A stretch of 64,000 nt of DNA from contig VEMY01000001.1 of assembly GCA_009711825.1 (NCBI GenBank), positions 81,899 through 145,898 on the forward strand, in the 5' to 3' direction. The notes under the pieces were generated by a model that was not told where the DNA came from, made no database searches, and worked only from the letters and a program-made list of their open reading frames with translations. This DNA comes from Bacillota bacterium (lineage in GTDB: Bacteria; Bacillota; Proteinivoracia; UBA4975; VEMY01). The translations under genes were made by a program, and so were the position numbers. Below, piece by piece: positions 1 through 64,000 of this stretch (positions within the stretch are counted from its first letter, which is position 1; every line of letters begins with the position of its first letter).

Positions 1-843
1 ACGGTGCAGGTGAGTGGCACAGTGGTGATTGGAGAAGGGGAAATCGATGAAGCGCCGATGTTGTATATTGGAGAAAAGGTGGGTGGCGGCGGACCAGAAG
101 TAGATGTTGCCGTTGATCCGGTTGAAGGCACCAATCTAGTGGCCAAGGGTCTGCCAAACGCAATTGCTGTTATCGCCGTTGCGCCCAAGGGCTGTTTGTT
201 GCATGCCCCTGACATGTATATGGAAAAAATTGCTGTTGGCCCTGCTGCGGCAGGGAAAATTCATATCGACAACAGCCCCAAGGAGAACCTTGAGATTGTC
301 GCTCGGGCACTAAATCGGAGTATTCGTGACTTGGTGGTGGTTATTCTTGATCGACCGCGGCATCAGCGGATAATTGACGCAGTACGGAATGCCGGGGCAC
401 GGGTAAAGTTAATCTCTGATGGCGATGTGAATGCTGCAATCTCCGCGGCTGTGTCTGGATCTGGTGTCGACATGCTACTGGGAATTGGCGGCGCACCTGA
501 AGGAGTGCTGGCTGCAGTGGCCCTGAAAGCGCTGGGCGGCGAAATTCAAGGCCGGCTTTGCCCCGAAGATGATGAGCAGGTTGCCCGCATCAAAAGTATG
601 GGGATTAAGGATTGCCGGCAGATTCTGACCATGGATGATTTGGTCTGCGGCGAGGATTGTTTTTTTGCGGCAACCGGGATCACCGACGGCGATTTGGTGC
701 GAGGAGTCCGATTTTTCGGTGATACGGCAACCACCCACTCACTGGTTATGCGCTCCCAGACCGGCACAATCCGCTATGTCGAAGCGACCCACAATCTTAC
801 AAAGAAGACTTACCTTTCAAAACTAGACTTTCGGGGCAGCTGA
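1..843 (+). CDS. glpX: Fructose-1,6-bisphosphatase class II (GlpX), 5' end cut off by window edge
   Basis: GlpX removes the 1-phosphate from fructose-1,6-bisphosphate in gluconeogenesis, in the cytoplasm. The frame is open from base 1 and shows the family signature GEGEIDEAPMLYIGE near its start, then DPVEGTN (metal/phosphate binding) and a GIGGAPEGV loop. About 280 residues are present against roughly 320 in the family, so some 40 N-terminal residues lie upstream of the window; the in-frame GTG at base 4 is not a true start. In B. subtilis-type gene order rho and rpmE would lie between glpX and tdk; here an antiporter and an M23 peptidase do. The stop codon lies inside a hairpin that looks like the terminator. 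Confidence 0.93.
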   Translation, partial: TVQVSGTVVIGEGEIDEAPMLYIGEKVGGGGPEVDVAVDPVEGTNLVAKGLPNAIAVIAVAPKGCLLHAPDMYMEKIAVGPAAAGKIHIDNSPKENLEIVARALNRSIRDLVVVILDRPRHQRIIDAVRNAGARVKLISDGDVNAAISAAVSGSGVDMLLGIGGAPEGVLAAVALKALGGEIQGRLCPEDDEQVARIKSMGIKDCRQILTMDDLVCGEDCFFAATGITDGDLVRGVRFFGDTATTHSLVMRSQTGTIRYVEATHNLTKKTYLSKLDFRGS

Positions 844-864
844 CAGCTGCCCCGATTGATTTTC
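832..864 (+). terminator. Terminator overlapping the glpX stop codon
   Basis: A perfect 10-bp inverted repeat (CGGGGCAGCT at 832-841, AGCTGCCCCG at 845-854) with a 3-base loop spans the stop codon and is followed by a broken T-rich run. The weak T tract lowers the confidence. Confidence 0.55.
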
Positions 865-885
865 AATAAGTTTTGAGGATATACT
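856..885 (+). promoter_or_regulatory. Candidate sigma-A promoter for the cation antiporter
   Basis: TTGATT at 856-861 and TATACT at 880-885 are separated by 18 bases, about 30 bases upstream of the antiporter start. It overlaps the tail of the glpX terminator. Motif match only. Confidence 0.35.
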
Positions 886-918
886 TAGTGGCAGTGGATT
901 GACAAAGGAGAGAGGAAA

Positions 919-1920
919 TTGCTTATATTGTGGTTGCGGTTCGTGTCTTTCGCGGCATTAATTGTGATTGCAGCGACACAACTGTCTCGTAATGCTGATA
1001 TTATAGCGGAGAAGACCGGTTTAGGACGCGCCTGGGTGGGAGCGTTGCTTCTGCCGGTTGCCACTTCATTACCAGAGATTGTTACCAGCACCCAGGCAAC
1101 GGTGTTGGGAAATCCGGATATTGCCTTGGGCAATGTCTTTGGCAGCAATATGTTCAATATATTTATCATTGCAGTTGTCGACTTGTTTCAGGGCCGGGGT
1201 CCGGTACTTTATTATGTCAGCAGCGGCCATATACTTTCTGCCGCTGTCGGAATCATCTTAATCGGGTTGACTTGTCTTGGGATAGTGATTGGGGCAGAGT
1301 TCACCGTTCCTGTGTTGGGAATTGGTTTTGATTCACTGTTGTTGCTGGCTGTCTTTTTGGGCGGGCTGCGCCTGATTGGTCGCTACGAACGGAAACGGGG
1401 CGGCAGTGATGATACCGAGGAGGCCCGGTACAGGGATTGCACACTGCCCCGGGCAGGAATTGTTTTCGCAATTGCCGCCATTATGATTGTAATTGCCGGG
1501 CGTCAGGTGGCAATTGCAGCTGATGAACTAAGTCGGGTAACTGTTTTGGGAGGGACTTTTGTCGGTTCGTTTTTGGTGGCAGTGACCACCTCGCTTCCGG
1601 AATTGGTTACAACCTTAACTGCTGTTCGCTTAGGGGCCTACGATATGGCAATAGGCAATATAATGGGCGCCAACATAATGAACATATTTATCATAGTAGT
1701 CACTGATTTGGTTTATCGAGAGGGAAGTGTGTTGTCCGTCGTGTCCCAGGACAATTTAATCACCGGATTTTTAGCAATAGTGCTGATGGCGATAGCCGTA
1801 ACAGGGCTGATTTATCGCTCTCGCAGAAGTATTTTTTACCTTGGTTTTGATGCGATTGCGATCATCGTACTTTATTTCGCCGGTCTTGGTCTGCTGTTTG
1901 CATCTGGTATCGGAATCTGA
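919..1920 (+). CDS. Ca2+:cation antiporter (CaCA/YrbG-like)
   Basis: A membrane exchanger of the CaCA superfamily, which moves Ca2+ (or a similar cation) against Na+ or H+. The two hallmark alpha repeats are visible: SLPEIVTS followed by GNVFGSNMFN in the N-terminal half, and SLPELVTT followed by GNIMGANIMN in the C-terminal half. They are joined by a charged cytoplasmic loop around residues 150-170. Its 333 residues and about ten hydrophobic segments fit the bacterial YrbG type. The TTG start at 919 is chosen because AAAGGAG lies 8 bases upstream and no ATG occurs earlier. The ion pair cannot be read from the sequence. It is flanked by terminator-like and promoter-like signals, so it is probably monocistronic. 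Confidence 0.85.
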   Translation: MLILWLRFVSFAALIVIAATQLSRNADIIAEKTGLGRAWVGALLLPVATSLPEIVTSTQATVLGNPDIALGNVFGSNMFNIFIIAVVDLFQGRGPVLYYVSSGHILSAAVGIILIGLTCLGIVIGAEFTVPVLGIGFDSLLLLAVFLGGLRLIGRYERKRGGSDDTEEARYRDCTLPRAGIVFAIAAIMIVIAGRQVAIAADELSRVTVLGGTFVGSFLVAVTTSLPELVTTLTAVRLGAYDMAIGNIMGANIMNIFIIVVTDLVYREGSVLSVVSQDNLITGFLAIVLMAIAVTGLIYRSRRSIFYLGFDAIAIIVLYFAGLGLLFASGIGI

Positions 1921-1923
1921 GAT

Positions 1924-1953
1924 TTGCATAAACTGTAAATTCACGGCAATAAT
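1924..1953 (+). promoter_or_regulatory. Candidate promoter for the LysM-M23 gene
   Basis: TTGCAT (1924-1929) and AATAAT (1948-1953) with an 18-base spacer lie about 43 bases before the start codon. Pattern match only; a sporulation sigma factor could be used instead. Confidence 0.3.
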
Positions 1954-1995
1954 AAGGGCTGAGCTTGGGAATATTGCAAAAATGAGGTGAAAAAA

Positions 1996-2979
1996 ATGTT
2001 CAAGCTCAGTGCTAAGGGGGTTGTGGTCTTGACCACCGCCCTGGTTCTGACACTGATGACGGTAACTCCGGTCGCCGCTGCGCCCGTTGAACCGTCTGAA
2101 GTACCTGAGAATAACGATAGTCATATAGCTGCTGTCAGCGTTAGCGAGGCGGAAATTGATTTTGATGAGTACATCAGTTCCCTCGACTGTCTCACTCCGC
2201 AAATGTTGGAGGAATACCGGGAATACCTGTTGACTACCCTGAAAGTTGAAACTGTGTCTTATGTAGTTGAACCTGGTGATACCCTGACCGCAATTGCTGC
2301 TCGGTTTGATGTATCGGTAAATACAATTAGCGCCAGCAACGATATCAAGAATCCTGATCGTATCTATCCGGGACAAGAGTTAGAGTTCCCGGCGGTGGAC
2401 GGGGTGTTATATACTGCCGAAGAAGCTGTGAATTTAAGTGAAGTAGCTGAAAAGTATGATGTTAGCGCCCGTGACATTTTCTATGCCATGGGAGGCCTTG
2501 AAGGCGATGAGGTTGAGGCCGGCACGCGCCTAATCGTTCCCGGGGCAAAAATTCCTGACCCTGTGGTCACACGTAGCACGGCATCCCGCTCAGGGATGGC
2601 AAGTTACTCCGGCCCTTCATTAATGTGGCCGGTTAAGGGCACAATCACATCGGTATTTGGTTCCCGGGGGGGGACCCATTTGGGGCTGGACATTGCCCAA
2701 AGCCCGGGAACACCAATTCGGGCAGCTGCTGCCGGAACTGTAGAATATAGCGGCTGGTCAGGCAGCTATGGACGCTTGGTTTTGGTTCGTCATAATGAAC
2801 ATGTTGTGACGGCTTATGCCCATGCCTCGCAACTTAAGGTGGCAAAAGGTGATTGGGTAGACAGGGGAGATGTGATTGCCACAGTAGGCGCAACTGGGAA
2901 TGCGACGGGCCCGCATCTGCATTTTGAGGTGCGAATTGACGGGGTTAAATATGACCCCCTCCCATTACTGACCCGATAA
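1996..2979 (+). CDS. Secreted LysM and M23 (LytM) family peptidase
   Basis: A peptidoglycan-binding and probably peptidoglycan-cutting exported protein of 327 residues. An N-terminal signal-like hydrophobic stretch (about residues 8-28) is followed by a LysM domain with the VVEPGDTLTAIAARFDVS pattern near residue 95, a weaker second LysM-like unit, and a C-terminal M23 domain. The M23 zinc and catalytic residues are present: HLGLD in the first motif, YAHAS, and HLHFE near the end, so it should be active. ATG at 1996 is preferred over the in-frame GTG at 1987 because the GTG overlaps the GAGGTG ribosome site. M23 genes next to the rho-rpmE-prfA block are common in Clostridia. The exact role (growth or spore wall) is not evident. 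Confidence 0.85.
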   Translation: MFKLSAKGVVVLTTALVLTLMTVTPVAAAPVEPSEVPENNDSHIAAVSVSEAEIDFDEYISSLDCLTPQMLEEYREYLLTTLKVETVSYVVEPGDTLTAIAARFDVSVNTISASNDIKNPDRIYPGQELEFPAVDGVLYTAEEAVNLSEVAEKYDVSARDIFYAMGGLEGDEVEAGTRLIVPGAKIPDPVVTRSTASRSGMASYSGPSLMWPVKGTITSVFGSRGGTHLGLDIAQSPGTPIRAAAAGTVEYSGWSGSYGRLVLVRHNEHVVTAYAHASQLKVAKGDWVDRGDVIATVGATGNATGPHLHFEVRIDGVKYDPLPLLTR

Positions 2980-2998
2980 TAGTTTTTGAGTCCAGCTT

Positions 2999-3029
2999 AG
3001 GGCAACCGCTCTTTTCGGTTGCCCTATTT
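2999..3029 (+). terminator. Terminator after the M23 peptidase gene
   Basis: A perfect 10-bp stem (AGGGCAACCG at 2999-3008, CGGTTGCCCT at 3016-3025) with a 7-base loop is followed by a short T-rich run. Confidence 0.7.
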
Positions 3030-3113
3030 CAATGTTCTGGAGAAACGGCCCGGGCAGGGAAATTCGCTTCTGGCAGAGAATAAGTTATTAACAACGCTGG
3101 GAGGAATGGAGAA

Positions 3114-3701
3114 ATGAATATAATGAAAGACATGGGCTGGATTGAGGTAGTTTCCGGCAGCATGTACAGCGGAAAAAGTGAAGAATTAATCCGCAGAATA
3201 AAACGGGCCCGGATAGCCCGGCTCAAAGTGCAGGTATTCAAACCAATGGTTGACGACCGGTTTAGCAAGGCAAACGTTATGTCTCACAATGGTGATCAGA
3301 CGGAAGCGATACCGGTTGTTGACTCAGGAGTCTTGATGCGTCAGGTGGAAGCTGATACAGATGTGGTTGCGATAGACGAAATTCAATTTTTTGATATGGG
3401 ACTTATCGATGTGTGCAGACGCTTGGCGGATCGGGGGATACGGGTTATTGTCGCCGGTCTCGATATGGATTTTCGCGGTTTGCCCTTTGGGCCGACTCCG
3501 GCGCTTATGGCAATCGCAGAATACGTAGACAAATTGCAGGCGATATGCCTGGTATGCGGCAATCCGGCCAATCGTACTCAGCGCCTGTTAAACGGCAAAC
3601 CGGCTTTGTCCAGCGAGCCCACGATTCTGGTTGGTGCGTCCGAATCATACGAAGCCCGGTGTCGCCGTTGTCATAATGTTCCCAGCGCTGAAGGTGAATA
3701 A
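3114..3701 (+). CDS. tdk: Thymidine kinase (type II)
   Basis: Phosphorylates thymidine to dTMP with ATP in the pyrimidine salvage pathway. The Walker A loop [10 protein letters not shown] lies at about residues 14-23, the catalytic-glutamate motif DEIQFF near residue 90, and the zinc-binding pairs CLVC and CRRC in the C-terminal half. A lasso-type segment lies between the cysteine pairs. Its 195 residues are standard. The ATG at 3114 has GGGAGG 9 bases upstream; the alternative ATG at 3123 is less well spaced. The next gene starts one base after the stop, so tdk leads a tdk-yqhQ-prfA-prmC transcription unit as in many Firmicutes. Confidence 0.95.
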
Positions 3702-3702
3702 G

Positions 3703-4602
3703 ATGACTACAGATAAAATGACAATTGGTGGGCAGGCAGTGCTGGAGGGGGTAATGCTCCGCAGCAAGACTCACCAAAGCCTGGCTGTACGTGTAAGTGA
3801 TGGAAGTATTCATCGGGAGGTTACCCGGCTCCGCCCGCTCTCAAGCCGTTCCCGATTTTTTCGACTGCCTTTGGTCAGGGGGGTGGTGGCACTTATTGAC
3901 TCATTATCGGGGGCAGTGGGTTGTCTTGGCCGTTCCGCACAGTTGCTGGAACCCGAGGCTGAAATCAGCAATCGTGATTTGGCAATAACGGTTATTCTGG
4001 CCTTGACTCTCGGTATCGGTTTGTTTTTCGTTGTGCCAATTCTGTTGGCGGCGCCGGCGGCCAACTGGTTGGGGTTAAATCGTTTAGGAATCAATTTTCT
4101 TGAGGGATTGGTGCGAATCAGCTTATTTCTCGCGTATATAGTTTTGATATCCCGGGCCAGGGACATACAGCGGACATTTGAGTATCATGGCGCGGAGCAC
4201 AAGGTGATACATTGCTGGGAAAAGGGGCAGGATTTGACCGTGGAACACGCCCAGGCATGCTCCCGCCTGCATCCCCGTTGCGGCACAAGCTTTTTGCTCT
4301 TGGTTGTGTTAATCAGCATTCTGGTCTTCGCGGTGTTTTCACCAACAGCTCTGGGTTACAAGGTGCTGTTGCGTTTGCTGCTTTTGCCATTGGTGGCTGG
4401 CCTGGCCTTTGAAGTCATCCGCTTAAGTCAGCGCTCCAATTTTTTCCTGGTCAGGGCGTTGACAGCTCCGGGGCTTATGATGCAGCGGCTCACTACCCGG
4501 GAGCCGGATGCGACTCAGGTCGAAGTAGCGCTGGCAGCACTGGAGACTGTTATTGACCCTGAGAGTGTTGGGCGGTATAATAAGCCCGACACAATCGAGT
4601 AA
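3703..4602 (+). CDS. DUF1385 membrane protein (YqhQ-like)
   Basis: A conserved membrane protein of unknown biochemical function, recognised by the DUF1385 N-terminal motif GGQAVLEGVMLRS at about residues 8-20 and by YHGAEHKVIHCWEKG near the middle, followed by HPRCGTSFLL. Four or so hydrophobic segments lie between residues 95 and 250. The reading frame extends upstream into tdk, but ATG at 3703 is chosen because it has AAGGTG at good spacing and starts the conserved region directly; this gives 299 residues. The family usually sits just before prfA in Clostridia, as here, which suggests co-expression but not a function. Confidence 0.88.
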   Translation: MTTDKMTIGGQAVLEGVMLRSKTHQSLAVRVSDGSIHREVTRLRPLSSRSRFFRLPLVRGVVALIDSLSGAVGCLGRSAQLLEPEAEISNRDLAITVILALTLGIGLFFVVPILLAAPAANWLGLNRLGINFLEGLVRISLFLAYIVLISRARDIQRTFEYHGAEHKVIHCWEKGQDLTVEHAQACSRLHPRCGTSFLLLVVLISILVFAVFSPTALGYKVLLRLLLLPLVAGLAFEVIRLSQRSNFFLVRALTAPGLMMQRLTTREPDATQVEVALAALETVIDPESVGRYNKPDTIE

Positions 4603-4620
4603 TTATAAGAGGTGTAGCAT

Positions 4621-5691
4621 ATGCTGGACAAATTAGAGAGTCTCGAACAGCGCTACCTGCGTTTGGAAAAGGAATTATCCGATCCTGAACTCATCAACAA
4701 CAATCAGCAGGAATGGCAGAAACTTTCCAAAGAGCATGCTTCGCTGGCCGAAACGGTAGCGGTTTATCGTCAATATAAGGAACAAAAGGAAGCCCTCAAG
4801 GAAGCTCGGGAAATTTTATCCGGCTCTCCCGATCCGGACTTCGCCGAACTGGCCCAGGAAGAAGCGCAGGCCGCCGAAAAAGAACTTGCCCATCTGGAGC
4901 AGAGGCTGAAGGTGTTATTGATTCCCAAAGATCCCAATGACGATAAGAACGTCATTATGGAGATCAGGGGCGGCGCCGGCGGCAGCGAAGCTGCATTATT
5001 TGCGGCCGATATTTTCAAAATGTACACCCGGTACGCCGAGATCAACGGTTGGAAAACGGAAATTCTTGATTCTCACTATACCGATATCGGTGGAGTTAAA
5101 GAAATTGTGTTTGTTATTGAAGGCCAAGGCGCCTTTAGTAAACTCAAGTTTGAAAGTGGTGTTCACAGAGTACAGCGGGTACCCACCACAGAATCAGGAG
5201 GACGAATTCACACCTCTACTGTGACGGTGGCGGTTCTGCCGGAAGCCGAGGAGGTAGAGGTGGAGGTCAATCCAAATGAAATCAGAGTGGATACCTTTTG
5301 CGCCACCGGCCCCGGCGGGCAGAGCGTCAACACCACCCAGTCCGCTGTTCGTATAACCCATATGCCGACCGGAATCGTGGTCTCGTGCCAGGATGAAAAG
5401 TCTCAGTTAAAGAACCGGGATAAAGCAATGCGTGTGCTCAGGGCCCGACTGCTTGACAAATATCAGTCGGAGCAGCATGCGGAACTGGCCCAGGCCCGCA
5501 AATCCCAAGTAGGAACCGGTGACCGCAGCGAGCGCATTCGCACGTATAATTTCCCCCAGAGCCGGGTAACAGATCATCGCATCAACCTGACTGTTCATAA
5601 ACTGAACGAGGTTCTGGCCGGAAATCTTCAGGAGATTATCGACGCTCTGACCACGGCGGACCAGGTGGCACGCCTGGCGGAAACCGAATGA
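4621..5691 (+). CDS. prfA: Peptide chain release factor 1
   Basis: Recognises UAA and UAG stop codons on the ribosome and triggers peptide release. The universal GGQ motif lies in [19 protein letters not shown] (around residues 228-246), where the glutamine is the methylation target of PrmC. The expected acidic N-terminal coiled coil (residues 1-105) and 356-residue length are present. The ribosome site GAGGTG precedes ATG 4621. The stop codon overlaps the start of prmC in ATGA, so the factor and its modifying methyltransferase are translationally coupled. Confidence 0.97.
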
Positions 5692-6566
5692 GGACAATTA
5701 AAAGGGCGCTGGCTGATGCCAGCGCTTTGCTTAAAACAGCTAATATTCCCGCTCCATACCGCGAAGCCCAATTAATCCTGGCCCATGTGCTTAAAACCCC
5801 TGTGCTCAAACTGATGGTTGATGACCAACGGATTCTAACGGATGATGAGAAGGCCAGGTTTAAATTGGCGGTATTTAAGCGTGCCGCCCAAATGCCCCTG
5901 AGCTACATAACCGGAAACCGGGAGTTCATGCATTGGATATTTAAGGTCAACCGGTCGGTTTTAATTCCCAGGCCCGAGTCCGAAATCTTGGTGGAGTTGG
6001 CACACCGGGAACTTGTGCAGAGGTTCCCGGGCCAGAAACTGCTTTTGGCTGATATCGGTACCGGCAGCGGCGCCATTGGGCTTAGTTTGACAGCAATGCT
6101 GCCCGGCAGCAATTTGCACGCTGTAGATATTTCCCGGGATGCGCTGCAAGTTGCGGCAGAAAATGCCCGCAACCTAGAGGTGGCCGAAAGAGTTCTTTTC
6201 TACCGTGGAAATTTGAGCGCCCCGTTAAAACACTTGCGTGGCAAGCTACACTGTCTTGTTGCAAACCTTCCCTATGTTTCGCAAAGGGATTATCGCCGCC
6301 TGCCGGTTGGAGTGAGAGGGTTTGAACCCGGTTCGGCCTTGGCTGCCGGACCAGACGGTCTTAAATTTTACCGGCGCTTGCTGGCGGCTGTGCCAGAACT
6401 ACTCCGGCCCAGGGGAATAGTGTTGGTAGAGATTGGCCATAATCAGGCCCGGAGAGTAAAGCGTGTCTTTGTTCAGGCTGGATTCGCCTGTCCCCGGGTG
6501 GTCAAGGATTTGGCTGGCCACGACCGAATAGTATGGGCCGCTAAAACAAACCCGTCTGTTTTTTAA
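5688..6566 (+). CDS. prmC: Release factor glutamine N5-methyltransferase
   Basis: Methylates the GGQ glutamine of release factors, using S-adenosylmethionine. It has the N-terminal helical substrate-binding domain (residues 1-85), [10 protein letters not shown], then the SAM motif [14 protein letters not shown] near residue 125. The catalytic motif, NPPY in most family members, reads NLPY here (VANLPYVSQ). The first Pro-to-Leu change keeps the Asn and Tyr that contact the glutamine, so activity is likely but worth noting. Its 292 residues are normal. It overlaps prfA by 4 bases and ends just before a strong terminator. Confidence 0.93.
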
Positions 6567-6583
6567 TCCAGGCGGGTTTTTTT
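6549..6583 (+). terminator. Terminator of the tdk-prfA-prmC unit
   Basis: AACCCGTCTG (6549-6558) pairs with CAGGCGGGTT (6569-6578) with one wobble pair, followed by an unbroken run of T. It overlaps the end of prmC and separates it from sigG. Confidence 0.85.
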
Positions 6584-6653
6584 ATGTTTAAAAACAGTTA
6601 ATACATGGCAATACTACTGGGCAAAGGAAAAATTTTCCCGGGAGGGATTGCAG

Positions 6654-7433
6654 ATGTTAAATAAACGGGTCACTGTCAGCGGTGTAGACACATATGATCT
6701 TAAAGTATTACCGGCCAAGGAAATGGAAGCGCTGTTTACAGAGTTTCAAAAAGGCAGCAAAGAAGCGCGCCAAAAGATTATTCAAGGCAATCTGCGCTTG
6801 GTTTTGAGCGTGCTTAAGCAGTTTCACAATCGCGGCGAGAACATTGATGATCTGTTTCAGGTGGGCTGCGTTGGCCTGGTTAAGGCAGTTGACAATTTTG
6901 ACGCCAATGTGGGAGTACGATTCTCTACCTATGCGGTGCCGATGATTCTTGGCGAGATTCGGCGTTACCTCCGGGACAATAATCCCATTCGTGTCAGTCG
7001 CTCGCTTCGGCGTACCGCTCATAAGGCCCTGCAGGCCAGGGAGCAACTGGCCAAAGCTCTGGGGCGGGAACCGACAATTGATGAAATCGCCGCCACTTTG
7101 GAAATGGAACCAGAAGAAGTGGTACAGGCCCTCGATGCCAATTTTGATCCGCTCTCCTTGCATGATTCTGTCTATAGTGACAGCACCGATCCGGTGTTTT
7201 TGATGGACCAAATATCCGATACCAGCTGCGATGACAATAGCTGGATGCAGAGAATATTGCTTAAAGAGGCCTTGGAACGACTCTCCCCCAGGGAAAAAGA
7301 TATCCTGCATAAGCGGTTTTTTGTCGGCATGACCCAGGTGCAGGTGGCAAAAGCAATCAATATTTCCCAGGCTCAGGTCTCACGTTTGGAAAAAGGCGCC
7401 CTTAAATTTATCAAAGAATATATGGGGATATAA
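6654..7433 (+). CDS. sigG: Forespore sigma factor SigG
   Basis: Directs late forespore transcription during sporulation. The protein matches SigG closely: GVDTYDLKVLPAKEM at the N-terminus, then region 2 with NLRLVLSV, DDLFQVGCVGLVKAVDNFD and STYAVPMILGEIRRYLRDN, followed by NPIRVSRSLR, and a region 4 helix-turn-helix ending ISQAQVSRLEKGA. ATG 6654 is chosen over TTG 6648 because GGAGGG lies 7 bases upstream of the ATG and almost touches the TTG; this gives 259 residues. In B. subtilis sigG follows sigE. Here it sits between prmC and spoIIR, only 2 bases before spoIIR, so the two are almost certainly co-transcribed. Both are SigF-dependent in B. subtilis. Confidence 0.94.
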   Translation: MLNKRVTVSGVDTYDLKVLPAKEMEALFTEFQKGSKEARQKIIQGNLRLVLSVLKQFHNRGENIDDLFQVGCVGLVKAVDNFDANVGVRFSTYAVPMILGEIRRYLRDNNPIRVSRSLRRTAHKALQAREQLAKALGREPTIDEIAATLEMEPEEVVQALDANFDPLSLHDSVYSDSTDPVFLMDQISDTSCDDNSWMQRILLKEALERLSPREKDILHKRFFVGMTQVQVAKAINISQAQVSRLEKGALKFIKEYMGI

Positions 7434-7435
7434 AT

Positions 7436-8017
7436 ATGGACAGAATAGCTGGAATTTTACTGTTGTTGTTGGTTGTAATCTTTAATGTCCTGTCGGTTTC
7501 GGGAGTTATTCGCTTGCATGTTGTCGCCAACAGCGACTCGGTGCAGGATCAAATGATTAAGGAGTTGGTTCGGGACCGGTTGGTTGAAACACTGTCACCA
7601 GCACTGAACAATCTGGACCAACCAGCGGCGGAAGCCCTGTTAGTGCAAAACAAGGAGCAAATCGAAGCTATGGCTCAACAAGTCTTGCAGGACCAGGGAT
7701 TGGAACAGCCGGTAGCGGTGCGCTATAGTGTGCAAAATTACCCGCCGCGCCTCTACGGTAGCACACTGGTGCCCAGCGGCCGTTACCGCTCACTTCAGGT
7801 GGTGCTGGGCGAGGGGGGCGGACAAAATTGGTGGTGTTTGTTGTTTCCATCACTGTGCCTGGTTACGGAGGCCACTGAAGATGAAGTGGATGCGGGCGGC
7901 GTAGGACATACTGTATCCCACCAGGATGTTCAGGTCAGGTTTTGGCTATGGGAGCAAATACAAAAATTGTTTGCAAAGCTCGGGGGGAATTGTAATGAAC
8001 AAAACATCGATTGTTAA
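7436..8017 (+). CDS. spoIIR: Stage II sporulation protein R
   Basis: SpoIIR is made in the forespore and secreted into the intermembrane space, where it triggers SpoIIGA to process pro-SigE in the mother cell. A hydrophobic N-terminal export segment (residues 4-26) leads into the family motif IRLHVVANSDSVQDQ. The C-terminal core contains PSGRYRSLQVVLGEG and NWWCLLFPSLCL. The 193-residue length is typical. It starts 2 bases after the sigG stop, an arrangement that would place the signal and the late forespore sigma factor on one mRNA. Its last 23 bases overlap the next reading frame. Confidence 0.93.
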   Translation: MDRIAGILLLLLVVIFNVLSVSGVIRLHVVANSDSVQDQMIKELVRDRLVETLSPALNNLDQPAAEALLVQNKEQIEAMAQQVLQDQGLEQPVAVRYSVQNYPPRLYGSTLVPSGRYRSLQVVLGEGGGQNWWCLLFPSLCLVTEATEDEVDAGGVGHTVSHQDVQVRFWLWEQIQKLFAKLGGNCNEQNIDC

Positions 8018-8441
8018 GGATTGGGTTCGGAAGACTGGCGCTGCAAATGTGGTCGGCAGTCAGGATAAGGCATTTGGGATGGGATGGAAACTGCTTAACG
8101 CTTACTTGTACTTTCTGGAAACTGGTTGCTATATTGATGATGATAAAGAATTATACGATTACACCTGTTTTATTCACGAGTTTGCTGACCGTTTTGCCGG
8201 CAGTGATGATGAATTGTATCGGTGGCTGTCCAGGCAGGGGTGTACGATAATGGAAAAAGACGTTTATGCCGAAAAAGACAGTGGGCAGCCAAACAGTCAT
8301 TGTCCTCTTTGTGGCAAACGCTTAAACAGGGTCACAGTGGCCCGGAACAAAGATGGCAGCATCAAAAAAAGTGTGGCTGGTCGTGCCTGGTGCGCAAACT
8401 GTGCTTCAGTGGCAAGTAAAAAAAAATGGAAAACCTCTTAA
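7995..8441 (+). CDS. Hypothetical protein with C-terminal zinc-ribbon-like Cys pairs
   Basis: I do not recognise this family. The protein has 148 residues. The N-terminal two thirds are soluble and helical with many acidic residues. The C-terminal part has CPLCGKR and CANCAS, two CxxC pairs about 33 residues apart that suggest a zinc ribbon, ending in a Lys-rich tail. ATG 7995 is chosen because a G-rich ribosome site (GGGGGG) ends 7 bases upstream. The frame is open further 5', but that part only shadows spoIIR. It overlaps the end of spoIIR by 23 bases, so it is translationally coupled to it and possibly expressed in the forespore. A Lys-rich zinc-ribbon protein could bind nucleic acid; this is inference only. 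Confidence 0.7.
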   Translation: MNKTSIVKDWVRKTGAANVVGSQDKAFGMGWKLLNAYLYFLETGCYIDDDKELYDYTCFIHEFADRFAGSDDELYRWLSRQGCTIMEKDVYAEKDSGQPNSHCPLCGKRLNRVTVARNKDGSIKKSVAGRAWCANCASVASKKKWKTS

Positions 8442-8470
8442 AAATACAGACCCGCGGGGTCTGTATTTAA
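8442..8470 (+). terminator. Terminator of the sigG-spoIIR unit
   Basis: A perfect 12-bp stem (AAATACAGACCC at 8442-8453, GGGTCTGTATTT at 8457-8468) with loop GCG directly follows the stop codon and directly precedes the next promoter. Confidence 0.75.
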
Positions 8471-8500
8471 TTGACAGAGGGATAAAAAAAATGCTATAAT
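8471..8500 (+). promoter_or_regulatory. Sigma-A promoter of the iscR-iscS-iscU operon
   Basis: A consensus TTGACA (8471-8476) and consensus TATAAT (8495-8500) with an 18-base spacer. It lies 45 bases upstream of the iscR start, with the preceding terminator ending immediately before it. Confidence 0.85.
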
Positions 8501-8524
8501 AAACCCGACTAAATTACTATGTAT
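8501..8524 (+). promoter_or_regulatory. Possible IscR-type operator overlapping the transcription start
   Basis: CCCGACTAAATTACT, starting four bases after the -10 box, resembles the left half and centre of the type 1 IscR site (ATA-S-YY-GACT-RWWWY). The right half is degenerate. Position over the start site and the adjacent Rrf2 gene favour autorepression. The match is to an E. coli consensus, so this is tentative. Confidence 0.35.
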
Positions 8525-8544
8525 TATGCCGGGAGGTGAAGAAT

Positions 8545-8967
8545 ATGCGTTTTTCTACCCGGGGAGAATATGGTTTAAGGGCAATGCTGGTTCTGGCTGA
8601 CAATTATCAACAAGAACCCAAGCCACTGCGCGAAATAGCCCAAGCAGAGGCAATTTCCGAACAATATCTGGAGCAACTGTTCAGAGAGTTAAAGCGAGCA
8701 GGTCTGGTGGACAGTCGGCGGGGCGCCCGAGGCGGCTATGTCTTGTCAGCTCCGCCGGAGCAAATTAGCATGGACCGAGTTATCCAGGCTCTGGAAGGGC
8801 CAATTGGCCCGATGGAATGCGTGACAGAAGCCGGTGAAGATTTATGCGCCCGGGAACATTGTGCAACCCGCATATTATGGCAAAAGCTAAAATCGGCCAT
8901 GGAAGCTGTTCTGTCTGGTACGACTTTAGCTGATTTGCTTGGTGAAGCTAAAAGGAGTGAACCGTAA
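8545..8967 (+). CDS. iscR: Rrf2-family Fe-S regulator (IscR-like)
   Basis: A 140-residue winged-helix repressor of the Rrf2 family that probably senses Fe-S cluster supply. The N-terminal MRFSTRGEYGLRAML and the helix-turn-helix SEQYLEQLFRELKRAGLV followed by the wing RGARGGYVLS are typical. Three cysteines around residues 92-106 (spacing C-x8-C-x4-C) match the cluster-ligating triad of this family, although E. coli IscR has a different spacing. The ATG at 8545 is preferred over the in-frame GTG at 8536, which overlaps the GGAGGTG ribosome site. It is the first gene of a unit with iscS and iscU, which supports an Fe-S role over the CymR (cysteine metabolism) branch. Confidence 0.88.
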   Translation: MRFSTRGEYGLRAMLVLADNYQQEPKPLREIAQAEAISEQYLEQLFRELKRAGLVDSRRGARGGYVLSAPPEQISMDRVIQALEGPIGPMECVTEAGEDLCAREHCATRILWQKLKSAMEAVLSGTTLADLLGEAKRSEP

Positions 8968-10164
8968 ATGAAACGAATCTATCTTGATTACGCCGCAACA
9001 ACGCCGTTACGAGAAGAAGTGTTGGAAGCAATGATGCCTTATTTAACTGAGAAATTCGGCAACCCTTCCAGCATTCATTACCATGGTCGCGAAATTCGCG
9101 CTGCTGTGGATGAAGCCAGGGATAAGGTTGCCCAAGCGCTCAATGCCCAGAGTTCAGAGATTTATTTTACGTCCGGAGGCACTGAGGCAGATAATATTGC
9201 AATTATCGGTACTGCTTTTACGCTGGCTGATAAGGGCAAGCACATAATTACTTCCGCGGTGGAACACCATGCTGCCCTGGATGCTTGCAAGTCTCTCGAA
9301 AAACATGGTTTTCAGGTCACTGTCCTGCCGGTGGATAAATTTGGCCGGGTTTCAACAGCTGACTTGGAGACGGCAATAACTCCTGAGACAATTCTTGTTT
9401 CTTTAATGCATGCCAATAATGAAGTTGGCACCATTCAACCGATAAAAGAGTTGGCCGCGGTGGCCCGGGAGCGGGGGGTCCGTTTCCACACCGACGCGGT
9501 TCAGACGGTGGGCAATATACCTGTGGATGTTCAGGATTTGGGTGTTGATATGCTGTCCCTGTCCGCCCATAAAATTTACGGGCCCAAGGGTGTGGGACTG
9601 CTCTGGGTTCGTAAGGGCACCAAGTTGAACAGCATTACCTTTGGCGGCGCCCAGGAAAAGAAGCTGCGCCCAGGCACGGAAAATGTCGCCGGCATCATTG
9701 GGTTGTCCCGGGCTCTGGAACTTGCTGTCCAGGAACAGCCCGAAACAAAAGCGCGCTTGACTGAGCTCCGCGATCATTTAATTTCTGGGTTGACTACTTT
9801 GCCGGATGTCTGGCTCAACGGGCATCCTCAACACCGTCTGCCTGGAAATGTTAACGTCAGCGTTGATCGAGTAGAAGGGGAGGCACTGATCCTCAGCCTG
9901 GATATGGCGGGAATCGCAGTATCCAGTGGGTCTGCGTGCACTTCCGGCTCTTTGGATCCCTCACATGTGTTGATGTCCATGGGGCTTTCCCATCAGCAGG
10001 CCCACGGTTCGCTGCGTCTTACCCTGGGCAAGTCTACAACCCGTGAAGATATTGAACATGTGCTCACGGTGGTACCAGATGTTGTGAAGCGTTTACGGGA
10101 TATGTCACCAATCAGAGAATCTGGAGAGGAACAGGGGGAACACAAATGTACACCGAGAAAGTAA
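8968..10164 (+). CDS. iscS: Cysteine desulfurase
   Basis: A pyridoxal-phosphate enzyme that takes sulfur from L-cysteine and passes it as a persulfide to the IscU scaffold. The protein begins with YLDYAATTPL. The cofactor lysine is K202 in SAHKIYGPKG, and the sulfur-carrying cysteine is C324 in the loop SSGSACTSGSLDPSHVL. The long loop with SACTSGS places it in the IscS/NifS group rather than the SufS group. Its 398 residues are normal. It starts directly after the iscR stop, and its 3' end overlaps iscU by 19 bases, so all three genes form one operon. Confidence 0.95.
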   Translation: MKRIYLDYAATTPLREEVLEAMMPYLTEKFGNPSSIHYHGREIRAAVDEARDKVAQALNAQSSEIYFTSGGTEADNIAIIGTAFTLADKGKHIITSAVEHHAALDACKSLEKHGFQVTVLPVDKFGRVSTADLETAITPETILVSLMHANNEVGTIQPIKELAAVARERGVRFHTDAVQTVGNIPVDVQDLGVDMLSLSAHKIYGPKGVGLLWVRKGTKLNSITFGGAQEKKLRPGTENVAGIIGLSRALELAVQEQPETKARLTELRDHLISGLTTLPDVWLNGHPQHRLPGNVNVSVDRVEGEALILSLDMAGIAVSSGSACTSGSLDPSHVLMSMGLSHQQAHGSLRLTLGKSTTREDIEHVLTVVPDVVKRLRDMSPIRESGEEQGEHKCTPRK

Positions 10165-10514
10165 TGGACCATTTTCAAAACCCGCGCAATGTTGGTGAAA
10201 TCGAAGGCGCCGATGGCATCGGCGAGGTTGGAAATATGAAGTGCGGCGATATTATGAAGTTGTATATAAAGGTGGGGGCAGACGAGATAATCGAAGATAT
10301 CAAATTCCGCACCTTTGGTTGCGGAGCAGCCATCGCCACCAGCAGCGTAATCACTGAAATGGCAAAAGGAATGACTGTTTCGGAAGCGGAGGCAATCAGC
10401 AACAAGCAGGTGGCGGCGGAACTGGGCGGCCTGCCGCCGGTCAAAATGCATTGCTCTAACCTGGCCGCCGATGCGCTTCAGGCCGCAATCAAAGATTACC
10501 GCGAGCGCGTTTAA
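10146..10514 (+). CDS. iscU: Fe-S cluster scaffold IscU/NifU-like
   Basis: The scaffold on which Fe-S clusters are built using sulfur from IscS. The three ligand cysteines are present: C33 in MKCGD (with the adjacent regulatory Asp35), C59 in FGCGAA, and C103 in MHCSN. The chaperone-recognition motif is LPPVK just before C103. At 122 residues it is a single-domain IscU without the NifU C-terminal domain. ATG 10146 lies inside the end of iscS (19-base overlap). No hscA, hscB or ferredoxin gene follows, which is usual for Clostridia. Confidence 0.95.
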   Translation: MYTEKVMDHFQNPRNVGEIEGADGIGEVGNMKCGDIMKLYIKVGADEIIEDIKFRTFGCGAAIATSSVITEMAKGMTVSEAEAISNKQVAAELGGLPPVKMHCSNLAADALQAAIKDYRERV

Positions 10515-10544
10515 TGAAATATTTACCCGGATCTCGGGGCCTAG

Positions 10545-10590
10545 GAAGCTTGTGGCAGTTGACACAAGCTTCTTGCTCATATAACATAAT
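10545..10590 (+). promoter_or_regulatory. Hairpin and candidate promoter before the Na+/Pi symporter
   Basis: GAAGCTTGTG (10545-10554) and CACAAGCTTC (10563-10572) form a perfect 10-bp stem without a good T run. A consensus TTGACA (10559-10564) lies in the loop and right arm, with a weak -10 (TAACAT, 10582-10587) 17 bases on. It may end the isc operon, regulate the symporter, or both. Confidence 0.35.
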
Positions 10591-10627
10591 CATGTCCATT
10601 ATCATTTGTTACTAGGGAGGCTGTGCT

Positions 10628-12232
10628 GTGGCTGTCCAGATTATTTTAGGTGTGGCCGGGGGCCTGGGGCTTTTTATCTTTGGAATGAAACTAATGGCCG
10701 AGGGTCTTCAAAAGGCTGCTGGAGACAAGCTGAGGCGGATTCTGGAGTTACTTACTTTCAACCGCTATATCGCCGTTATCACAGGAATCATAATCACGGT
10801 TCTGGTGCAAAGCAGTAGTACAACCACTGTAATGGTGGTTGGATTTGTCAACGCCGGCTTGATGAACCTGGTTCAGGCAGTAGGCACTATATTGGGCGCC
10901 AATATTGGCACCACAGTTACGGCCCAAATCATTGCTTTTAAAATAACCGAGTTGTCTTTGCCGGCGATTGCCCTGGGCGTTGTGTTATCATTTTTTGTCC
11001 GTCGTCGGTTTTACCGCCATCTTGGTCAAGCCATTCTCGGATTCGGCCTTTTGTTTCTTGGAATGAGCACCATGAGCGGCAGTCTCAATGCGCTTAAAGA
11101 TAATCCGATGTTTATCGAAATGTTCGCCACCTTTGGACAGTACCGCTTGTTGGGAGTTTTGGCCGGAGCGTTTTTTACGGCCTTGGTCCAAAGCAGCAGC
11201 GCCAGCACCGCGACAATCATCGTCTTGTCCCTTGAGGGCGTTTTGGGGCTGGATTCTGCTCTGGCCCTGATTTTGGGCACCAATGTTGGAACCTGTATCA
11301 CAGCAATGTTGGCCGGCATCGGCGCCAGTATAACTGCCCGCCGCGCAGCAATGGCCCATGTGATTTTCAATATTGGCGGGGCGCTCTTGTTTTTGATTTT
11401 CCTGACGCCGTTTGCGGAACTGGTTAGCTTGACCAGCAATGAAGTGGCCCGTCAGGTTGCCTGGGGGCATACGATATTCAATGTCGGTAACACACTTCTG
11501 TTCTTGCCATTTGTTAACGTGTTTGTCAAGATAATCAAACGGATTATTCCAGGCGAAGAAGAAATGATCGAGACCGGTCCAAAGTATTTGGACCGCCGGA
11601 TGCTGGGCACCCCCTCTTTGGGGTTGGGCGCCGCTGAACGGGAAATCGGACGCATGGCAGATTTGGCAGCAGAAATGGTGGGTGATGCTGTTTCTCTGTT
11701 GACCAAGAATAATATAGACTTGATAAAAAATGTTGAACGTAAAGAAGATGTGGTCGATGAACTGGAAAAGGAGATTGCCATCTATTTGTCTGATCTCGCT
11801 CAGCAAAGTATTACCCGGGATCAAGGGCGGCAAATTGCCCTCTTCCTGCATGCAATTAACGATATCGAGCGGATTGGCGACCATGCAGAAAATATCGCTC
11901 AACTCTGCCATCAGAAAATTGATGACAAATACCCATTTTCTGAGGCGGCGGTGGAAGAGGTCAAGGAGATGTATGATAAGGTTCAGGCGATTACAGCAAA
12001 AGCGGTTACCGCCTTTCGCTCTAAAAACCTCGCGCTGGCCCGGGAAGTGCTGATAGACGATAATGAAATTGATCGACTGGAAAAACGACTGCGGCAACGA
12101 CATATTGGACGGATTAACGAGGGTCGATGCTTTCCGCCATCCGGGGTTATTTACCTGGATATTCTTGCCAACTTTGAGCGTATTGGTGACCATGCGGTGA
12201 ACATTGCCCAAGCGGTCCTTGGTGACTTTTGA
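10628..12232 (+). CDS. Na+/phosphate symporter with C-terminal PhoU domain
   Basis: Imports phosphate with sodium across the membrane (NptA/PNaS family). Both inverted repeats carry the family QSS signature: LVQSSSTTTVMVVGF and LVQSSSASTATIIVLS. About eight to nine membrane segments fill residues 1-310. The cytoplasmic C-terminal 200 residues form a PhoU-like helical domain with two copies of the ERIGDHA motif (IERIGDHAENIAQ and FERIGDHAVNIAQ). The 534-residue length fits bacterial members. The GTG start has GGGAGG 7 bases upstream. Sodium dependence fits the Na+-type ATP synthase c subunit predicted in this window. Confidence 0.9.
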   Translation: MAVQIILGVAGGLGLFIFGMKLMAEGLQKAAGDKLRRILELLTFNRYIAVITGIIITVLVQSSSTTTVMVVGFVNAGLMNLVQAVGTILGANIGTTVTAQIIAFKITELSLPAIALGVVLSFFVRRRFYRHLGQAILGFGLLFLGMSTMSGSLNALKDNPMFIEMFATFGQYRLLGVLAGAFFTALVQSSSASTATIIVLSLEGVLGLDSALALILGTNVGTCITAMLAGIGASITARRAAMAHVIFNIGGALLFLIFLTPFAELVSLTSNEVARQVAWGHTIFNVGNTLLFLPFVNVFVKIIKRIIPGEEEMIETGPKYLDRRMLGTPSLGLGAAEREIGRMADLAAEMVGDAVSLLTKNNIDLIKNVERKEDVVDELEKEIAIYLSDLAQQSITRDQGRQIALFLHAINDIERIGDHAENIAQLCHQKIDDKYPFSEAAVEEVKEMYDKVQAITAKAVTAFRSKNLALAREVLIDDNEIDRLEKRLRQRHIGRINEGRCFPPSGVIYLDILANFERIGDHAVNIAQAVLGDF

Positions 12233-12253
12233 GAGGCATTCGCCTCTCTTTTT
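12231..12253 (+). terminator. Terminator after the Na+/Pi symporter gene
   Basis: GAGAGGC (12231-12237) pairs with GCCTCTC (12242-12248), with a 4-base loop and a T run after it. The stem includes the last two bases of the stop codon. Confidence 0.8.
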
Positions 12254-12258
12254 GCTGT

Positions 12259-12288
12259 TTGACACTCTCTGGAAGATATCAGTATAAT
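12259..12288 (+). promoter_or_regulatory. Sigma-A promoter of the unknown-fur-yibEF unit
   Basis: Consensus TTGACA (12259-12264) and consensus TATAAT (12283-12288) with an 18-base spacer, 27 bases before the start codon and directly after the terminator. Confidence 0.82.
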
Positions 12289-12315
12289 TAAGGGACTGAA
12301 CAGGAGGTTATGGTT

Positions 12316-12876
12316 GTGGCTATTAGGATGCGTAAACTGATTATCATCGGCCTGGTTATTGTTTTGGTGGCAGTGGCTTTGTCTGCAATCTGGCCGCCTG
12401 GCGCAACGCCCGCTGATTCGGATCCGGTTGTCCCCCTGCGAGCGGTTGCCCGGCCCGAAAGCTTACAACCAATTCCCAATTGGCAGGGACGAGTGGTTGC
12501 TGAGCACATTGCCGGCACGGCCTTCTATTGCCAATTATCATATTTTTACCTTATCGACGATTACGACGGCAGTCTGGTTGCGGTTGCTGTTTTCAACCTG
12601 CCCGACCACCCGAGCCCGAGTCGAATTTTTTCGGCAATACTCGCTGACGCTGAAACCGTGGCTTCTTTGGTTGAGCAGTATCTCCCTGGCGTCGGCCTGT
12701 ACGTGGTTGCCGGGTTGGATTTGACCCATACCTGTGACACAGGCTGCGGCGAGGGTCATTTCTATGAATTATTTGTCTCCCGGCTTACGCCGGCGCAGCT
12801 TGGACTGCCGGCGCCCTTTCCGGGAGCAAGAGTGCTCCAGGGCGAAACCTGGTGGGACACTCATTACTTTGATTAA
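12316..12876 (+). CDS. Membrane-anchored hypothetical protein
   Basis: I do not recognise this protein. It has a single N-terminal hydrophobic segment (about residues 6-26) that would anchor or export it, then a soluble domain of about 150 residues. Near the C-terminus is THTCDTGCGEGHFYELF, with two cysteines and two histidines that could bind a metal or form a disulfide. GTG 12316 is chosen over ATG 12310, because AGGAGG at 12302-12307 is only 2 bases from the ATG but 8 from the GTG; ATG 12328 is also possible. It heads a unit with a Fur-family regulator and a YibE/F membrane protein, so a metal-related envelope role is conceivable but unproven. Confidence 0.65.
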   Translation: MAIRMRKLIIIGLVIVLVAVALSAIWPPGATPADSDPVVPLRAVARPESLQPIPNWQGRVVAEHIAGTAFYCQLSYFYLIDDYDGSLVAVAVFNLPDHPSPSRIFSAILADAETVASLVEQYLPGVGLYVVAGLDLTHTCDTGCGEGHFYELFVSRLTPAQLGLPAPFPGARVLQGETWWDTHYFD

Positions 12877-12894
12877 GGCAAGGAGGTGTTTGCA

Positions 12895-13338
12895 ATGTCA
12901 GAACTGCTGAAAAAAGCCCGGGAACAGTTGACAAGTAAGGGGTTTAAATGGACCGAGCCCCGGAGTGAAATAATCAGTTTGTTGTCAGAGCAGACTGATG
13001 CCCATGTCAGCGCCGAGGAGTTGTACGAACTATTGCAGAAGAAGCGCCCTGACATTGGTTTGGCCACAGTCTACCGGACTTTAGACCTGCTTGCAGAACT
13101 GGGATTTGCCCATAAGCTCAATTTTGGTGACGGATGTAGCCGTTATGAAGTCGCGGACTCAAGCCATCATCATCACCATTTGATCTGTAGTGCATGCGGG
13201 AAAGTTGAGGAGGTCCCGATGGATTTATTGGAACAGCTGGAACAGGAAATTGAATCAGAGTATAATTTTGAGATCCACGGCCATCATCTGAAGTTTTTTG
13301 GCAGATGCGGCCAGTGCTGCACTAAGGGAAAGGAGTAG
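12895..13338 (+). CDS. Fur-family metal regulator
   Basis: A dimeric winged-helix repressor that responds to a metal or to peroxide. Its 147 residues include the DNA-recognition segment IGLATVYRTLDLLAELG, the histidine cluster SSHHHHHLICSACGKVEE and two CxxC pairs (CSAC and CGQC) that form the structural zinc site. Whether it is Fur, PerR or Zur cannot be settled from the sequence alone. ATG 12895 has AAGGAGGTG 6 bases upstream; the in-frame GTG at 12886 lies inside that ribosome site. It follows the unknown gene by 18 bases and precedes the YibE/F gene by 12, so the three are probably co-transcribed. Confidence 0.9.
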   Translation: MSELLKKAREQLTSKGFKWTEPRSEIISLLSEQTDAHVSAEELYELLQKKRPDIGLATVYRTLDLLAELGFAHKLNFGDGCSRYEVADSSHHHHHLICSACGKVEEVPMDLLEQLEQEIESEYNFEIHGHHLKFFGRCGQCCTKGKE

Positions 13339-13350
13339 GAGTAAGGGAAA

Positions 13351-14505
13351 ATGCGTCGACTGCCAATTTTGATAGCACTGCCGTTACTAGCGTTAATGTT
13401 AATTCCCGGTATTGCTCTGGCCCAGGACGATTTTGGCGATGAAACACCAGTATTCGTCAATGAAATTGAACGCGGCCGGGTGCTGGAGGTTGTTACCGAA
13501 GAGGATATTGATGACGATTGGTTTGTTGTTGGTCGCCAGTTGCTGTTAGTGGAAATTACTTCCGGAACTTTCCGGGGGCAAAAACATGAAATAGAGAACT
13601 TGCACACCGGTGTCGAATTTCGAGATTTGTATCTGCAGGCGGGTGATCAGGTTCTGTTGATGCTGGAATTGGATCCGGAGCAGGGTCGGCTGGAAGGCGT
13701 ATATCTACATGATATAGCCCGGGATCGCTATCTTTACATATTGGCGGCCGCTTTTGTCGTCGGTCTTGTGCTTGTGGCGAGGATCAAGGGCATTAAGGCG
13801 CTGGCCACCCTGCTGTTCATGGGCGTGGTAATTATCTACCTGCTTTTGCCTTTGATTCTGCGGGGACATGACCCGGTTCTGCTGACTTTGGCCTTTGCCA
13901 GTCTAATTACTGTTTTCACCCTTACTGTGATTAGCGGGTTTAATGCCAAGACTTTAGCGGCCATCGGTGGTACTGTGGGAGGGCTGATTATTGCTGCTCT
14001 AATGGCTTGGGTCTTTGGCGAGGTTTCAAGTCTGACCGGCTTTAGCAGCGAAGAAGCGCAAATGCTGCAATATGCCGAGCTGCCAGGAGAATTAAACATC
14101 CGTGGTCTGTTGTTTGCAGGCATTATAATCGGCGCCCTGGGGGCAGTGCTCGATGTGGCAATGTCAATTGCCGCTTCGGTGGCCGAAGTGCGAGCGGCTA
14201 ATCCCCGTCTGACTGTAAAAGAGTTGTTTGAATCAGGATATAATGTAGGCAAAGATATTCTGGGCACGATGGTAAATACCCTGATTTTGGCATATACTGG
14301 TGGCGCCTTGCCGTTGCTCTTGTTGTTCATGGCCTACGATATGAGTTATCTGCAGATTATCAATATGGACTTAATAGCCACGGAGGTGGTGCGCTCGCTG
14401 GCTGGCAGCTTTGGATTGTTGGCTGCGGTGCCGCTGACTGCGATCCTTGCTGCTGTCTTTATCAGTCGTCAAAAAAGGCGACCCGGCGGGCAACCTAGGG
14501 CATAG
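13351..14505 (+). CDS. YibE/F family membrane protein
   Basis: A 384-residue multi-pass membrane protein of the YibE/F family, whose function is unknown. A cleavable-looking signal segment (residues 1-24) is followed by an extracytoplasmic beta-rich domain (about 25-125), then seven or eight membrane helices. The family-typical region around residues 245-275 contains GIIIGALGAVLDVAMSIAAS. YibE/F genes often occur next to transport or metal functions in Firmicutes. Here it follows a Fur-family gene by 12 bases, which hints at metal-responsive expression. A substrate cannot be inferred. Confidence 0.8.
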   Translation: MRRLPILIALPLLALMLIPGIALAQDDFGDETPVFVNEIERGRVLEVVTEEDIDDDWFVVGRQLLLVEITSGTFRGQKHEIENLHTGVEFRDLYLQAGDQVLLMLELDPEQGRLEGVYLHDIARDRYLYILAAAFVVGLVLVARIKGIKALATLLFMGVVIIYLLLPLILRGHDPVLLTLAFASLITVFTLTVISGFNAKTLAAIGGTVGGLIIAALMAWVFGEVSSLTGFSSEEAQMLQYAELPGELNIRGLLFAGIIIGALGAVLDVAMSIAASVAEVRAANPRLTVKELFESGYNVGKDILGTMVNTLILAYTGGALPLLLLFMAYDMSYLQIINMDLIATEVVRSLAGSFGLLAAVPLTAILAAVFISRQKRRPGGQPRA

Positions 14506-14543
14506 TTAATCCTGCCCCGGAATATAGCTATCAATGAAACGGG

Positions 14544-15227
14544 GTGGGAGATGTGCGTAAGGGGTTCAGGCTAATCAGGATGTGGTCGGTTATCGTCTTT
14601 ATCTGCCTGTTGTTTGTGTTAGTCAATAGATTATGGCTTTGGAGCGGTGCTTTGGAGACTCTGGGCGGCATAATCGATGGCAACCAGTTAGTCCCGCTTT
14701 TTCTGATGGCGGTGGCGTTAGGCACAGATGCTATGTCCCTATCAGTTGGGATTGGCCTCCGGGGTGTGAGCAGGCAGGACGTGCTGCGGGTAAGTTTTGT
14801 AGTGGGACTTTTCCACATAATTATGCCGCTTGCGGGTATTGTCCTGGGACATTTATTCGGGCTGCTGGTGGGAGAGCTGGCTCGCTGGCTGGGGGCACTG
14901 ATTGTAGCTTTTATTGGCGCCAGAATGATTTGGGGATGCCTGGGGACCAAGGAATGTCTGTCTGCCAACTGGGTGCTTAGTGGCCTGCCGCTCATGCTGT
15001 TGGCCGGCAGCGTCTCCATGGACGCCCTATCCGTGGGATTCAGCCTTGGTGCCTTTGGTTATAATGTATTCTTGGCTTCGGCTATCTTTGGTTTGTTCGG
15101 CGCTGCTATGACTGGGCTGGGCTTGGTGTTTGGCAGCAGGCTGGGCGATTGCGTTGGCGACCGCGCTGAGCTGATTGGGGGAGGCGTATTGGTCATCTTG
15201 GCGATTCATATGCTGCTGGAGGGTTGA
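14544..15227 (+). CDS. mntP: Manganese efflux pump MntP-like, with N-terminal extension
   Basis: Exports Mn2+ from the cytoplasm (DUF204/MntP family). The two pseudo-repeats carry the key aspartates in ALGTDAMSLSVGIG (about residues 57-70) and SVSMDALSVGFSLG (about 154-167). Six membrane helices form the usual core of about 180 residues, but the frame begins about 48 residues earlier with a further hydrophobic segment. The start is uncertain: GTG 14544 (used here) lacks a clear ribosome site, GTG 14553 has GGGGTG 6 bases upstream, and ATG 14580 is possible. The position before ywlE-rpiB-ywlG matches B. subtilis ywlD. In related genomes mntP expression is often Mn-responsive, but I see no yybP-ykoY-type riboswitch here. 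Confidence 0.85.
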   Translation: MGDVRKGFRLIRMWSVIVFICLLFVLVNRLWLWSGALETLGGIIDGNQLVPLFLMAVALGTDAMSLSVGIGLRGVSRQDVLRVSFVVGLFHIIMPLAGIVLGHLFGLLVGELARWLGALIVAFIGARMIWGCLGTKECLSANWVLSGLPLMLLAGSVSMDALSVGFSLGAFGYNVFLASAIFGLFGAAMTGLGLVFGSRLGDCVGDRAELIGGGVLVILAIHMLLEG

Positions 15228-15231
15228 TTTT

Positions 15232-15678
15232 ATGGAAATTTTGTTTGTATGTACCGGTAACACCTGTCGCAGCCCTATGGCTGAGGCATTGTTAAAATCA
15301 ATGACGCGTTCTAGGGGGCTTGGCGAAATCAAGGTAAGTTCGGCAGGCATTGCCGCCGCCACTGGAAGTTCGGCATCCCCCCTTGCCCGTGATGCCCTGG
15401 ACGATGGCCGCGCGTTGGACGAGCACAGGGCCCGGCAGGTTGACAACACATTGCTTGCGAAAGCAGATCTCGTATTGACGATGACTGGTCAACATGCAGC
15501 CATTTTGCGCTCGCAGTTTCCGGAGCACAGCGACAAGGTGCATGCCTTACTTGAGTATGTAGATGAAACGGAGACGGATGTGGCAGATCCTTTTGGCGGC
15601 GACCGAGAAACATATCGCCGGACCCGGGACCAAATCGAGTCTGCGTTGGTCAAGGTGCTGGCGCGATTAACAAAGTGA
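15232..15678 (+). CDS. ywlE: Protein arginine phosphatase (YwlE-like, low-MW phosphatase fold)
   Basis: Removes phosphate from arginine residues marked by McsB for ClpCP. The active-site loop is VCTGNTCRSPMAEA, with nucleophile Cys7 and Thr11. A Thr at this position, rather than Ile, is what distinguishes arginine from tyrosine phosphatases in B. subtilis YwlE. The acid motif VADPFGG carries the general-acid Asp. The protein has 148 residues. ATG 15232 has GGAGGG 8 bases upstream and lies 4 bases after the mntP stop. The synteny with ywlD-ywlE-ywlF supports the call. mcsB itself is not in this window. Confidence 0.92.
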   Translation: MEILFVCTGNTCRSPMAEALLKSMTRSRGLGEIKVSSAGIAAATGSSASPLARDALDDGRALDEHRARQVDNTLLAKADLVLTMTGQHAAILRSQFPEHSDKVHALLEYVDETETDVADPFGGDRETYRRTRDQIESALVKVLARLTK

Positions 15679-15706
15679 CGACCAAAACTAATTGGAGGTT
15701 TTGCAG

Positions 15707-16156
15707 TTGAAAATAGCGTTATCCAGTGACCATGGCGGGTTTGATCTCAAAGAGAATCTCAAAGAGTTTCTCCACGAGCTGGGCCATACATATGTGGATT
15801 TTGGCTGTTCAAGCCGGGAGTCGGTGGATTATCCCGATTATTCTGCCGCTGCCTCCCGGGCGGTTAGCTCAGGGGAGTGTCAATTGGGGATCGTCGTATG
15901 TGGAACCGGCATCGGTGTTGCCATAACGGCCAACAAAATCCCGGGGATCCGGGCCGCCAATTGCAGCGATTGCTTTTCAGCCCGAATGGCCCGGGAGCAT
16001 AACAATGCCAACGTGCTCACCCTTGGCCAGCGGGTCCTGGGGGCAGGGTTGGCCCGGGAAATAGTGCGATCTTTTCTCGACGCGGAATTTGCTGGCGGGC
16101 GTCATCAAGCTCGGGTGGACAAAATTATGGCTCTAGAGAGTGCTGACAAATGTTGA
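15707..16156 (+). CDS. rpiB: Ribose-5-phosphate isomerase B
   Basis: Interconverts ribose-5-phosphate and ribulose-5-phosphate (pentose phosphate pathway). The family opening IALSSDHGGFDLK is present, as is the active-site loop VCGTGIGVAITANKIPGIRAA with its catalytic cysteine, and the conserved REHNNANVLTLGQRVLG. Its 149 residues are standard. TTG 15707 is the likely start: GGAGG at 15694-15698 is 8 bases upstream, and the earlier in-frame TTG 15692 lies before that ribosome site. It overlaps the next gene by 7 bases. Related sugar isomerases (LacAB, AlsB) share the fold, but the housekeeping context favours RpiB. Confidence 0.93.
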   Translation: MKIALSSDHGGFDLKENLKEFLHELGHTYVDFGCSSRESVDYPDYSAAASRAVSSGECQLGIVVCGTGIGVAITANKIPGIRAANCSDCFSARMAREHNNANVLTLGQRVLGAGLAREIVRSFLDAEFAGGRHQARVDKIMALESADKC

Positions 16157-16698
16157 CGGAGATTGGCAAACAGGTTAGAAATGCGTTGGAAGAACTACAA
16201 GCTCATGCCCAGTTGCAGCCCGGTGATTTACTGGTTGTTGGTGGCAGCACCAGCGAGGTAATCGGCCAAAAAATCGGCACCGCCTCCAACGCCGAAGTGG
16301 CAGAGCAAATAGTCCTCGAAGTCGCGCGTTTTTGCGATAAATGGCATGTGCAACCGGCCTTTCAATGTTGTGAACATCTAAACCGCGCACTGGTTGTGGA
16401 ACAAGAAACGGTTGAGAAGTATGACCTTGATGATGTAACGGTAATTCCCCATCCCAATGCCGGTGGCGCCCTGGCTTCAAGAGCGCTTTCGGAGCTGACG
16501 GCGCCACGAGTGGTGGAGCACCTGGGGCAGCGGGGCAAGGCAGGTATAGATATCGGCAATACCCTAATCGGCATGCATTTGCGACCGGTGGTCGTTCCGG
16601 TCAGAATTGAGACCAAATTCATCGGCCAGGCGGCGTTGGTTTGTGCCCGAACCCGACCAAAGCTGATTGGCGGGCGAAGAGCCCGCTACCCAGAATAA
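16150..16698 (+). CDS. ywlG: DUF436 protein YwlG
   Basis: A conserved Firmicute protein of unknown function (DUF436/TIGR01440 family), 182 residues and cytoplasmic. Recognisable stretches are GDLLVVGGSTSEVIGQKIGT near the N-terminus, QCCEHLNRALVVE in the middle, and GIDIGNTLIGMHLRPV toward the end. The conserved Cys-Cys-Glu-His is striking and could be catalytic or metal-binding. ATG 16150 lies within the end of rpiB (7-base overlap), giving translational coupling. As in B. subtilis it sits between rpiB and glyA. No function should be inferred beyond that conserved neighbourhood. Confidence 0.9.
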   Translation: MLTEIGKQVRNALEELQAHAQLQPGDLLVVGGSTSEVIGQKIGTASNAEVAEQIVLEVARFCDKWHVQPAFQCCEHLNRALVVEQETVEKYDLDDVTVIPHPNAGGALASRALSELTAPRVVEHLGQRGKAGIDIGNTLIGMHLRPVVVPVRIETKFIGQAALVCARTRPKLIGGRRARYPE

Positions 16699-16716
16699 TA
16701 TCAAGGAGGCCAACAA

Positions 16717-17964
16717 ATGACTAATTTGCACAGGGTAGATCCGGAGATTCATGATGTAATCCAGCGGGAGCTGGAGCGGCAACAGAAACACCTGGAGTTA
16801 ATCGCATCCGAGAACTTTGTCAGCGAAGCAGTCCTGGAAGCCCAGGGTTCTGTGCTCACCAACAAGTATGCAGAAGGTTATCCAAAACGCAGGTATTATG
16901 GGGGGTGCCATGTAGTAGACGAAGCGGAAAACCTGGCACGGGAGCGGGCCAAGGCATTGTTTGGTGCCGACCATGCCAACGTCCAGCCCCATTCCGGCGC
17001 CTCTGCCAATATGGGAGTCTACCTGGCAGCGCTCAAACCTGGCGATGTGGTGCTGGGTATGGATTTATCCCACGGCGGACATCTCACCCACGGCAGTCCA
17101 GTGAATATTTCCGGACTCTACTTTAAGTTCCACGCCTACGGTGTAGATCCCGCAACCGGAAAGCTGGACTATGATCAGGTTGCTGAGCAGGCGCGCAAAG
17201 TGCAGCCGAAAATGATTGTTGCCGGCGCCAGTGCTTATCCCCATGCCCTTGATTTCGCCCGCTTCCGTCAAATTGCCGATGAAGTCGGCGCGCTTTTGAT
17301 GGTAGATATGGCGCATATCGCCGGTTTAGTGGCAACGGGTTTCCATGCCAATCCGGTTCCCCATGCTCATTTTGTGACCTCCACAACCCATAAAACCTTG
17401 CGGGGCCCCAGGGGCGGCCTGATATTGTGCGCCGAAGAATACGCCAAGGCTGTGGACAAGGCGATCTTCCCGGGGCTGCAGGGCGGCCCGTTGATGCATG
17501 TAATATCAGCCAAGGCCGTCGCTTTCCGGGAAGCGGTCGCTTCGGAATTTAAGGAATACATCCGTCAGGTTACTTTAAATGCCAAAGCCTTGGCTGACAC
17601 TCTGATGAGTCAGGGCCTGGATTTGGTTGGCAGCGGCACCGACACCCACTTGATGTTGGTGGATTTGCGTTCAGTCAATATTACAGGTAAACTTGCAGAA
17701 AAGGTGTTGGACAGCGTTGGGATCACCGTGAATAAAAACACTGTACCCTTCGATCCCGAAAGTCCCTTTGTCACAAGCGGCATTCGCATCGGCACTCCGG
17801 CAGTGACCACCAAGGGCATGAAAGAGGCCGATATGCAAGCAATCGGACGCTTGATAGCCGATGTGCTGAAAAACCATGAAGACGAAAAAGTGCTGGCCGC
17901 TGCCCGGACAAAGGTGGCTGAGCTCTGCTCCAAGCATCCTCTTTATCCAAATATCGGGAGGTAA
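16717..17964 (+). CDS. glyA: Serine hydroxymethyltransferase
   Basis: A pyridoxal-phosphate enzyme that converts serine and tetrahydrofolate to glycine and methylene-tetrahydrofolate, the main one-carbon source. The signature [15 protein letters not shown] contains the cofactor lysine K226. The N-terminal [10 protein letters not shown] (here [20 protein letters not shown]) and the [14 protein letters not shown] stretch are fully typical. Its 415 residues are normal. ATG 16717 has AAGGAGG upstream. It is followed by upp after only 3 bases, so salvage and one-carbon genes share a transcript. Confidence 0.97.
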
Positions 17965-17967
17965 AGT

Positions 17968-18597
17968 ATGTCAAAAGTCGTCACTATTGAACACCCGCTT
18001 GTTCAACATAAATTAAGCTACTTAAGAGATGTCAACACAGGGCCCAAGGAGTTCAGGGAGTTGGTGGAAGAACTCTCGTTATTGCTTGCTTATGAAGTGA
18101 CCAGGGACCTCCCCTTGCAAGATGTCGAAATTCAGACCCCAATTTGCAAGATGACATCCCAGGTTCTCAGCGGCAAAAAAATTGGCGTTATACCAATCCT
18201 CAGAGCCGGATTGGGCATGGTGGACGGCATTCTAAAACTGATTCCTGCCGCCAAAGTAGGGCACATCGGCGTCTACCGGGACCCAGAAACATTGCAGCCG
18301 GTGGAATATTATTGCAAACTCCCCGGGGATATAGCTGAACGCGAATTGATTGTAGTTGATCCGATGCTAGCCACCGGGGGCTCTGCCTGCGCCGCCGTCG
18401 ATTTCATTAAAGAACGGGGCGCGACCAATATTCGACTGATGTGTCTAATCGCTGCCCCAGAGGGTATCCAGCGCGTTCAAGAACAACATCCCGATGTGGA
18501 GATATATCTAGCGGGTGTCGATGATAAGCTGAATGAGCACGCGTACATCGTTCCCGGTCTTGGCGATGCCGGCGACCGGCTGTTTGGAACAAAATGA
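17968..18597 (+). CDS. upp: Uracil phosphoribosyltransferase
   Basis: Makes UMP from uracil and PRPP in pyrimidine salvage. The PRPP-binding motif is [12 protein letters not shown] (around residues 129-140), and the uracil-binding C-terminus [20 protein letters not shown] is intact. Length is 209 residues, as in B. subtilis. GGGAGG precedes ATG 17968. The stop overlaps the next gene as ATGA, coupling it to a dCMP deaminase-type gene. Confidence 0.97.
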
Positions 18598-19043
18598 GTC
18601 GCCCCAGTTGGGACAGCTATTTTATGGAAATAGTCACCGTTGTTGCAACCCGCTCCACTTGTTGTCGGCGACAGGTGGGCGCGTTGTTGGTCAAGGATAA
18701 ACGGATTCTTGCCAGCGGCTACAACGGCGCCCCCCGGGGGTTGCCCCATTGTCTGGATGTGGGATGCCTGCGTGAAAAATTAGGCATCCCCTCTGGTCAA
18801 CGCCATGAGCTTTGTCGCGGCTTGCATGCGGAGCAAAATGCCATCGTCCATGCCGCTTACCATGGCACGGCAATCGCTGGCGCCACCGTCTATGTTACGC
18901 ATCAACCTTGTATCGCCTGCGCTAAAATGTTAATAAACGCAGGTATTGAGCGGGTGGTGTTTGCCGGTGACTATCCCGATGAATTAAGCTTAGAGCTTTT
19001 GGAGCAGGCGGGAGTGGAGCTTTTGCAGTTTCAACAAAGTTAG
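18594..19043 (+). CDS. dCMP deaminase family protein (ComEB-like)
   Basis: Predicted to deaminate dCMP to dUMP, feeding dTMP synthesis. The zinc site is complete: [11 protein letters not shown] carries the His and the catalytic Glu, and [15 protein letters not shown] carries the two cysteines. A further Cys cluster near residues 16-60 resembles the second zinc site of dCMP deaminases. The 149-residue length suits this group and is shorter than B. subtilis ComEB. It overlaps upp by 4 bases and is adjacent to a UPF0104 gene 11 bases later. The pyrimidine context supports dCMP as substrate. Confidence 0.88.
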
Positions 19044-19054
19044 GGGGGGCCTCT

Positions 19055-20044
19055 GTGAACCTGAATTTAAGGCGGGGCCTGGGGGTTTCCCTTGGCTTAA
19101 GCATTATCGCGATTATGATTGTCATCGCCTTTACTTTCGACCAGGATACAATCGACAACCTGGGCCTGATTAGGCCCGGGTTTTTGCTGTTGGCCCTGGG
19201 CCTGCTGCTCCTGGCAATCGCGGTTGAAGGCGGACGCATTGCATTTGTCGCCAACATCATGGGCGGAAGCGTGTCCTGGCGGCAGGGAATTGCAATATTT
19301 CTGACCACCAGCTTTGCTGCCTTGGTAACACCCATGGGGATGGGAGAATTGCCTACTTTGGCAATAATGTATGCAAAAGCTGGCTTAAACACCGGTTTAG
19401 CTGCTGCCGCTGCCGTGGCCCGCAGTTTCATCACTAAGCTAGTGTTTTTAAGCGCTATCATCTATCTCTTTGGTTTCCAGCGGAGCCGTGTTCAATTTGG
19501 CCTTATCACTGACAACGTGTTTTCGGTAATGGCTCTGGTTTTCTTTATAACTGTGCTTGTAAACGCCAGCTATGTGCTATTCCCCGGGCTTGTTACCGGC
19601 CTGTGGCGACGTATGCCCCAGCGTTGGCAACGGGGGCGATTTGCCCGCTGGCAAAACCGCCTAGATTTTGAAGCCAGGGAGTTTGATCGCGGCATCAACG
19701 TTGTATGGCGTAAACACCCGCTGTCGCTGATTATCATCGGACTGATGAGCGGGGCCTATTGGACGCTCTATTTTGGCATTTTGCCGGTGCTCTCCAGAGG
19801 GTTGGGGGTGTTGGTAGATCCGGTGCTATTGGTCAGTCGCCAGTTTGTATTGACGTTGGCGCTGCCCTTTATCCCCCTGCCAGGCGGTAGTGGCGCCCTG
19901 GAATTGGCCATGGTGGCAGCATACCAGGGCTTGATTCCTCGAGCATTTATCAGCATCTTCGTCCTCAGTTGGCGTCTGTTCACTTTTTATCTGCTGGTGC
20001 TGTTGGGCGCCCTGGCGGCTTTGAGGAACTTATGGCGCAAGTAG
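19055..20044 (+). CDS. UPF0104/YbhN-family membrane protein (flippase-like)
   Basis: A multi-pass membrane protein of 329 residues from the family that includes the lysylphosphatidylglycerol synthase membrane domain. About eight hydrophobic segments are visible, with the family-typical TSFAALVTPMGMGELPTLA near residues 85-104 and LPFIPLPGGSGALELAM near residues 270-286. It has no aminoacyl-transferase domain, so it is not a full MprF. GTG 19055 follows a G-rich ribosome site. The substrate, possibly a lipid or isoprenoid, is unknown. It follows the deaminase gene closely and precedes the FtsA-like gene by 46 bases. Confidence 0.8.
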   Translation: MNLNLRRGLGVSLGLSIIAIMIVIAFTFDQDTIDNLGLIRPGFLLLALGLLLLAIAVEGGRIAFVANIMGGSVSWRQGIAIFLTTSFAALVTPMGMGELPTLAIMYAKAGLNTGLAAAAAVARSFITKLVFLSAIIYLFGFQRSRVQFGLITDNVFSVMALVFFITVLVNASYVLFPGLVTGLWRRMPQRWQRGRFARWQNRLDFEAREFDRGINVVWRKHPLSLIIIGLMSGAYWTLYFGILPVLSRGLGVLVDPVLLVSRQFVLTLALPFIPLPGGSGALELAMVAAYQGLIPRAFISIFVLSWRLFTFYLLVLLGALAALRNLWRK

Positions 20045-20090
20045 CAGGAACCTATATAAGCAAAGGCGAAATCTTACTGGGGGTGATACA

Positions 20091-22070
20091 ATGAGCGAGG
20101 ATATTCTGTTTGCGCTTGATATTGGAACACGAACTGTTGTCGGTCTCTTATGCAAAGTTGCTTCCGGTGGAGTATTGCGGGTAGAGGCCCATCATGTAGA
20201 GGCGCACCCCCAGCGGGCGATGCTCGATGGGCAGATTCATGACGTGGCGGAAGTGAGTACTGTGATTCGGAGAGTGAAGGAGCAGCTTGAAGCAGCAGCT
20301 GGTTGCACTTTGGAGCGAGCTTCCATCGCCGCTGCCGGCCGCGCCCTGTCCACGCTGCGGGCTGACTCAACGCTTAAATTTGACGCCACCCGTGAAATCA
20401 CCAGAGAAGATTTACGCAATCTAGAGATGCAGGGACTGGCTGTCGCCAAAGAAAAGGTTTCCGGACAATCAGAAAATCTTTACTGTGTCGGTTACAGTCC
20501 GGTGGCATATACCCTTAACCAACAATTGATTGCAAACCCTGTAGGCCAAAAGGGTTCGGAAGTCGGTGTGGAGTTAATCGCAACTTTTTTGCCGCAAGTG
20601 GTGGTGGACAGTCTGTTCAGCGCTCTTGCCAAAGCCGGATTGGCGGTGGGCAGTCTTACCCTGGAGCCAATCGCCGCAATGACTGTGGCCATCCCGCCGC
20701 GTCTGCGCATGTTGAATCTGGCGCTAGTGGACGTCGGTGCCGGAACATCTGATATTGCAATCAGTCGGGAGGGTACGATATTCGCCTATGCCATGGTGGA
20801 TAAAGCCGGCGACGAAGTGACGGAAGCATTGGCTCAGCACTATTTGCTAGATTTCAATACTGCGGAATCTGTAAAACTGGCCCTGGGCGAGCGTGAAGAG
20901 CTGGAATTTACCGATGTTTTGGGGAACAGATACCACTTGGCCCGGGAGGACATACACAAAGTTATTGAACCTGTGGTCGATGAGCTGGCCGCAGCGATTG
21001 CCCGCACAATTAAAGAACATAATGGCGGTGTAGCGCCGGCGGCGGTATTCTGTGTTGGTGGTGGCAGCCAGACCCCGCTGCTCCGGGAGTATCTTTCTAT
21101 TCACTTGGACATTCCCCAGGAGCGTACGGGTATTCGGCGCCGGGAAGCCCTTGATAATATCGAATTTGACAGCCCGGATTTGGCCGGGCCGGAGGTGGTG
21201 ACTCCGCTTGGCATCGCCCTTACCGCCCTGAGACCACAAGGTGAACACTTCATTCAGGTTCAGGTAAATGGCGACAGTGTCACTTTGTTTAATGTGCAGC
21301 AAAGTAATGTTGCCCAGGCCCTGTTGCACAGTGGCATGGATTTAGCCGAACTCCTGGGGGCAAGGGGGCAGCCGCTTGAATTTAACTTCAACGGCCAAAT
21401 CCGAAGAATTCCAGGACAACCGGGTGTTCCTGGCCGTGTACGGATAAATGGACAACCGGCTACCCTGGAGAGCAGTATCGGTCCTGGGGACAGTATCGAG
21501 GTTAGTGTTGGCAGCCGCGGCGACGATGCCAAGTGCAATTTGGAGGATCTGGCTGAAGCGGGCTGCACATTGGATCTGGTAGTCAACGGCGAGTTGGTCT
21601 CGGTGCCAGAAATGCGTTTGATTAACGATTTGCCTGCATCTGGAGACAGCGAGATTGGCCCCGGTGATGCGGTTGAAATCCGCCTGCCGGCGACTGTAGC
21701 TGAATTGGCCGCCCTTATGGATGTGGATATCGAGCAATTTGCAATTACCATCAACGGCCAATTGGCGGGAGGCGAAAGTCCTGTGTCTAGCGGGCAAAGC
21801 ATAGAGTTTGTGCAACGTGAATTGGCTGATGCACCTGTCGCCGCTTCCGGTGCAAGCTCTGATTCTGCTGGCTTATCGGTTTCGGTAAATGGCAGGAATG
21901 TTACTTTGCCTCCGGGGCAGAATCAGTTAATGCACGCTCTGGCCGCTGCCGACATTGATTGCTCTTCCGCCCGGGGACGACTGATTATTAGCGTCAACGG
22001 ACGGGAAGCGGAATTTACCACCGAGTTAGCAGATGGTGACCGCATTGAGGTGTTCTGGACTGCCATGTGA
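20091..22070 (+). CDS. FtsA/PilM-like actin-fold ATPase with beta-grasp-like C-terminal repeats
   Basis: A 659-residue protein. Residues 1-385 form an actin-like ATPase of the FtsA/PilM type: phosphate-1 motif FALDIGTRTVVGLL, then SLTLEPIAAMTVA, phosphate-2 motif LALVDVGAGTSDIAIS, and adenosine motif VFCVGGGSQTPLLREYL. No C-terminal amphipathic FtsA anchor is seen. Instead residues 386-659 hold successive units of a beta-grasp (ThiS/MoaD-like) look, each with a strand ending VNG and closing with GPGDSIEVSVG, GPGDAVEIRLP or ADGDRIEVFW. It is not the divisome ftsA (no ftsZ nearby). It may polymerise or act as a scaffold at the envelope; the function is unknown. The ribosome site GGGGGTGATAC precedes ATG 20091. 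Confidence 0.75.
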   Translation: MSEDILFALDIGTRTVVGLLCKVASGGVLRVEAHHVEAHPQRAMLDGQIHDVAEVSTVIRRVKEQLEAAAGCTLERASIAAAGRALSTLRADSTLKFDATREITREDLRNLEMQGLAVAKEKVSGQSENLYCVGYSPVAYTLNQQLIANPVGQKGSEVGVELIATFLPQVVVDSLFSALAKAGLAVGSLTLEPIAAMTVAIPPRLRMLNLALVDVGAGTSDIAISREGTIFAYAMVDKAGDEVTEALAQHYLLDFNTAESVKLALGEREELEFTDVLGNRYHLAREDIHKVIEPVVDELAAAIARTIKEHNGGVAPAAVFCVGGGSQTPLLREYLSIHLDIPQERTGIRRREALDNIEFDSPDLAGPEVVTPLGIALTALRPQGEHFIQVQVNGDSVTLFNVQQSNVAQALLHSGMDLAELLGARGQPLEFNFNGQIRRIPGQPGVPGRVRINGQPATLESSIGPGDSIEVSVGSRGDDAKCNLEDLAEAGCTLDLVVNGELVSVPEMRLINDLPASGDSEIGPGDAVEIRLPATVAELAALMDVDIEQFAITINGQLAGGESPVSSGQSIEFVQRELADAPVAASGASSDSAGLSVSVNGRNVTLPPGQNQLMHALAAADIDCSSARGRLIISVNGREAEFTTELADGDRIEVFWTAM

Positions 22071-22109
22071 TGTTTGTGGAGAACGGCTTTGTAGTCGGCA
22101 GCCCAGGTT

Positions 22110-22152
22110 AACCAAGTGTTTTTAAGCACTATGTGCTTAAAAACACTTGGTT
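22110..22152. terminator. Perfect 20-bp hairpin between the FtsA-like gene and the atp promoter
   Basis: The left arm 22110-22129 (AACCAAGTGTTTTTAAGCAC) and right arm 22133-22152 are perfectly complementary, with loop TAT. There is no T run after it, so it is either an unusual terminator relying on its internal A/T stretches or a regulatory palindrome. Its last base is the first base of the atp -35 box. Confidence 0.55.
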
Positions 22153-22180
22153 TGCAAAAATGGGAACTGCAAAGTATAAT
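22152..22180 (+). promoter_or_regulatory. Sigma-A promoter of the atp operon
   Basis: TTGCAA (22152-22157) and consensus TATAAT (22175-22180) with a 17-base spacer, 19 bases before the first atp gene. The leader would be only about 12 bases. Confidence 0.78.
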
Positions 22181-22198
22181 ATTATGAGGTGAAATCCC

Positions 22199-22420
22199 AT
22201 GAAGCGCTCTGAGTGGGTTGAGATACTCCGTTACCTGTCTTTGATAACCTGGGTTGGGATTGTGATGGTTGTCTCCATTTATTTTGGCTGGTGGCTGGGG
22301 GGACGTCTGGCTGCGTGGCTGGGGGGCAGTTTCTGGACAATTATCGGTTTTTTGCTTGGAGTAGCTGCCGGCGGGGTCACTTTATGGTCGACTTTTCGCA
22401 AATTGATTCCGTGGGAGTGA
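22199..22420 (+). CDS. atpZ: AtpZ/AtpI-type ATP synthase accessory protein
   Basis: A 73-residue membrane protein with two hydrophobic helices (about residues 12-32 and 42-66), of the small AtpZ/ATPase gene 1 family. It leads F-type ATP synthase operons and is thought to help Mg2+ or Ca2+ uptake or assembly. GWWLGGRLAAWLGGSFW followed by GFLLGVAAGG resembles the family core. GAGGTG lies 8 bases upstream of ATG 22199. It is the first gene behind the atp promoter and is followed 5 bases later by an atpI-like gene. Confidence 0.8.
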   Translation: MKRSEWVEILRYLSLITWVGIVMVVSIYFGWWLGGRLAAWLGGSFWTIIGFLLGVAAGGVTLWSTFRKLIPWE

Positions 22421-22425
22421 AGGGT

Positions 22426-22839
22426 GTGGACATTGTTGCCGCCAAAGTCAGGCAAATAATCGGACGCACAACGCTGCTCGCGTTGACATTGGCTGTTTTT
22501 GCCCTGATCTTCAGTCGAGGTTCTGCTGCCCTAGGCGTTCTCATCGGAGCAATTATCTCAGTCCTGAATTTTCGCCTGTTGGCGAATAAAACCAGGCAGG
22601 TTCTGGAAAACACCAATCCCGGCGCTGCTCAGGTTCAGGCTTTTGTCGGTTACCTGGTGCGTTATCTGCTTTATGCCGGGGTTTTATATGTTGTGAGTCT
22701 TAATCCAGAAGTGGATTTTTTTGCTGCAATTGTGGGGATACTGCTTGTAAAAGCGGTAATAATCATAGAAGCGATTGCCGTATCCGTTCGGCAGGCGACA
22801 GCTAAACTGCTGTCCGCCCGGTGGGAAAGGGGGGATTGA
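22426..22839 (+). CDS. atpI: ATP synthase accessory protein AtpI
   Basis: A membrane protein of about 137 residues with four hydrophobic segments. It matches the AtpI family, which helps assemble the c ring. The pattern GVLIGAIISVLNFRLLANK (about residues 38-57) is characteristic. The open frame extends upstream through atpZ, but GTG 22426 is favoured: GGGAG lies 9 bases upstream and the start falls just after the atpZ stop. ATG 22384 would need a 37-base overlap. It ends 3 bases before atpB. Confidence 0.82.
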   Translation: MDIVAAKVRQIIGRTTLLALTLAVFALIFSRGSAALGVLIGAIISVLNFRLLANKTRQVLENTNPGAAQVQAFVGYLVRYLLYAGVLYVVSLNPEVDFFAAIVGILLVKAVIIIEAIAVSVRQATAKLLSARWERGD

Positions 22840-22842
22840 TAC

Positions 22843-23767
<925 letters not shown>

Positions 23768-23831
23768 ATCTCGGGGGAATGGGGCGGCCCATTTCCCTTT
23801 TAATGTATCCCGGGAAGGAGCGTGAGCAAAC

Positions 23832-24335
23832 GTGCTGGATATTTTTGTCGAAAGAATATTATTTGTTATGGTTAACTTCCTGGTACTGGTAGTAATTCTC
23901 CGCGCGCTGTTGATGAAGCCAGTTAGCGAATTTATGGAGAAACGGCGTCAGGCAATTGCTGATGACATTGATACTGCCCGTGCCAACAAGGAAAAATCCG
24001 AGGCGCTGCTGGCAGAGCACCAGGCAATGCTGGACAAGGGTCGGGAGGAAGCCAGAACAATTATCGAAGATGCTGAGCGCCGTGGCGAGGCACGTCGCCA
24101 GGAAATCATTGAAGCTGCCAACAAAGAAGCGGAGGCGATGTTGGCCCGGGCAAATACAGAAATTGAACGCAGCCGTGACAAAGCAGTGGAACAGCTGCGA
24201 CAGGAAGTGGTTACCCTTTCAGTGCTGATGGCTCAGAAGATTCTGGGGCGTCAGGTGGAAAGCGATGATCAACGCCAATTGTTCCAGGCGGTTGTGAGAG
24301 AATTGGATGAGTCCTATGCAAAGTACAGTAGCTAA
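23832..24335 (+). CDS. atpF: F-type ATP synthase subunit b
   Basis: The peripheral stalk subunit. It has one N-terminal membrane helix (about residues 6-26), then a long charged helix (residues 35-150) of the coiled-coil dimer that links the membrane part to F1. Its 167 residues are typical. GTG 23832 is used; GGAAGGAG lies 11 bases upstream. The final 29 bases overlap atpH, so the stalk and delta subunit are translationally coupled. The gap of 64 bases before it, after atpE, is the widest within the core atp operon and contains no hairpin I can support. Confidence 0.94.
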   Translation: MLDIFVERILFVMVNFLVLVVILRALLMKPVSEFMEKRRQAIADDIDTARANKEKSEALLAEHQAMLDKGREEARTIIEDAERRGEARRQEIIEAANKEAEAMLARANTEIERSRDKAVEQLRQEVVTLSVLMAQKILGRQVESDDQRQLFQAVVRELDESYAKYSS

Positions 24336-24864
24336 GCGGTACGCCCAGGCTTTATTTGAACTGGCCCGGGATAAGAAGCTGGAGCTAGAACCCCAAATGG
24401 CAGCGGTTGCCGCAATCTGGAATGCTGAACCGTTACTGAGCCGGGTGTTAACTGATCCACGTTGGCCGGTGGAACGCAAAAAAAGTGTTCTGCACAGCTT
24501 GGCAGAGCAGTTAAACTTAGACACCTATTTGCTCAACACGCTTAATTTGCTTCTGGATAAAGGCCGAATCGGCCACTTGCCGGCAGTTGCTGCCCAATAC
24601 AGGATTCTTGATGATCTGCACAATCGGAGAATCCGCGCCCAGTGCCGTTCGGCCACTGCTTTGGACGAGCAACAACAGGAACAGTTAAAGGCCAAGTTGG
24701 CGTCACTTACCGGTGCCCGGGAAATTGAACTTTCGGTAGTTATCGACCCTGATTTGGTGGCGGGTTTTGTTGTAAACATCGAGGGTAAAATTATTGATGG
24801 CAGCCTGAAGGGCCGCCTTGAACGTATGGGTCGTAAATTGGCCCAACCAAGCCACGGAAGTTGA
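24307..24864 (+). CDS. atpH: F-type ATP synthase subunit delta
   Basis: Joins the peripheral stalk to the top of F1. The N-terminal six-helix domain begins with [17 protein letters not shown], and the C-terminal part has [29 protein letters not shown], quoted here in two family blocks (DPDLVAGF and DGSLKGRL). It has 185 residues. Two starts are possible, ATG 24307 (used, overlapping atpF by 29 bases) and ATG 24316; both leave the domain intact. The atpA start follows 10 bases after the stop. Confidence 0.94.
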
Positions 24865-24874
24865 GGTGAACGCT

Positions 24875-26380
24875 ATGCAAATTAGACCTGAAGAAATCAG
24901 CGCAATCTTGCGTAAACAAATTGAAAGTTACCAAGATGATTTAGATGTATCAGAGATGGGAACCGTGGTTTATGTTGGCGATGGTATTGCCCGTATCCAC
25001 GGCTTGGAGAAGGCGATGGTCAATGAACTGTTAGAGTTTCCCAACAATACCTTTGGCATGGCCCTAAACCTGGAACAGGATAATGTCGGGGCCGTTATTC
25101 TTGGTGATTACGCGCATATCAAGGAAGGCGACACAGTGCGCCGCACCGGGAGAATTGCTCAGGTGCCGGTTGGTGACGCTTTGGTTGGGCGTGTGGTCAA
25201 TGCCCTGGGAATACCTATCGACGGCAAAGGACCGGTACAGACAGAAGAGACACGGCCGGTGGAAAGTCCCGCCCCTGGCGTGGTCAGCCGGCAGTCAGTC
25301 AACGAGCCACTGCATACCGGGCTCAAGGCGTTGGACTCGATGGTTCCCATCGGGCGTGGACAGCGGGAGTTGATCATCGGCGACCGCGGGACCGGTAAAA
25401 CTGCAATCGCTGTTGACACTATCCTCAATCAAAAGGACACCGATGTATATTGCATTTACGTAGCCATTGGTCAGAAGAACTCCACAGTGGCTGGAGTTGT
25501 AAACACTCTGACTGAGGCGGGGGCGATGGATTATACCTCCGTTGTCGTGGCAACGGCCAGTGAACCGGCGCCGATGTTGTACATAGCGCCCTATGCCGGC
25601 TGTGCCATGGGCGAGCATTTCTTATACAACGGCCGGCATGTGCTGGTAATATATGATGATCTCACAAAGCAGGCGGCCGCATACCGGGAAATGTCTCTGC
25701 TTTTGCGTCGCCCGCCTGGTCGCGAAGCCTACCCCGGTGATGTATTTTACTTGCACTCTCGGCTATTGGAACGGGCTGCTAAGCTCAGTGATAAGGAAGG
25801 CGGCGGGTCGCTGACTGCGCTGCCGATTATCGAAACCCAGGCCGGCGACATATCAGCATACATTCCCACCAACGTAATTTCTATTACCGACGGACAGATT
25901 TTCTTGGAGAGTGACTTGTTTTTTGCCGGATTCCGACCGGCGATTAATGTTGGCCGCTCGGTTTCCCGGGTTGGTAGCAGCGCTCAGATTAAGGCGATGC
26001 GTAAGGTCGCCGGTCGCTTGCGCCTGGATTTGGCCCAATTCCGCGAGCTGGAGGCCTTTGCCCAGTTCGGTTCTGACCTGGATAAAGCGACCCAGGCCCG
26101 TATCAACCGGGGCCAAAAGGTATCTGAAGTGTTAAAACAAAGCCAGTATGAGCCGCTGCCGATTCAAAACCAGGTAATGATTATCTACGCCGCAATTAAC
26201 GGCCATCTCGATGATGTTGAAAACGAAAACATCAGTCGCTTCGAGCAGGAGTTTTATCGGTTTGTTGAACAAACATATCCCGAACTGGGTCCGGATATCG
26301 CTTTCAGCAAGCAACTTTCCGAGGAAAGCGAAAACCAGCTCAAACAAGCAATTAAAGAGTTTAAAGAACGCTTCGTATAA
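24875..26380 (+). CDS. atpA: F-type ATP synthase subunit alpha
   Basis: The regulatory nucleotide-binding subunit of F1. The Walker A motif is [10 protein letters not shown] (around residues 169-178). The conserved [20 protein letters not shown] and the subunit-alpha signature [17 protein letters not shown] are present. ATG 24875 has GAGGTG 6 bases upstream; the longer open frame runs back into atpH and is not used. This gives 501 residues, standard for bacteria. It is cotranscribed with atpG (11-base gap). Confidence 0.97.
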
Positions 26381-26391
26381 GGGGGGAGCCC

Positions 26392-27240
26392 ATGCAGAGC
26401 ACAAGGGATATCAAGCGCCGCATAAACAGTGTCAAAAGCACGCAACAGATAACCAAAGCCATGGAAATGGTGGCAGCGGCCAAGCTCCGCAAAGCTCAGG
26501 CCCGGGTGACTTCCGCCCGCCCCTACACAGCTAAACTGACGGAGGTTATCAACCGGATTGTAGAACGGGGGGCCGACAGCAGCCATACGTTGTTGGAACC
26601 AAAGGAAGGCCGGACTGCCTATATCGTAATCGCTGGCAATCGAGGTCTCGCCGGTGCTTACAATGTAACCCTGCTTCGATTTGCCAGGGATCAAATTGCC
26701 GCCGACCCCGGTCCAGTGGCAGTTGTAGGCCGCAAAGCCCGTGATTTTATGCGCAAACTAGATATGGAAATCATCGCCGAGTACCTTAACCTGGCAGATG
26801 AACCCAGCTACCAGCAGGCCGTAACAATCATGGACCCGCTTTTGAGCTATTATGAAGAGGGAGTTTTTGGTCGCCTGAACATAATCTATACCCGGTTTCA
26901 GAGCGCACTCCAACAACGTCCGACCATGGTCCCGCTCCTGCCGGTTGACGTCTCGAAAACCGAGGAACGCACAGCCCAGGCGCTCTACCTATATGAGCCG
27001 TCTCCAGAAACAGTGCTGGCTTCCCTGCTGCCCCGTTACGTGCGCAGTCTCGTTTTTCAGGGGTTGCTGGAGGCCCGGGCTTCCGAAGAGGGCAGCCGAA
27101 TGACAGCAATGAAATCGGCAACCGACAACGCCAACGAAATGATCGACTCCCTGACACTCTCGTTCAACAGGGTGCGCCAGGCCGCCATCACCCAGGAGCT
27201 GCTTGAGGTAGTAAACGGCGCCCAGGCTTTGGAAGGTTAG
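26392..27240 (+). CDS. atpG: F-type ATP synthase subunit gamma
   Basis: The central rotating shaft. The N-terminal coiled-coil helix begins RDIKRRINSVKSTQQITKAM, and the C-terminal helix contains the family signature near residue 265 (ITQELLEVVNGAQAL). Its 282 residues are normal. ATG 26392 follows a GGGGGGAG ribosome site 11 bases after atpA. It links the c ring to the alpha3beta3 head. Confidence 0.96.
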   Translation: MQSTRDIKRRINSVKSTQQITKAMEMVAAAKLRKAQARVTSARPYTAKLTEVINRIVERGADSSHTLLEPKEGRTAYIVIAGNRGLAGAYNVTLLRFARDQIAADPGPVAVVGRKARDFMRKLDMEIIAEYLNLADEPSYQQAVTIMDPLLSYYEEGVFGRLNIIYTRFQSALQQRPTMVPLLPVDVSKTEERTAQALYLYEPSPETVLASLLPRYVRSLVFQGLLEARASEEGSRMTAMKSATDNANEMIDSLTLSFNRVRQAAITQELLEVVNGAQALEG

Positions 27241-27247
27241 GAGGTAA

Positions 27248-28636
<1,389 letters not shown>

Positions 28637-28648
28637 GGAGGGAGCGGC

Positions 28649-29062
28649 ATGAGCGAAAAAACCTTTGTGTTGACTGTGGTCACTCCCGAAAGTCGAGTAT
28701 TCCAAGACTCTGTAAACATGGTAATTGTCCGCACCACCGAGGGCGATATCGGGGTGCTTGCTGGGCACACCCCATTGGTGGCGCCATTGGAGATTGCTCC
28801 AATGACAATCAAAATCGGCGACAATGAACGCAAGGCAGCCGTCAATGGCGGCTTTGTGGAAGTGACACCGGATCATATGACAATACTCGCCGAATCTGCA
28901 GAAATGGCCGAGCAGATTGATGTCGACCGGGCCGAAGCTGCCCGTAGCCGCGCCGAGGAGAGATTAGCCCAACATCAGGGTGATGTGGACTTTGCCCGCG
29001 CCCAGGCGGCATTGCAACGTGCGTTGGTGCGTCTCCAGGTAGCCGGTCGGGATCAGGGTTGA
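28649..29062 (+). CDS. atpC: F-type ATP synthase subunit epsilon
   Basis: The rotor-associated, inhibitory subunit. The N-terminal beta-sandwich shows the family stretch TTEGDIGVLAGHTPLVAPLEI, given here as its core GDIGVLAGHTPLVAPL, and VNGGFVEV. It is followed by a two-helix C-terminal hairpin rich in Arg and Ala. It has 137 residues. It ends the core atp set and overlaps, or directly abuts, the yueI-like gene. Confidence 0.95.
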   Translation: MSEKTFVLTVVTPESRVFQDSVNMVIVRTTEGDIGVLAGHTPLVAPLEIAPMTIKIGDNERKAAVNGGFVEVTPDHMTILAESAEMAEQIDVDRAEAARSRAEERLAQHQGDVDFARAQAALQRALVRLQVAGRDQG

Positions 29063-29067
29063 CGCAG

Positions 29068-29646
29068 ATGCCCGATTCCAGTAACCATAGATCAGGAGGA
29101 TTCAGCAGCAAGGATCCGCTGGAGCAGACGCTTCTGGTGGGCATGCACGGCACGCCGGAACTGAAAAAAGAGGAACGGCGGCGTTTCCTTGGCCAGTTTC
29201 GGGAAAGGGTTATAAAGGCCTTGACCTTTGACCAAATCTCCGAGCCCGGAACATACCCGGAAGTGGAGGCGGCAATCGCCGATCCCGCAGCAGCCAAACT
29301 CATTATTAGCCGGAGGGCAGATATCAAAGCGGCTGCCGAGTATATTCGGCTCGCTCGCCAACATCAGTTGTCTTTTACAACGGTTGATTCCAGCGATTTA
29401 GCCGGACCTGTTGGCTTGGTTGTCGCCGCAGAATCGGCGGTGGACCGGGAACAGGTTTTAGTGCCCAGCAGGGTGGAGCGTCTGGAGCAGCTGGGGTTGC
29501 CCCGCGCTCTGATAGACGCCAAAGGACAACCTGTGTGCAAAAAGTGTATACAACTACTGCGTGAAAAGGCGCCAGAAGAACTGAGCAATTACCGCACTTA
29601 CAATTTGCTGGATAAGTTAAGCGGAAAAAAATGTATATGTGAGTAA
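29068..29646 (+). CDS. YueI family (DUF1694) protein
   Basis: A cytoplasmic protein of about 192 residues with the DUF1694 pattern: LVGMHGTPELKKEERRRFLG (the GTPE...RR.LG core), FRERVIKALT, then AEYIRLARQHQLSFTTVDSS and GPVGLVVAAESAVDRE. The family folds like a ribosomal protein L7Ae-type domain, but its function is unknown. The C-terminal 50 residues add CKKC and a final CIC, possible metal ligands not needed for the family. ATG 29068 is used; TTG 29059 would overlap atpC. It is the last gene of the atp transcript and ends in a strong terminator. Confidence 0.82.
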   Translation: MPDSSNHRSGGFSSKDPLEQTLLVGMHGTPELKKEERRRFLGQFRERVIKALTFDQISEPGTYPEVEAAIADPAAAKLIISRRADIKAAAEYIRLARQHQLSFTTVDSSDLAGPVGLVVAAESAVDREQVLVPSRVERLEQLGLPRALIDAKGQPVCKKCIQLLREKAPEELSNYRTYNLLDKLSGKKCICE

Positions 29647-29674
29647 AGACAGGACGTTTTGTCCTGTCTTTTTT
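29646..29674 (+). terminator. Terminator of the atp operon
   Basis: AAGACAGGAC (29646-29655) pairs perfectly with GTCCTGTCTT (29661-29670), with loop GTTTT and a T run. It begins at the last base of the yueI-like stop codon. Confidence 0.9.
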
Positions 29675-29737
29675 CCTCTCCGGGAATAAATGTCGGACAA
29701 GGTGTCTACACTTATTAACGACAGGGAGGGGAAAAAT

Positions 29738-30481
29738 ATGAAAAAAATCATTGCTGTATTGGTTTTGGTTTTGATGGCAGCTTTGTGGCAACAAGGAAGT
29801 TTGACATTTTGGCGGCCGGTATCCGCTTCGGAAACCGATGTTGGCTTGCTGAATCATTCATTGACGGCGACCGGCGCACAGCCGACAAGGGCAATATTCA
29901 ATGGCTGGGCACCTCTGTCACGAGCTTCGGAACCGAAAGAAATGCAGGTGATTGTCGGTAGTATCGCCAGCGAGTTAGGTTTGAATCCAGCGATTCACGA
30001 GATAACTCTCCGCTCTACCGGTGATTATAGTTATGCGGTATTAGAACATGAGGACGAAACCAAATGGTTGCGCATCCAAGTCCAGTATGTTAACAATCAA
30101 TCTTATGCCAGTATTGACATTAGACAGAAAGACCAGCATAATATTGAGCAGGTCTATCAGAAACTGTCAGACGCGCTGGAAACTGTAAAATTGTCGGATG
30201 GTTCAGTAATAATTACCGCTTGCCTGGAAGGCACTCTCAATGCTAGACTGAGAGAAGGTGAAAAACTGGACTTGCTCTATAATGCTTTCAACGCTGCGGA
30301 CGCCAGTTATCTGAAGGGGACTGAAATCGGCGGTTTGACAGTTTGGAGCGGTTATTCACCCCGGTTTGCGTTCTCTGCCGGCGGTGGGGAAGCAAATCTC
30401 AGTTTATCTCTGAGTTATGATGATGCCATCCGGCAAACAGTGGTCCGCGTGGCCACCCCGGTTTTGCCCGGCAGTTATTAA
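29738..30481 (+). CDS. ywmB: YwmB-like exported protein (TATA-box-binding-fold family)
   Basis: A 247-residue exported protein. Residues 4-24 form a signal or anchor helix after an MKKI start. The rest contains repeated beta-rich units as in the YwmB family, whose structure resembles a TATA-box-binding fold. Visible blocks are [13 protein letters not shown] and [10 protein letters not shown]-like ending [13 protein letters not shown]. The function is unknown. ATG 29738 has GGAGGGG 7 bases upstream, and an open extension upstream lacks a ribosome site. It lies directly before murA, as in B. subtilis ywmB-murAA, which supports an envelope-related role. Confidence 0.8.
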
Positions 30482-30510
30482 ATGCACCATTCTATGCGGG
30501 AGGAATTTCA

Positions 30511-31758
30511 TTGGAAAAGATATATGTCCGGGGTGGCAATCCGCTGTCCGGTGAAGTAAAAATAGACGGGGCCAAGAATTCCGCCCTGCCGGTATTGGCA
30601 GCATCTTTGCTGACCACCGGTATCAATAGATTTGAAGAGGTTCCGCCTCTAGAAGACGTAAAAACAATCAGTCGGCTGCTCACTGATTTGGGATGCAGGG
30701 TGACGAACAACCAGGGCGCAATTGAAGTTGACGCCGCAAGTATTAGCGAGTTTGAAACCCCGTACGAATTGGTTCGAAAGATGCGCGCTTCTTTTCTTGT
30801 TATGGGGCCGCTCTTGGCCAGGCTAGGTCGCGCCCGGGTTTCACTGCCTGGAGGCTGTAATATCGGCACCCGCCCTATAGATCTTCACCTTAAGGGTTTC
30901 ATGGCACTGGGGGCAGAGGTTATCATGGGCCACGGCTTTATCGAGGCTGTCGCCCCCCGACTGATGGGCGGTCGGATTTACCTCGATTTCCCCAGTGTTG
31001 GCGCCACAGAAAACATCATGATGGCTGCCACTTTGGCCAAGGGGACGACTGTCATTGAGAACGCCGCCGCTGAGCCGGAAATTATCGACCTTGCAAACTA
31101 CCTCAATGCTGCGGGTGCAAAAGTCAGGGGCGCTGGGACCAGCTTGATTCGAATTACCGGTGTCGATGAATTGAAGGGCACTAATTATACTGTTATCCCC
31201 GATCGCATTGAGGCTGGAACGTTTATTGCCGCCGCTGCCATTACCCAGGGCAGAGTGTTGCTGAAAAATGCATTGGTTGACCACTTGAAGCCAATAATTG
31301 CGAAATTCGAAGAAATCGGTGTTCGTATCATTGAGCAGGATTCGGGTCTGATGGTTATCGGCAATGATTCGTTGAGTGCAACCGACATCAAGACATTGCC
31401 ATACCCGGGCTTTCCCACCGATATGCAGGCTCAGTCCATGGCCGTGCTGACAATGGCCAGGGGGACCAGCGTAATAACAGAGACTATTTTCGAAAACAGA
31501 TTTATGCATGTCGATGAGCTCAAACGCATGAACGCCAATATCAAAATTGACGGGCGAAGCGCCATCGTTGAGGGCGTGCAGCAGTTGACCGGGGCGCCGG
31601 TAAATGCCAGCGACCTCAGAGCCGGAGCGGCTTTGGTCCTGGCCGGATTGGTGGCCGACGGTGTAACAGAGGTCGGGAATATTTTCCACATCGATCGCGG
31701 TTATGCCGGGTTCGTAGAGAAAATGAAAGCTTTGGGCGCCGATATCTGGCGCGGATAG
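30511..31758 (+). CDS. murA: UDP-N-acetylglucosamine 1-carboxyvinyltransferase
   Basis: Commits UDP-GlcNAc to peptidoglycan synthesis by adding enolpyruvate from PEP. The active-site cysteine lies in [16 protein letters not shown] (around residue 114), the target of fosfomycin. [15 protein letters not shown] near residues 20-34, FPTDMQAQ and [15 protein letters not shown] are diagnostic. It has 415 residues. The TTG start at 30511 has GGGAGG upstream and directly begins the conserved MEKIYV sequence. The genome may also have a second murA elsewhere. A strong bidirectional hairpin follows. Confidence 0.97.
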
Positions 31759-31761
31759 ATT

Positions 31762-31811
31762 AACACCCCCTAGAGCGTATCTATTGATAAGCTCCAGGGG
31801 GTGTTTTTTTC
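31762..31811. terminator. Bidirectional terminator between murA and a convergent gene
   Basis: A 15-bp stem (AACACCCCCTAGAGC at 31762-31776 with GCTCCAGGGGGTGTT at 31791-31805, one mismatch) is followed by a run of eight T. It can also serve the minus-strand gene ending at 31817. Confidence 0.88.
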
Positions 31812-31816
31812 GGTGG

Positions 31817-32236
31817 TTAGTCAGTACTGTTAATTTGGGTCTGCCGATGGGCAGTAAATCTCAGTAGCGACGCCAACAAAAAGGCTGCGCCCAAGAGTTC
31901 TAGAGACTCTTCCACCAGAAAGTCCATAAACCAAAAGCTCATACTGTAGACATGATAGATAATCGACTCCGGCGACCAGGCGAGCTCGGCGCCGGCTGTA
32001 ATAAAGTTTAGCGCCCGTTCGCCGACCACGACATACCAGTTGCCAATGTTTCTGGTGGCAGAACTGAAAGCGGCGATCCCATAGAGAGCAAAACCGACCA
32101 GTAGCATTATTTTTGTTGATAACTGATGTAACTTGTCACGCAGCACATCAAGCAAAAATTTTAGCATTAGGATACTAAGAAGAATGTAAAATATTAGTTC
32201 GATGAGATTTTTCCAGACAGACGCCCTCCACTCCAA
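31817..32236 (-). CDS. 3' part of a probable frameshifted membrane-protein gene
   Basis: A reading frame of 139 residues with three or four hydrophobic segments (LIFYILLSILMLKFLLDVL, KIMLLVGFALYGIAAF, SFWFMDFLV and LELLGAAFLLASLL). No family is recognised. The frame stays open upstream of its first possible start, reading VIERLNEIAFLFGLDP and then ASLEW, and overlaps the end of the next minus-strand frame (32274-32654), which itself stops after FLEDTLNIRH. Read together, the two make one continuous membrane protein of about 290 residues. There is no ribosome site at the nominal TTG start at 32236. I therefore regard this as the downstream half of one gene broken by a one-base shift near 32274-32318. 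Confidence 0.55.
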   Translation of the reverse strand: MEWRASVWKNLIELIFYILLSILMLKFLLDVLRDKLHQLSTKIMLLVGFALYGIAAFSSATRNIGNWYVVVGERALNFITAGAELAWSPESIIYHVYSMSFWFMDFLVEESLELLGAAFLLASLLRFTAHRQTQINSTD

Positions 32237-32273
32237 TGACGCGGGGTCCAGCCCGAAAAGAAAGGCGATTTCA

Positions 32274-32654
32274 TTAAGCCGTTCGATGACGGATGTTGAG
32301 GGTGTCTTCCAGGAACATCAAAGAGAATCCGATACCAGCCAGTTTCCAGCCCGTAACCGGCGGGACGTGAGTTCGCTTATTCAGATTTAAATACAATACA
32401 ACGGTGACAATTGAGCCGGCAAGAAAAGTCCATTGCAGAACCTCAGTAACTGATGCTTCTCGAAACATTTGCAACCACAAAATCGGCGCCTCAGGATATG
32501 CAGCTTCCAGCCAGGACTTAATACCCAGGACATCGATATTCCTGATGTCTATCAGATACGCCAGTCCCCAGCTGGCGGCGAGGTAACAAAAAACAAAAAT
32601 CAGCACACCCGTAGCCAGCTTATTGCCAAACCTGGGGAAAAAATTATTCTTCAC
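32274..32654 (-). CDS. 5' part of a probable frameshifted membrane-protein gene
   Basis: A 126-residue frame with a proper start (ATG at 32654 behind AGGAGGTGGTT). It has three hydrophobic segments: LATGVLIFVFCYLAASWGLA, TEVLQWTFLAGSIVTVVLYL and LAGIGFSLMFLED. The family is unknown. It ends abruptly as RHRTA right after the third segment, whereas the +1 frame continues the protein into the 31817-32236 frame. Either the gene is a recent pseudogene, or the base call contains an indel, or two short proteins are made. It is transcribed away from spoIID and toward murA. Confidence 0.6.
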   Translation of the reverse strand: MKNNFFPRFGNKLATGVLIFVFCYLAASWGLAYLIDIRNIDVLGIKSWLEAAYPEAPILWLQMFREASVTEVLQWTFLAGSIVTVVLYLNLNKRTHVPPVTGWKLAGIGFSLMFLEDTLNIRHRTA

Positions 32655-32769
32655 ATAACCACCTCCTGCGTTTCATTTTGTCAAAAGTGCAGAGGAACTG
32701 TCTCAAGGGAGTGCTTGGCTATAGTAATAGTATCATAGCATGGCCAATGCGTCTGCGGAAAATAATTAA

Positions 32770-32807
32770 AAATTGCTGCCGGTGGCGTCGTGGCAGCAAT
32801 TTTTTTT
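32770..32807. terminator. Terminator-like hairpin in the spoIID leader
   Basis: AAATTGCTGCC (32770-32780) pairs with GGCAGCAATTT (32792-32802), with an 11-base loop and a T run to 32807. It lies 60 bases before the spoIID start, with no plus-strand gene directly upstream to terminate. The opposite strand also ends in a short T run. Confidence 0.7.
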
Positions 32808-32867
32808 ATGTGCGCACTTCTAATACTTGTCCACCCTGCATATCATGTCGTGAAGGGAGGCGAGAAG

Positions 32868-33833
32868 TTGCGTGCATTGAAGATAGCCGGGGTAATGCTG
32901 GCAACGATGTTTGTGCTTATTTTGCTCGTGCCCGCCTTGATTGTTCGGGGATGCGGCGGATACCGGGATGTGCCTCGGGTGCCAGTGGACCCGGAGATGG
33001 TGCAGGTCTGGAATCATCAGACGGGGGAATTGATGCCGATGCCCCTGGGGGAGTATTTGCTGGGTGTGGTTGCGGCAGAGATGCCGGTATCTTTTCATAT
33101 TGAAGCTTTGAAAGCCCAGGCCGTAGTGGCGAGAACATATGCAATCAACAAACTGCGGAGCCGGGGGGGCGCTGGTTGCGATCAGCATCCGGAAGCAGAT
33201 ATTTGTACCGATCATACCCATTGCCAAGCCTGGCTCTCCAGGGAAGATGCCATGCAGCGGTGGCCATTATTTCGCCAGGGAACATACTGGGACAAAATTA
33301 CTTTGGCAGTTTCTGAGACCAGAGGAAGCATCATTACCCACCAGGGGGCGCCCATCGACGCTGTGTTCCATTCAACTTGTGGCGGCAGCACGGAAAACTC
33401 AGAAGATGTGTGGACGAATACCATTCCGTACTTGCGGGCTGTGGAATGCGGGTATTGCAACCACTCACCCCGGCTGACAGAAACGGTATCGATGACTGTT
33501 TCCGAAGCTGCAGAGAAACTTGGAGTAGGTGGGTCCAGTCTCGAAATCAACGTGGAACGACGCACCGAAAGCGGTCGCATAATAAGTGTTAGTGTGAATG
33601 GCCAGGCAATGCGGGGCCTGGATTTTCGCACTGCCCTGGGTTTACGGTCCAGTCTTGTCACTTGGTTGCGGGATCAGAACCGGATTGTGTTTACAACCAC
33701 TGGCTATGGGCATGCCGTTGGACTGTGTCAATATGGGGCCGATGGGATGGCTGACCTTGGCTTTGAGTTCACTGATATCCTCCAACATTACTACACTGAT
33801 ATCCAGGTTCAACGCTTAAGCAGCGAAGAATAA
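32868..33833 (+). CDS. spoIID: Stage II sporulation protein D
   Basis: A membrane-anchored lytic transglycosylase that strips peptide-cleaved glycan during engulfment, with SpoIIM and SpoIIP. After an N-terminal membrane helix (about residues 4-24) the SpoIID domain shows LGEYLLGVVAAEMPVSFHIE with the catalytic Glu, ALKAQAVVARTYAINKL, the conserved CxxH-type segment DICTDHTHCQAW, and FHSTCGGSTENSEDVW, ending with GYGHAVGLCQYGADGMA. TTG 32868 is the start of choice: GGGAGG lies 7 bases before it, whereas the longer frame from GTG 32790 begins inside the leader hairpin. It has 321 residues. It is followed 42 bases later by the spoIIQ-like gene. Confidence 0.93.
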   Translation: MRALKIAGVMLATMFVLILLVPALIVRGCGGYRDVPRVPVDPEMVQVWNHQTGELMPMPLGEYLLGVVAAEMPVSFHIEALKAQAVVARTYAINKLRSRGGAGCDQHPEADICTDHTHCQAWLSREDAMQRWPLFRQGTYWDKITLAVSETRGSIITHQGAPIDAVFHSTCGGSTENSEDVWTNTIPYLRAVECGYCNHSPRLTETVSMTVSEAAEKLGVGGSSLEINVERRTESGRIISVSVNGQAMRGLDFRTALGLRSSLVTWLRDQNRIVFTTTGYGHAVGLCQYGADGMADLGFEFTDILQHYYTDIQVQRLSSEE

Positions 33834-33875
33834 AATGCTTGTCCCGGGGCAGACTATGCTCCGAGGTGATTGGAC

Positions 33876-34604
33876 ATGTCTGACAAGCAAAACAAAGTCT
33901 GGATGCGGATACGTGCCACAGTTGGACGGATAAAAATCGCAGTCGGCAATCGCTGGCGCCGGCTTGCTCCGGGCATTCGCTACGCGTTGGTATATTTGGT
34001 GGCAATGATTTCCCTTACTTCGTTAATGTGGTGGTGGTTCAATCCTGCACGTTTTCTGGATACCACCCTGCCCCCGACAATTACTGAACCTGAACAATCC
34101 GAGCCATCCGATCAGGATGAGGAACAAGAGGACGACCCGCAGCAGCCAACAGATACTGAGCCCGAAGTTTCCGTGCCAGTTGTGGAACCGGTGGTTGGAC
34201 AGTTGCGGTGGCCGCTTAAGGGTGAACTGCTTACACCCGGACAACGCTACGCCAATAACTACACAGTAGTCCACGGCGTACATATTGCTGGAAATGCAGG
34301 CGATGAGGTACGTTCGGCTTGGCATGGCACGGTTGAATCAGTTAGCGCACATACCGAGTTTACACCCGGGGAAATCGTTGTTAGTAATGGCGCCTGGAGC
34401 TTTGTTTACAGGAATTTAGACGCAATTTATGTGGTCCCCGGCGATTCGCTCCAGCCTGGAGCTATTTTGGGCACATTATGTGCACGAAAAGATTATCCGG
34501 ATTACACCAGTGATTATTTGGAATTCGGGCTGAAGCAGGACAATGTTCCGGAAAACCCGTTGGATTATCTAGAAACAGAGTCTTCAGAGCAAGAGCCAAT
34601 ATAA
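33876..34604 (+). CDS. spoIIQ: SpoIIQ-like membrane protein with degenerate LytM domain
   Basis: The forespore membrane partner of SpoIIIAH in the engulfment channel. One membrane helix (about residues 34-56) follows a basic N-terminus. An acidic Pro/Glu-rich linker (residues 65-100) leads to a LytM/M23-like domain (residues 105-230). The metal and catalytic residues are lost: the first motif reads HGVHIAG instead of HxxxD, and the HLHFE motif is YLEFG. This suggests a structural role rather than peptidase activity. Its place after spoIID matches B. subtilis. ATG 33876 has GAGGTGA 6 bases upstream. The SpoIIQ call rests on architecture and synteny. Confidence 0.8.
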   Translation: MSDKQNKVWMRIRATVGRIKIAVGNRWRRLAPGIRYALVYLVAMISLTSLMWWWFNPARFLDTTLPPTITEPEQSEPSDQDEEQEDDPQQPTDTEPEVSVPVVEPVVGQLRWPLKGELLTPGQRYANNYTVVHGVHIAGNAGDEVRSAWHGTVESVSAHTEFTPGEIVVSNGAWSFVYRNLDAIYVVPGDSLQPGAILGTLCARKDYPDYTSDYLEFGLKQDNVPENPLDYLETESSEQEPI

Positions 34605-34610
34605 CATGGT

Positions 34611-34638
34611 CTATACGGCCACGGGGACTCATATAAAT
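34611..34638 (+). promoter_or_regulatory. Possible SigE promoter of spoIIID
   Basis: CATATAAAT (34630-34638) resembles the SigE -10 (CATACAnT), and CTATA (34611-34615) lies 14 bases upstream as a partial -35. spoIIID is SigE-dependent in B. subtilis. The match is modest. Confidence 0.3.
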
Positions 34639-34667
34639 TGAACAGTAAAAGGTAGGGAGGGCCTGGC

Positions 34668-34931
34668 ATGAATGATTACATTTGGCAGCGGGTGCTGGAT
34701 ATCGCCAATCATGTTTTGAGTACCGGGGATACAGTTCGCTCGGTGGCAGAATCTTTTGGGGTTAGCAAAAGTACAGTTCACAAAGATTTAACCGAGAGGT
34801 TGCAGCAGATTAACCCTGGTTTGGCAGAACAGGTCCGGCAGGTATTGGAGAACAACAAAGCGGAACGGCACCTGCGGGGGGGCGAAGCTACCCGTAAAAA
34901 GTATCGGGAACGGGACGAAATAGTCAGCTAA
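34668..34931 (+). CDS. spoIIID: Sporulation regulator SpoIIID
   Basis: A small mother-cell DNA-binding regulator that switches genes between SigE and SigK stages. The helix-turn-helix TVRSVAESFGVSKSTVHKDL (residues 22-41) and the basic C-terminal tail RGGEATRKKYRERDE are typical of the family. It has 87 residues. ATG 34668 has GGGAGG 7 bases upstream. It sits directly before mbl, as in B. subtilis. Confidence 0.95.
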   Translation: MNDYIWQRVLDIANHVLSTGDTVRSVAESFGVSKSTVHKDLTERLQQINPGLAEQVRQVLENNKAERHLRGGEATRKKYRERDEIVS

Positions 34932-35007
34932 TTATTGCGCAATAAAGGAATTTAGCAGGTAGTTGTAGAATTATATGGCAGGATACGGCAACAAGGGGGA
35001 ATTATTC

Positions 35008-36027
35008 ATGTTTGGTCTGACCAGGGATATTGGAATCGATCTCGGCACCGCAACACTGTTGATTTATATTAAAGGCAAGGGAGTAGTTCTGCACGAGCCA
35101 TCTGTAGTCGCCATGGACGCTAACAACCGGGTACTGGCTGTTGGCCAAGAGGCAAATTTGATGGTTGGCCGGACACCGGGTAATATTAAAGCGATCCGCC
35201 CCCTGCGCGATGGTGTAATTGCCGACTTCGAAGTAACTGAACTAATGCTGAAGCACTTTATCTCCAAAGTTTATGGACAAATGATGTTCTTTAAGCCCCG
35301 AGTCATGGTGTGTGTTCCTGCAGGTATCACCTCTGTGGAGCAGCGGGCAGTTATCGAGGCTGTCAAACGTACAGGCGCTAAAGATGTATTTTTAATTGAA
35401 GAACCGCGGGCAGCTGCGTTGGGCGCCGGCCTGGAGATTTTCCAGCCGCTGGGTAGCATGGTTGTCGATATTGGCGGTGGCACAGCCGATGTAGCCGTCA
35501 TGTCCATGGGCGATATTGTGCAAAGCGCATCCATTCGGATTGGCGGCAATCGCTTTGACGAAGCCTTGATCCGCTATATTAGGGACAAATATAATATTAT
35601 GATTGGCGAGCGCACAGCTGAAGAGATAAAGATCAAGATTGCCTCTGTGCATCCCCGGGGTCGGAAAGAAAAGATGGAAATTCGCGGTCGCGACTTGGTC
35701 ACAGGTCTGCCCCGCAGTATTACAGTGACGTCAGATGAGGCAGGAGAGGCATTGGCCGAACCTGTGAGTTCGATTTTGCGGAGCATTACCCAGGTACTGG
35801 AGGCAACTCCGCCGGAGTTGCATTCGGATATCGTTGACAAAGGAATTGTGATGACTGGCGGAGGCGCGCTTTTACATGGCCTGGATGTGTTCTTCTCTGA
35901 ACGGGTTGGAACACCAGTATTGATTGCCGATAATCCAATCTCCTGTGTGGTGCATGGCACAGGCAGGGCCTTGGAACTGCTGGACTACATCCGCAATACC
36001 CTGATAAGTGACAAGATGATTAGTTAA
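35008..36027 (+). CDS. mbl: Actin-like rod-shape protein Mbl/MreB
   Basis: Forms membrane-bound filaments that guide the cell-wall elongation machinery. The actin-fold motifs are complete: phosphate-1 IGIDLGTATLLIY, phosphate-2 SMVVDIGGGTADVAV and adenosine MTGGGALLHGL. The N-terminal MFGLTRDIGIDLGTA matches Mbl. ATG 35008 is chosen because AAGGGGGA lies 7 bases upstream and it restores the family N-terminus; the ATG at 34975 would add 11 residues without a ribosome site. It has 339 residues. The spoIIID-mbl order marks it as Mbl rather than MreB of the mreBCD operon. Confidence 0.93.
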   Translation: MFGLTRDIGIDLGTATLLIYIKGKGVVLHEPSVVAMDANNRVLAVGQEANLMVGRTPGNIKAIRPLRDGVIADFEVTELMLKHFISKVYGQMMFFKPRVMVCVPAGITSVEQRAVIEAVKRTGAKDVFLIEEPRAAALGAGLEIFQPLGSMVVDIGGGTADVAVMSMGDIVQSASIRIGGNRFDEALIRYIRDKYNIMIGERTAEEIKIKIASVHPRGRKEKMEIRGRDLVTGLPRSITVTSDEAGEALAEPVSSILRSITQVLEATPPELHSDIVDKGIVMTGGGALLHGLDVFFSERVGTPVLIADNPISCVVHGTGRALELLDYIRNTLISDKMIS

Positions 36028-36030
36028 GCA

Positions 36031-36069
36031 CGCAGAAAACGCCTCCTGTTCAGGGGAGGTGTTTTTGCG
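36031..36069 (+). terminator. Terminator after mbl
   Basis: CGCAGAAAACGCCTCC (36031-36046) pairs with GGAGGTGTTTTTGCG (36055-36069) with small imperfections. The T run is inside the right arm. Confidence 0.7.
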
Positions 36070-36094
36070 TTATAATACAGGTGGGGGTGATAGG

Positions 36095-36664
36095 ATGGGA
36101 TGCTGGCAATGCGGAAACTGCGGCAAATCGCAGCCTGAAAAAAAACGGCTTACAAACCTGATTGGACCACCATATCCCGGACATTTGGTGCTGATGGGAG
36201 CCGATGGCTGTCAGGTGCTGGCCTTGGCCGACAAAGTGCCAAAAATCAGCGTCCTGGCCATGGATGTTGAGCGTCTTCTGCCACTGGCCGCGGCCCTGAA
36301 CGATCGGGATAATATTGATTTGATTGCATCTGAACATAATCCTCTGGCGGCCAGTACGGCGGATATTGTCTATATGGAGGATGCCTGCGCTTGGGATTGG
36401 GCGTGGCTGCCGAAAATTGCCGATTGGCTGTGTGCAGGTGGCTCTTTGCTGCTAGCGGGTACATTCCGAAATTCGCGCCGGCCAGAAACCGGTGTTGGTT
36501 TCTGGCCCGAGTGGGAGACTAGATTGCGAAGCCAGGGTTTAGTGCCTAGGTTTATGCAGTACAATATCGAAAAGGAAATTTATGATGCGGACGGAGAACA
36601 GGAGCACTCGGTTTTTCAGGCGGTTATCAAAGCTGTAAAGGAGTTTTCTGATGCTGACAGGTAA
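36095..36664 (+). CDS. Methyltransferase-like hypothetical protein
   Basis: A 189-residue protein that I cannot assign to a named family. The N-terminus has a Cys cluster, CWQCGNC at residues 3-9. A Rossmann-type domain follows: VLMGADGCQVLALA in the place of the SAM-binding glycine motif, AMDVERLLPLAAAL as the acidic second strand, NIDLIASEHNPLAASTADIV as the third and fourth, and LCAGGSLLLAG as the fifth. The glycine motif is non-canonical, so methyl transfer is uncertain. ATG 36095 has GGGGGTG 6 bases upstream. A TATAAT lies at 36071-36076. It overlaps yhbY by 14 bases, so it may act in RNA or ribosome metabolism. Confidence 0.6.
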   Translation: MGCWQCGNCGKSQPEKKRLTNLIGPPYPGHLVLMGADGCQVLALADKVPKISVLAMDVERLLPLAAALNDRDNIDLIASEHNPLAASTADIVYMEDACAWDWAWLPKIADWLCAGGSLLLAGTFRNSRRPETGVGFWPEWETRLRSQGLVPRFMQYNIEKEIYDADGEQEHSVFQAVIKAVKEFSDADR

Positions 36665-36956
36665 ACAGAAACGTTGGTTGCGGGCCCGGGCCCATAATCT
36701 AGAACCCATTGTTCAAGTAGGAAAACATGGTCTGGTGGATACTTTAATAGTTGCATTGGATCAAGCGTTGACTGCCAGAGAGCTGGTGAAAGTCCGGGTT
36801 TTAAACAACTGTCTGGAGCCGATGGACGAAATTGCGCATGGACTTTCAGAGGGAACCGGTTCAGAGTTGGTCCAGAAGATTGGCCATAATCTGGTATTCT
36901 ACCGCCCAAATCCGGAAAATCCAATCTTAGAATTGCCGGGAACGGACAGGTTATGA
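36651..36956 (+). CDS. yhbY: YhbY-type (CRM domain) RNA-binding protein
   Basis: A ribosome-associated single-domain CRM protein of about 101 residues that binds pre-50S particles in E. coli. The family opening LTGKQKRWLRARAHNLEPIV, the VGKHGL loop (GxxG-type) and LVQKIGHNLVFYRP are characteristic. It overlaps the preceding methyltransferase-like gene by 14 bases and the pcp gene by 4 (ATGA), so the three form a tightly coupled unit. In other Firmicutes yhbY is coupled to GTPase or nadD genes, not to pcp. Confidence 0.93.
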   Translation: MLTGKQKRWLRARAHNLEPIVQVGKHGLVDTLIVALDQALTARELVKVRVLNNCLEPMDEIAHGLSEGTGSELVQKIGHNLVFYRPNPENPILELPGTDRL

Positions 36957-37543
36957 AAATACTGGTTACCGGTTTCGATGCATTTGGTGGCGAAGAGCTG
37001 AATCCTTCGCAATTGGTTCTCGAAAAACTGTCGGTTGCCGGGGCAACTGTGCTGCCTATGGTTGTACCCACTCAGTTTGATAAGGGGCCGGCACTCGTAC
37101 TTGAGGCCCTGGCCACATACAATCCTGACTGGATTGTTATGTTGGGACAAGCTGGTGGCCGTAGTCAGATTACTGTGGAGCGGGTAGCAATAAACCTCGC
37201 TGACGCGGGCGCGCCCGATAATGCCGGTTTTACTCCCGTCGATCAGACATTGGTCCCGGAGGGCCCGATTGCTTATTTTTCCGGTCTGCCTGTTAAAGCG
37301 ATGGTGAGAACAATTCGCGAGGCAGGTGTGCCGGCAGCCGTGTCCAATACAGCGGGCACCTTTGTATGCAACGCCTTGTTTTATCATGTGCAGCATTATT
37401 TGCATATCAACAAGCTTGCTTGTCGGGGCGGGTTTCTACACATTCCGCTGCTTCCGACCCAGAGTTTGGACGGGACAAAGCCAACAATGGATTTGAGCGT
37501 ATGCTGTAGGGGGCTTGAGGCAGCTCTGGGCGTATTAATCTGA
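36953..37543 (+). CDS. pcp: Pyroglutamyl-peptidase I
   Basis: A cytoplasmic cysteine peptidase that removes N-terminal pyroglutamate. The catalytic triad is visible: Glu in TVERVAINLAD, Cys in SNTAGTFVCNALFYH, and His in GGFLHIPLLP. The opening ILVTGFDAFGGEELNPS is diagnostic. Its 196 residues are a little below the usual 205-215, with the loss in the C-terminal helix. The start overlaps yhbY as ATGA. There is no terminator hairpin before the following Lrp gene, about 115 bases away. Confidence 0.93.
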   Translation: MKILVTGFDAFGGEELNPSQLVLEKLSVAGATVLPMVVPTQFDKGPALVLEALATYNPDWIVMLGQAGGRSQITVERVAINLADAGAPDNAGFTPVDQTLVPEGPIAYFSGLPVKAMVRTIREAGVPAAVSNTAGTFVCNALFYHVQHYLHINKLACRGGFLHIPLLPTQSLDGTKPTMDLSVCCRGLEAALGVLI

Positions 37544-37544
37544 A

Positions 37545-37560
37545 AATAATTACAATTATT
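37545..37560. promoter_or_regulatory. AT-rich palindrome upstream of the Lrp-family gene
   Basis: AATAATT-AC-AATTATT is a perfect 7-bp inverted repeat with a 2-base centre, about 100 bases before the regulator start. Lrp-family proteins often bind AT-rich palindromes and regulate themselves. Chance occurrence is possible. Confidence 0.25.
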
Positions 37561-37659
37561 AGCGCATATGCGGCATAGAAATAACAATGTAAAGAGGAAA
37601 TTTTGATTTGGGCAAAGAATTATACACGATGGGTATAACTTGGGAAGGGGAGATGATAT

Positions 37660-38115
37660 TTGTTTTTGCATAACCTGGACGATACGGACAAAACAATTTT
37701 GGATTTGTTGGAGAAGGATGGACGTATTACCTATGCTGAGATCGCCCGTCACACCCATTTGTCGCGGGTTGCTGTTCGGGACCGGGTAAAATCTCTAAGT
37801 GATAGGGGTGTTATCAGCAGATTTACAGTGCAGGTCAATGCAGCGGCTGTAGGGTATAATACGCTGGCTTTTTTGCATTTATCACTTGCGCCTGGCGCTC
37901 ACAAACAGGTAGCTGCCAAGATGAGCGCCTGTTCCAACATAACTCAGGTTCTGTCTACCACCGGCGCCACGATTTTGCATGTTCAGGGATTTTTTCGGGG
38001 AGTAGATCACTTAAATCAGTTTGTGCGTGATGAAGTGGGCACCTTGCCGGGCGTTCTCAGTGTGGAAACCCACTTGGTTTTAGAAAATCACAAAATGTTC
38101 CAATGCATAGTCTGA
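37660..38115 (+). CDS. Lrp/AsnC-family transcriptional regulator
   Basis: A 151-residue feast-or-famine regulator. It has an N-terminal helix-turn-helix (DDTDKTILDLLEKDGRITYA then EIARHTHLSRVAVRDRVKSL, about residues 7-46) and a C-terminal RAM effector domain (about 65-140) with GVDHLNQFVRDEVGTLPGV. The ligand, usually an amino acid, cannot be read from the sequence. TTG 37660 is used; a purine-rich GGGAAGGGGA lies 8 bases upstream, and TTG 37666 is an alternative. It stands alone between a possible upstream operator and a terminator. Confidence 0.9.
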   Translation: MFLHNLDDTDKTILDLLEKDGRITYAEIARHTHLSRVAVRDRVKSLSDRGVISRFTVQVNAAAVGYNTLAFLHLSLAPGAHKQVAAKMSACSNITQVLSTTGATILHVQGFFRGVDHLNQFVRDEVGTLPGVLSVETHLVLENHKMFQCIV

Positions 38116-38149
38116 CCGTGGCAGTTCTTTCGGCTGCGGTCTTTTTTTC
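38114..38149 (+). terminator. Terminator after the Lrp-family gene
   Basis: GACCG-(TGG)-CAG pairs with CTGCGGTC (38134-38141) around a short loop, with a run of seven T after it. It starts inside the stop codon. Confidence 0.75.
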
Positions 38150-38213
38150 GTGCAGGAAAGTTGGCCGAAGCAGCGAAATAATATGAGGTCGTACGGAGAG
38201 GGGGAGGAATTTT

Positions 38214-39032
38214 GTGGACAGAAAAAAAATCTACTTTCTAATTGGCATCGCCTTGGTTTTAGTGGCGCTGATTTGCGCGATGATTTACTGGTTTGCTTTC
38301 CACAGTCCGGAGATAGAGCTTATAATTAGTGAACAGGAATTAAGCATTGTTCAAGGTGAATCGGGGCAGCTGCAGGCAGCGCTTGAACCGTGGTATATCA
38401 ACCGTGAGCTTATCTGGTCCACCAGCCATCCCCGTTTACTGACAGTGGATGATCAGGGCAATATTAACGCTCTTCGCACTGGTAGCGCTGTCGTATATGT
38501 CTCTGAGCCGGGTGGCAGCTTTGCTGCCTGTCTTGTGACGGTCGAACCTATGACCCTGACCCTTTCCGGGGGAACTTACACGGGCGAAGTAAGGGATGGG
38601 CGTCCCCATTGGCAGGGGGAATGGATTCACCCTGACGGGTATCGATACAGCGGCCAGTGGGTCGACGGCGTAATCGAAGGCGAGGGAACGATGGAGTGGC
38701 CCGATGGTCAGATATATACCGGTGAGTGGCGGGCTGGCAAAATGCACGGTTACGGTATAATGGAGTGGCCCTCGGGACAGCGTTATCAAGGTCAGTGGCT
38801 GGCCGATCAGCTGCATGGAGCAGGGAGCATGACCTGGCCTGATGGCGATCACTATGAAGGCCAGTGGCGGTATGATGAGATGCATGGAAGCGGAGTTATG
38901 CACTGGGCCAACGGCGAGTCCTATACGGGCCAATGGGTATCAGGAAAAATTAACGGCGCCGGTACTTATCGCTGGCCAGATGGAGAAGAGCAAACAGGAA
39001 CCTGGGAAGACGGGAAGTTCAAGGGGGAATAA
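38214..39032 (+). CDS. Membrane-anchored Big2-like plus MORN-repeat protein
   Basis: A 272-residue protein with an N-terminal membrane helix (about residues 5-27). Next is an extracytoplasmic domain of the bacterial Ig-like (Big2) type (about 33-110; SIVQGESGQLQAAL, LIWSTSHPRLLTVDDQGNI, LRTGSAVVYV), then six 23-residue MORN-type repeats to the C-terminus. The repeats follow the pattern Y-x-G-x-W-x-x-G-x-x-x-G-x-G-x-M-x-W-P-D-G; the first is divergent, and the sequence ends with a half repeat. MORN repeats bind lipids or proteins in eukaryotes; bacterial roles are poorly known. The GTG start has GGGGGAGG about 7 bases upstream. It looks monocistronic, ending in a perfect bidirectional hairpin. 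Confidence 0.82.
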   Translation: MDRKKIYFLIGIALVLVALICAMIYWFAFHSPEIELIISEQELSIVQGESGQLQAALEPWYINRELIWSTSHPRLLTVDDQGNINALRTGSAVVYVSEPGGSFAACLVTVEPMTLTLSGGTYTGEVRDGRPHWQGEWIHPDGYRYSGQWVDGVIEGEGTMEWPDGQIYTGEWRAGKMHGYGIMEWPSGQRYQGQWLADQLHGAGSMTWPDGDHYEGQWRYDEMHGSGVMHWANGESYTGQWVSGKINGAGTYRWPDGEEQTGTWEDGKFKGE

Positions 39033-39072
39033 ATTAAACGGACATTGTTTTGTCAATGTCCGTTTAATTTAT
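39029..39072. terminator. Bidirectional terminator, perfect 19-bp stem
   Basis: Arms 39029-39047 and 39054-39072 are perfectly complementary, with loop TTTTGT. It spans the MORN gene stop codon and the last codons of the convergent small gene, so both coding ends are built into the hairpin. Confidence 0.85.
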
Positions 39073-39229
39073 CGAGGCAGCGATGGGCAAGTTCCCCGTA
39101 TTCTTTTGCCAGTTGGCCAAAAAAATTTTGCCAGTGACTTTCATCAGTTGCATGTAAGCAGTGCTGACAGTCCCGCACCAAATCTTGCTGTTTTTTGATG
39201 ATGGATTTCAGCATTTCCTTATTGTTCAT
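39053..39229 (-). CDS. Small hypothetical protein, 58 residues
   Basis: A short, mostly helical and soluble protein, MNNKEMLKSIIKKQQDLVRD at its start. It contains C-x2-C (DCQHCLH) near residue 23 and a further Cys near the end. No family is recognised; the helical pattern is reminiscent of small four-helix or coat-associated proteins, but that is a guess. ATG 39229 has GAGGTG 6 bases upstream on the minus strand, a good signal for a real gene. The in-frame GTG at 39238 lies within that ribosome site. Its 3' end shares the hairpin with the convergent MORN gene. Confidence 0.6.
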   Translation of the reverse strand: MNNKEMLKSIIKKQQDLVRDCQHCLHATDESHWQNFFGQLAKEYGELAHRCLDKLNGH

Positions 39230-39377
39230 ATTAATCACCTCACCGTGGGCTTAGTATCCCACAATTTAGCACAGTGTAAACCGTTTCAGGCAGGTTTTTT
39301 GCATAATATGAAGGGAAAATGCATGGTTTTACAGAATTAGTTAGCTAACCGGGTTTTATTGATGGAGGGGAAACGTC

Positions 39378-40454
39378 ATGGAAACACTGACTTTTGTGCA
39401 TTGCGCAGATTTGCATTTGGGCACAGCTTTTAAGGGAATCGATCCCAAAATCGGGCGGGAGCGCCGTAAAGAATTAATGTTATCGCTGGCGGCGATAGTT
39501 GACATTTGTCAGCGACAACAGGCGGATGTATTATTTATTGCTGGCGACTTATGGCAGCAAGAATATGTGACCCGGCCGCTGGTTGAGTTTATCAGCGATC
39601 AATTTCGGCGTATTCCTCAAGTTCAGGTTGTGATTGCTCCCGGTGATGCCGACAGTTACTGGCAGGGCAGCTATTACAGCGCTTTTTCCTGGCCGAACAA
39701 TGTGCATATTTTTAGTGGCCCTCTTACCAGTGTTTACTTCTCCCGTTTAAACCTGCGGGTGCATGGTTTAGCATGGACGGGGACGCAGGCGCCAACAGAT
39801 CAGGCGGAGCGGCTGGATCTGGCAGATCACAAACAGGCTGCCCAGATTTTAATTGCCCATGGAGATCCAGAACAGCTTGGACTCCAGTCTGCTTTGGAGG
39901 ATGAGCGTCTGGCCTATATCGCCTTGGGCCACAACCATAGTCACAGCAAATTGGCGCCGGCAGTAGTTTATCCCGGTAGTCCGGAGCCCTTGAGCTTTTC
40001 TGAAGAGGGCAGGCACGGGATAGTGCTTGGGAAAGTCGGCTCTATGACATTGCATACTGAGTTCATTCCCTTGGCACGGCGGCAGTGTATCAACTTGAGC
40101 TTGGAGCTTGGGCCTGATAAAGCAATGGCGGCAATAATCGAACAGGTTATGCAGATAGTTCGCCCCTTTGAGCCGGAGACAAATATGATAAGTTTAACAC
40201 TTACTGGCCAACACGGAGATAGTTGGTCTTTGGCGGCTGTGGAAGAAGCGTTGAACGATTTTTGGTATTGCCGCGTCCAAGACAACACAACCCCTGATAT
40301 AGACGCCAACGCTTTGTTGGCGGAGCATAGAGATAATCTGGTCGGACAATTTATTGCGGCCCTGGACAGTTGCGAACAACCCCCGGAAGTGAAAAAGCGG
40401 GCATTGTCCTACGGGTTGGATGCTTTGTTAACCAGGGGGGTGAGAATATGGTGA
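39378..40454 (+). CDS. Metallophosphoesterase of the SbcD/YhaO type with altered motif III
   Basis: The predicted nuclease partner of the YhaN-like ATPase that follows. Of its 358 residues, the N-terminal 220 carry calcineurin-type motifs: DLHLG (residues 11-15), AGDLW (about 54-58), HGD near 157 and GHNHSH near 180. Motif III, normally GNHD, reads GDAD (residues 89-92), so the Asn metal ligand is Asp and the catalytic His is Ala. Nuclease activity may therefore be changed or lost. The C-terminal part is the capping domain. ATG 39378 has GGAGGGG 8 bases upstream. It overlaps the ATPase gene by 7 bases, as in yhaO-yhaN. Confidence 0.85.
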   Translation: METLTFVHCADLHLGTAFKGIDPKIGRERRKELMLSLAAIVDICQRQQADVLFIAGDLWQQEYVTRPLVEFISDQFRRIPQVQVVIAPGDADSYWQGSYYSAFSWPNNVHIFSGPLTSVYFSRLNLRVHGLAWTGTQAPTDQAERLDLADHKQAAQILIAHGDPEQLGLQSALEDERLAYIALGHNHSHSKLAPAVVYPGSPEPLSFSEEGRHGIVLGKVGSMTLHTEFIPLARRQCINLSLELGPDKAMAAIIEQVMQIVRPFEPETNMISLTLTGQHGDSWSLAAVEEALNDFWYCRVQDNTTPDIDANALLAEHRDNLVGQFIAALDSCEQPPEVKKRALSYGLDALLTRGVRIW

Positions 40455-43174
40455 ATATCAACGAGCTAAATATATTAGGGTTTGGGCGCTTCCACCAGCG
40501 ACGCTACCAGTTCTCATCGGGATTGAATTTGATTTATGGGGGCAACGAAGCGGGCAAGAGCACCTTGCATCGGTTCATTGAAGCGATGTTATTCGGCTTT
40601 TGGCAGCCAGGTGTTGGGCGCAAGGAGTGTGAAGCGCTTTGGCTGCGCTTTCAGCCCTGGCAGCAACAGGCGTTTGCCGGGGAGCTTACGTACACCTGCG
40701 AACAGGGAACAATCCTTGTGCGAAGGGATTTTGCTTCTAACACTGTTTCAGTGTTTGATGCAGCCAGTGGCGAACCAGTGAACGGATTGCCAGAAAACAT
40801 TTGGGGTGAACCTGATTTTGCTGGCCAGCATTTGGGATGCAGCAAACTTGTGTTCAGGAATACCATCAGCATAAGTCAATTGGGAACGGTTGCCGATGTC
40901 GAAACAGCTGCGGAGATCCGGGAACTATTGCGCAATCTTGCCCAATCTGGGGGCAGCGGTATTTCGGTGCAGCAGGGACTGCTCCGCCTCGAAGCAGAAC
41001 GTAATCAGTTGGGCAGCGAAGATGGTGGGCGTAAGACATTGGCCGGCGCCCGGTCCCACTGGCAGCAGTTAGTAGATCAGTTGGAGCATAACCGAAAACT
41101 GGCCTTTGAGGCGCAGCAGCTGGAGACAGAGCTGGCTGGTCTGAGTGCAGAACTGAAGACGTTAGAGAAGAAGCGCCTTGAATACAAAGAACTGTTGGCC
41201 CAATGGCGCAGCCAGGCCGCGGCCAAGAAGCTTGCGCAAATCGAGGAGTTGCGGAGCAAACAAAGGGAATTGGAGGCAGAATTAGCGGGGATTAATGCTG
41301 TCGAGCTGCCCGCCGATGCGTGCCAGATTCAAGAGCGTCTGTCCAGGGATTTGGAGGCGGCACGGAATAAACTAACCGCCCAGATGCGGGATGCTGAGGA
41401 TGCACGGGAGCGCTTGCAAACCATCCGTGCAAAGATTGATTCACTTAGCGCGTACGAGCAATACAGTCACGATACCCTGATTGAGCTGGCATCTGCTTAT
41501 CAATTACTGGCACAGGGTCGGCAGGTTATGGAAGAACAGCAGCAACAGCTGGAAGATATAAATAGCCAACTTCGCGAGGTGACGACGGCCCTCAGCCAAT
41601 TGCCTTATTTTCGCCCGGATACATTGGAGCATGCCGGGAGTTTGGAAGCAAAAGCCCAGGGCTCGGTATTACACGGTTCTCAGGAAGATTTGGAGGACCA
41701 GCTTGATTGGTCCGAGTCCCGTATGGGATTGTATGGCGTTTTGCGAGTTCTGTGCTGGTTGATGGTCCCAGCGGTTGGTGCAAGTGCCTGGTTTCTAGAA
41801 ATTTACCCCCTGTTTGCGCTGGCTGCCCCCTTTATATTTGCGGCCATTGCCCTAGGTGGCGCCAGTAACCGACTTGCACAGCGCTGTCGAAACTTGCGTC
41901 GGGAAATTTACGCGTTGGAAATGGAGTTTCAAAACAGTGTCCGCCAACGGGAGCAGGCCCAGCAGGAATTAAATAATCTCCTGGCCCGGGCGCAGGTTGA
42001 TAATCTGGACCAACTGGAGACAAAGTTCCGCCGGTTTTTGGAGTTGAACGATCGTAGTCGGGAACTGCACCGTGAGCATAAATTTATCAGTGGCAAACTG
42101 GAAAACTATCAAGAGGAAATCGATCAAAAGGACGGCCACCTGAAATCACTATTGGCTCAGGCTGGTCTGGATCAATTGCCCCTGGATGACGCCCTGAAGC
42201 TGTTTCGCATGAAGATAGATGAGTTGGCAGAGCTCCGGACTTTGCTGGAAGGGGCAGAACAACGGGAAAAGCAAGAAACGGAAGCAGTGGACAAGTGCGA
42301 GCAAGCGGTACGGGATTTGGAGCGTCAACTGGATACGTTCTACCAACAGTACTCGATCAGCAGCCCAGAAGAACTGGAACAACTTAGCGCCAGCAATCAC
42401 CGTCACGCTGAGCTGAAGGGCCACTTGGAGCAACTTCGTCAACGTATTCAAGACTTGTTGGGCGACCAAAGTCCCGAGCATCTTGCTCAAACGGCGGCAA
42501 CTGCGGACCCGGATGCCCCGGCCTCATTGATGTCAGATAAAACCGATGAGTTGGAAGCCCTGGAAGCCGAGTTGAACAAGTTACAGCAGCGCCGCGGTGA
42601 GATTTCCGGACGCTTGGAAGGAATTTATGGCACACTGCAATCTGTAGCCGAACTTGAAGAAGCGGTTGAGCAGGCCCGGACAAATTACCGTCAATTACAG
42701 ACCAGACGGCAGGCGCTCGATTTGGCCATCGAAACCATCGAAGGTCAGGCCGCCAACCTGGGTACCAAAATGGGGCCGGGATTGAATGAAAAGGTCGCCC
42801 AATTGGTTGAACGCATCACTGGCGGCAAGTATCGTGAATTAAACATCGCCGAGGGGCTGAAAATCACTGTCCGTACACCGGAGCATAGTGAACCGGTGGA
42901 TTTGGAAAAACTGAGCGGGGGGACCATCGACCAGGTTTATTTTGCCTCCCGGGTAGCCATCGCCGATCTGGTAACGGAAAACAGTCAACTGCCTTTATTT
43001 CTAGATGACAGTTTTGTCCAATACGATGACATCCGCCTCAAGAACATGCTCTCCTTGCTTCTAGAGTTGGCAAGGGAACGTCAGATTCTGTTGTTTACCT
43101 GTCAGAAGCGGGAAGTAGACATGCTTGAACAAATGGCGCCTGATCGATTTAATTATCTTAACCTGGAAAACTGA
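40448..43174 (+). CDS. SMC/Rad50-like ATPase of the YhaN type
   Basis: A large ABC-type ATPase, 908 residues, that pairs with the YhaO/SbcD-like protein in DNA end processing. Walker A is YGGNEAGKSTLHRF (about residues 29-42). Long coiled-coil arms run from about 200-430 and 480-790. In between, residues 430-470 are strongly hydrophobic (two membrane-like segments), a feature of the YhaN group. The ABC signature LSGGTIDQVYFASRVA is near residue 821, and Walker B with its Asp pair is in PLFLDDSFVQYDD near 848. ATG 40448 is used behind an AGGGGGGTGAG ribosome site; a longer frame has no such site. The membrane-like insert suggests the complex may sit at the membrane. Confidence 0.87.
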   Translation: MVNINELNILGFGRFHQRRYQFSSGLNLIYGGNEAGKSTLHRFIEAMLFGFWQPGVGRKECEALWLRFQPWQQQAFAGELTYTCEQGTILVRRDFASNTVSVFDAASGEPVNGLPENIWGEPDFAGQHLGCSKLVFRNTISISQLGTVADVETAAEIRELLRNLAQSGGSGISVQQGLLRLEAERNQLGSEDGGRKTLAGARSHWQQLVDQLEHNRKLAFEAQQLETELAGLSAELKTLEKKRLEYKELLAQWRSQAAAKKLAQIEELRSKQRELEAELAGINAVELPADACQIQERLSRDLEAARNKLTAQMRDAEDARERLQTIRAKIDSLSAYEQYSHDTLIELASAYQLLAQGRQVMEEQQQQLEDINSQLREVTTALSQLPYFRPDTLEHAGSLEAKAQGSVLHGSQEDLEDQLDWSESRMGLYGVLRVLCWLMVPAVGASAWFLEIYPLFALAAPFIFAAIALGGASNRLAQRCRNLRREIYALEMEFQNSVRQREQAQQELNNLLARAQVDNLDQLETKFRRFLELNDRSRELHREHKFISGKLENYQEEIDQKDGHLKSLLAQAGLDQLPLDDALKLFRMKIDELAELRTLLEGAEQREKQETEAVDKCEQAVRDLERQLDTFYQQYSISSPEELEQLSASNHRHAELKGHLEQLRQRIQDLLGDQSPEHLAQTAATADPDAPASLMSDKTDELEALEAELNKLQQRRGEISGRLEGIYGTLQSVAELEEAVEQARTNYRQLQTRRQALDLAIETIEGQAANLGTKMGPGLNEKVAQLVERITGGKYRELNIAEGLKITVRTPEHSEPVDLEKLSGGTIDQVYFASRVAIADLVTENSQLPLFLDDSFVQYDDIRLKNMLSLLLELARERQILLFTCQKREVDMLEQMAPDRFNYLNLEN

Positions 43175-43189
43175 CAAAGGGGATTGCGG

Positions 43190-43969
43190 ATGAGGACGGG
43201 AATTTCTAGCGCAAGTCTCTACCCTCAGCTCCACACAGAAGCGGCCGTGGTTTCGCTTGCGGCCATGGGGTGCAGGGATATGGAAGTATTTTTACAAACC
43301 CGGAGCGAATTTCGGGTGCAATATGTCAAACGTTTACAAGCTGTCTGCAACCAGTTGGCAGTAAAGGTTCATTCGGTGCATGCCCCTTCTTCACATTTTG
43401 AACCGCTATTGTTTTACACCTATAAACGGCAGGTGGGGGATGGTTTTGATACCCTGAACCGGGTGCTAGAGGCCGCCGCCCGGCTGGGTAGTGATTGTTA
43501 CACTTTCCACGGTCCGTTGCGGGTAACAAATGTCGAGCCGGATAGGATTTTGGAACGCATTATCCGGGTGGCAGAGCTGGCCCGGACTTGGGGCGTGAAA
43601 TTGGCCTTGGAGAATGTCTCTTGGTGTTTGGGATGGCAGCCCAAGGTGTTCCGCTGGCTGCTCAAGCAGAATATTTCCAATCTGTACTTTACGTTCGATA
43701 ATAAGCAGGCCGCCCGCAGTGGTTATCCGGATCGGGAATTTTTGGATGCCATGGCCCCCGCCCTGGTAAATGTGCATTTAAGCGATGTTTCGGAACGTGG
43801 TTCCGGGTTGTTACCCGGGCATGGAGAGGTTGATTTCACCAAGATATTTGCGGATTTGCAGGCAATAGATTATACAGGCCCGGTTATTCTTGAGGTTTAT
43901 GGTTTTAAAGTTGAAGCTGCATCGCAGTTGCGGGCCGCATGGCGTCAGTTAAAAAAGTCTCGGACATAA
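43190..43969 (+). CDS. Sugar phosphate isomerase/epimerase family (TIM barrel)
   Basis: A 259-residue TIM-barrel protein of the AP-endonuclease-2/xylose-isomerase-like family. Metal-binding positions are visible: the His of YTFHGPL, Glu in LALENVSW, the His of NVHLSDV, and Glu in VILEVYGF near the end. The family spans endonuclease IV, inosose dehydratases and hydroxypyruvate isomerases, and the substrate is not evident here. ATG 43190 is chosen because AAAGGGG lies about 8 bases upstream; TTG 43184 is less well spaced. It follows the YhaN-like gene by 15 bases and could share its transcript, so a DNA-repair endonuclease role is possible but not shown. Confidence 0.8.
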   Translation: MRTGISSASLYPQLHTEAAVVSLAAMGCRDMEVFLQTRSEFRVQYVKRLQAVCNQLAVKVHSVHAPSSHFEPLLFYTYKRQVGDGFDTLNRVLEAAARLGSDCYTFHGPLRVTNVEPDRILERIIRVAELARTWGVKLALENVSWCLGWQPKVFRWLLKQNISNLYFTFDNKQAARSGYPDREFLDAMAPALVNVHLSDVSERGSGLLPGHGEVDFTKIFADLQAIDYTGPVILEVYGFKVEAASQLRAAWRQLKKSRT

Positions 43970-44013
43970 AAATAAAACCCACTTTGTGGGTTTTATTTTT
44001 ATGTCCGAGACTT
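43955..44013. terminator. Bidirectional terminator, perfect 28-bp stem with 3-base loop
   Basis: Arms 43955-43982 and 43986-44013 are perfectly complementary around TTT. The left arm contains the TIM-barrel stop codon, and the right arm reaches into the stop codon of the convergent chemotaxis gene. Both strands have T-rich stretches in the stem. Confidence 0.85.
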
Positions 44014-46027
44014 ATTCTTGCTCTTGATCCTCGTCGCCGACAACAAATTTCTGCATCATCTGGTCGAGCTTCTGGACCATGCCAGTGAGATCGGCAACTG
44101 TTGTCTCAATATCGGCCAGAATGGCAACCTGCTCTTCCAGAGTGGCGCCAAGCTCTTCTGCGCCGGCGGATGTTTCCTGGGTTGAGGCGGCGATGTTGGT
44201 CACGGCCTCCCGAATCGCGTTACTGTTTACGGCCTGTTCAGAAGCAGCTTCGGTAACACGGGATATTTTTTGTTCCACACTGTTGATGCTGGCAACCATA
44301 CTTTCGATGGTCTGCAAAGTTACCTGGGAGCGTTCTTCCGCCTGGTGGATAATTGTGTTGCTTTGGCCAACGGCCTGACTGGTGATATCTACCTTGCGCC
44401 GGATATCTTCTACCAGCTGGCCGATCTCCTCAACCGCATGGGTACTGCGAGTCGCCAGTTTGCGAACCTCGCTGGCAACAACAGCGAAACCTTGGCCCAT
44501 CTCGCCAGCCCTGGCGGCCTCAATCGCCGCGTTCAACGACAAGAGGTTGGTTTGTTCGGAGATCTGGGTGATTAGCTCCAACATATCCTCAATCCGCTGA
44601 GCTGAGTCAATGAGGTTTTCAACCAGCTGATTAACTTGTTCTGAAGACAAACTGATTTCTCCCATGGCGTTAACAACATCGGCCACTGCCTGCCCGCCGG
44701 TGGTCGCCTGGTGCACAGCAGTCGCACATTCCCGGGCCGCTTCGCTGGTCAGCTCAGAAACGGCCTGGGCGCTGCTGGCCACGTGTTGGGCTGAGTTCTT
44801 CGTTTGGTCTACACTGGCCGCATTAAGCTGCATGTTGCTGCCGATTTCGGTCGCAAGGATGCTGGACTGTTCGAGGCCGGTTGTACTTTCCATGATTGAT
44901 GCGGCTATCTGCTGGCCGGAACTGACAACTGTGTTGGATATTTGTTTCAGTTCCCGGACAATATTTGCAAGACTCTCTGCCATAGTGTTTGCGTAGCGTG
45001 CTGTCTGACCCACTTCATCCCTGGATTGAGATTTAACCTTTTGCGTCAGATCGCCGGTCGCTATTTCTCCCATGACGGTAACCATTCTGCGGAGCGGCCG
45101 GGTGATGGCCTCGGCCACCAGTATGATTACCCCGGCAACCAGAGCCACCGCAATCAGGTTGCTGATCAGCAGCCAGTTTCGAATGGTGTCAACCGGTCCC
45201 GCAAGGGTTTCACCGGAAATAATATAAACCAATGACCAATTATTTGTGTTGGCTAAGCGATCGTAATAAACAAACTCTTGACTGTCTCGATGCTCGTAGC
45301 TGGTCTGGCCGGTGTTGTTTTGGAGGATTTCATTGGCAACAGAGGCGATGCCGGGCATATCTTCAGGATTATTAATATTGGCGGAGCCAATCAGTGCTGA
45401 GTTGGGGTGGACAACAACGGTTCCATTGCCATCGACAACCATTGCCTGGCTGCGGGTAGCAGGATCAGCCAAGCTGCCAAAGGTAAGCAGCCCTAAGGTT
45501 TCCAAGTGCACGTATCCTACAACGACCCCCATGATCACTCGGTTTTGATCGTAGACCGGCGAAGAGAAGGCAACAACGTTAGCGCGGGTAACCTCCGACT
45601 GGAATGGCGAAGACAAAAATTGATTGCCGTTCAACGCCTCAACAAAGAAGTCTCGATCACGGACATCTATCACTTCGTTTCTTGTTATCTGGGCCTGTCC
45701 GTTTACATCTGCAAAGTATAAGACTTCATAACTGGTATAAGTCTGGCTGCGTTGTTGGCGCAGGTACTCCCCCCGGGGATCGTCAAGCTCTGGGTCCGGA
45801 TTCTGAATCGCTGCGTGGGAGGAGAGGTGACGCAGTTCCTGAAACTTTGTGCCTATCCAGTATGTGAACTGGAATGCCCTCTCTTCTACCCTGGTCGAGC
45901 CGGTAGCGTCAATTTGTTCCTGCATCGCGGTACTAACCTGATGCACGTTCAACACGGTGGATAGCGTGAAAATAATGGCCAAAGTTGACAAGATCGCTAT
46001 CAGCAGTTTGGCGCGTATTGAATGCAT
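44012..46027 (-). CDS. Methyl-accepting chemotaxis protein with periplasmic-type Cache domain
   Basis: A transmembrane chemoreceptor of 671 residues. The first membrane helix (about 7-29) is followed by a large extracytoplasmic sensor of the double-Cache type (about 35-275, with [18 protein letters not shown] and [13 protein letters not shown]). The second helix lies near 285-310, then a HAMP domain ([18 protein letters not shown]) and the signalling domain. Its hairpin tip contains [20 protein letters not shown], and [18 protein letters not shown] follows. The ligand is unknown; Cache domains bind amino acids and other small metabolites. ATG 46027 has AAGGGGG about 8 bases upstream. It follows the gene ending at 46041 by 13 bases, so the two are co-transcribed. 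No flagellar or che genes are in the window. Confidence 0.93.
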
Positions 46028-46040
46028 AACTCATGCCCCC

Positions 46041-46850
46041 TTATGGTATGATTGCGGCCCCGCCAGTTCGGCAGGGGTTATCACAGGGGCAGTCCCGGGT
46101 ATTATCTACCAATGGGGGCTCCCCTTTTACTTCATCAATGATGTGTAAGGCCTGTTGGAAAGTCGCTTGTGTGCCGGAAAAAACCAGCGTTGTGGATCCG
46201 GCACTATCGCCAACGCCGCCTGCCGCTGCAGGGGTTACCTTGCAACCTGTGAGCATCGATAAGGCTGTGGCCTCTGTGATGACGGTCGCCCCTGATACAA
46301 TCTGAATGCCACAGGCGAGACCGTAGCTCACATCTAAGCGCTGGATACCCAACATCCTGCTTGCATCGGGGACAGACGGAATCAGTTTTTCCAAGCCCAC
46401 AGGTGCAATCAGTTCGATACCCTTAGCCGCCAGAGTTCCCAAGGCCTTGCCAATAGTGCCACCGCTGGGACTACCCAAGAGAATCCCGATGTTTCCCTGG
46501 AGGTCAAGGGCATTGGCGCCCTTGATAAATAAATCGCCCTTACCGAGGTTGGGCAGCGCCTCCTCCCAGGTTTGGTCGGAAACCTCCCCCTTCTGCAATA
46601 CCAAAGGACGCAGCCGGGTGTCAGCCGGAGTGATACAACAGCGCCCCCCGCAGTTGATGCCTGCGGTATATCGGACCTTGTCCAAGACTTTACCAGTGAG
46701 GACTTCTGCTATGTAACCATTGGTAGTGCCACCGGCAATGATAACGGTTCCGTGGGTCAGGGCGTTCTCTACCTGAGGTAATTTGCTCACACCTTTTGCA
46801 ATCAGGCGCTTACTCTCTGCCACCGTGAATGTTACCAGGCCATTTCTCAT
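46041..46850 (-). CDS. Conserved-looking hypothetical protein with Cys clusters
   Basis: I do not recognise the family. The 269-residue protein looks soluble and Gly-rich, with TVIIAGGTTNGYIAEVLTG near residues 35-53, RYTAGINCGGRCCITPADTR near 60-80, GDLFIKGANALDLQGNIGIL near 105-125, and a strikingly Gly-rich segment with AAAGGVGDSAGSTTLVFSGT near the C-terminus. It ends DCPCDNPCRTGG. Two cysteine groups (CGGRCC and CPCDNPC) could bind a metal or Fe-S cluster. ATG 46850 is chosen because GGAG lies 9 bases upstream; ATG 46856 and TTG 46859 are too close to it. It is co-transcribed with the downstream chemoreceptor, so it may make or bind what the receptor senses. Confidence 0.7.
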   Translation of the reverse strand: MRNGLVTFTVAESKRLIAKGVSKLPQVENALTHGTVIIAGGTTNGYIAEVLTGKVLDKVRYTAGINCGGRCCITPADTRLRPLVLQKGEVSDQTWEEALPNLGKGDLFIKGANALDLQGNIGILLGSPSGGTIGKALGTLAAKGIELIAPVGLEKLIPSVPDASRMLGIQRLDVSYGLACGIQIVSGATVITEATALSMLTGCKVTPAAAGGVGDSAGSTTLVFSGTQATFQQALHIIDEVKGEPPLVDNTRDCPCDNPCRTGGAAIIP

Positions 46851-46874
46851 ATACATCAACTCCGATTTGAGTTG

Positions 46875-46902
46875 TTTATATAATTCTTGATAAAATCGCC
46901 AA
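46875..46902 (-). promoter_or_regulatory. Candidate promoter of the minus-strand unknown-MCP unit
   Basis: On the minus strand TTGGCG (46902-46897) and TATAAA (46880-46875) are separated by 16 bases, 25 bases before the start codon at 46850. Confidence 0.4.
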
Positions 46903-47100
46903 ATCCTTTTCCAAACTACGTAAATCCCGGAAAAAAAGGCGGCGGCGTAGCCACCGGTGAAAAGCAGCTGCCGGCAACAAAGCCAAGGAAAATGCAGGAA
47001 AACCAGCGAGGCAGCGCGAAATAGTTATTAGCATATCCCGTATAGGCTGATAAATAACGGGGGTAAAATGAAATTACAACGTTTAGGAGGTTACAGAACA

Positions 47101-48132
47101 ATGGAGTTGCTCAAAAGACTTAGTGAGACGCCGGGCATTCCTGGCCGCGAAGAACGAATCCGTGCCCTGATTAAGGCAGAGATGGAAACGTTGGTGGATG
47201 AAGTCAGGGTAGATGCCATTGGCAACGTTATCGGCATAAAAAAAGGTAAGGGTCCAAAGCTGATGCTCAGTGCCCATATGGACGAAATTGGGTTCATCGT
47301 TTCTCATATCACGGATCAGGGCTTTTTACGCCTCAACCCGGTTGGCGGCTTTGATCCCCGGACCTTAGTCGCCCAACGAGTTACCGTTCATGGCCGGGAA
47401 GATATAACGGGCACATTGATGCCCGGTCTCAAGCCGATTCATGTCATGACGCCAGAAGAGGCCAAGGTCGCTCTCAAACTGACAGATCTGTTTGTGGACA
47501 TTGGGCGCAGCAAAGAAGAAGTGGAGAAACTAGTGCGAATTGGCGACCCGATCACACTCTACCGGCCTGTGGAGCAAATTGGTGACACTGTGTCGGGTAA
47601 GGCCATGGATGATCGAGCTGGCGTGTGGGTAATGCTCGAGGCCATCCGGCAATTGCAATCGCATGAGGTGGAAATCTGGGCTGTCGCCTCCGTTCAGGAA
47701 GAAGTCGGGTTGCGCGGTGCCACCACTGGCGCCTACGGTATCAAACCCGACATTGGACTTGCCTTGGATGTAACACTGGCAATCGACCATCCCGGCGGCA
47801 GCAAAGAAAGCCAGGTGACAGAGCTTGGCAAGGGGCCTGCCATCAAGGTCATGGACAGCGCTTCAATTTCCAACTATAAGCTGGTTGACTTTATGCGTGA
47901 GCTGGCGGAAAAAGAGAAGATTCCGTACCAAATGGAAATTCTCCCCCGGGGTGGCACCGATGCTGGCGCCATGGAGCGGACCCACACCGGCTGCCCAGTA
48001 ATCACCCTATCTGTGCCCACCCGTTATGTTCACTCTAACGTGGAGACAATTAACACTCAGGATATCAGGCAGACCGCCACATTACTTGCCCGGTTTATTG
48101 AAACTGCCCATACCGGAAACTTTGTACTCTAG
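47101..48132 (+). CDS. M42-family metalloaminopeptidase
   Basis: A dinuclear zinc or cobalt aminopeptidase of the M42 (PepA-like, TET-type) family that trims peptides in the cytoplasm. The metal ligands are visible: His in LSAHMDEIGF (residues 55-64), bridging Asp in AMDDRAGVWV, the catalytic pair in QEEVGLRGA, Asp in LALDVT, and the C-terminal His in RYVHSNVETI. Its 343 residues are typical, and most members form dodecamers. ATG 47101 begins the family motif MELLKRLSETPGIPGREE and has AGGAGG 10 bases upstream; ATG 47068 would add 11 unconserved residues. It is followed 38 bases later by a ferritin-like gene. Confidence 0.9.
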   Translation: MELLKRLSETPGIPGREERIRALIKAEMETLVDEVRVDAIGNVIGIKKGKGPKLMLSAHMDEIGFIVSHITDQGFLRLNPVGGFDPRTLVAQRVTVHGREDITGTLMPGLKPIHVMTPEEAKVALKLTDLFVDIGRSKEEVEKLVRIGDPITLYRPVEQIGDTVSGKAMDDRAGVWVMLEAIRQLQSHEVEIWAVASVQEEVGLRGATTGAYGIKPDIGLALDVTLAIDHPGGSKESQVTELGKGPAIKVMDSASISNYKLVDFMRELAEKEKIPYQMEILPRGGTDAGAMERTHTGCPVITLSVPTRYVHSNVETINTQDIRQTATLLARFIETAHTGNFVL

Positions 48133-48170
48133 CGCAGGTTAATTAAATAAAAATTTAGGGGGTATTTAGG

Positions 48171-48662
48171 ATGACAATTGATGAACTGCAAATTCTTCGT
48201 CAGGCGATCCTGAATGAGCAGGAAGGATATGATTTCTACTCTCTTGCCGCCGCCCAAACCGATTTGGAAGAAGCTAGGGAAGCGTTTGGACAGCTGGCAG
48301 CCGAAGAGTTGAAGCATATCGAATGGCTTCGTGACTTGTATGGGAAAATAAAGGCCAATGACCCGGAAAGTTTCGATCTTTCCAAAGTCGAGCAACCACC
48401 AGCTCCCGGACTTTATGACTGGCAAAACATTGGCCGCGAAAGTGGTTCTTTGGCTGTGTCTGTATTTGGCATCGGAATCAATATGGAAAAGGCGGCAATT
48501 GATTTTTATTCTCGCGCTGCAGAAAAAACTCAGCTGCCAGCCGCCAGGGAGCTTTATAAAATTTTGATTCGCTGGGAAAATCAGCATCTGGAGCAATTCC
48601 AGCAGGATTATGACACCCTTAGAGAAGAATGGTGGGAGAAACAAGGGTTTACTCCTTCATAA
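48171..48662 (+). CDS. Ferritin-like/rubrerythrin-type diiron protein
   Basis: A 163-residue four-helix protein of the rubrerythrin-related COG1633 group. Diiron ligands are seen as Glu in NEQEGYDFY (helix 1), ExxH in EELKHIEWL (helix 2), Glu in NMEKAAIDFY (helix 3) and ExxH in WENQHLEQF (helix 4). It has no C-terminal rubredoxin domain, so it is not a full rubrerythrin. Such proteins are linked to peroxide or iron handling in anaerobes. ATG 48171 has an AGGGGG-type ribosome site upstream. A strong terminator follows directly. Confidence 0.85.
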   Translation: MTIDELQILRQAILNEQEGYDFYSLAAAQTDLEEAREAFGQLAAEELKHIEWLRDLYGKIKANDPESFDLSKVEQPPAPGLYDWQNIGRESGSLAVSVFGIGINMEKAAIDFYSRAAEKTQLPAARELYKILIRWENQHLEQFQQDYDTLREEWWEKQGFTPS

Positions 48663-48672
48663 AAGGCAGACC

Positions 48673-48704
48673 GTCAGGCCGGGTTTCCGGTCTGACTTTT
48701 TTTG
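48673..48704 (+). terminator. Terminator after the ferritin-like gene
   Basis: GTCAGGCCGG (48673-48682) pairs with CCGGTCTGAC (48687-48696) with one wobble pair, loop GTTT, followed by a seven-T run. Confidence 0.9.
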
Positions 48705-48788
48705 TCACCGGTTCGGGGTATAATCGGGGCAGGGGACTGCAGATTGTAGAGCGAATCTAGTTGTTAATAGTACGGGGGTGAGAGGATA

Positions 48789-51700
48789 ATGAAAGAGCTG
48801 ATTACTGCTCCTCTGGGCAGCCGTCGCTACCGGGAGCCGTTGCTGGCGAGCTTACAAGCGCGGATCCAAAGGGGCGGCGAAGATAGTTTTATAATGGTGT
48901 TTCCCACAAGTCATCTGCTCCACCAAACCCGGGAACACCTGGTGACCCGGGCCGCCCGGCAGCTTAACCTTTTTACTTTCGATGAATTGGCAGAGCGCTT
49001 GCTGGACAGGCCGATTGAGCTTGTGACTGGTCGCAGCAGAGAGCATGTCTTCGAACATATTCTTCAGGAACTGTCAACGGAGTTACAGTGTTTTCGCCCG
49101 GACCAATTGCAGCCTGGAATGATAGGGTCAATTTTGCAAGCAGTTGTGACAATGCGCCGCACGGCTGTTACTGCCGACATGGTGAAATCAGACAATCCTT
49201 TGGTCGAGGATATAGCTACGGTGTGCAGACGTTATGAGCGCTTTCTGGCTGAAAATGAGTTGATGGATTTAGAGGAGGTATATTTCCAAGCCGGGAGGCG
49301 ACTGGAAGCCGGTATCACTCCCGCCTGGCTAAGTAAAGTGGATTGGCTGCTGGTCGATCAGTATTTTGACTTTGAACCGTTGCTTTTCTCCGTGTTGGAC
49401 GCGCTGGCTCAGAAAATTGACAGTGTAACAGTGACAATGCCTTTTGTTCACCAGGAGCCCTACACTCTGGTATCGGAGACAATCGCAGAATTGCAGCGAC
49501 GAGGGTTCAAGGTCCGTCATGAGGCCGGTGAAAACAGGACTCCCCTGAGCCAGTTGGCCGATAAGCTTTTTGTTCCTGGGGCAGAACCTGCCCCCGCTCC
49601 GGTAACCGAGCTTGCCGCCGATACAGTGTCAGCAGAATTGGACCTGGTGGCTGCGACGATTAAAGATTTGGCTGCCGACGGGGTGAAACCCAATGAGATT
49701 TGTCTGGTGGTGTCTGATCAGGACAAGTATTTGCCCCCGTTACGGGAACAATTTCGTCGCCATCAAATTGATGTAAATCTGCCGATTGCTGTTAGTCTTA
49801 CCAGTGTGCCCTGGGTACGTGAATTGCTGGCGATATGGGAAGCGGCTGCAAGTTTGGAGCCGGGGGTACTGACAAATCTAGTCAAGGCCAAGTACATCAA
49901 TCACTATCTCCCCCAATCTGGTGATCCAGATGCTGCAGAACTGTTGATCAGGCAATTCGGCGAACATGCAAATGGGTGCTGGCCAGATTTTCTTGACAGC
50001 CAGCAAGCCCGCTTGCATCGGGCTTGGGAAAATGGTTCTGATGATTGGGAGCGCGGCCAGTACCAGCAGCCGCTTGAGGTGCTCAGCGCTGGCAGCGAGT
50101 ATATAAAGGCGGCGGTTAAGGCGGTCGCCGCATGGTTCCCCGGGGGGGGCGCAGAAAAATACTCTGCTGCCAGGCATTGTTCTTTGCTCAAAGCGCTGCT
50201 CCAAGTCAACCGGGAACGTATTTGTCCTGAAGGCGCTGGAGAACTAGACTTGCGCGACAGGCTGGCATACAAGACGGTGCAGCAAATTATCAGGGCTTAT
50301 TTACAAACCGCGCAGCGGGTTTCGCAAGCTGACCTAACCGCCGGTGGGTTCTTGCGGGAAATCAAAATTTGGCTGGAACAAACAGTAGCTTTAGAACATG
50401 CCAGCCCGGCGGCAATTCCAGTGCTGCGCCCCAGCCAAGCACGGGGAGTTTATTTCAAACATGTTTTTGTGCTCGGTTTGAATCAGGGTGTCCTGCCCCG
50501 GCAAATATCAACCAATTGGCTGCTGTCCCGCCCTGCCTTCCAGGGGTTGGCGGGCGCACTGGCGGTGAGTTGGCAGGACACAAAACGGGACCTTGAACGA
50601 CAGAAACTTGAGTTTCATAATTGTGTGGTGATGGCCGAGAGCGGTCTCTGGTTGTCCCGTTTGCTGCCTGGTCTCCAGGAAGAAGCTATGATTTCGGATT
50701 TTCTCCGGGAGGTGCGTGCTCTGACTTCCGTAGAAACGCTGGTTCGGGATGGCGCGGAACCCTTTCCGCAACTAAATGCGGTAATCAATCCCCGACAGCT
50801 TGCGGGACGCCTGGTTATGGATATGGTTGCCGGCAAACAGACTGCGGAGACAGAAATCGGCTGGTCCTGGCTGCTCTGCCAGGACTGGTTTGACGGTGTT
50901 CGGGACTGCATGGAGATGGAACTCGGGCGGGAATCCAGCTCGCCGGCAGATAAGTTCGACGGGGCCCTGGAATCTGCCCGCCAAAAAGTGGGGACAAGGT
51001 TTCGGCGTGGAGTATACTCCATCAGCCGCCTGGAACAGTACATACGCTGTCCCTTTGCGTTCTATGCCAGCTATGTATTGGCGTTGTCGCCACTGCCTGG
51101 GCAGCGGCCGGAGTATTCTCCGCTTGAGCGGGGCGAGTTTTTGCACTGGATCCTCGAACATTTTTACAAACGTCATATTTTAACCGGCAGGATTCCAACT
51201 AGTTTGTCGGAAGCGCTGACGAATGTGGCAAGTGAGTATATGGAGGCCAATGGCTGGGACACGAGCAGCCCGGTGTGGCAGCTGCGCTTACGGGAGGCAG
51301 TGGCGCAGCTGGCGGAACTTATTCAGGGAGATTTGGAATGGATCCAAAGCAGCGGCTTACGGCCGGCGCTGCTGGAGGCTACCTTTGGCCTTCCTGGTTC
51401 CGAAGTCGGGCCGGTGAGTCTTGGCGGTGAAGTCAGCTTCCACGGCAAAATTGACCGGGTAGATATTTTGGAACAGGATGGGCAATGTCTGGCCTGTGTG
51501 TATGACTATAAAAGTTCAAGAGAGATAGGCGCCTCTCGCATCATGCAGGGTAAAAGCTTTCAGATCCCTGTTTATTTGGTGGCGGCAGAGGCATTGCTCC
51601 GGGCCCAGGGCTATAAAAACGCCAGGGTTTTGGGTGGCGGCTATTATGTTCTCAAAACAGGGCAGCGGCGTGGCGGCATATGGAGTAAGGAATTTAACAC

Positions 51701-51908
51701 TCTCACAGGCAATCGCCTCAAGGCCCTATCCGCCGAGGCGTGGGAGCAATTGACCGATACTCTGGCGGTAATGGCTGATAATTATCATAATGAGATTATG
51801 TCCGGTCGGTTTACGCCCCGGCCTGATTCGGAGCGGGATTGTCTCTGGTGTGATTTCCGCTATTGCTGCCGACACGATAAAAATAGACTCCGGCGTAAGG
51901 GGGTGTAA
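48789..51908 (+). CDS. addB: AddB (RexB-type) helicase-nuclease subunit
   Basis: A subunit of the AddAB enzyme that resects double-strand breaks for recombination. The C-terminal RecB-type nuclease domain is clear: VSFHGKIDRVD and VYDYKSSREIG supply the catalytic Asp and Lys. Four cysteines for an Fe-S cluster are in place, one in EQYIRCPFAFYASY and three in CLWCDFRYCC at the C-terminus. At the N-terminus, where B. subtilis AddB has a Walker A loop, this protein reads APLGSRRYREPLL without GK[ST], so it resembles RexB more than AddB in that respect. It has 1039 residues. It lies 3 bases before addA. Confidence 0.92.
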   Translation: MKELITAPLGSRRYREPLLASLQARIQRGGEDSFIMVFPTSHLLHQTREHLVTRAARQLNLFTFDELAERLLDRPIELVTGRSREHVFEHILQELSTELQCFRPDQLQPGMIGSILQAVVTMRRTAVTADMVKSDNPLVEDIATVCRRYERFLAENELMDLEEVYFQAGRRLEAGITPAWLSKVDWLLVDQYFDFEPLLFSVLDALAQKIDSVTVTMPFVHQEPYTLVSETIAELQRRGFKVRHEAGENRTPLSQLADKLFVPGAEPAPAPVTELAADTVSAELDLVAATIKDLAADGVKPNEICLVVSDQDKYLPPLREQFRRHQIDVNLPIAVSLTSVPWVRELLAIWEAAASLEPGVLTNLVKAKYINHYLPQSGDPDAAELLIRQFGEHANGCWPDFLDSQQARLHRAWENGSDDWERGQYQQPLEVLSAGSEYIKAAVKAVAAWFPGGGAEKYSAARHCSLLKALLQVNRERICPEGAGELDLRDRLAYKTVQQIIRAYLQTAQRVSQADLTAGGFLREIKIWLEQTVALEHASPAAIPVLRPSQARGVYFKHVFVLGLNQGVLPRQISTNWLLSRPAFQGLAGALAVSWQDTKRDLERQKLEFHNCVVMAESGLWLSRLLPGLQEEAMISDFLREVRALTSVETLVRDGAEPFPQLNAVINPRQLAGRLVMDMVAGKQTAETEIGWSWLLCQDWFDGVRDCMEMELGRESSSPADKFDGALESARQKVGTRFRRGVYSISRLEQYIRCPFAFYASYVLALSPLPGQRPEYSPLERGEFLHWILEHFYKRHILTGRIPTSLSEALTNVASEYMEANGWDTSSPVWQLRLREAVAQLAELIQGDLEWIQSSGLRPALLEATFGLPGSEVGPVSLGGEVSFHGKIDRVDILEQDGQCLACVYDYKSSREIGASRIMQGKSFQIPVYLVAAEALLRAQGYKNARVLGGGYYVLKTGQRRGGIWSKEFNTLTGNRLKALSAEAWEQLTDTLAVMADNYHNEIMSGRFTPRPDSERDCLWCDFRYCCRHDKNRLRRKGV

Positions 51909-51911
51909 CCA

Positions 51912-54900
51912 ATGGACTTGAATAGATTGGAAGATATCCGCACACTCAGTCCCAGTCAACAAGCGGCCACCGACATTAGCGACAATAAAGTTGTCAATGC
52001 CGGGGCCGGTTCTGGAAAGACCCGTGTGTTGACAGCACGGTATCTTAAACTATTAGCTGATGGTCTAATGCCGGAAAACATAATCGCAATTACTTTCACC
52101 AAAAAAGCGGCCAGAGAAATGCAAGAACGAATCAGCGCCGCCATTGATAAATTGATGATAGACTGCGTCGACGAGAAAGAACTGCGCCGCCTACGTCAAA
52201 TCAGGGAAAGTTTGCCGGCTGCTAATATTGGCACGATTCACTCTTTCTATGCTCAGTTGCTCCGTCAGTACCCTCTGGAAAGTGAAGTTGACCCGGCTTT
52301 TTCTGTGCTGGATGAACTGGATGCAGGTTTGTTACTGGGTAAGGCCGGCAAACAACTATATCGCCGCTGCCTGGCGGAACAATGCCCTGACTTCAATTTG
52401 TTAGCCGAAGTATTAGGCGCCGGAGCAGTGGAAGAGGGCGGCACTTTATTTAGTTCGTTGCTTTCGCTGTACAGGACGTTGGCTAACCGCGGACAATCAG
52501 TTTCAGATTTAGACCTAAGCACAGGCTACAGTGAGCTGCCGTCGTGGTCAAAGCTCAAGCAGCAATTCTGCTGGCATGCTGAAGGAGCGGCGGTCATCGC
52601 CCAGTCGCTATCCGGTAAAGACAAGCCAGAATACATTCAAGGGCGTCAGATGATTACGGAGCTTGCCGCAAGCTTGCAAACGGTGAATGAGCCCCAGGAA
52701 CTAATTGCTCTGGTGCCACAGATGCTGGCAATCTTTGACCTTGGCAAACCCAGGGTGAAGGTGCAAAAGGAGTTTGTCCAGGAGGCAATGGGGCACATGC
52801 AGGATTTACTTTCTGCCGGGCTGACACCAATTCTGGGCAGAGCGATAATTCGGTTGCTCAATCGCTTGGAAGCGGCTTACGAACAACAGAAAGCAGCCAG
52901 GTGCGCTTTGGACTTTGCCGATTTACAATTCCGGGTTAGAGACTTGTTGCGCTCCCATCCAGCAGTGGCGGCCGAATTGGACGAAAAATATCAGGCATAT
53001 TTGGTCGACGAGTTCCAGGACACCGACCGGCTCCAGAAAGAGATTGTCTATCTGCTTCTGAAACAGGGGGAGCGAATCCCCCCAGGCAAATTATTTGTGG
53101 TTGGCGACGAGAAGCAATCAATCTATCGGTTTCGCGGCGCCGAGGTCAAGGTGTTCGACGAGGTTAGAAAGGATTTAGTTGCAATTAATCCGGAGCGGGA
53201 GGTTTCAATCAATATTAACTACCGTTCCCGGAAGCACCTGATTGAGTTGGTTAACACAGTTTTTTCACATTTGCTGGCTGATAATAGCGAGGTGCGGTAT
53301 ATTCCTCTCGAGGCCTTTAGGGGCGGAGAAGATGGCTGCGCGGAACTAATTCTTTGTGAACAGCAAGAGGGGGAGGGCCGGGGCGAATCGGAAGCCCGCC
53401 TTTTGGCTGCCCGTATTCAGTCCATGGTGATGGGCGCCGAAAAATTGGTGGTCAGCAATCAAGGTCTGCGCCCTGTGGAATATCGGGATATTGCAATCCT
53501 GATTCGCGCTCGCACTCACCTCAAGGAATACGAGTACCAACTGAGGCAGGCAGGCATACCGTACTCTGTCGTTGGCGGGGTCGGGTTTTACCAGCGTCAG
53601 GAGGTGGAAGACCTGCTTAATCTCCTGGCTGTAGTCAACAACTTGCGGGACGAACTGGCCCTGGTCGGCGTCCTCCGCTCGCCCCTGTTTGCAATCAACG
53701 ATGACAGTTTGACCGAATTAGCGCTGGCAAAAGCACAAGCAGGGGGCTGCCTGCTGGACCACGGCGAGGCCCTTACCGAGGGACGGCAACAGGAATTGCT
53801 AGCCCGGGCAAGAAGGATTATCACTGAGTTAAGGGGTTGTAAAGACCGGCTTGGTGTTGCCGAGCTGATTACTTTTGCTTTGGACAGCACCGGTTATCGT
53901 GAAACTATATTGGCCCAATTTGCCGGTGTCCAACGTCTAGCGAATGTGAATAAATTGCTGTCGGTGGCCGAAGATTTCCAATCCCGGGGCAACTACAGTC
54001 TCAGTGACTTTTTGCTATGGGTTGAGGAAGCTGACAAGGCGGAACCGGAGGCGCCAATAACTACAGACGCTGCCAATGTGGTCCGGATTATGACTGTGCA
54101 CGCCAGTAAGGGGCTTCAGTTTCCTGTGGTGTTTTTGCCCTTGGTTTCTTCGGCTGTTCCCCGAAACAAGTCCTGGCTGTTGTCCGATTGTACGGGCAAA
54201 TTAGCCCTGAAATTTCAGTGGCAATGCCGGGTTTGGGAAGCAGTTCATGCTGAAGAAGCCTTTGCCCAACGGGAAGAGTTTAAACGCTTGCTTTATGTGG
54301 CCATGACCCGAGCGGAAGATTACCTTGTTTTCATTGGCGCTCCAGTGGAAAAACCGGAGGACTCCCTAAACTATTGGCTACAATCTTCCCTAAGCGAAGG
54401 GGTAGATTTACTAAAGGAAATCGGTCAACAATTGGAGGTGAGACCCCTTGATGCATGCGCAGCTCCAGCTTTTCCAAAGCCGAACGCCCGGAGCGATGTA
54501 AGGGAGCATTTCCCCGGCCTCAGGCCCGTGGGTGGCGGGAAAAGAACCTATAGACACCACAATATATCCCAATTTTTGCTCTGGAAGCATGATCGAGAGC
54601 AATTTGACAAAATGTACTTCACTCGTTGGCTAGAGGCTGATACCGCCGATGTGCGTCGGCAGCAGGTGCTTGAATGGCAGCATGAACCCGGCGGCCCTGC
54701 TTTTGGCAGCTTTCTGCATCGAGCATTGGAATTAATCGATACCGAAATCGATTGCCGGAAATTGCTTGCCGAACTCATTCCGCACTATTTCCCGGAAATC
54801 AACAGCGCTCAATATCGACAAATCCTGCAGGCTGCTGTTGAGCTTCTTGCGGCTTACTCGGAGGAGGAGTTCGCCGGACAGTTTGTCGAAAGCCAGCGGG

Positions 54901-55238
54901 AGCTGAGATTTTTTCTTCGTCATAATTCCGCGCTCTTCACCGGGATAATCGATCGGGTCTTTATCCGGCCGGACAGAATCGCTGTCGTTGATTATAAAAC
55001 CAACCGCATACCTACGGATGGCGTTCAATCTTTAGTTGAATACTATCGTCCCCAATTATTATTTTATGCTCAAGCTGCCGGTGAGCTCTATCAACGGCCG
55101 GTAGAGGCGTGGTTGCATTTCCTTCGCCTTCCCCGGGAGCAACAATTGCAACCAGTTGCAGTTGAGGCAGATGGAATCAAAAATTTACAGAGCGAACTAA
55201 CTGCGTTCCTCAAGTATTGCATTGGTCCACAAAAATAA
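51912..55238 (+). CDS. addA: AddA helicase-nuclease subunit
   Basis: The UvrD-type 3'-5' helicase with a second nuclease domain. All helicase motifs are present in order: Walker A NAGAGSGKTRVLTARYL (about residues 31-47), YLVDEFQDTDRLQ (motif II), VGDEKQSIYRFRGAE (III), SININYRSR (IV), MTVHASKGLQFPVVFLP (V) and LLYVAMTRAEDYLVF (VI). The C-terminal nuclease has GIIDRVFI and VVDYKTNRIP. It has 1108 residues, a little below the roughly 1230 of B. subtilis. ATG 51912 follows addB by 3 bases, with GGGGGTG upstream. The AddAB pair would recognise a Chi-type sequence specific to this lineage. Confidence 0.95.
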   Translation: MDLNRLEDIRTLSPSQQAATDISDNKVVNAGAGSGKTRVLTARYLKLLADGLMPENIIAITFTKKAAREMQERISAAIDKLMIDCVDEKELRRLRQIRESLPAANIGTIHSFYAQLLRQYPLESEVDPAFSVLDELDAGLLLGKAGKQLYRRCLAEQCPDFNLLAEVLGAGAVEEGGTLFSSLLSLYRTLANRGQSVSDLDLSTGYSELPSWSKLKQQFCWHAEGAAVIAQSLSGKDKPEYIQGRQMITELAASLQTVNEPQELIALVPQMLAIFDLGKPRVKVQKEFVQEAMGHMQDLLSAGLTPILGRAIIRLLNRLEAAYEQQKAARCALDFADLQFRVRDLLRSHPAVAAELDEKYQAYLVDEFQDTDRLQKEIVYLLLKQGERIPPGKLFVVGDEKQSIYRFRGAEVKVFDEVRKDLVAINPEREVSININYRSRKHLIELVNTVFSHLLADNSEVRYIPLEAFRGGEDGCAELILCEQQEGEGRGESEARLLAARIQSMVMGAEKLVVSNQGLRPVEYRDIAILIRARTHLKEYEYQLRQAGIPYSVVGGVGFYQRQEVEDLLNLLAVVNNLRDELALVGVLRSPLFAINDDSLTELALAKAQAGGCLLDHGEALTEGRQQELLARARRIITELRGCKDRLGVAELITFALDSTGYRETILAQFAGVQRLANVNKLLSVAEDFQSRGNYSLSDFLLWVEEADKAEPEAPITTDAANVVRIMTVHASKGLQFPVVFLPLVSSAVPRNKSWLLSDCTGKLALKFQWQCRVWEAVHAEEAFAQREEFKRLLYVAMTRAEDYLVFIGAPVEKPEDSLNYWLQSSLSEGVDLLKEIGQQLEVRPLDACAAPAFPKPNARSDVREHFPGLRPVGGGKRTYRHHNISQFLLWKHDREQFDKMYFTRWLEADTADVRRQQVLEWQHEPGGPAFGSFLHRALELIDTEIDCRKLLAELIPHYFPEINSAQYRQILQAAVELLAAYSEEEFAGQFVESQRELRFFLRHNSALFTGIIDRVFIRPDRIAVVDYKTNRIPTDGVQSLVEYYRPQLLFYAQAAGELYQRPVEAWLHFLRLPREQQLQPVAVEADGIKNLQSELTAFLKYCIGPQK

Positions 55239-55263
55239 CCGGCTAGACGCCGGTTATTTTTTT
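55232..55263. terminator. Bidirectional terminator between addA and the convergent hydrolase gene
   Basis: AAAATAACCGGC (55232-55243) pairs perfectly with GCCGGTTATTTT (55249-55260), loop TAGAC, with T runs on both strands. It contains the stop codons of both flanking genes. Confidence 0.9.
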
Positions 55264-57068
55264 ATTAGCATTTTTAACCAATTGGCGAGATGATCATTGA
55301 TGTAATCGTAATTGCTGTGGCCAGCTTTGATCTCTTTAAAGGTGACTTGCACCTCGTTTTCTTGCAGTTTTTCAACCAGTTTGCGAACCGGTTCAACTGG
55401 CACCACACAGTCATTGGCGCCATGGATAACCAGAAGCGGTAGCGATTTCGCCGTTTCAATAAAATCAGTGACGTCAAAACCGCTTTCTATAGGACTGATG
55501 CCTTGGGGAAGACTGGGGTTGCCGCTGAATACGGCCAGGCCAGCAAACAGATGTGAATGACGCAGGCCTGTATGCCAAGTGCCGAACCCTCCCATGGAAA
55601 ACCCGGCCAGGAAGGTTCGGGACCAGCTGACCGATACACTAGATTTAACGGCTTCCAGTGCCTCAAGGATATCTGTTTCACAGTCGTCCAGGTAGAACCC
55701 GTTTAAACGTCGTCCTCTAGGGAAAAGAATTACAATTCCCAAGCGGTCAGCCAGTTTGTGGAGTTCCTGGTTGGCGGCAATTCGCTGTTCGTCAACGCCG
55801 CTGCCATGCAAAAAGACAAGAAGCGGCCATTTTTTATCATCTGAATATGCCCTGGGAAGATAGATGCTATATGGTTGTAATGAACCGTCGACTCGGGAGC
55901 GAAATGCCCTGCGGCTGAGACCGGTTTTTCCCTGGAGCGGATTGACGCCCGCTTGTATATCGTGGAGCATCGTCCGGGCCTCAGTTAATAGCTTGTCCAT
56001 CCGGTCCGGAACTTCCCACGGCGGAGACTGGCTAAGCTGGGTAATCCAATCCAGGCGAAACAACGCCGAGAGCACCGCTTCCTTATGCAGATAATTTATG
56101 TCTTCCGCCATACGTTCCAAATCTTGTTTTAATGTTTCAATATCTTCGGGGTTGAGCACGTAGAATGGATGATCTTTCTTAAAGCTCTTTTGGCTGCCTT
56201 TGCCTTCGGCCCTCAAGATATACAAACCGGATGGCATGGCGCGGTGAGGGCTCCATTTCACTGTCCATTGATGCGGTCCGGAGGCCAACTCCATAGCTGA
56301 AAAATATTTTTCCAATACCTTTTCGCCCTGCAGGATATAGAGCTTGAGTTCTGCCGGGCAGGGATCCGGTGTTAGCAACCCGAGGCGGAGGACTATGGAG
56401 TCATCGCCTTGTAAACGTGCTTTGGTCAACACTGTTTGGGCCAGCGGAGACTGTAAATTTGGCTCACCAAAAGCCAAGGGCAGCACACGCCGCAGCAAAG
56501 TCTTCTCGCTGTCAAAATCTGGATCGTTCACTAATTGACAGTGAACCGGTCCGGAATCGGTGGTTCGGGTAAAGGTAAGGTTAAGGGCAAAATGATTGGT
56601 GCAGAGTGGGCGAATTGGCGGGAGTGACGCCCAAGGCACGGATATTTGCCAAACTGTTCCAGTTTTACTGCGGGTTTGCCGGTAGCCGATGGCGCCGGAG
56701 TCGAAATCCGGAAACCAGCGGCCACTGCTGTTGACCACTGTTACTTTTTCCGGACCTCCAAACCCAAGGGTAGTATAGAAGGCGGTGGGTTGGTCGGCAG
56801 GAGCGTGGCTGACGGTGAGTAAAAAGCCATCGCCAAAACGCCAGGCCCGTTCCCGGTTATCGTTCGTTGGCCAGGTGGTTTCCACACGCAGGTATAAACA
56901 ATGATTATCGTACGCCCAATTGCTTCGTACTGTTTGGTCCCCGTCAGTCTCCGCAAGCATGAGTTCCTTCATTTTTTCGGTGGTGGGAAACTTCTTGACA
57001 TTATCCGCAAATGGAATGCTGCTTGCGGAAAGGGATGGTGCAGGTGTTGGGTACAGTTCAAAGGCCAT
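55254..57068 (-). CDS. Alpha/beta hydrolase with N-terminal CBM9-like domain
   Basis: A 604-residue, two-part protein. Residues about 1-200 look like a CBM9/DOMON-type beta-sandwich (SNWAYDNHCLYLRVETTW, GDGFLLTVSH, GAIGYRQTRS, VWQISVPWASLP). The middle (200-300) may be a second beta domain. The C-terminal 230 residues form an alpha/beta hydrolase: oxyanion region LLVFLHGSGVDEQRI, nucleophile Ser in AGFSMGGFGTW, Asp in VIHGANDCVVP and His in KAGHSNYDY. It resembles feruloyl or carbohydrate esterases. I see no signal peptide, which is odd for a carbohydrate-binding enzyme. ATG 57068 has AAGGAGGTG about 8 bases upstream. Confidence 0.78.
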   Translation of the reverse strand: MAFELYPTPAPSLSASSIPFADNVKKFPTTEKMKELMLAETDGDQTVRSNWAYDNHCLYLRVETTWPTNDNRERAWRFGDGFLLTVSHAPADQPTAFYTTLGFGGPEKVTVVNSSGRWFPDFDSGAIGYRQTRSKTGTVWQISVPWASLPPIRPLCTNHFALNLTFTRTTDSGPVHCQLVNDPDFDSEKTLLRRVLPLAFGEPNLQSPLAQTVLTKARLQGDDSIVLRLGLLTPDPCPAELKLYILQGEKVLEKYFSAMELASGPHQWTVKWSPHRAMPSGLYILRAEGKGSQKSFKKDHPFYVLNPEDIETLKQDLERMAEDINYLHKEAVLSALFRLDWITQLSQSPPWEVPDRMDKLLTEARTMLHDIQAGVNPLQGKTGLSRRAFRSRVDGSLQPYSIYLPRAYSDDKKWPLLVFLHGSGVDEQRIAANQELHKLADRLGIVILFPRGRRLNGFYLDDCETDILEALEAVKSSVSVSWSRTFLAGFSMGGFGTWHTGLRHSHLFAGLAVFSGNPSLPQGISPIESGFDVTDFIETAKSLPLLVIHGANDCVVPVEPVRKLVEKLQENEVQVTFKEIKAGHSNYDYINDHLANWLKMLIKK

Positions 57069-57163
57069 TAGATGGGCACCTCCTTAACACTCTCTACTTC
57101 GCGGTAGCATAACAAAAATCCTGCATTTATGTGAGGCAGTAAATTGCCAAAACCAGTCAAGAA

Positions 57164-57190
57164 CAAAGCTGCCCGCCAGGGGCAGCTTTG
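57164..57190 (-). terminator. Terminator of the amidase gene (minus strand)
   Basis: CAAAGCTGCC (57164-57173) and GGCAGCTTTG (57181-57190) form a perfect 10-bp stem. On the minus strand it is followed by a short TTCTT run. Confidence 0.65.
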
Positions 57191-57203
57191 GCACAAAGGT
57201 AAG

Positions 57204-58334
57204 TTATTGCTCGTTATAGGTGTCGATTGAGCGGCCGGTAAACGGTTTGAGCTCAGTTTGAAGTTCCGAGAGCTGGTTTTGAAGGAATTGCCGACGGGAA
57301 ATAAGTTCGTCGTCGTTTAGGAGCTTTATATCTTCGGCTAGCGACTCACTGATTATCCAGGCAAGCTCAATGCTGGTAAAGGCGCTTTCACGATCTGAGC
57401 GTCTGCGCAGCCAATTGAAGAGCACCGAAATCAGCCAGGATACGAGTCTGGTCAGCCAGTTACCCGGGGTCTCCGGTTCGGCCGGCGGTTCCGGCTCCTG
57501 GGGCGGTTCAGGCTCTGCCGGTGGTTCCGGTTCCTGAGGCGGATCGGGTTCTGTAGGCGGTTCTGGTTCCATGGGCGGCTCAGGCTGCTGACTAGCAATA
57601 ATCGCTTCCATAGTGGCGCCGATATCTGCCAGCATTTGATGGAAAACGGGAATAAGCTGGTGGGGGCAGGTCTTTCCGGTCCATGACTGATGCGTGCGAA
57701 TCTGATCAAGATTGAAGTTGTTGTCCAGAGCGATACTGGCAATTCTGTGTACCGCTACAGAGTAAATTAAATCTTTATCGGCGTCTTCATTTTCACAGAT
57801 TTCAATAGCAATACTGTTGTAATTGGCATCTCTGCCGGCATGCCACGCCACTTCGTTTTCGGGAACACAGAGAATCGCCTCCCGGTCATCCACTACCCAT
57901 TGATATGATACCTGACGATCATTGTTTTGAGCATAGTTGCGGTGCGCGGCGGCGTTGGCGCCGGCGCGGGGATTTCCAGTTTGATGGACGGTAATAAACT
58001 TAGGCGTAATTTGAACGCCAGGGCGGTTTTTACCGCTAATCAGCCATTCCCGAACATTGTACTGGGGCATAAACGCCCGCCCGCGTTGTTGAGCCATTTT
58101 GTTCAACAACGCCAAAATTCGGGCACGGGTCTCTGGACCGACGCTGCTGTCAACAGCAATGTTTTCCACTCGTTGCAAGTGGCGGACAGCTGCCTCAGTG
58201 TTGGGTCCAAAATTGCCCCCGGCAGAGCCTACAGCCCTGTATTCTGAAAAAATCGCTGCAATCGCGTTTAGTTGTATTTGGAGTAGCCGGACAGCTTCAC
58301 CACTACTTCCAGGACGTAATACAGGCCATTGCAT
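57204..58334 (-). CDS. N-acetylmuramoyl-L-alanine amidase with peptidoglycan-binding domain
   Basis: A 376-residue wall hydrolase-like protein. The N-terminal PG_binding_1 domain (residues 5-78) shows LRPGSSGEAVRLLQIQLNAI and FGPNTEAAVRHLQR. An Amidase_2 domain (about 95-235) has zinc ligands in ITVHQTGNPRAG and RTHQSWTGKTCPHQ, with WHAGRDANYNSIAIEIC between. A Pro/Glu linker of 6-residue repeats (about 248-290) leads to a hydrophobic helix WLTRLVSWLISVLFNWL and a charged tail. There is no signal peptide, so it could be released by lysis, act as a spore-lysis or phage-type endolysin, or be attached by the C-terminal helix. ATG 58334 has AGGAGG about 8 bases upstream. Confidence 0.85.
   Translation of the reverse strand: MQWPVLRPGSSGEAVRLLQIQLNAIAAIFSEYRAVGSAGGNFGPNTEAAVRHLQRVENIAVDSSVGPETRARILALLNKMAQQRGRAFMPQYNVREWLISGKNRPGVQITPKFITVHQTGNPRAGANAAAHRNYAQNNDRQVSYQWVVDDREAILCVPENEVAWHAGRDANYNSIAIEICENEDADKDLIYSVAVHRIASIALDNNFNLDQIRTHQSWTGKTCPHQLIPVFHQMLADIGATMEAIIASQQPEPPMEPEPPTEPDPPQEPEPPAEPEPPQEPEPPAEPETPGNWLTRLVSWLISVLFNWLRRRSDRESAFTSIELAWIISESLAEDIKLLNDDELISRRQFLQNQLSELQTELKPFTGRSIDTYNEQ
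57474..57590 (-). repeat. Imperfect 18-bp tandem repeats coding Pro/Glu linker
   Basis: About six copies of an 18-base unit encode EPEPPx hexapeptides in the amidase linker; two adjacent 12-residue blocks (QEPEPPAEPEPP) are nearly identical. Such repeats can change copy number by slippage. Confidence 0.7.
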
Positions 58335-58433
58335 AACATCGCCTCCTGATATAAATTATGCAATCTGGCCAGACGTTTGACAGGGCATATTGCTTGAAAT
58401 TTGCCGGGAGTAGTTGTATGGATTATAATATTT

Positions 58434-59144
58434 TTATACCCAGAGGGATTTCACGGCAGTTAGCAGGCGCTTGGGGACGTTTTTATCGGTGGCGGCCTGA
58501 GCGGCTAGCAATTCTTTAATCTGTTGGCGTTTGGTATAACCGTCGGCTGGACAGGGGTTATGCAGGACTGGGAGCTCCAGTTTGGCAGCGACCCTGCGGG
58601 TGGTGTTTTCACTAACATAGACCAACGGCCGGATGAGATAAAGTTCCCGCCGGTCCAACCATGTTACAGGTTTAAAGCAATCTATACGTCCGTTGTAGAT
58701 CATGTTTAAGAACAGCGTTTCCACCGCATCTTCCCGGTGATGACCGAGGGCAACTTTGTGGCAACCGAGGCGGACTGCTTCGCTGTTCAGGGCACCGTGA
58801 CGGAGTTTGGAGCAGAGTGAGCAGGGGTTGGTTTCCTTTCGTAAATCAAATAAGACCTGGGCAATCTCGGTTTTCACCAGATGAAAGGGGACGTCTTGAT
58901 CCCGACAGAACGCGGCCACATCCGACCAGTCACTGCCTGGCCAACCCATGTCAACACTGATGGCATGGAGTTCAAACTTAATCGGTAACATCCGACGAAG
59001 ACGGGCCAAAGTATACAAGGTGGTCAGGCTGTCTTTGCCGCCCGACACACCCACTGCCACAGAATCGCCGTCGTGCAGCATGTCGTAATCACGCATCGCC
59101 CGCTTGACCAACGGAAACAGATGTTGATGAAAGGGTGCGCCCAT
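58434..59144 (-). CDS. TtcA-type PP-loop ATPase (tRNA 2-thiolation family)
   Basis: A 236-residue adenylating enzyme of the TtcA/TilS superfamily. The PP-loop is GVSGGKDSLTTLYTLA near residues 38-53. The pair CSLC (in NPCSLCSKLRHGAL) and a third cysteine in HNPCPADGYTKR match the three ligands of the TtcA [4Fe-4S] cluster. Family members thiolate tRNA cytidine 32 or related positions, and the exact target here is not certain. ATG 59144 is chosen behind GGAGGTG; the open frame reaching 59231 lacks a ribosome site and would add unconserved residues. It is divergent from the aldo/keto reductase gene, with about 80 bases between. Confidence 0.85.
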   Translation of the reverse strand: MGAPFHQHLFPLVKRAMRDYDMLHDGDSVAVGVSGGKDSLTTLYTLARLRRMLPIKFELHAISVDMGWPGSDWSDVAAFCRDQDVPFHLVKTEIAQVLFDLRKETNPCSLCSKLRHGALNSEAVRLGCHKVALGHHREDAVETLFLNMIYNGRIDCFKPVTWLDRRELYLIRPLVYVSENTTRRVAAKLELPVLHNPCPADGYTKRQQIKELLAAQAATDKNVPKRLLTAVKSLWV

Positions 59145-59225
59145 AACTTCACCTCCGGCCCTGATTATACAGGGTTGGCGAATAAATTCAAAGTGTTGAA
59201 TACTTAAATTTAGGGGGATGACTAA

Positions 59226-60233
59226 ATGCAATATCTGACACTTGGTAAAACAGCAATGAAGGTTTCAGCGCTGGGTTTCGGTGGCATTCCAATCCAGCGG
59301 GTGGACATGCCGAGGGCGAAAGCGGTCTTGGCAGAATGCGCCAACCAAGGTATGAATTTCATCGATACTGCCCGGATGTATGGTGACAGCGAAGAGAAGA
59401 TTGGCGCTTTCCTAGAGGGGAATGAGCGCAGCAAGTGGTACATCGCCACCAAGTCAATGGCCCGGGACACTGAAAGCATGGCCAGGGAAGTAAGGACCAG
59501 TTTAGAGCTTATGAATTGTGACTATATTGACTTGTATCAGTTCCATAACGTGGCCAGCAAAGAAGATTTGGAAAAAATCCTGGCCCCAGGAGGCGCGATG
59601 GAAGCGTTGGAACAGGCGCAGGCCGCGGGGCTGGTAAAACATATCGGCATTACTGGTCATAAGCCGGACATTCTTGAGCCGGCTGTGCGCACCGGCCGCT
59701 TTGACACCGTACAGGTGCCCTTCAGTCCTCTGGAGCAGCAGGCAGCTGATTTGCTTAAGTTGGCCCGGGAGTTTTCCATGGGCACGATTGCCATGAAGCC
59801 GTTGGCAGGGGGGGCTTTGACAGCTGCCCGGGCTGCAATTGATTGGTTGCGGGTAAATCCGTTAATCGATGTGGCGATTCCGGGCATGGAGTCGGCAGAG
59901 CAAGTACAAGAGAATTGTTCAATTTTCACGCGTACAGTCAGTGCTCAGGAGAAGGAAGAGCTGGCGGAGTTGGTAAGTGGCCTGGGCAGCAATTTCTGTC
60001 GTCGCTGTGAATACTGCCAGCCTTGTCCCCGGGGTTTGAAGATTCCGGCCATGTTCCTGTTTGAGGGCTACTACACCCGCTACAATCTAAAAGAATGGGC
60101 TCGGGAGCGCTATCATACCTTGCCGGTCAAAGCATCCGAATGTGATGAGTGCGGGATTTGTGAAAGCAAATGTCCTTACGATTTGCCGATTCGAGAGATG
60201 TTGAAACAGACGGCTGCTACTCTAGAAGACTAA
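59226..60233 (+). CDS. Aldo/keto reductase with C-terminal ferredoxin-type domain
   Basis: A 335-residue oxidoreductase. The N-terminal barrel (1-265) has the catalytic set: Asp in FIDTARMYGDSEEKIG with its Tyr, Lys in YIATKSMARD, and His in LYQFHNVAS. The C-terminal 70 residues carry Cys groups CRRCEYCQPCPRGLKIP and CDECGICESKCPYDLPI, the latter a classical 4Fe-4S pattern. This fused group is common in anaerobes and may accept electrons from ferredoxin. The substrate is unknown. ATG 59226 has AGGGGG about 8 bases upstream. It is followed 18 bases later by an EVE gene. Confidence 0.88.
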   Translation: MQYLTLGKTAMKVSALGFGGIPIQRVDMPRAKAVLAECANQGMNFIDTARMYGDSEEKIGAFLEGNERSKWYIATKSMARDTESMAREVRTSLELMNCDYIDLYQFHNVASKEDLEKILAPGGAMEALEQAQAAGLVKHIGITGHKPDILEPAVRTGRFDTVQVPFSPLEQQAADLLKLAREFSMGTIAMKPLAGGALTAARAAIDWLRVNPLIDVAIPGMESAEQVQENCSIFTRTVSAQEKEELAELVSGLGSNFCRRCEYCQPCPRGLKIPAMFLFEGYYTRYNLKEWARERYHTLPVKASECDECGICESKCPYDLPIREMLKQTAATLED

Positions 60234-60251
60234 CTATCCGGGAGGAAAATT

Positions 60252-60650
60252 ATGAAGTACTGGCTGCTGAAGACGGAGCCGGAAACATACAGCTACCACG
60301 ATCTTGAGGTTGCCGGTAGCGATACCTGGGACGGTGTTCGCAACTTCCAGGCCCGTGCAAATATCAAAAAAATGGCCCCCGGTGACCAGGCGTTTATCTA
60401 TCATACAGGGCGCCAACGGGCGATTGTGGGGATTGCCGAGGTAGTGAGCGAACCATATCCCGACCCTGGCGATCACCGGTTTTTATGGATTGATGTGCGG
60501 GCGGTGCGCTCTTTGCCCAGACCGGTTTCCCTGTCAGAAATCAAGGCCGAGCCCACGTTTGCTGACTGGGAGTTGGTACGTTTGTCCCGTTTGTCAGTAA
60601 TGCCTGTCCCGCCTCAATTTTGGTCGCAAATATTGATGATGGCTAAATAG
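60252..60650 (+). CDS. EVE domain protein
   Basis: A 132-residue single EVE (PUA-like) domain, a fold that reads modified bases in DNA or RNA. The family opening YWLLKTEPETYSYHDLE, WDGVRNFQARANIKKM, and VGIAEVVSEPYPDP are diagnostic. EVE proteins are known from restriction and tRNA-modification contexts, but this one sits with an aldo/keto reductase gene. ATG 60252 has GGGAGG about 7 bases upstream. It ends before a strong bidirectional hairpin. Confidence 0.92.
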   Translation: MKYWLLKTEPETYSYHDLEVAGSDTWDGVRNFQARANIKKMAPGDQAFIYHTGRQRAIVGIAEVVSEPYPDPGDHRFLWIDVRAVRSLPRPVSLSEIKAEPTFADWELVRLSRLSVMPVPPQFWSQILMMAK

Positions 60651-60659
60651 CTTGCAAAC

Positions 60660-60688
60660 AAATAAAGCAGCCACGGGCTGCTTTATTT
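60660..60688. terminator. Bidirectional terminator between EVE and DUF2161 genes
   Basis: AAATAAAGCAGCC (60660-60672) pairs perfectly with GGCTGCTTTATTT (60676-60688), loop ACG. The right arm contains the stop codon of the minus-strand gene. Confidence 0.85.
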
Positions 60689-61348
60689 CGCCTGCCGATG
60701 GGCAGTTACGACATCGTCGTAATCAATCAACGCCTGACGGCCAGACTCGCTAAGGCGGTAGACCCCGCGCTTTACACGCTCAAACCAGGCATAGTGGTTA
60801 TCCCAGAGGATTCTCCCCGCTCTTTCCACCCCGGTCTCGCGGACAATGTCCCGCACCTGTTTCGGTTGGTGGGAAAGTTTTGCTGCAATCCGCAGGGCAT
60901 CCTCCCTGTAGGCTGTGACCACTGGTCGTCTGCTGGCGCCGCCCAAATTGTAATCGCCGCTTCGTTCGCGAAATTCCCGCAGCAGCTGGCTGCGGCCACG
61001 GCCCCGGGAATCGTGCCAATCGGCCTCCAAAATCACTTCCACTGCCTGACCATGAACGGTAAGCAGGCCCAGACCCAACCGCGCACACAATCTTTTGATC
61101 TGTGCCCAGCGCCTGTCCTGCTTTTTGGGTCGGGGGATTGCAAGATAGACATTGCCGCTGTGTTTTTGCCGCTCCACAGCTTGCAGGATTAGTTCAAGGT
61201 TGAATCGCAGCTTCAGCTCCACTATTAATAATTTATCCCCACGGACGGCAACCAAATCGCAGGCCTGCACCTCGCCCCGCACCTGATATCCTAGATGTTG
61301 AAGGAAATCACGGACAGGCCTGTAGAGGGATGTTTCTTTTTCAGGCAT
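60683..61348 (-). CDS. DUF2161 protein, predicted PD-(D/E)xK nuclease
   Basis: A 221-residue protein of the DUF2161 group. The N-terminal domain has the nuclease-like core: CDLVAVRGDKLLIVELKLRF carries the Asp and the ExK (here ELK), followed by ILQAVERQ. The C-terminal part (about 120-221) looks like winged-helix domains (DIVRETGVERAGRILWDNHY, RVKRGVYRLSESGRQAL) that may bind DNA. The function is unknown. ATG 61348 is used; it overlaps the end of the Nudix gene by 8 bases, so the pair is translationally coupled. An extension to 61474 only shadows the Nudix gene. Confidence 0.8.
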   Translation of the reverse strand: MPEKETSLYRPVRDFLQHLGYQVRGEVQACDLVAVRGDKLLIVELKLRFNLELILQAVERQKHSGNVYLAIPRPKKQDRRWAQIKRLCARLGLGLLTVHGQAVEVILEADWHDSRGRGRSQLLREFRERSGDYNLGGASRRPVVTAYREDALRIAAKLSHQPKQVRDIVRETGVERAGRILWDNHYAWFERVKRGVYRLSESGRQALIDYDDVVTAHRQAK

Positions 61349-61781
61349 CGGCTGTGTTCCGGAGCAGCTCCAGGGCTCGGGCCAAGACCTGGTTGTTGTT
61401 GGCATAACCGCGTTGCTTGTGCAGGGTCTCAACGGCTTGTAGAGGCAGCCACATAACTTTATTAATTTCTTCAACCTGGGGCGTGGGGTGTCCGCCTAGC
61501 GCTTCAATCAGGTAATATGTTACTTCCTTTGCAATCTCGCCCCGGGCCGGGTCATAATAATTATATTTAACTGTGCCCAATTCGGCAGTGATTCGTCCCA
61601 CTATGCCTGTCTCTTCCCGAATTTCCCTGAGGGCTGTAGTAGGTAAGTCTTCACCTGCTTCGATCCGTCCCTTGGCAAAAGTAAGGTGCCGAAAGCGGTC
61701 TTCGATTACCAACAACTCAGGGACACCGTGATTGTGCCTGTAAACAATACCTCCGGCAGAAATCTCTTTGATATTAACCAC
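61341..61781 (-). CDS. Nudix hydrolase (start codon unclear)
   Basis: A protein of about 140-147 residues that hydrolyses nucleoside diphosphate-linked substrates. The Nudix box is complete: GRIEAGEDLPTTALREIREE followed by TGI. The start is unusual. A perfect AGGAGG lies at 61786-61781, but the in-frame GTG (61781) overlaps it. The codon at the ideal distance is ATC (61772), where an ATG would be expected, and the next near-start is ATT (61763). I give the GTG as the conventional choice; ATC initiation is possible. The gene starts just downstream of nagZ and overlaps the DUF2161 gene by 8 bases. Confidence 0.82.
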   Translation of the reverse strand: MVNIKEISAGGIVYRHNHGVPELLVIEDRFRHLTFAKGRIEAGEDLPTTALREIREETGIVGRITAELGTVKYNYYDPARGEIAKEVTYYLIEALGGHPTPQVEEINKVMWLPLQAVETLHKQRGYANNNQVLARALELLRNTADA

Positions 61782-61788
61782 CTCCTGT

Positions 61789-62961
61789 TCAAGGTTCAGG
61801 GAACTGCCGCGCCAGCTGGCGATGTTGTTCCCAGTCGGGCTCGCTCCACACAACGGCATTATCCTTAAGTCTTCGTTTTTCTTTTAGGGTCAACACCCTG
61901 GTCACGGCTTCGCGGACCCGGGCGATCGGCAGGTCCCCACGCTCCAGTGCCGCCACCAGGTGTTGGTGGATTAGCCGTGTTTTTTCCGGCGAGTGACAGA
62001 TAAGTAATAAGTCTGCCCCGGCCAACAAGGCTTCCAGGGCTGCAGTCTCCACCGGAATATCCTGTAGAGCATGCATTTCTAAGTCATCGGTGATGATAAC
62101 GCCTTCAAATCCCAGTTGTTCCCGCAAGATGCCTGTGAGTATCTCAGGACTGATAGTCGCTGGTTTGGCGCTGAGCTCTGGATAGACGACATGGGCAGTC
62201 ATTATCATCTCCAGCCCTGCTTCCACAGCTGCGGCAAAGGGTTTTAGTTCACGATTCAGCAGTTTTTCCCGGGGGATGTCAACCCGGGGCAGGGTGTGGT
62301 GGGAATCTGCCAGGGTATCACCGTGGCCGGGGAAATGTTTTCCTGCCGCAATCACATGTTCCGCATTCACCCCCCGGGCAAGCGGAATGCCGGCGGCAAT
62401 CACCGTCTGGGCATCGTTGCCAAAAGCCCGACTGCCAATTACAGGGTTGTCAGGATTAGTGTTTATATCCAACACGGGGGCAAAATTAAGATTAAAGCCA
62501 AGGGAAGCAAGTTCTTTGCCCATTGCCGCGCCCACAGCTTCAGCGAGCAGAGGGCGTTGTCCTATCTGCGCTGCCGCCGGCCAATTGGTCACAGGGGCCG
62601 GCAGACGATTGACGCGCCCACCTTCGTGGTCGATGGCCAAGAACAGGGGCGCTGGCCCCTGGTTCGCGGCCTTGAGCGCGTTGAGCAGTTCATTGGTCTG
62701 TGTCAATGACTGGATATTACTGGGCATGAGAATGAAGCCTGCTACTGGCACATCAAGCAGTAATGCTTTTGCTTCTGTCACATCGCTGCCGGGGAATCCG
62801 CTGACCAGCAACTGCCCGAGAAGTTCAGTTTTTGTCATCTCCGCCATTAGACGCTCTACTGTGGCAGGCGCGGGTAAATCGCGCTCAGGCGCATTTGCCG
62901 GTGTTTGCAGCAAAAGCAATGACAAAATTACTAGAGCTAAAGGTACTGCTAGCTTGCGCAT
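61789..62961 (-). CDS. nagZ: Beta-N-acetylhexosaminidase, GH3 family (NagZ-like)
   Basis: Removes N-acetylglucosamine from muropeptides in wall recycling. The GH3 signature with the His-Asp dyad is GKHFPGHGDTLADSHHTLP, and the nucleophile Asp lies in VIITDDLEMHAL. LFLAIDHEGGRVNRL forms the substrate pocket. A signal-like hydrophobic N-terminus (about residues 5-22, ending ANA) indicates export, as in Gram-positive NagZ. It has 390 residues and no C-terminal serine-hydrolase domain. ATG 62961 has GGAGGTG about 6 bases upstream; the GTG at 62970 lies inside that site. It heads a minus-strand unit with Nudix and DUF2161 genes. Confidence 0.9.
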   Translation of the reverse strand: MRKLAVPLALVILSLLLLQTPANAPERDLPAPATVERLMAEMTKTELLGQLLVSGFPGSDVTEAKALLLDVPVAGFILMPSNIQSLTQTNELLNALKAANQGPAPLFLAIDHEGGRVNRLPAPVTNWPAAAQIGQRPLLAEAVGAAMGKELASLGFNLNFAPVLDINTNPDNPVIGSRAFGNDAQTVIAAGIPLARGVNAEHVIAAGKHFPGHGDTLADSHHTLPRVDIPREKLLNRELKPFAAAVEAGLEMIMTAHVVYPELSAKPATISPEILTGILREQLGFEGVIITDDLEMHALQDIPVETAALEALLAGADLLLICHSPEKTRLIHQHLVAALERGDLPIARVREAVTRVLTLKEKRRLKDNAVVWSEPDWEQHRQLARQFPEP

Positions 62962-63027
62962 CCTTCTCACCTCCGGTTATTATATCAAATAAAAAGTGGT
63001 TGGAGAAACCAGGAACAGGTGGTAATC

Positions 63028-63981
63028 ATGAAGAGCCAATGGTCTGACAAGGCTTATCACACATGGAATCACTGCTTGCGTGCCCGGTTTGGCGAAAAAG
63101 TGGCGAAGATTTCCCTGGACGCGGGGTTTTCCTGCCCCAACCGTGACTCCCGGGGCAGGGGTGGGTGTATTTACTGCAGTCCCCGGGGCAGCGGCGATTG
63201 CGCCGGTGCGCGGGAGCTGCCAATAGACCGTCAGTTTTCAACAATTGTGCAGCGTATGCAGCGCAAGTGGCCGGGGGTCCGGAAGTTCATCGCCTACTTT
63301 CAGGCCTATACAAACACCCATGCGGATCCGGAATATTTGGCCGCTTTGTATAAAACAGCGTTGGCCCAGCCCGGTGTGGTTGGATTGTCAATATCAACCC
63401 GACCCGATTGCCTGCCAACACCTGTTATGGATCTACTTGACGAATTGAACCGAAAAACCTGGCTCTGGGTGGAGCTTGGCCTGCAGACAATTCATGACCG
63501 TACATTACAATTAATCAGGCGTGGCCACGATTATGCCAGTTTTCTTCAGGCCGTAGATGCGCTTAGGGCGCGAAATATTCGCGTCTGTCCCCATATTATC
63601 CTCGGACTGCCTGGTGAAACCCGGGCAATGATGCGGGAAACTGCGAATGCCCTGGCGGCATTGCCAATCCAGGGATTGAAGCTGCATATGCTGCATGTTG
63701 TCAAGGATACAGAGCTGGCGCATATGTGGTCCCGGGGTGAAATTTGCCTTTTGGACAGGGGGCAATATGTGGAAACCGTGGTGGATGTTTTGGAGCGAAT
63801 GCCACCAGATGTAGTTGTGCAGCGGTTGACTGGTGACGCTCCCCGGGAGATTTTACTCGCCCCGCCCTGGATTTGTCGCAAGTGGGAAGTGCTTCAGGCA
63901 ATAGACCGTGAGTTTTCCCGGCGACAGACTTGGCAGGGACGGTTATGGCAAAGTCAGCAGGGGGGAGGCAGCGCAGAATGA
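63028..63981 (+). CDS. Radical SAM protein of the YtqA/YhcC (TIGR01212) family
   Basis: A 317-residue radical SAM protein. The family motif is unusual in spacing: SCPNRDSRGRGGCIYC carries the three cluster cysteines. The rest is typical: GLSISTRPDCLPTPVMDLLD, WVELGLQTIHDRTLQLIRRG and CPHIILGLPGE. The function of YtqA is unknown; related Elp3-type proteins modify tRNA. ATG 63028 has AGGTGG 7 bases upstream. It overlaps the next gene as ATGA; in B. subtilis ytqA is followed by ytqB, a methyltransferase gene. Confidence 0.9.
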   Translation: MKSQWSDKAYHTWNHCLRARFGEKVAKISLDAGFSCPNRDSRGRGGCIYCSPRGSGDCAGARELPIDRQFSTIVQRMQRKWPGVRKFIAYFQAYTNTHADPEYLAALYKTALAQPGVVGLSISTRPDCLPTPVMDLLDELNRKTWLWVELGLQTIHDRTLQLIRRGHDYASFLQAVDALRARNIRVCPHIILGLPGETRAMMRETANALAALPIQGLKLHMLHVVKDTELAHMWSRGEICLLDRGQYVETVVDVLERMPPDVVVQRLTGDAPREILLAPPWICRKWEVLQAIDREFSRRQTWQGRLWQSQQGGGSAE

Positions 63982-64000
63982 AAGCACGTGAATTTATTTG
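63978..64000 (+). CDS. Start of next gene, cut off by window edge
   Basis: ATG 63978 overlaps the radical SAM stop codon and has GGGGGAGG about 10 bases upstream. Only MKAREFI is visible. By B. subtilis synteny (ytqA-ytqB) it could be a class I methyltransferase, but the visible residues cannot show this. Confidence 0.5.

Follow-up and report, generated by a model that had tools for sequence, protein, structure and literature searches.

SepF overlaps with FtsA in B. subtilis and is essential where a lineage has no FtsA (PMC8178401), a protein that is also absent from C. difficile (PMC10693644). In Caulobacter MreB, the attacking water is positioned by E140 and T167 (PMC4051119). E. coli FtsA hydrolyses ATP despite having no Glu at the position of A188, an active-site residue whose substitution in A188V impairs rapid hydrolysis (PMC10213515). 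Searches of the open-licence literature for a second FtsA, an FtsA paralogue or an FtsA-like protein in Bacillota returned nothing on the family described here, and two beta-grasp surveys in that literature do not mention FtsA. Here we describe a beta-grasp FtsA-like protein, encoded in a 64,000-nucleotide stretch of Bacillota DNA (the window), whose family belongs to the same branch of the actin superfamily as FtsA and PilM.

The initial annotation proposed an FtsA/PilM-type head joined to a tail of repeated ThiS/MoaD-type beta-grasp units, and profile searches, AlphaFold2 (AF2) models and Foldseek comparisons agree with both halves of this proposal (Table 1). The full-length model, built from a 94-sequence alignment, has a pLDDT of 91.6, with low confidence solely in the linker between the second and third tail domains. 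Together with the profile matches, this high-confidence model predicts that the fold is an FtsA-type actin fold followed by a beta-grasp tail. The Pfam models PilM_2, FtsA and ThiS each score above their own cut-offs on the open reading frame, and the head is matched by FtsA, PilM_2 and MreB models. Because the NCBIfam models for FtsA (TIGR01174, 113.5 bits; cut-off 175.85), PilM (TIGR01175, about 61 bits (61.3); cut-off 133) and ThiS (24.5–30.5 bits; cut-off 37.45) all fall below their thresholds, no curated name applies. Against the PDB, FtsA structures rank first for the head (best match E. coli FtsA 7q6d, TM 0.85 on the target) and PilM structures second, with EutJ and Hsp70-family proteins lower in the list. 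The 1C subdomain is an insertion specific to FtsA and PilM.

Table 1 Features of the beta-grasp FtsA-like gene and its 3′ flank (window coordinates).
Feature	Position	Strand	Evidence
Whole gene, beta-grasp FtsA-like protein, 659 aa, ATG start	20091..22070	+	ORF, AlphaFold2
FtsA-type actin-like ATPase head (predicted), residues 1-380	20091..21230	+	Pfam/NCBIfam, Foldseek, tree
Phosphate-1 motif L9-D-I-G-T-R14	20115..20132	+	Alignment of 94 homologues
Approximate 1C (SHS2-type) subdomain, residues 84-166	20340..20588	+	Weak PF02491 match 99-162; AF2 secondary structure
E192, position of the MreB catalytic Glu (CcMreB E140)	20664..20666	+	Alignments; PMC4051119, PMC10213515
Phosphate-2 motif D214-V-G-A-G-T-S-D221	20730..20753	+	Alignments
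V295, site of the invariant Arg of canonical FtsA (E. coli R300)	20973..20975	+	Alignments
Adenosine motif V322-G-G-G-S326	21054..21068	+	Alignments
Beta-grasp domain 1, residues 386-475	21246..21515	+	AF2
Beta-grasp domain 2, residues 484-576; weak TGS match 525-574	21540..21818	+	AF2, Pfam
Flexible linker, residues 577-593	21819..21869	+	AF2 (pLDDT <50 at 578-591)
Beta-grasp domain 3, residues 594-659, canonical ThiS-type order	21870..22067	+	PF02597 over cut-off
Perfect 20-nt inverted repeat, 3-nt loop, between the gene and the atp operon	22110..22152	.	

The tail comprises three beta-grasp domains. Modelled by itself (residues 386–659), it reaches a pLDDT of 92.0 and adopts a ubiquitin fold, neither disordered nor unrelated to the fold first proposed. 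Its top Foldseek matches are linear tetra-ubiquitin, multi-ubiquitin proteins from Citrobacter and E. coli, and ISG15; the E-values are significant, with a low global TM (about 0.2) and a large rmsd that we take to reflect different inter-domain angles. Consistent with this fold, 58 homologous tails searched against Pfam matched Ub-Mut7C (43/58), TGS (38/58) and ThiS (35/58). The strand endings noted originally are also more than coincidence: seven 'VNG'-type ends and four 'GD'-type closing strands occur in the tail and none in the head, against an expectation of 0.3–0.4 and a maximum of three in 2,000 shuffles. The models and this motif test together rule out a disordered tail or chance repeats. 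No member of the family (0/94) ends in Gly-Gly, and the protein is therefore neither a sulfur carrier nor a conjugated ubiquitin. The AlphaFold2 model contains no C-terminal amphipathic helix and ends instead in a beta strand bearing W656, a residue of domain 3 that is near-invariant across the family. In two Negativicutes homologues (L035 and L108), a Pro/Ala-rich C-terminal extension follows the last beta-grasp domain.

The two phosphate motifs and the adenosine motif on which a full actin-type nucleotide fold had been proposed are well preserved: D10-I-G-T13, D214-V-G-A-G-T-S-D221, A-E-x-x-K262 and G323-G-G show little or no variation among 94 homologues. D10, E192, D214, T219 and K262 are each present in 94/94, and R14 in 93/94. 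E192, the Glu of an L-E-P-I-A-A motif, aligns with the second Glu of MreB EEPMAAA and, with an offset of 4, with A188 of E. coli FtsA; 20 canonical FtsAs carry K (5), Q (5), N (4), E (3), M (2) or T (1) at this position. At the position of T219, canonical FtsAs have T, S or V. Because an invariant Glu occupies the MreB catalytic position and is absent from most FtsAs, the beta-grasp FtsA-like protein is probably an ATPase; as E. coli FtsA hydrolyses ATP with no Glu there, E192 is suggestive only. Judged from its residues, the nucleotide site is complete, more so than that of E. coli FtsA, and the activity itself is predicted.

The fusion, initially presented as though rare, is common. Scanning genome contigs yielded at least 594 relatives, with Clostridia, Negativicutes and Brevibacillus/Aneurinibacillus among the named ones, and the family (called at E below 1e-60 in genomes at least 90% complete) is present in 114 of the 199 Bacillota genomes sampled. 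In a 72-head tree with MreB as the outgroup, the family forms a single clade (100/100) that is sister to, and not inside, the canonical FtsA clade (97/96); FtsA and the family together split from PilM at 96/84. A rare, one-off or recent fusion is thereby ruled out, and the family is ancient, widespread and FtsA's closest sister. One homologue (L109, G005:C55:37965-40209) is split over several frames, possibly by a frameshift or sequencing error.

Given this kinship, the protein could be part of the divisome and a partial substitute for FtsA where FtsA has been lost (Lachnospiraceae, Propionispora), associating with FtsZ and contacting the membrane through its tail or a partner. We take R300 of E. 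coli FtsA to matter for FtsZ binding, and R300 and E303 to lie in the FtsZ-binding region. By alignment, the Arg is present in 20/20 canonical FtsAs versus 1/94 family members, and the Glu in 20/20 versus 31/94. The deepest family branch (L103) retains the FtsA-type E-P-R motif, which the other 93 members have lost. This near-complete loss of the Arg and the absence of the C-terminal helix argue against a role as an FtsZ membrane tether.

Co-occurrence points the same way. Counting FtsA as present when it scores above the TIGR01174 cut-off (114/199 genomes) and with SepF found in 174/199, carriers of the family protein divide into 61 genomes with both FtsA and SepF, 15 with FtsA only, 38 with SepF only and none with neither; the corresponding counts for genomes without the family protein are 29, 9, 46 and 1. 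Of the 38 FtsA-less carriers, 35 are firm, and three (G070, G134 and G159) have a divergent FtsA homologue below the cut-off. SepF is thus missing from 0/38 carriers without FtsA versus 15/76 with it (Fisher p = 0.002, uncorrected for kinship), and it has been lost solely alongside FtsA, bar the one genome that also lacks the family protein. By hand count, the 38 FtsA-less carriers span 18 families and the 24 genomes with FtsA and no SepF span 14. That SepF is lost beside FtsA and never beside the family protein alone likewise argues against an FtsZ tether.

The absence of FtsA is not an assembly gap, both because the surveyed genomes are at least 90% complete and because no ftsA lies between the ftsQ-like gene and ftsZ in five Lachnospiraceae and Propionispora (loci L247–L252). 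The ftsQ-like gene directly precedes ftsZ in two Butyrivibrio, Roseburia porci, [Clostridium] polysaccharolyticum and Pseudobutyrivibrio ruminis; in Propionispora, one small gene of 109 codons separates the two. In Ruminiclostridium papyrosolvens and Brevibacillus parabrevis, ftsA occupies the slot before ftsZ.

Several side observations concern these division proteins. None of the genomes surveyed from the window's class (G000, G001, G003, G004 and G008–G011) has SepF, and this class therefore probably relies on FtsA. Two SepF paralogues occur in G032, G040, G073, G091, G109, G121, G137, G148, G167, G190 and G194, in most of which FtsA is absent or scores weakly. In G121, G148 and G194, which belong to one family, the FtsA match falls into separate pieces in one frame, as though the first half of FtsA carried an insertion or had diverged strongly.

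Taken together, we consider a divisome stand-in unlikely. FtsA is the closest sister, the protein is kept in the FtsA-less genomes, ftsA is missing before ftsZ in the named examples and deep-branching L103 keeps the FtsA-type Arg. Against this, the protein is never the sole candidate tether, SepF being present in 38/38 FtsA-less carriers; the FtsA Arg and Glu have largely been lost; linkage to the dcw cluster is absent from every locus read; and 76 of 114 carriers also encode canonical FtsA. The family's job probably differs from FtsA's anchoring of the division ring.

The genomic setting singles out no pathway, because neighbours differ between lineages. As first described, the gene lies between lipid and pyrimidine genes and the atp operon: glyA, upp, a dCMP deaminase gene and a flippase-like gene of the LPG-synthase-TM type lie upstream in the window, and the atp operon downstream. 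Promoter-like hexamers lie 3′ of the inverted repeat (22152–22180), at a count not above chance. We named the neighbour genes by reading their sequences, and by Pfam in the cases searched. The statement that ftsZ and pil genes are missing held for the vicinity and not for the genome, which encodes ftsZ, pilM and mreB elsewhere: a canonical FtsA (365.6 against TIGR01174) sits beside FtsZ and a DivIB/FtsQ-like gene, and PilM and two MreB-type proteins are also encoded. Neighbourhood surveys of 80 and 79 loci found no conserved operon, the neighbours being merely lineage-specific. Lachnospiraceae show the order polA-coaE-gene-walJ-ACT-DUF711 (about 40/80 loci), Ruminiclostridium has nth and a GGDEF-type gene, and Syntrophomonas and Thermosyntropha have murA-mbl-flgG-tagA-gene-ctsR-mcsB-clpC. 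Heme genes lie near the gene in about ten loci, and a CheR methyltransferase gene lies directly or close upstream in 11 of 79, from several families (for example, L239:3718-4503). HD-GYP, GGDEF or MCP-type genes are frequent neighbours too, and in most Lachnospiraceae a WalJ/YycJ-type gene of the metallo-beta-lactamase fold lies close on the 3′ side (for example, L084:10203-11003).

Every carrier of the family protein has MreB, and the MreB-negative genomes in the sample all lack the family protein. This hints at a role in shape or the envelope, weakly, because MreB is present in 193/199 genomes. Sporulation shows no clear tie: Spo0A occurs in 175/199 genomes and is absent from some carriers (G040, G050, G055, G141 and G167).

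We favour a scaffold with interaction modules, as the initial annotation had suggested. Our reading, held tentatively, is of an ATP-controlled cytoplasmic scaffold that works beside FtsA and docks partners through its tail, and is not an FtsZ membrane tether; both the ATP switching and the protein docking are what we infer from the predicted architecture. The head would bind and hydrolyse ATP using the MreB-type catalytic Glu and Thr, and the ATP cycle would switch its conformation or drive short actin-like filaments. The beta-grasp tail, in place of the FtsA membrane helix, would dock onto a protein partner, and the scaffold would most likely serve the cell envelope or morphogenesis. It is possible, if doubtful, that with this family the Bacillota possess a third, hitherto unrecognised system of the FtsA superfamily in addition to FtsA and PilM, namely actin-like filaments that hydrolyse ATP and whose subunits present ubiquitin-fold adaptors in arrays; this separate cytoskeletal scaffold would be ancient enough to be common to Clostridia, Negativicutes and Brevibacillus-type Bacilli, and would have outlived FtsA in, for example, Lachnospiraceae.

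An ATP-driven chaperone or assembly factor resembling Hsp70 or EutJ, in which the head's cycle would open and close the beta-rich tail on a client, seems improbable. The layout of ATPase head, linker and beta-rich C terminus fits, as do the EutJ and Hsp70-family proteins in the Foldseek list and the invariant Glu-Pro motif common to MreB, which Hsp70 also shares. However, the head is arranged as in FtsA and PilM, with FtsA clearly its nearest relative by Foldseek and in the tree, the tail is a ubiquitin fold rather than the Hsp70 beta-sandwich, and no consistent client gene was found nearby in 79 loci. Very unlikely is a PilM-like docking protein, which would supply a membrane machine with its cytoplasmic ring and grip a short membrane-protein peptide in its 1A/1C groove: family-specific residues are strongly conserved in the early head (H39, R42, M44, D46, Q48, H50 and R84) and PilM structures rank second by Foldseek, but the family is separate from the PilM clade, pil or secretion genes are absent near the gene in the loci read, and the window's genome encodes a true PilM separately.

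Recognising the family matters for genome annotation. General profiles would file the protein under FtsA, PilM or ThiS, hiding both the loss of true FtsA in Lachnospiraceae and others and the presence of a different FtsA-related protein in more than half the Bacillota sampled; where FtsA presence is scored with a loose profile, the family protein is counted wrongly. Should filament formation prove true, the family would be a widespread, uncharacterised bacterial cytoskeletal element.

Compared with known systems, the protein shares with FtsA (TIGR01174) the actin fold with its SHS2/1C subdomain, at about 23% identity. By contrast, FtsA has a C-terminal amphipathic helix where the family protein has three beta-grasp domains, an MreB-type Glu occurs in 3/20 FtsAs versus 94/94 family members, and the family gene lies outside the dcw cluster in every locus read. 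PilM (TIGR01175) also has the actin fold with 1C, in a separate clade and with its pil genes not near the family gene. ThiS, MoaD and Mut7-C ubiquitin share the fold of the tail, which lacks their C-terminal Gly-Gly; bacterial multi-ubiquitin proteins share its tandem arrangement, here fused to an actin-type ATPase. Finally, alignment shows that the family shares with MreB an active-site Glu-Pro and the G-x-G-T of the phosphate-2 motif; MreB and EutJ are distant in the tree, and the family differs from them in having 1C instead of 1B; the catalytic Glu and phosphate-2 Thr of MreB are both found in the family, as E192 and T219.
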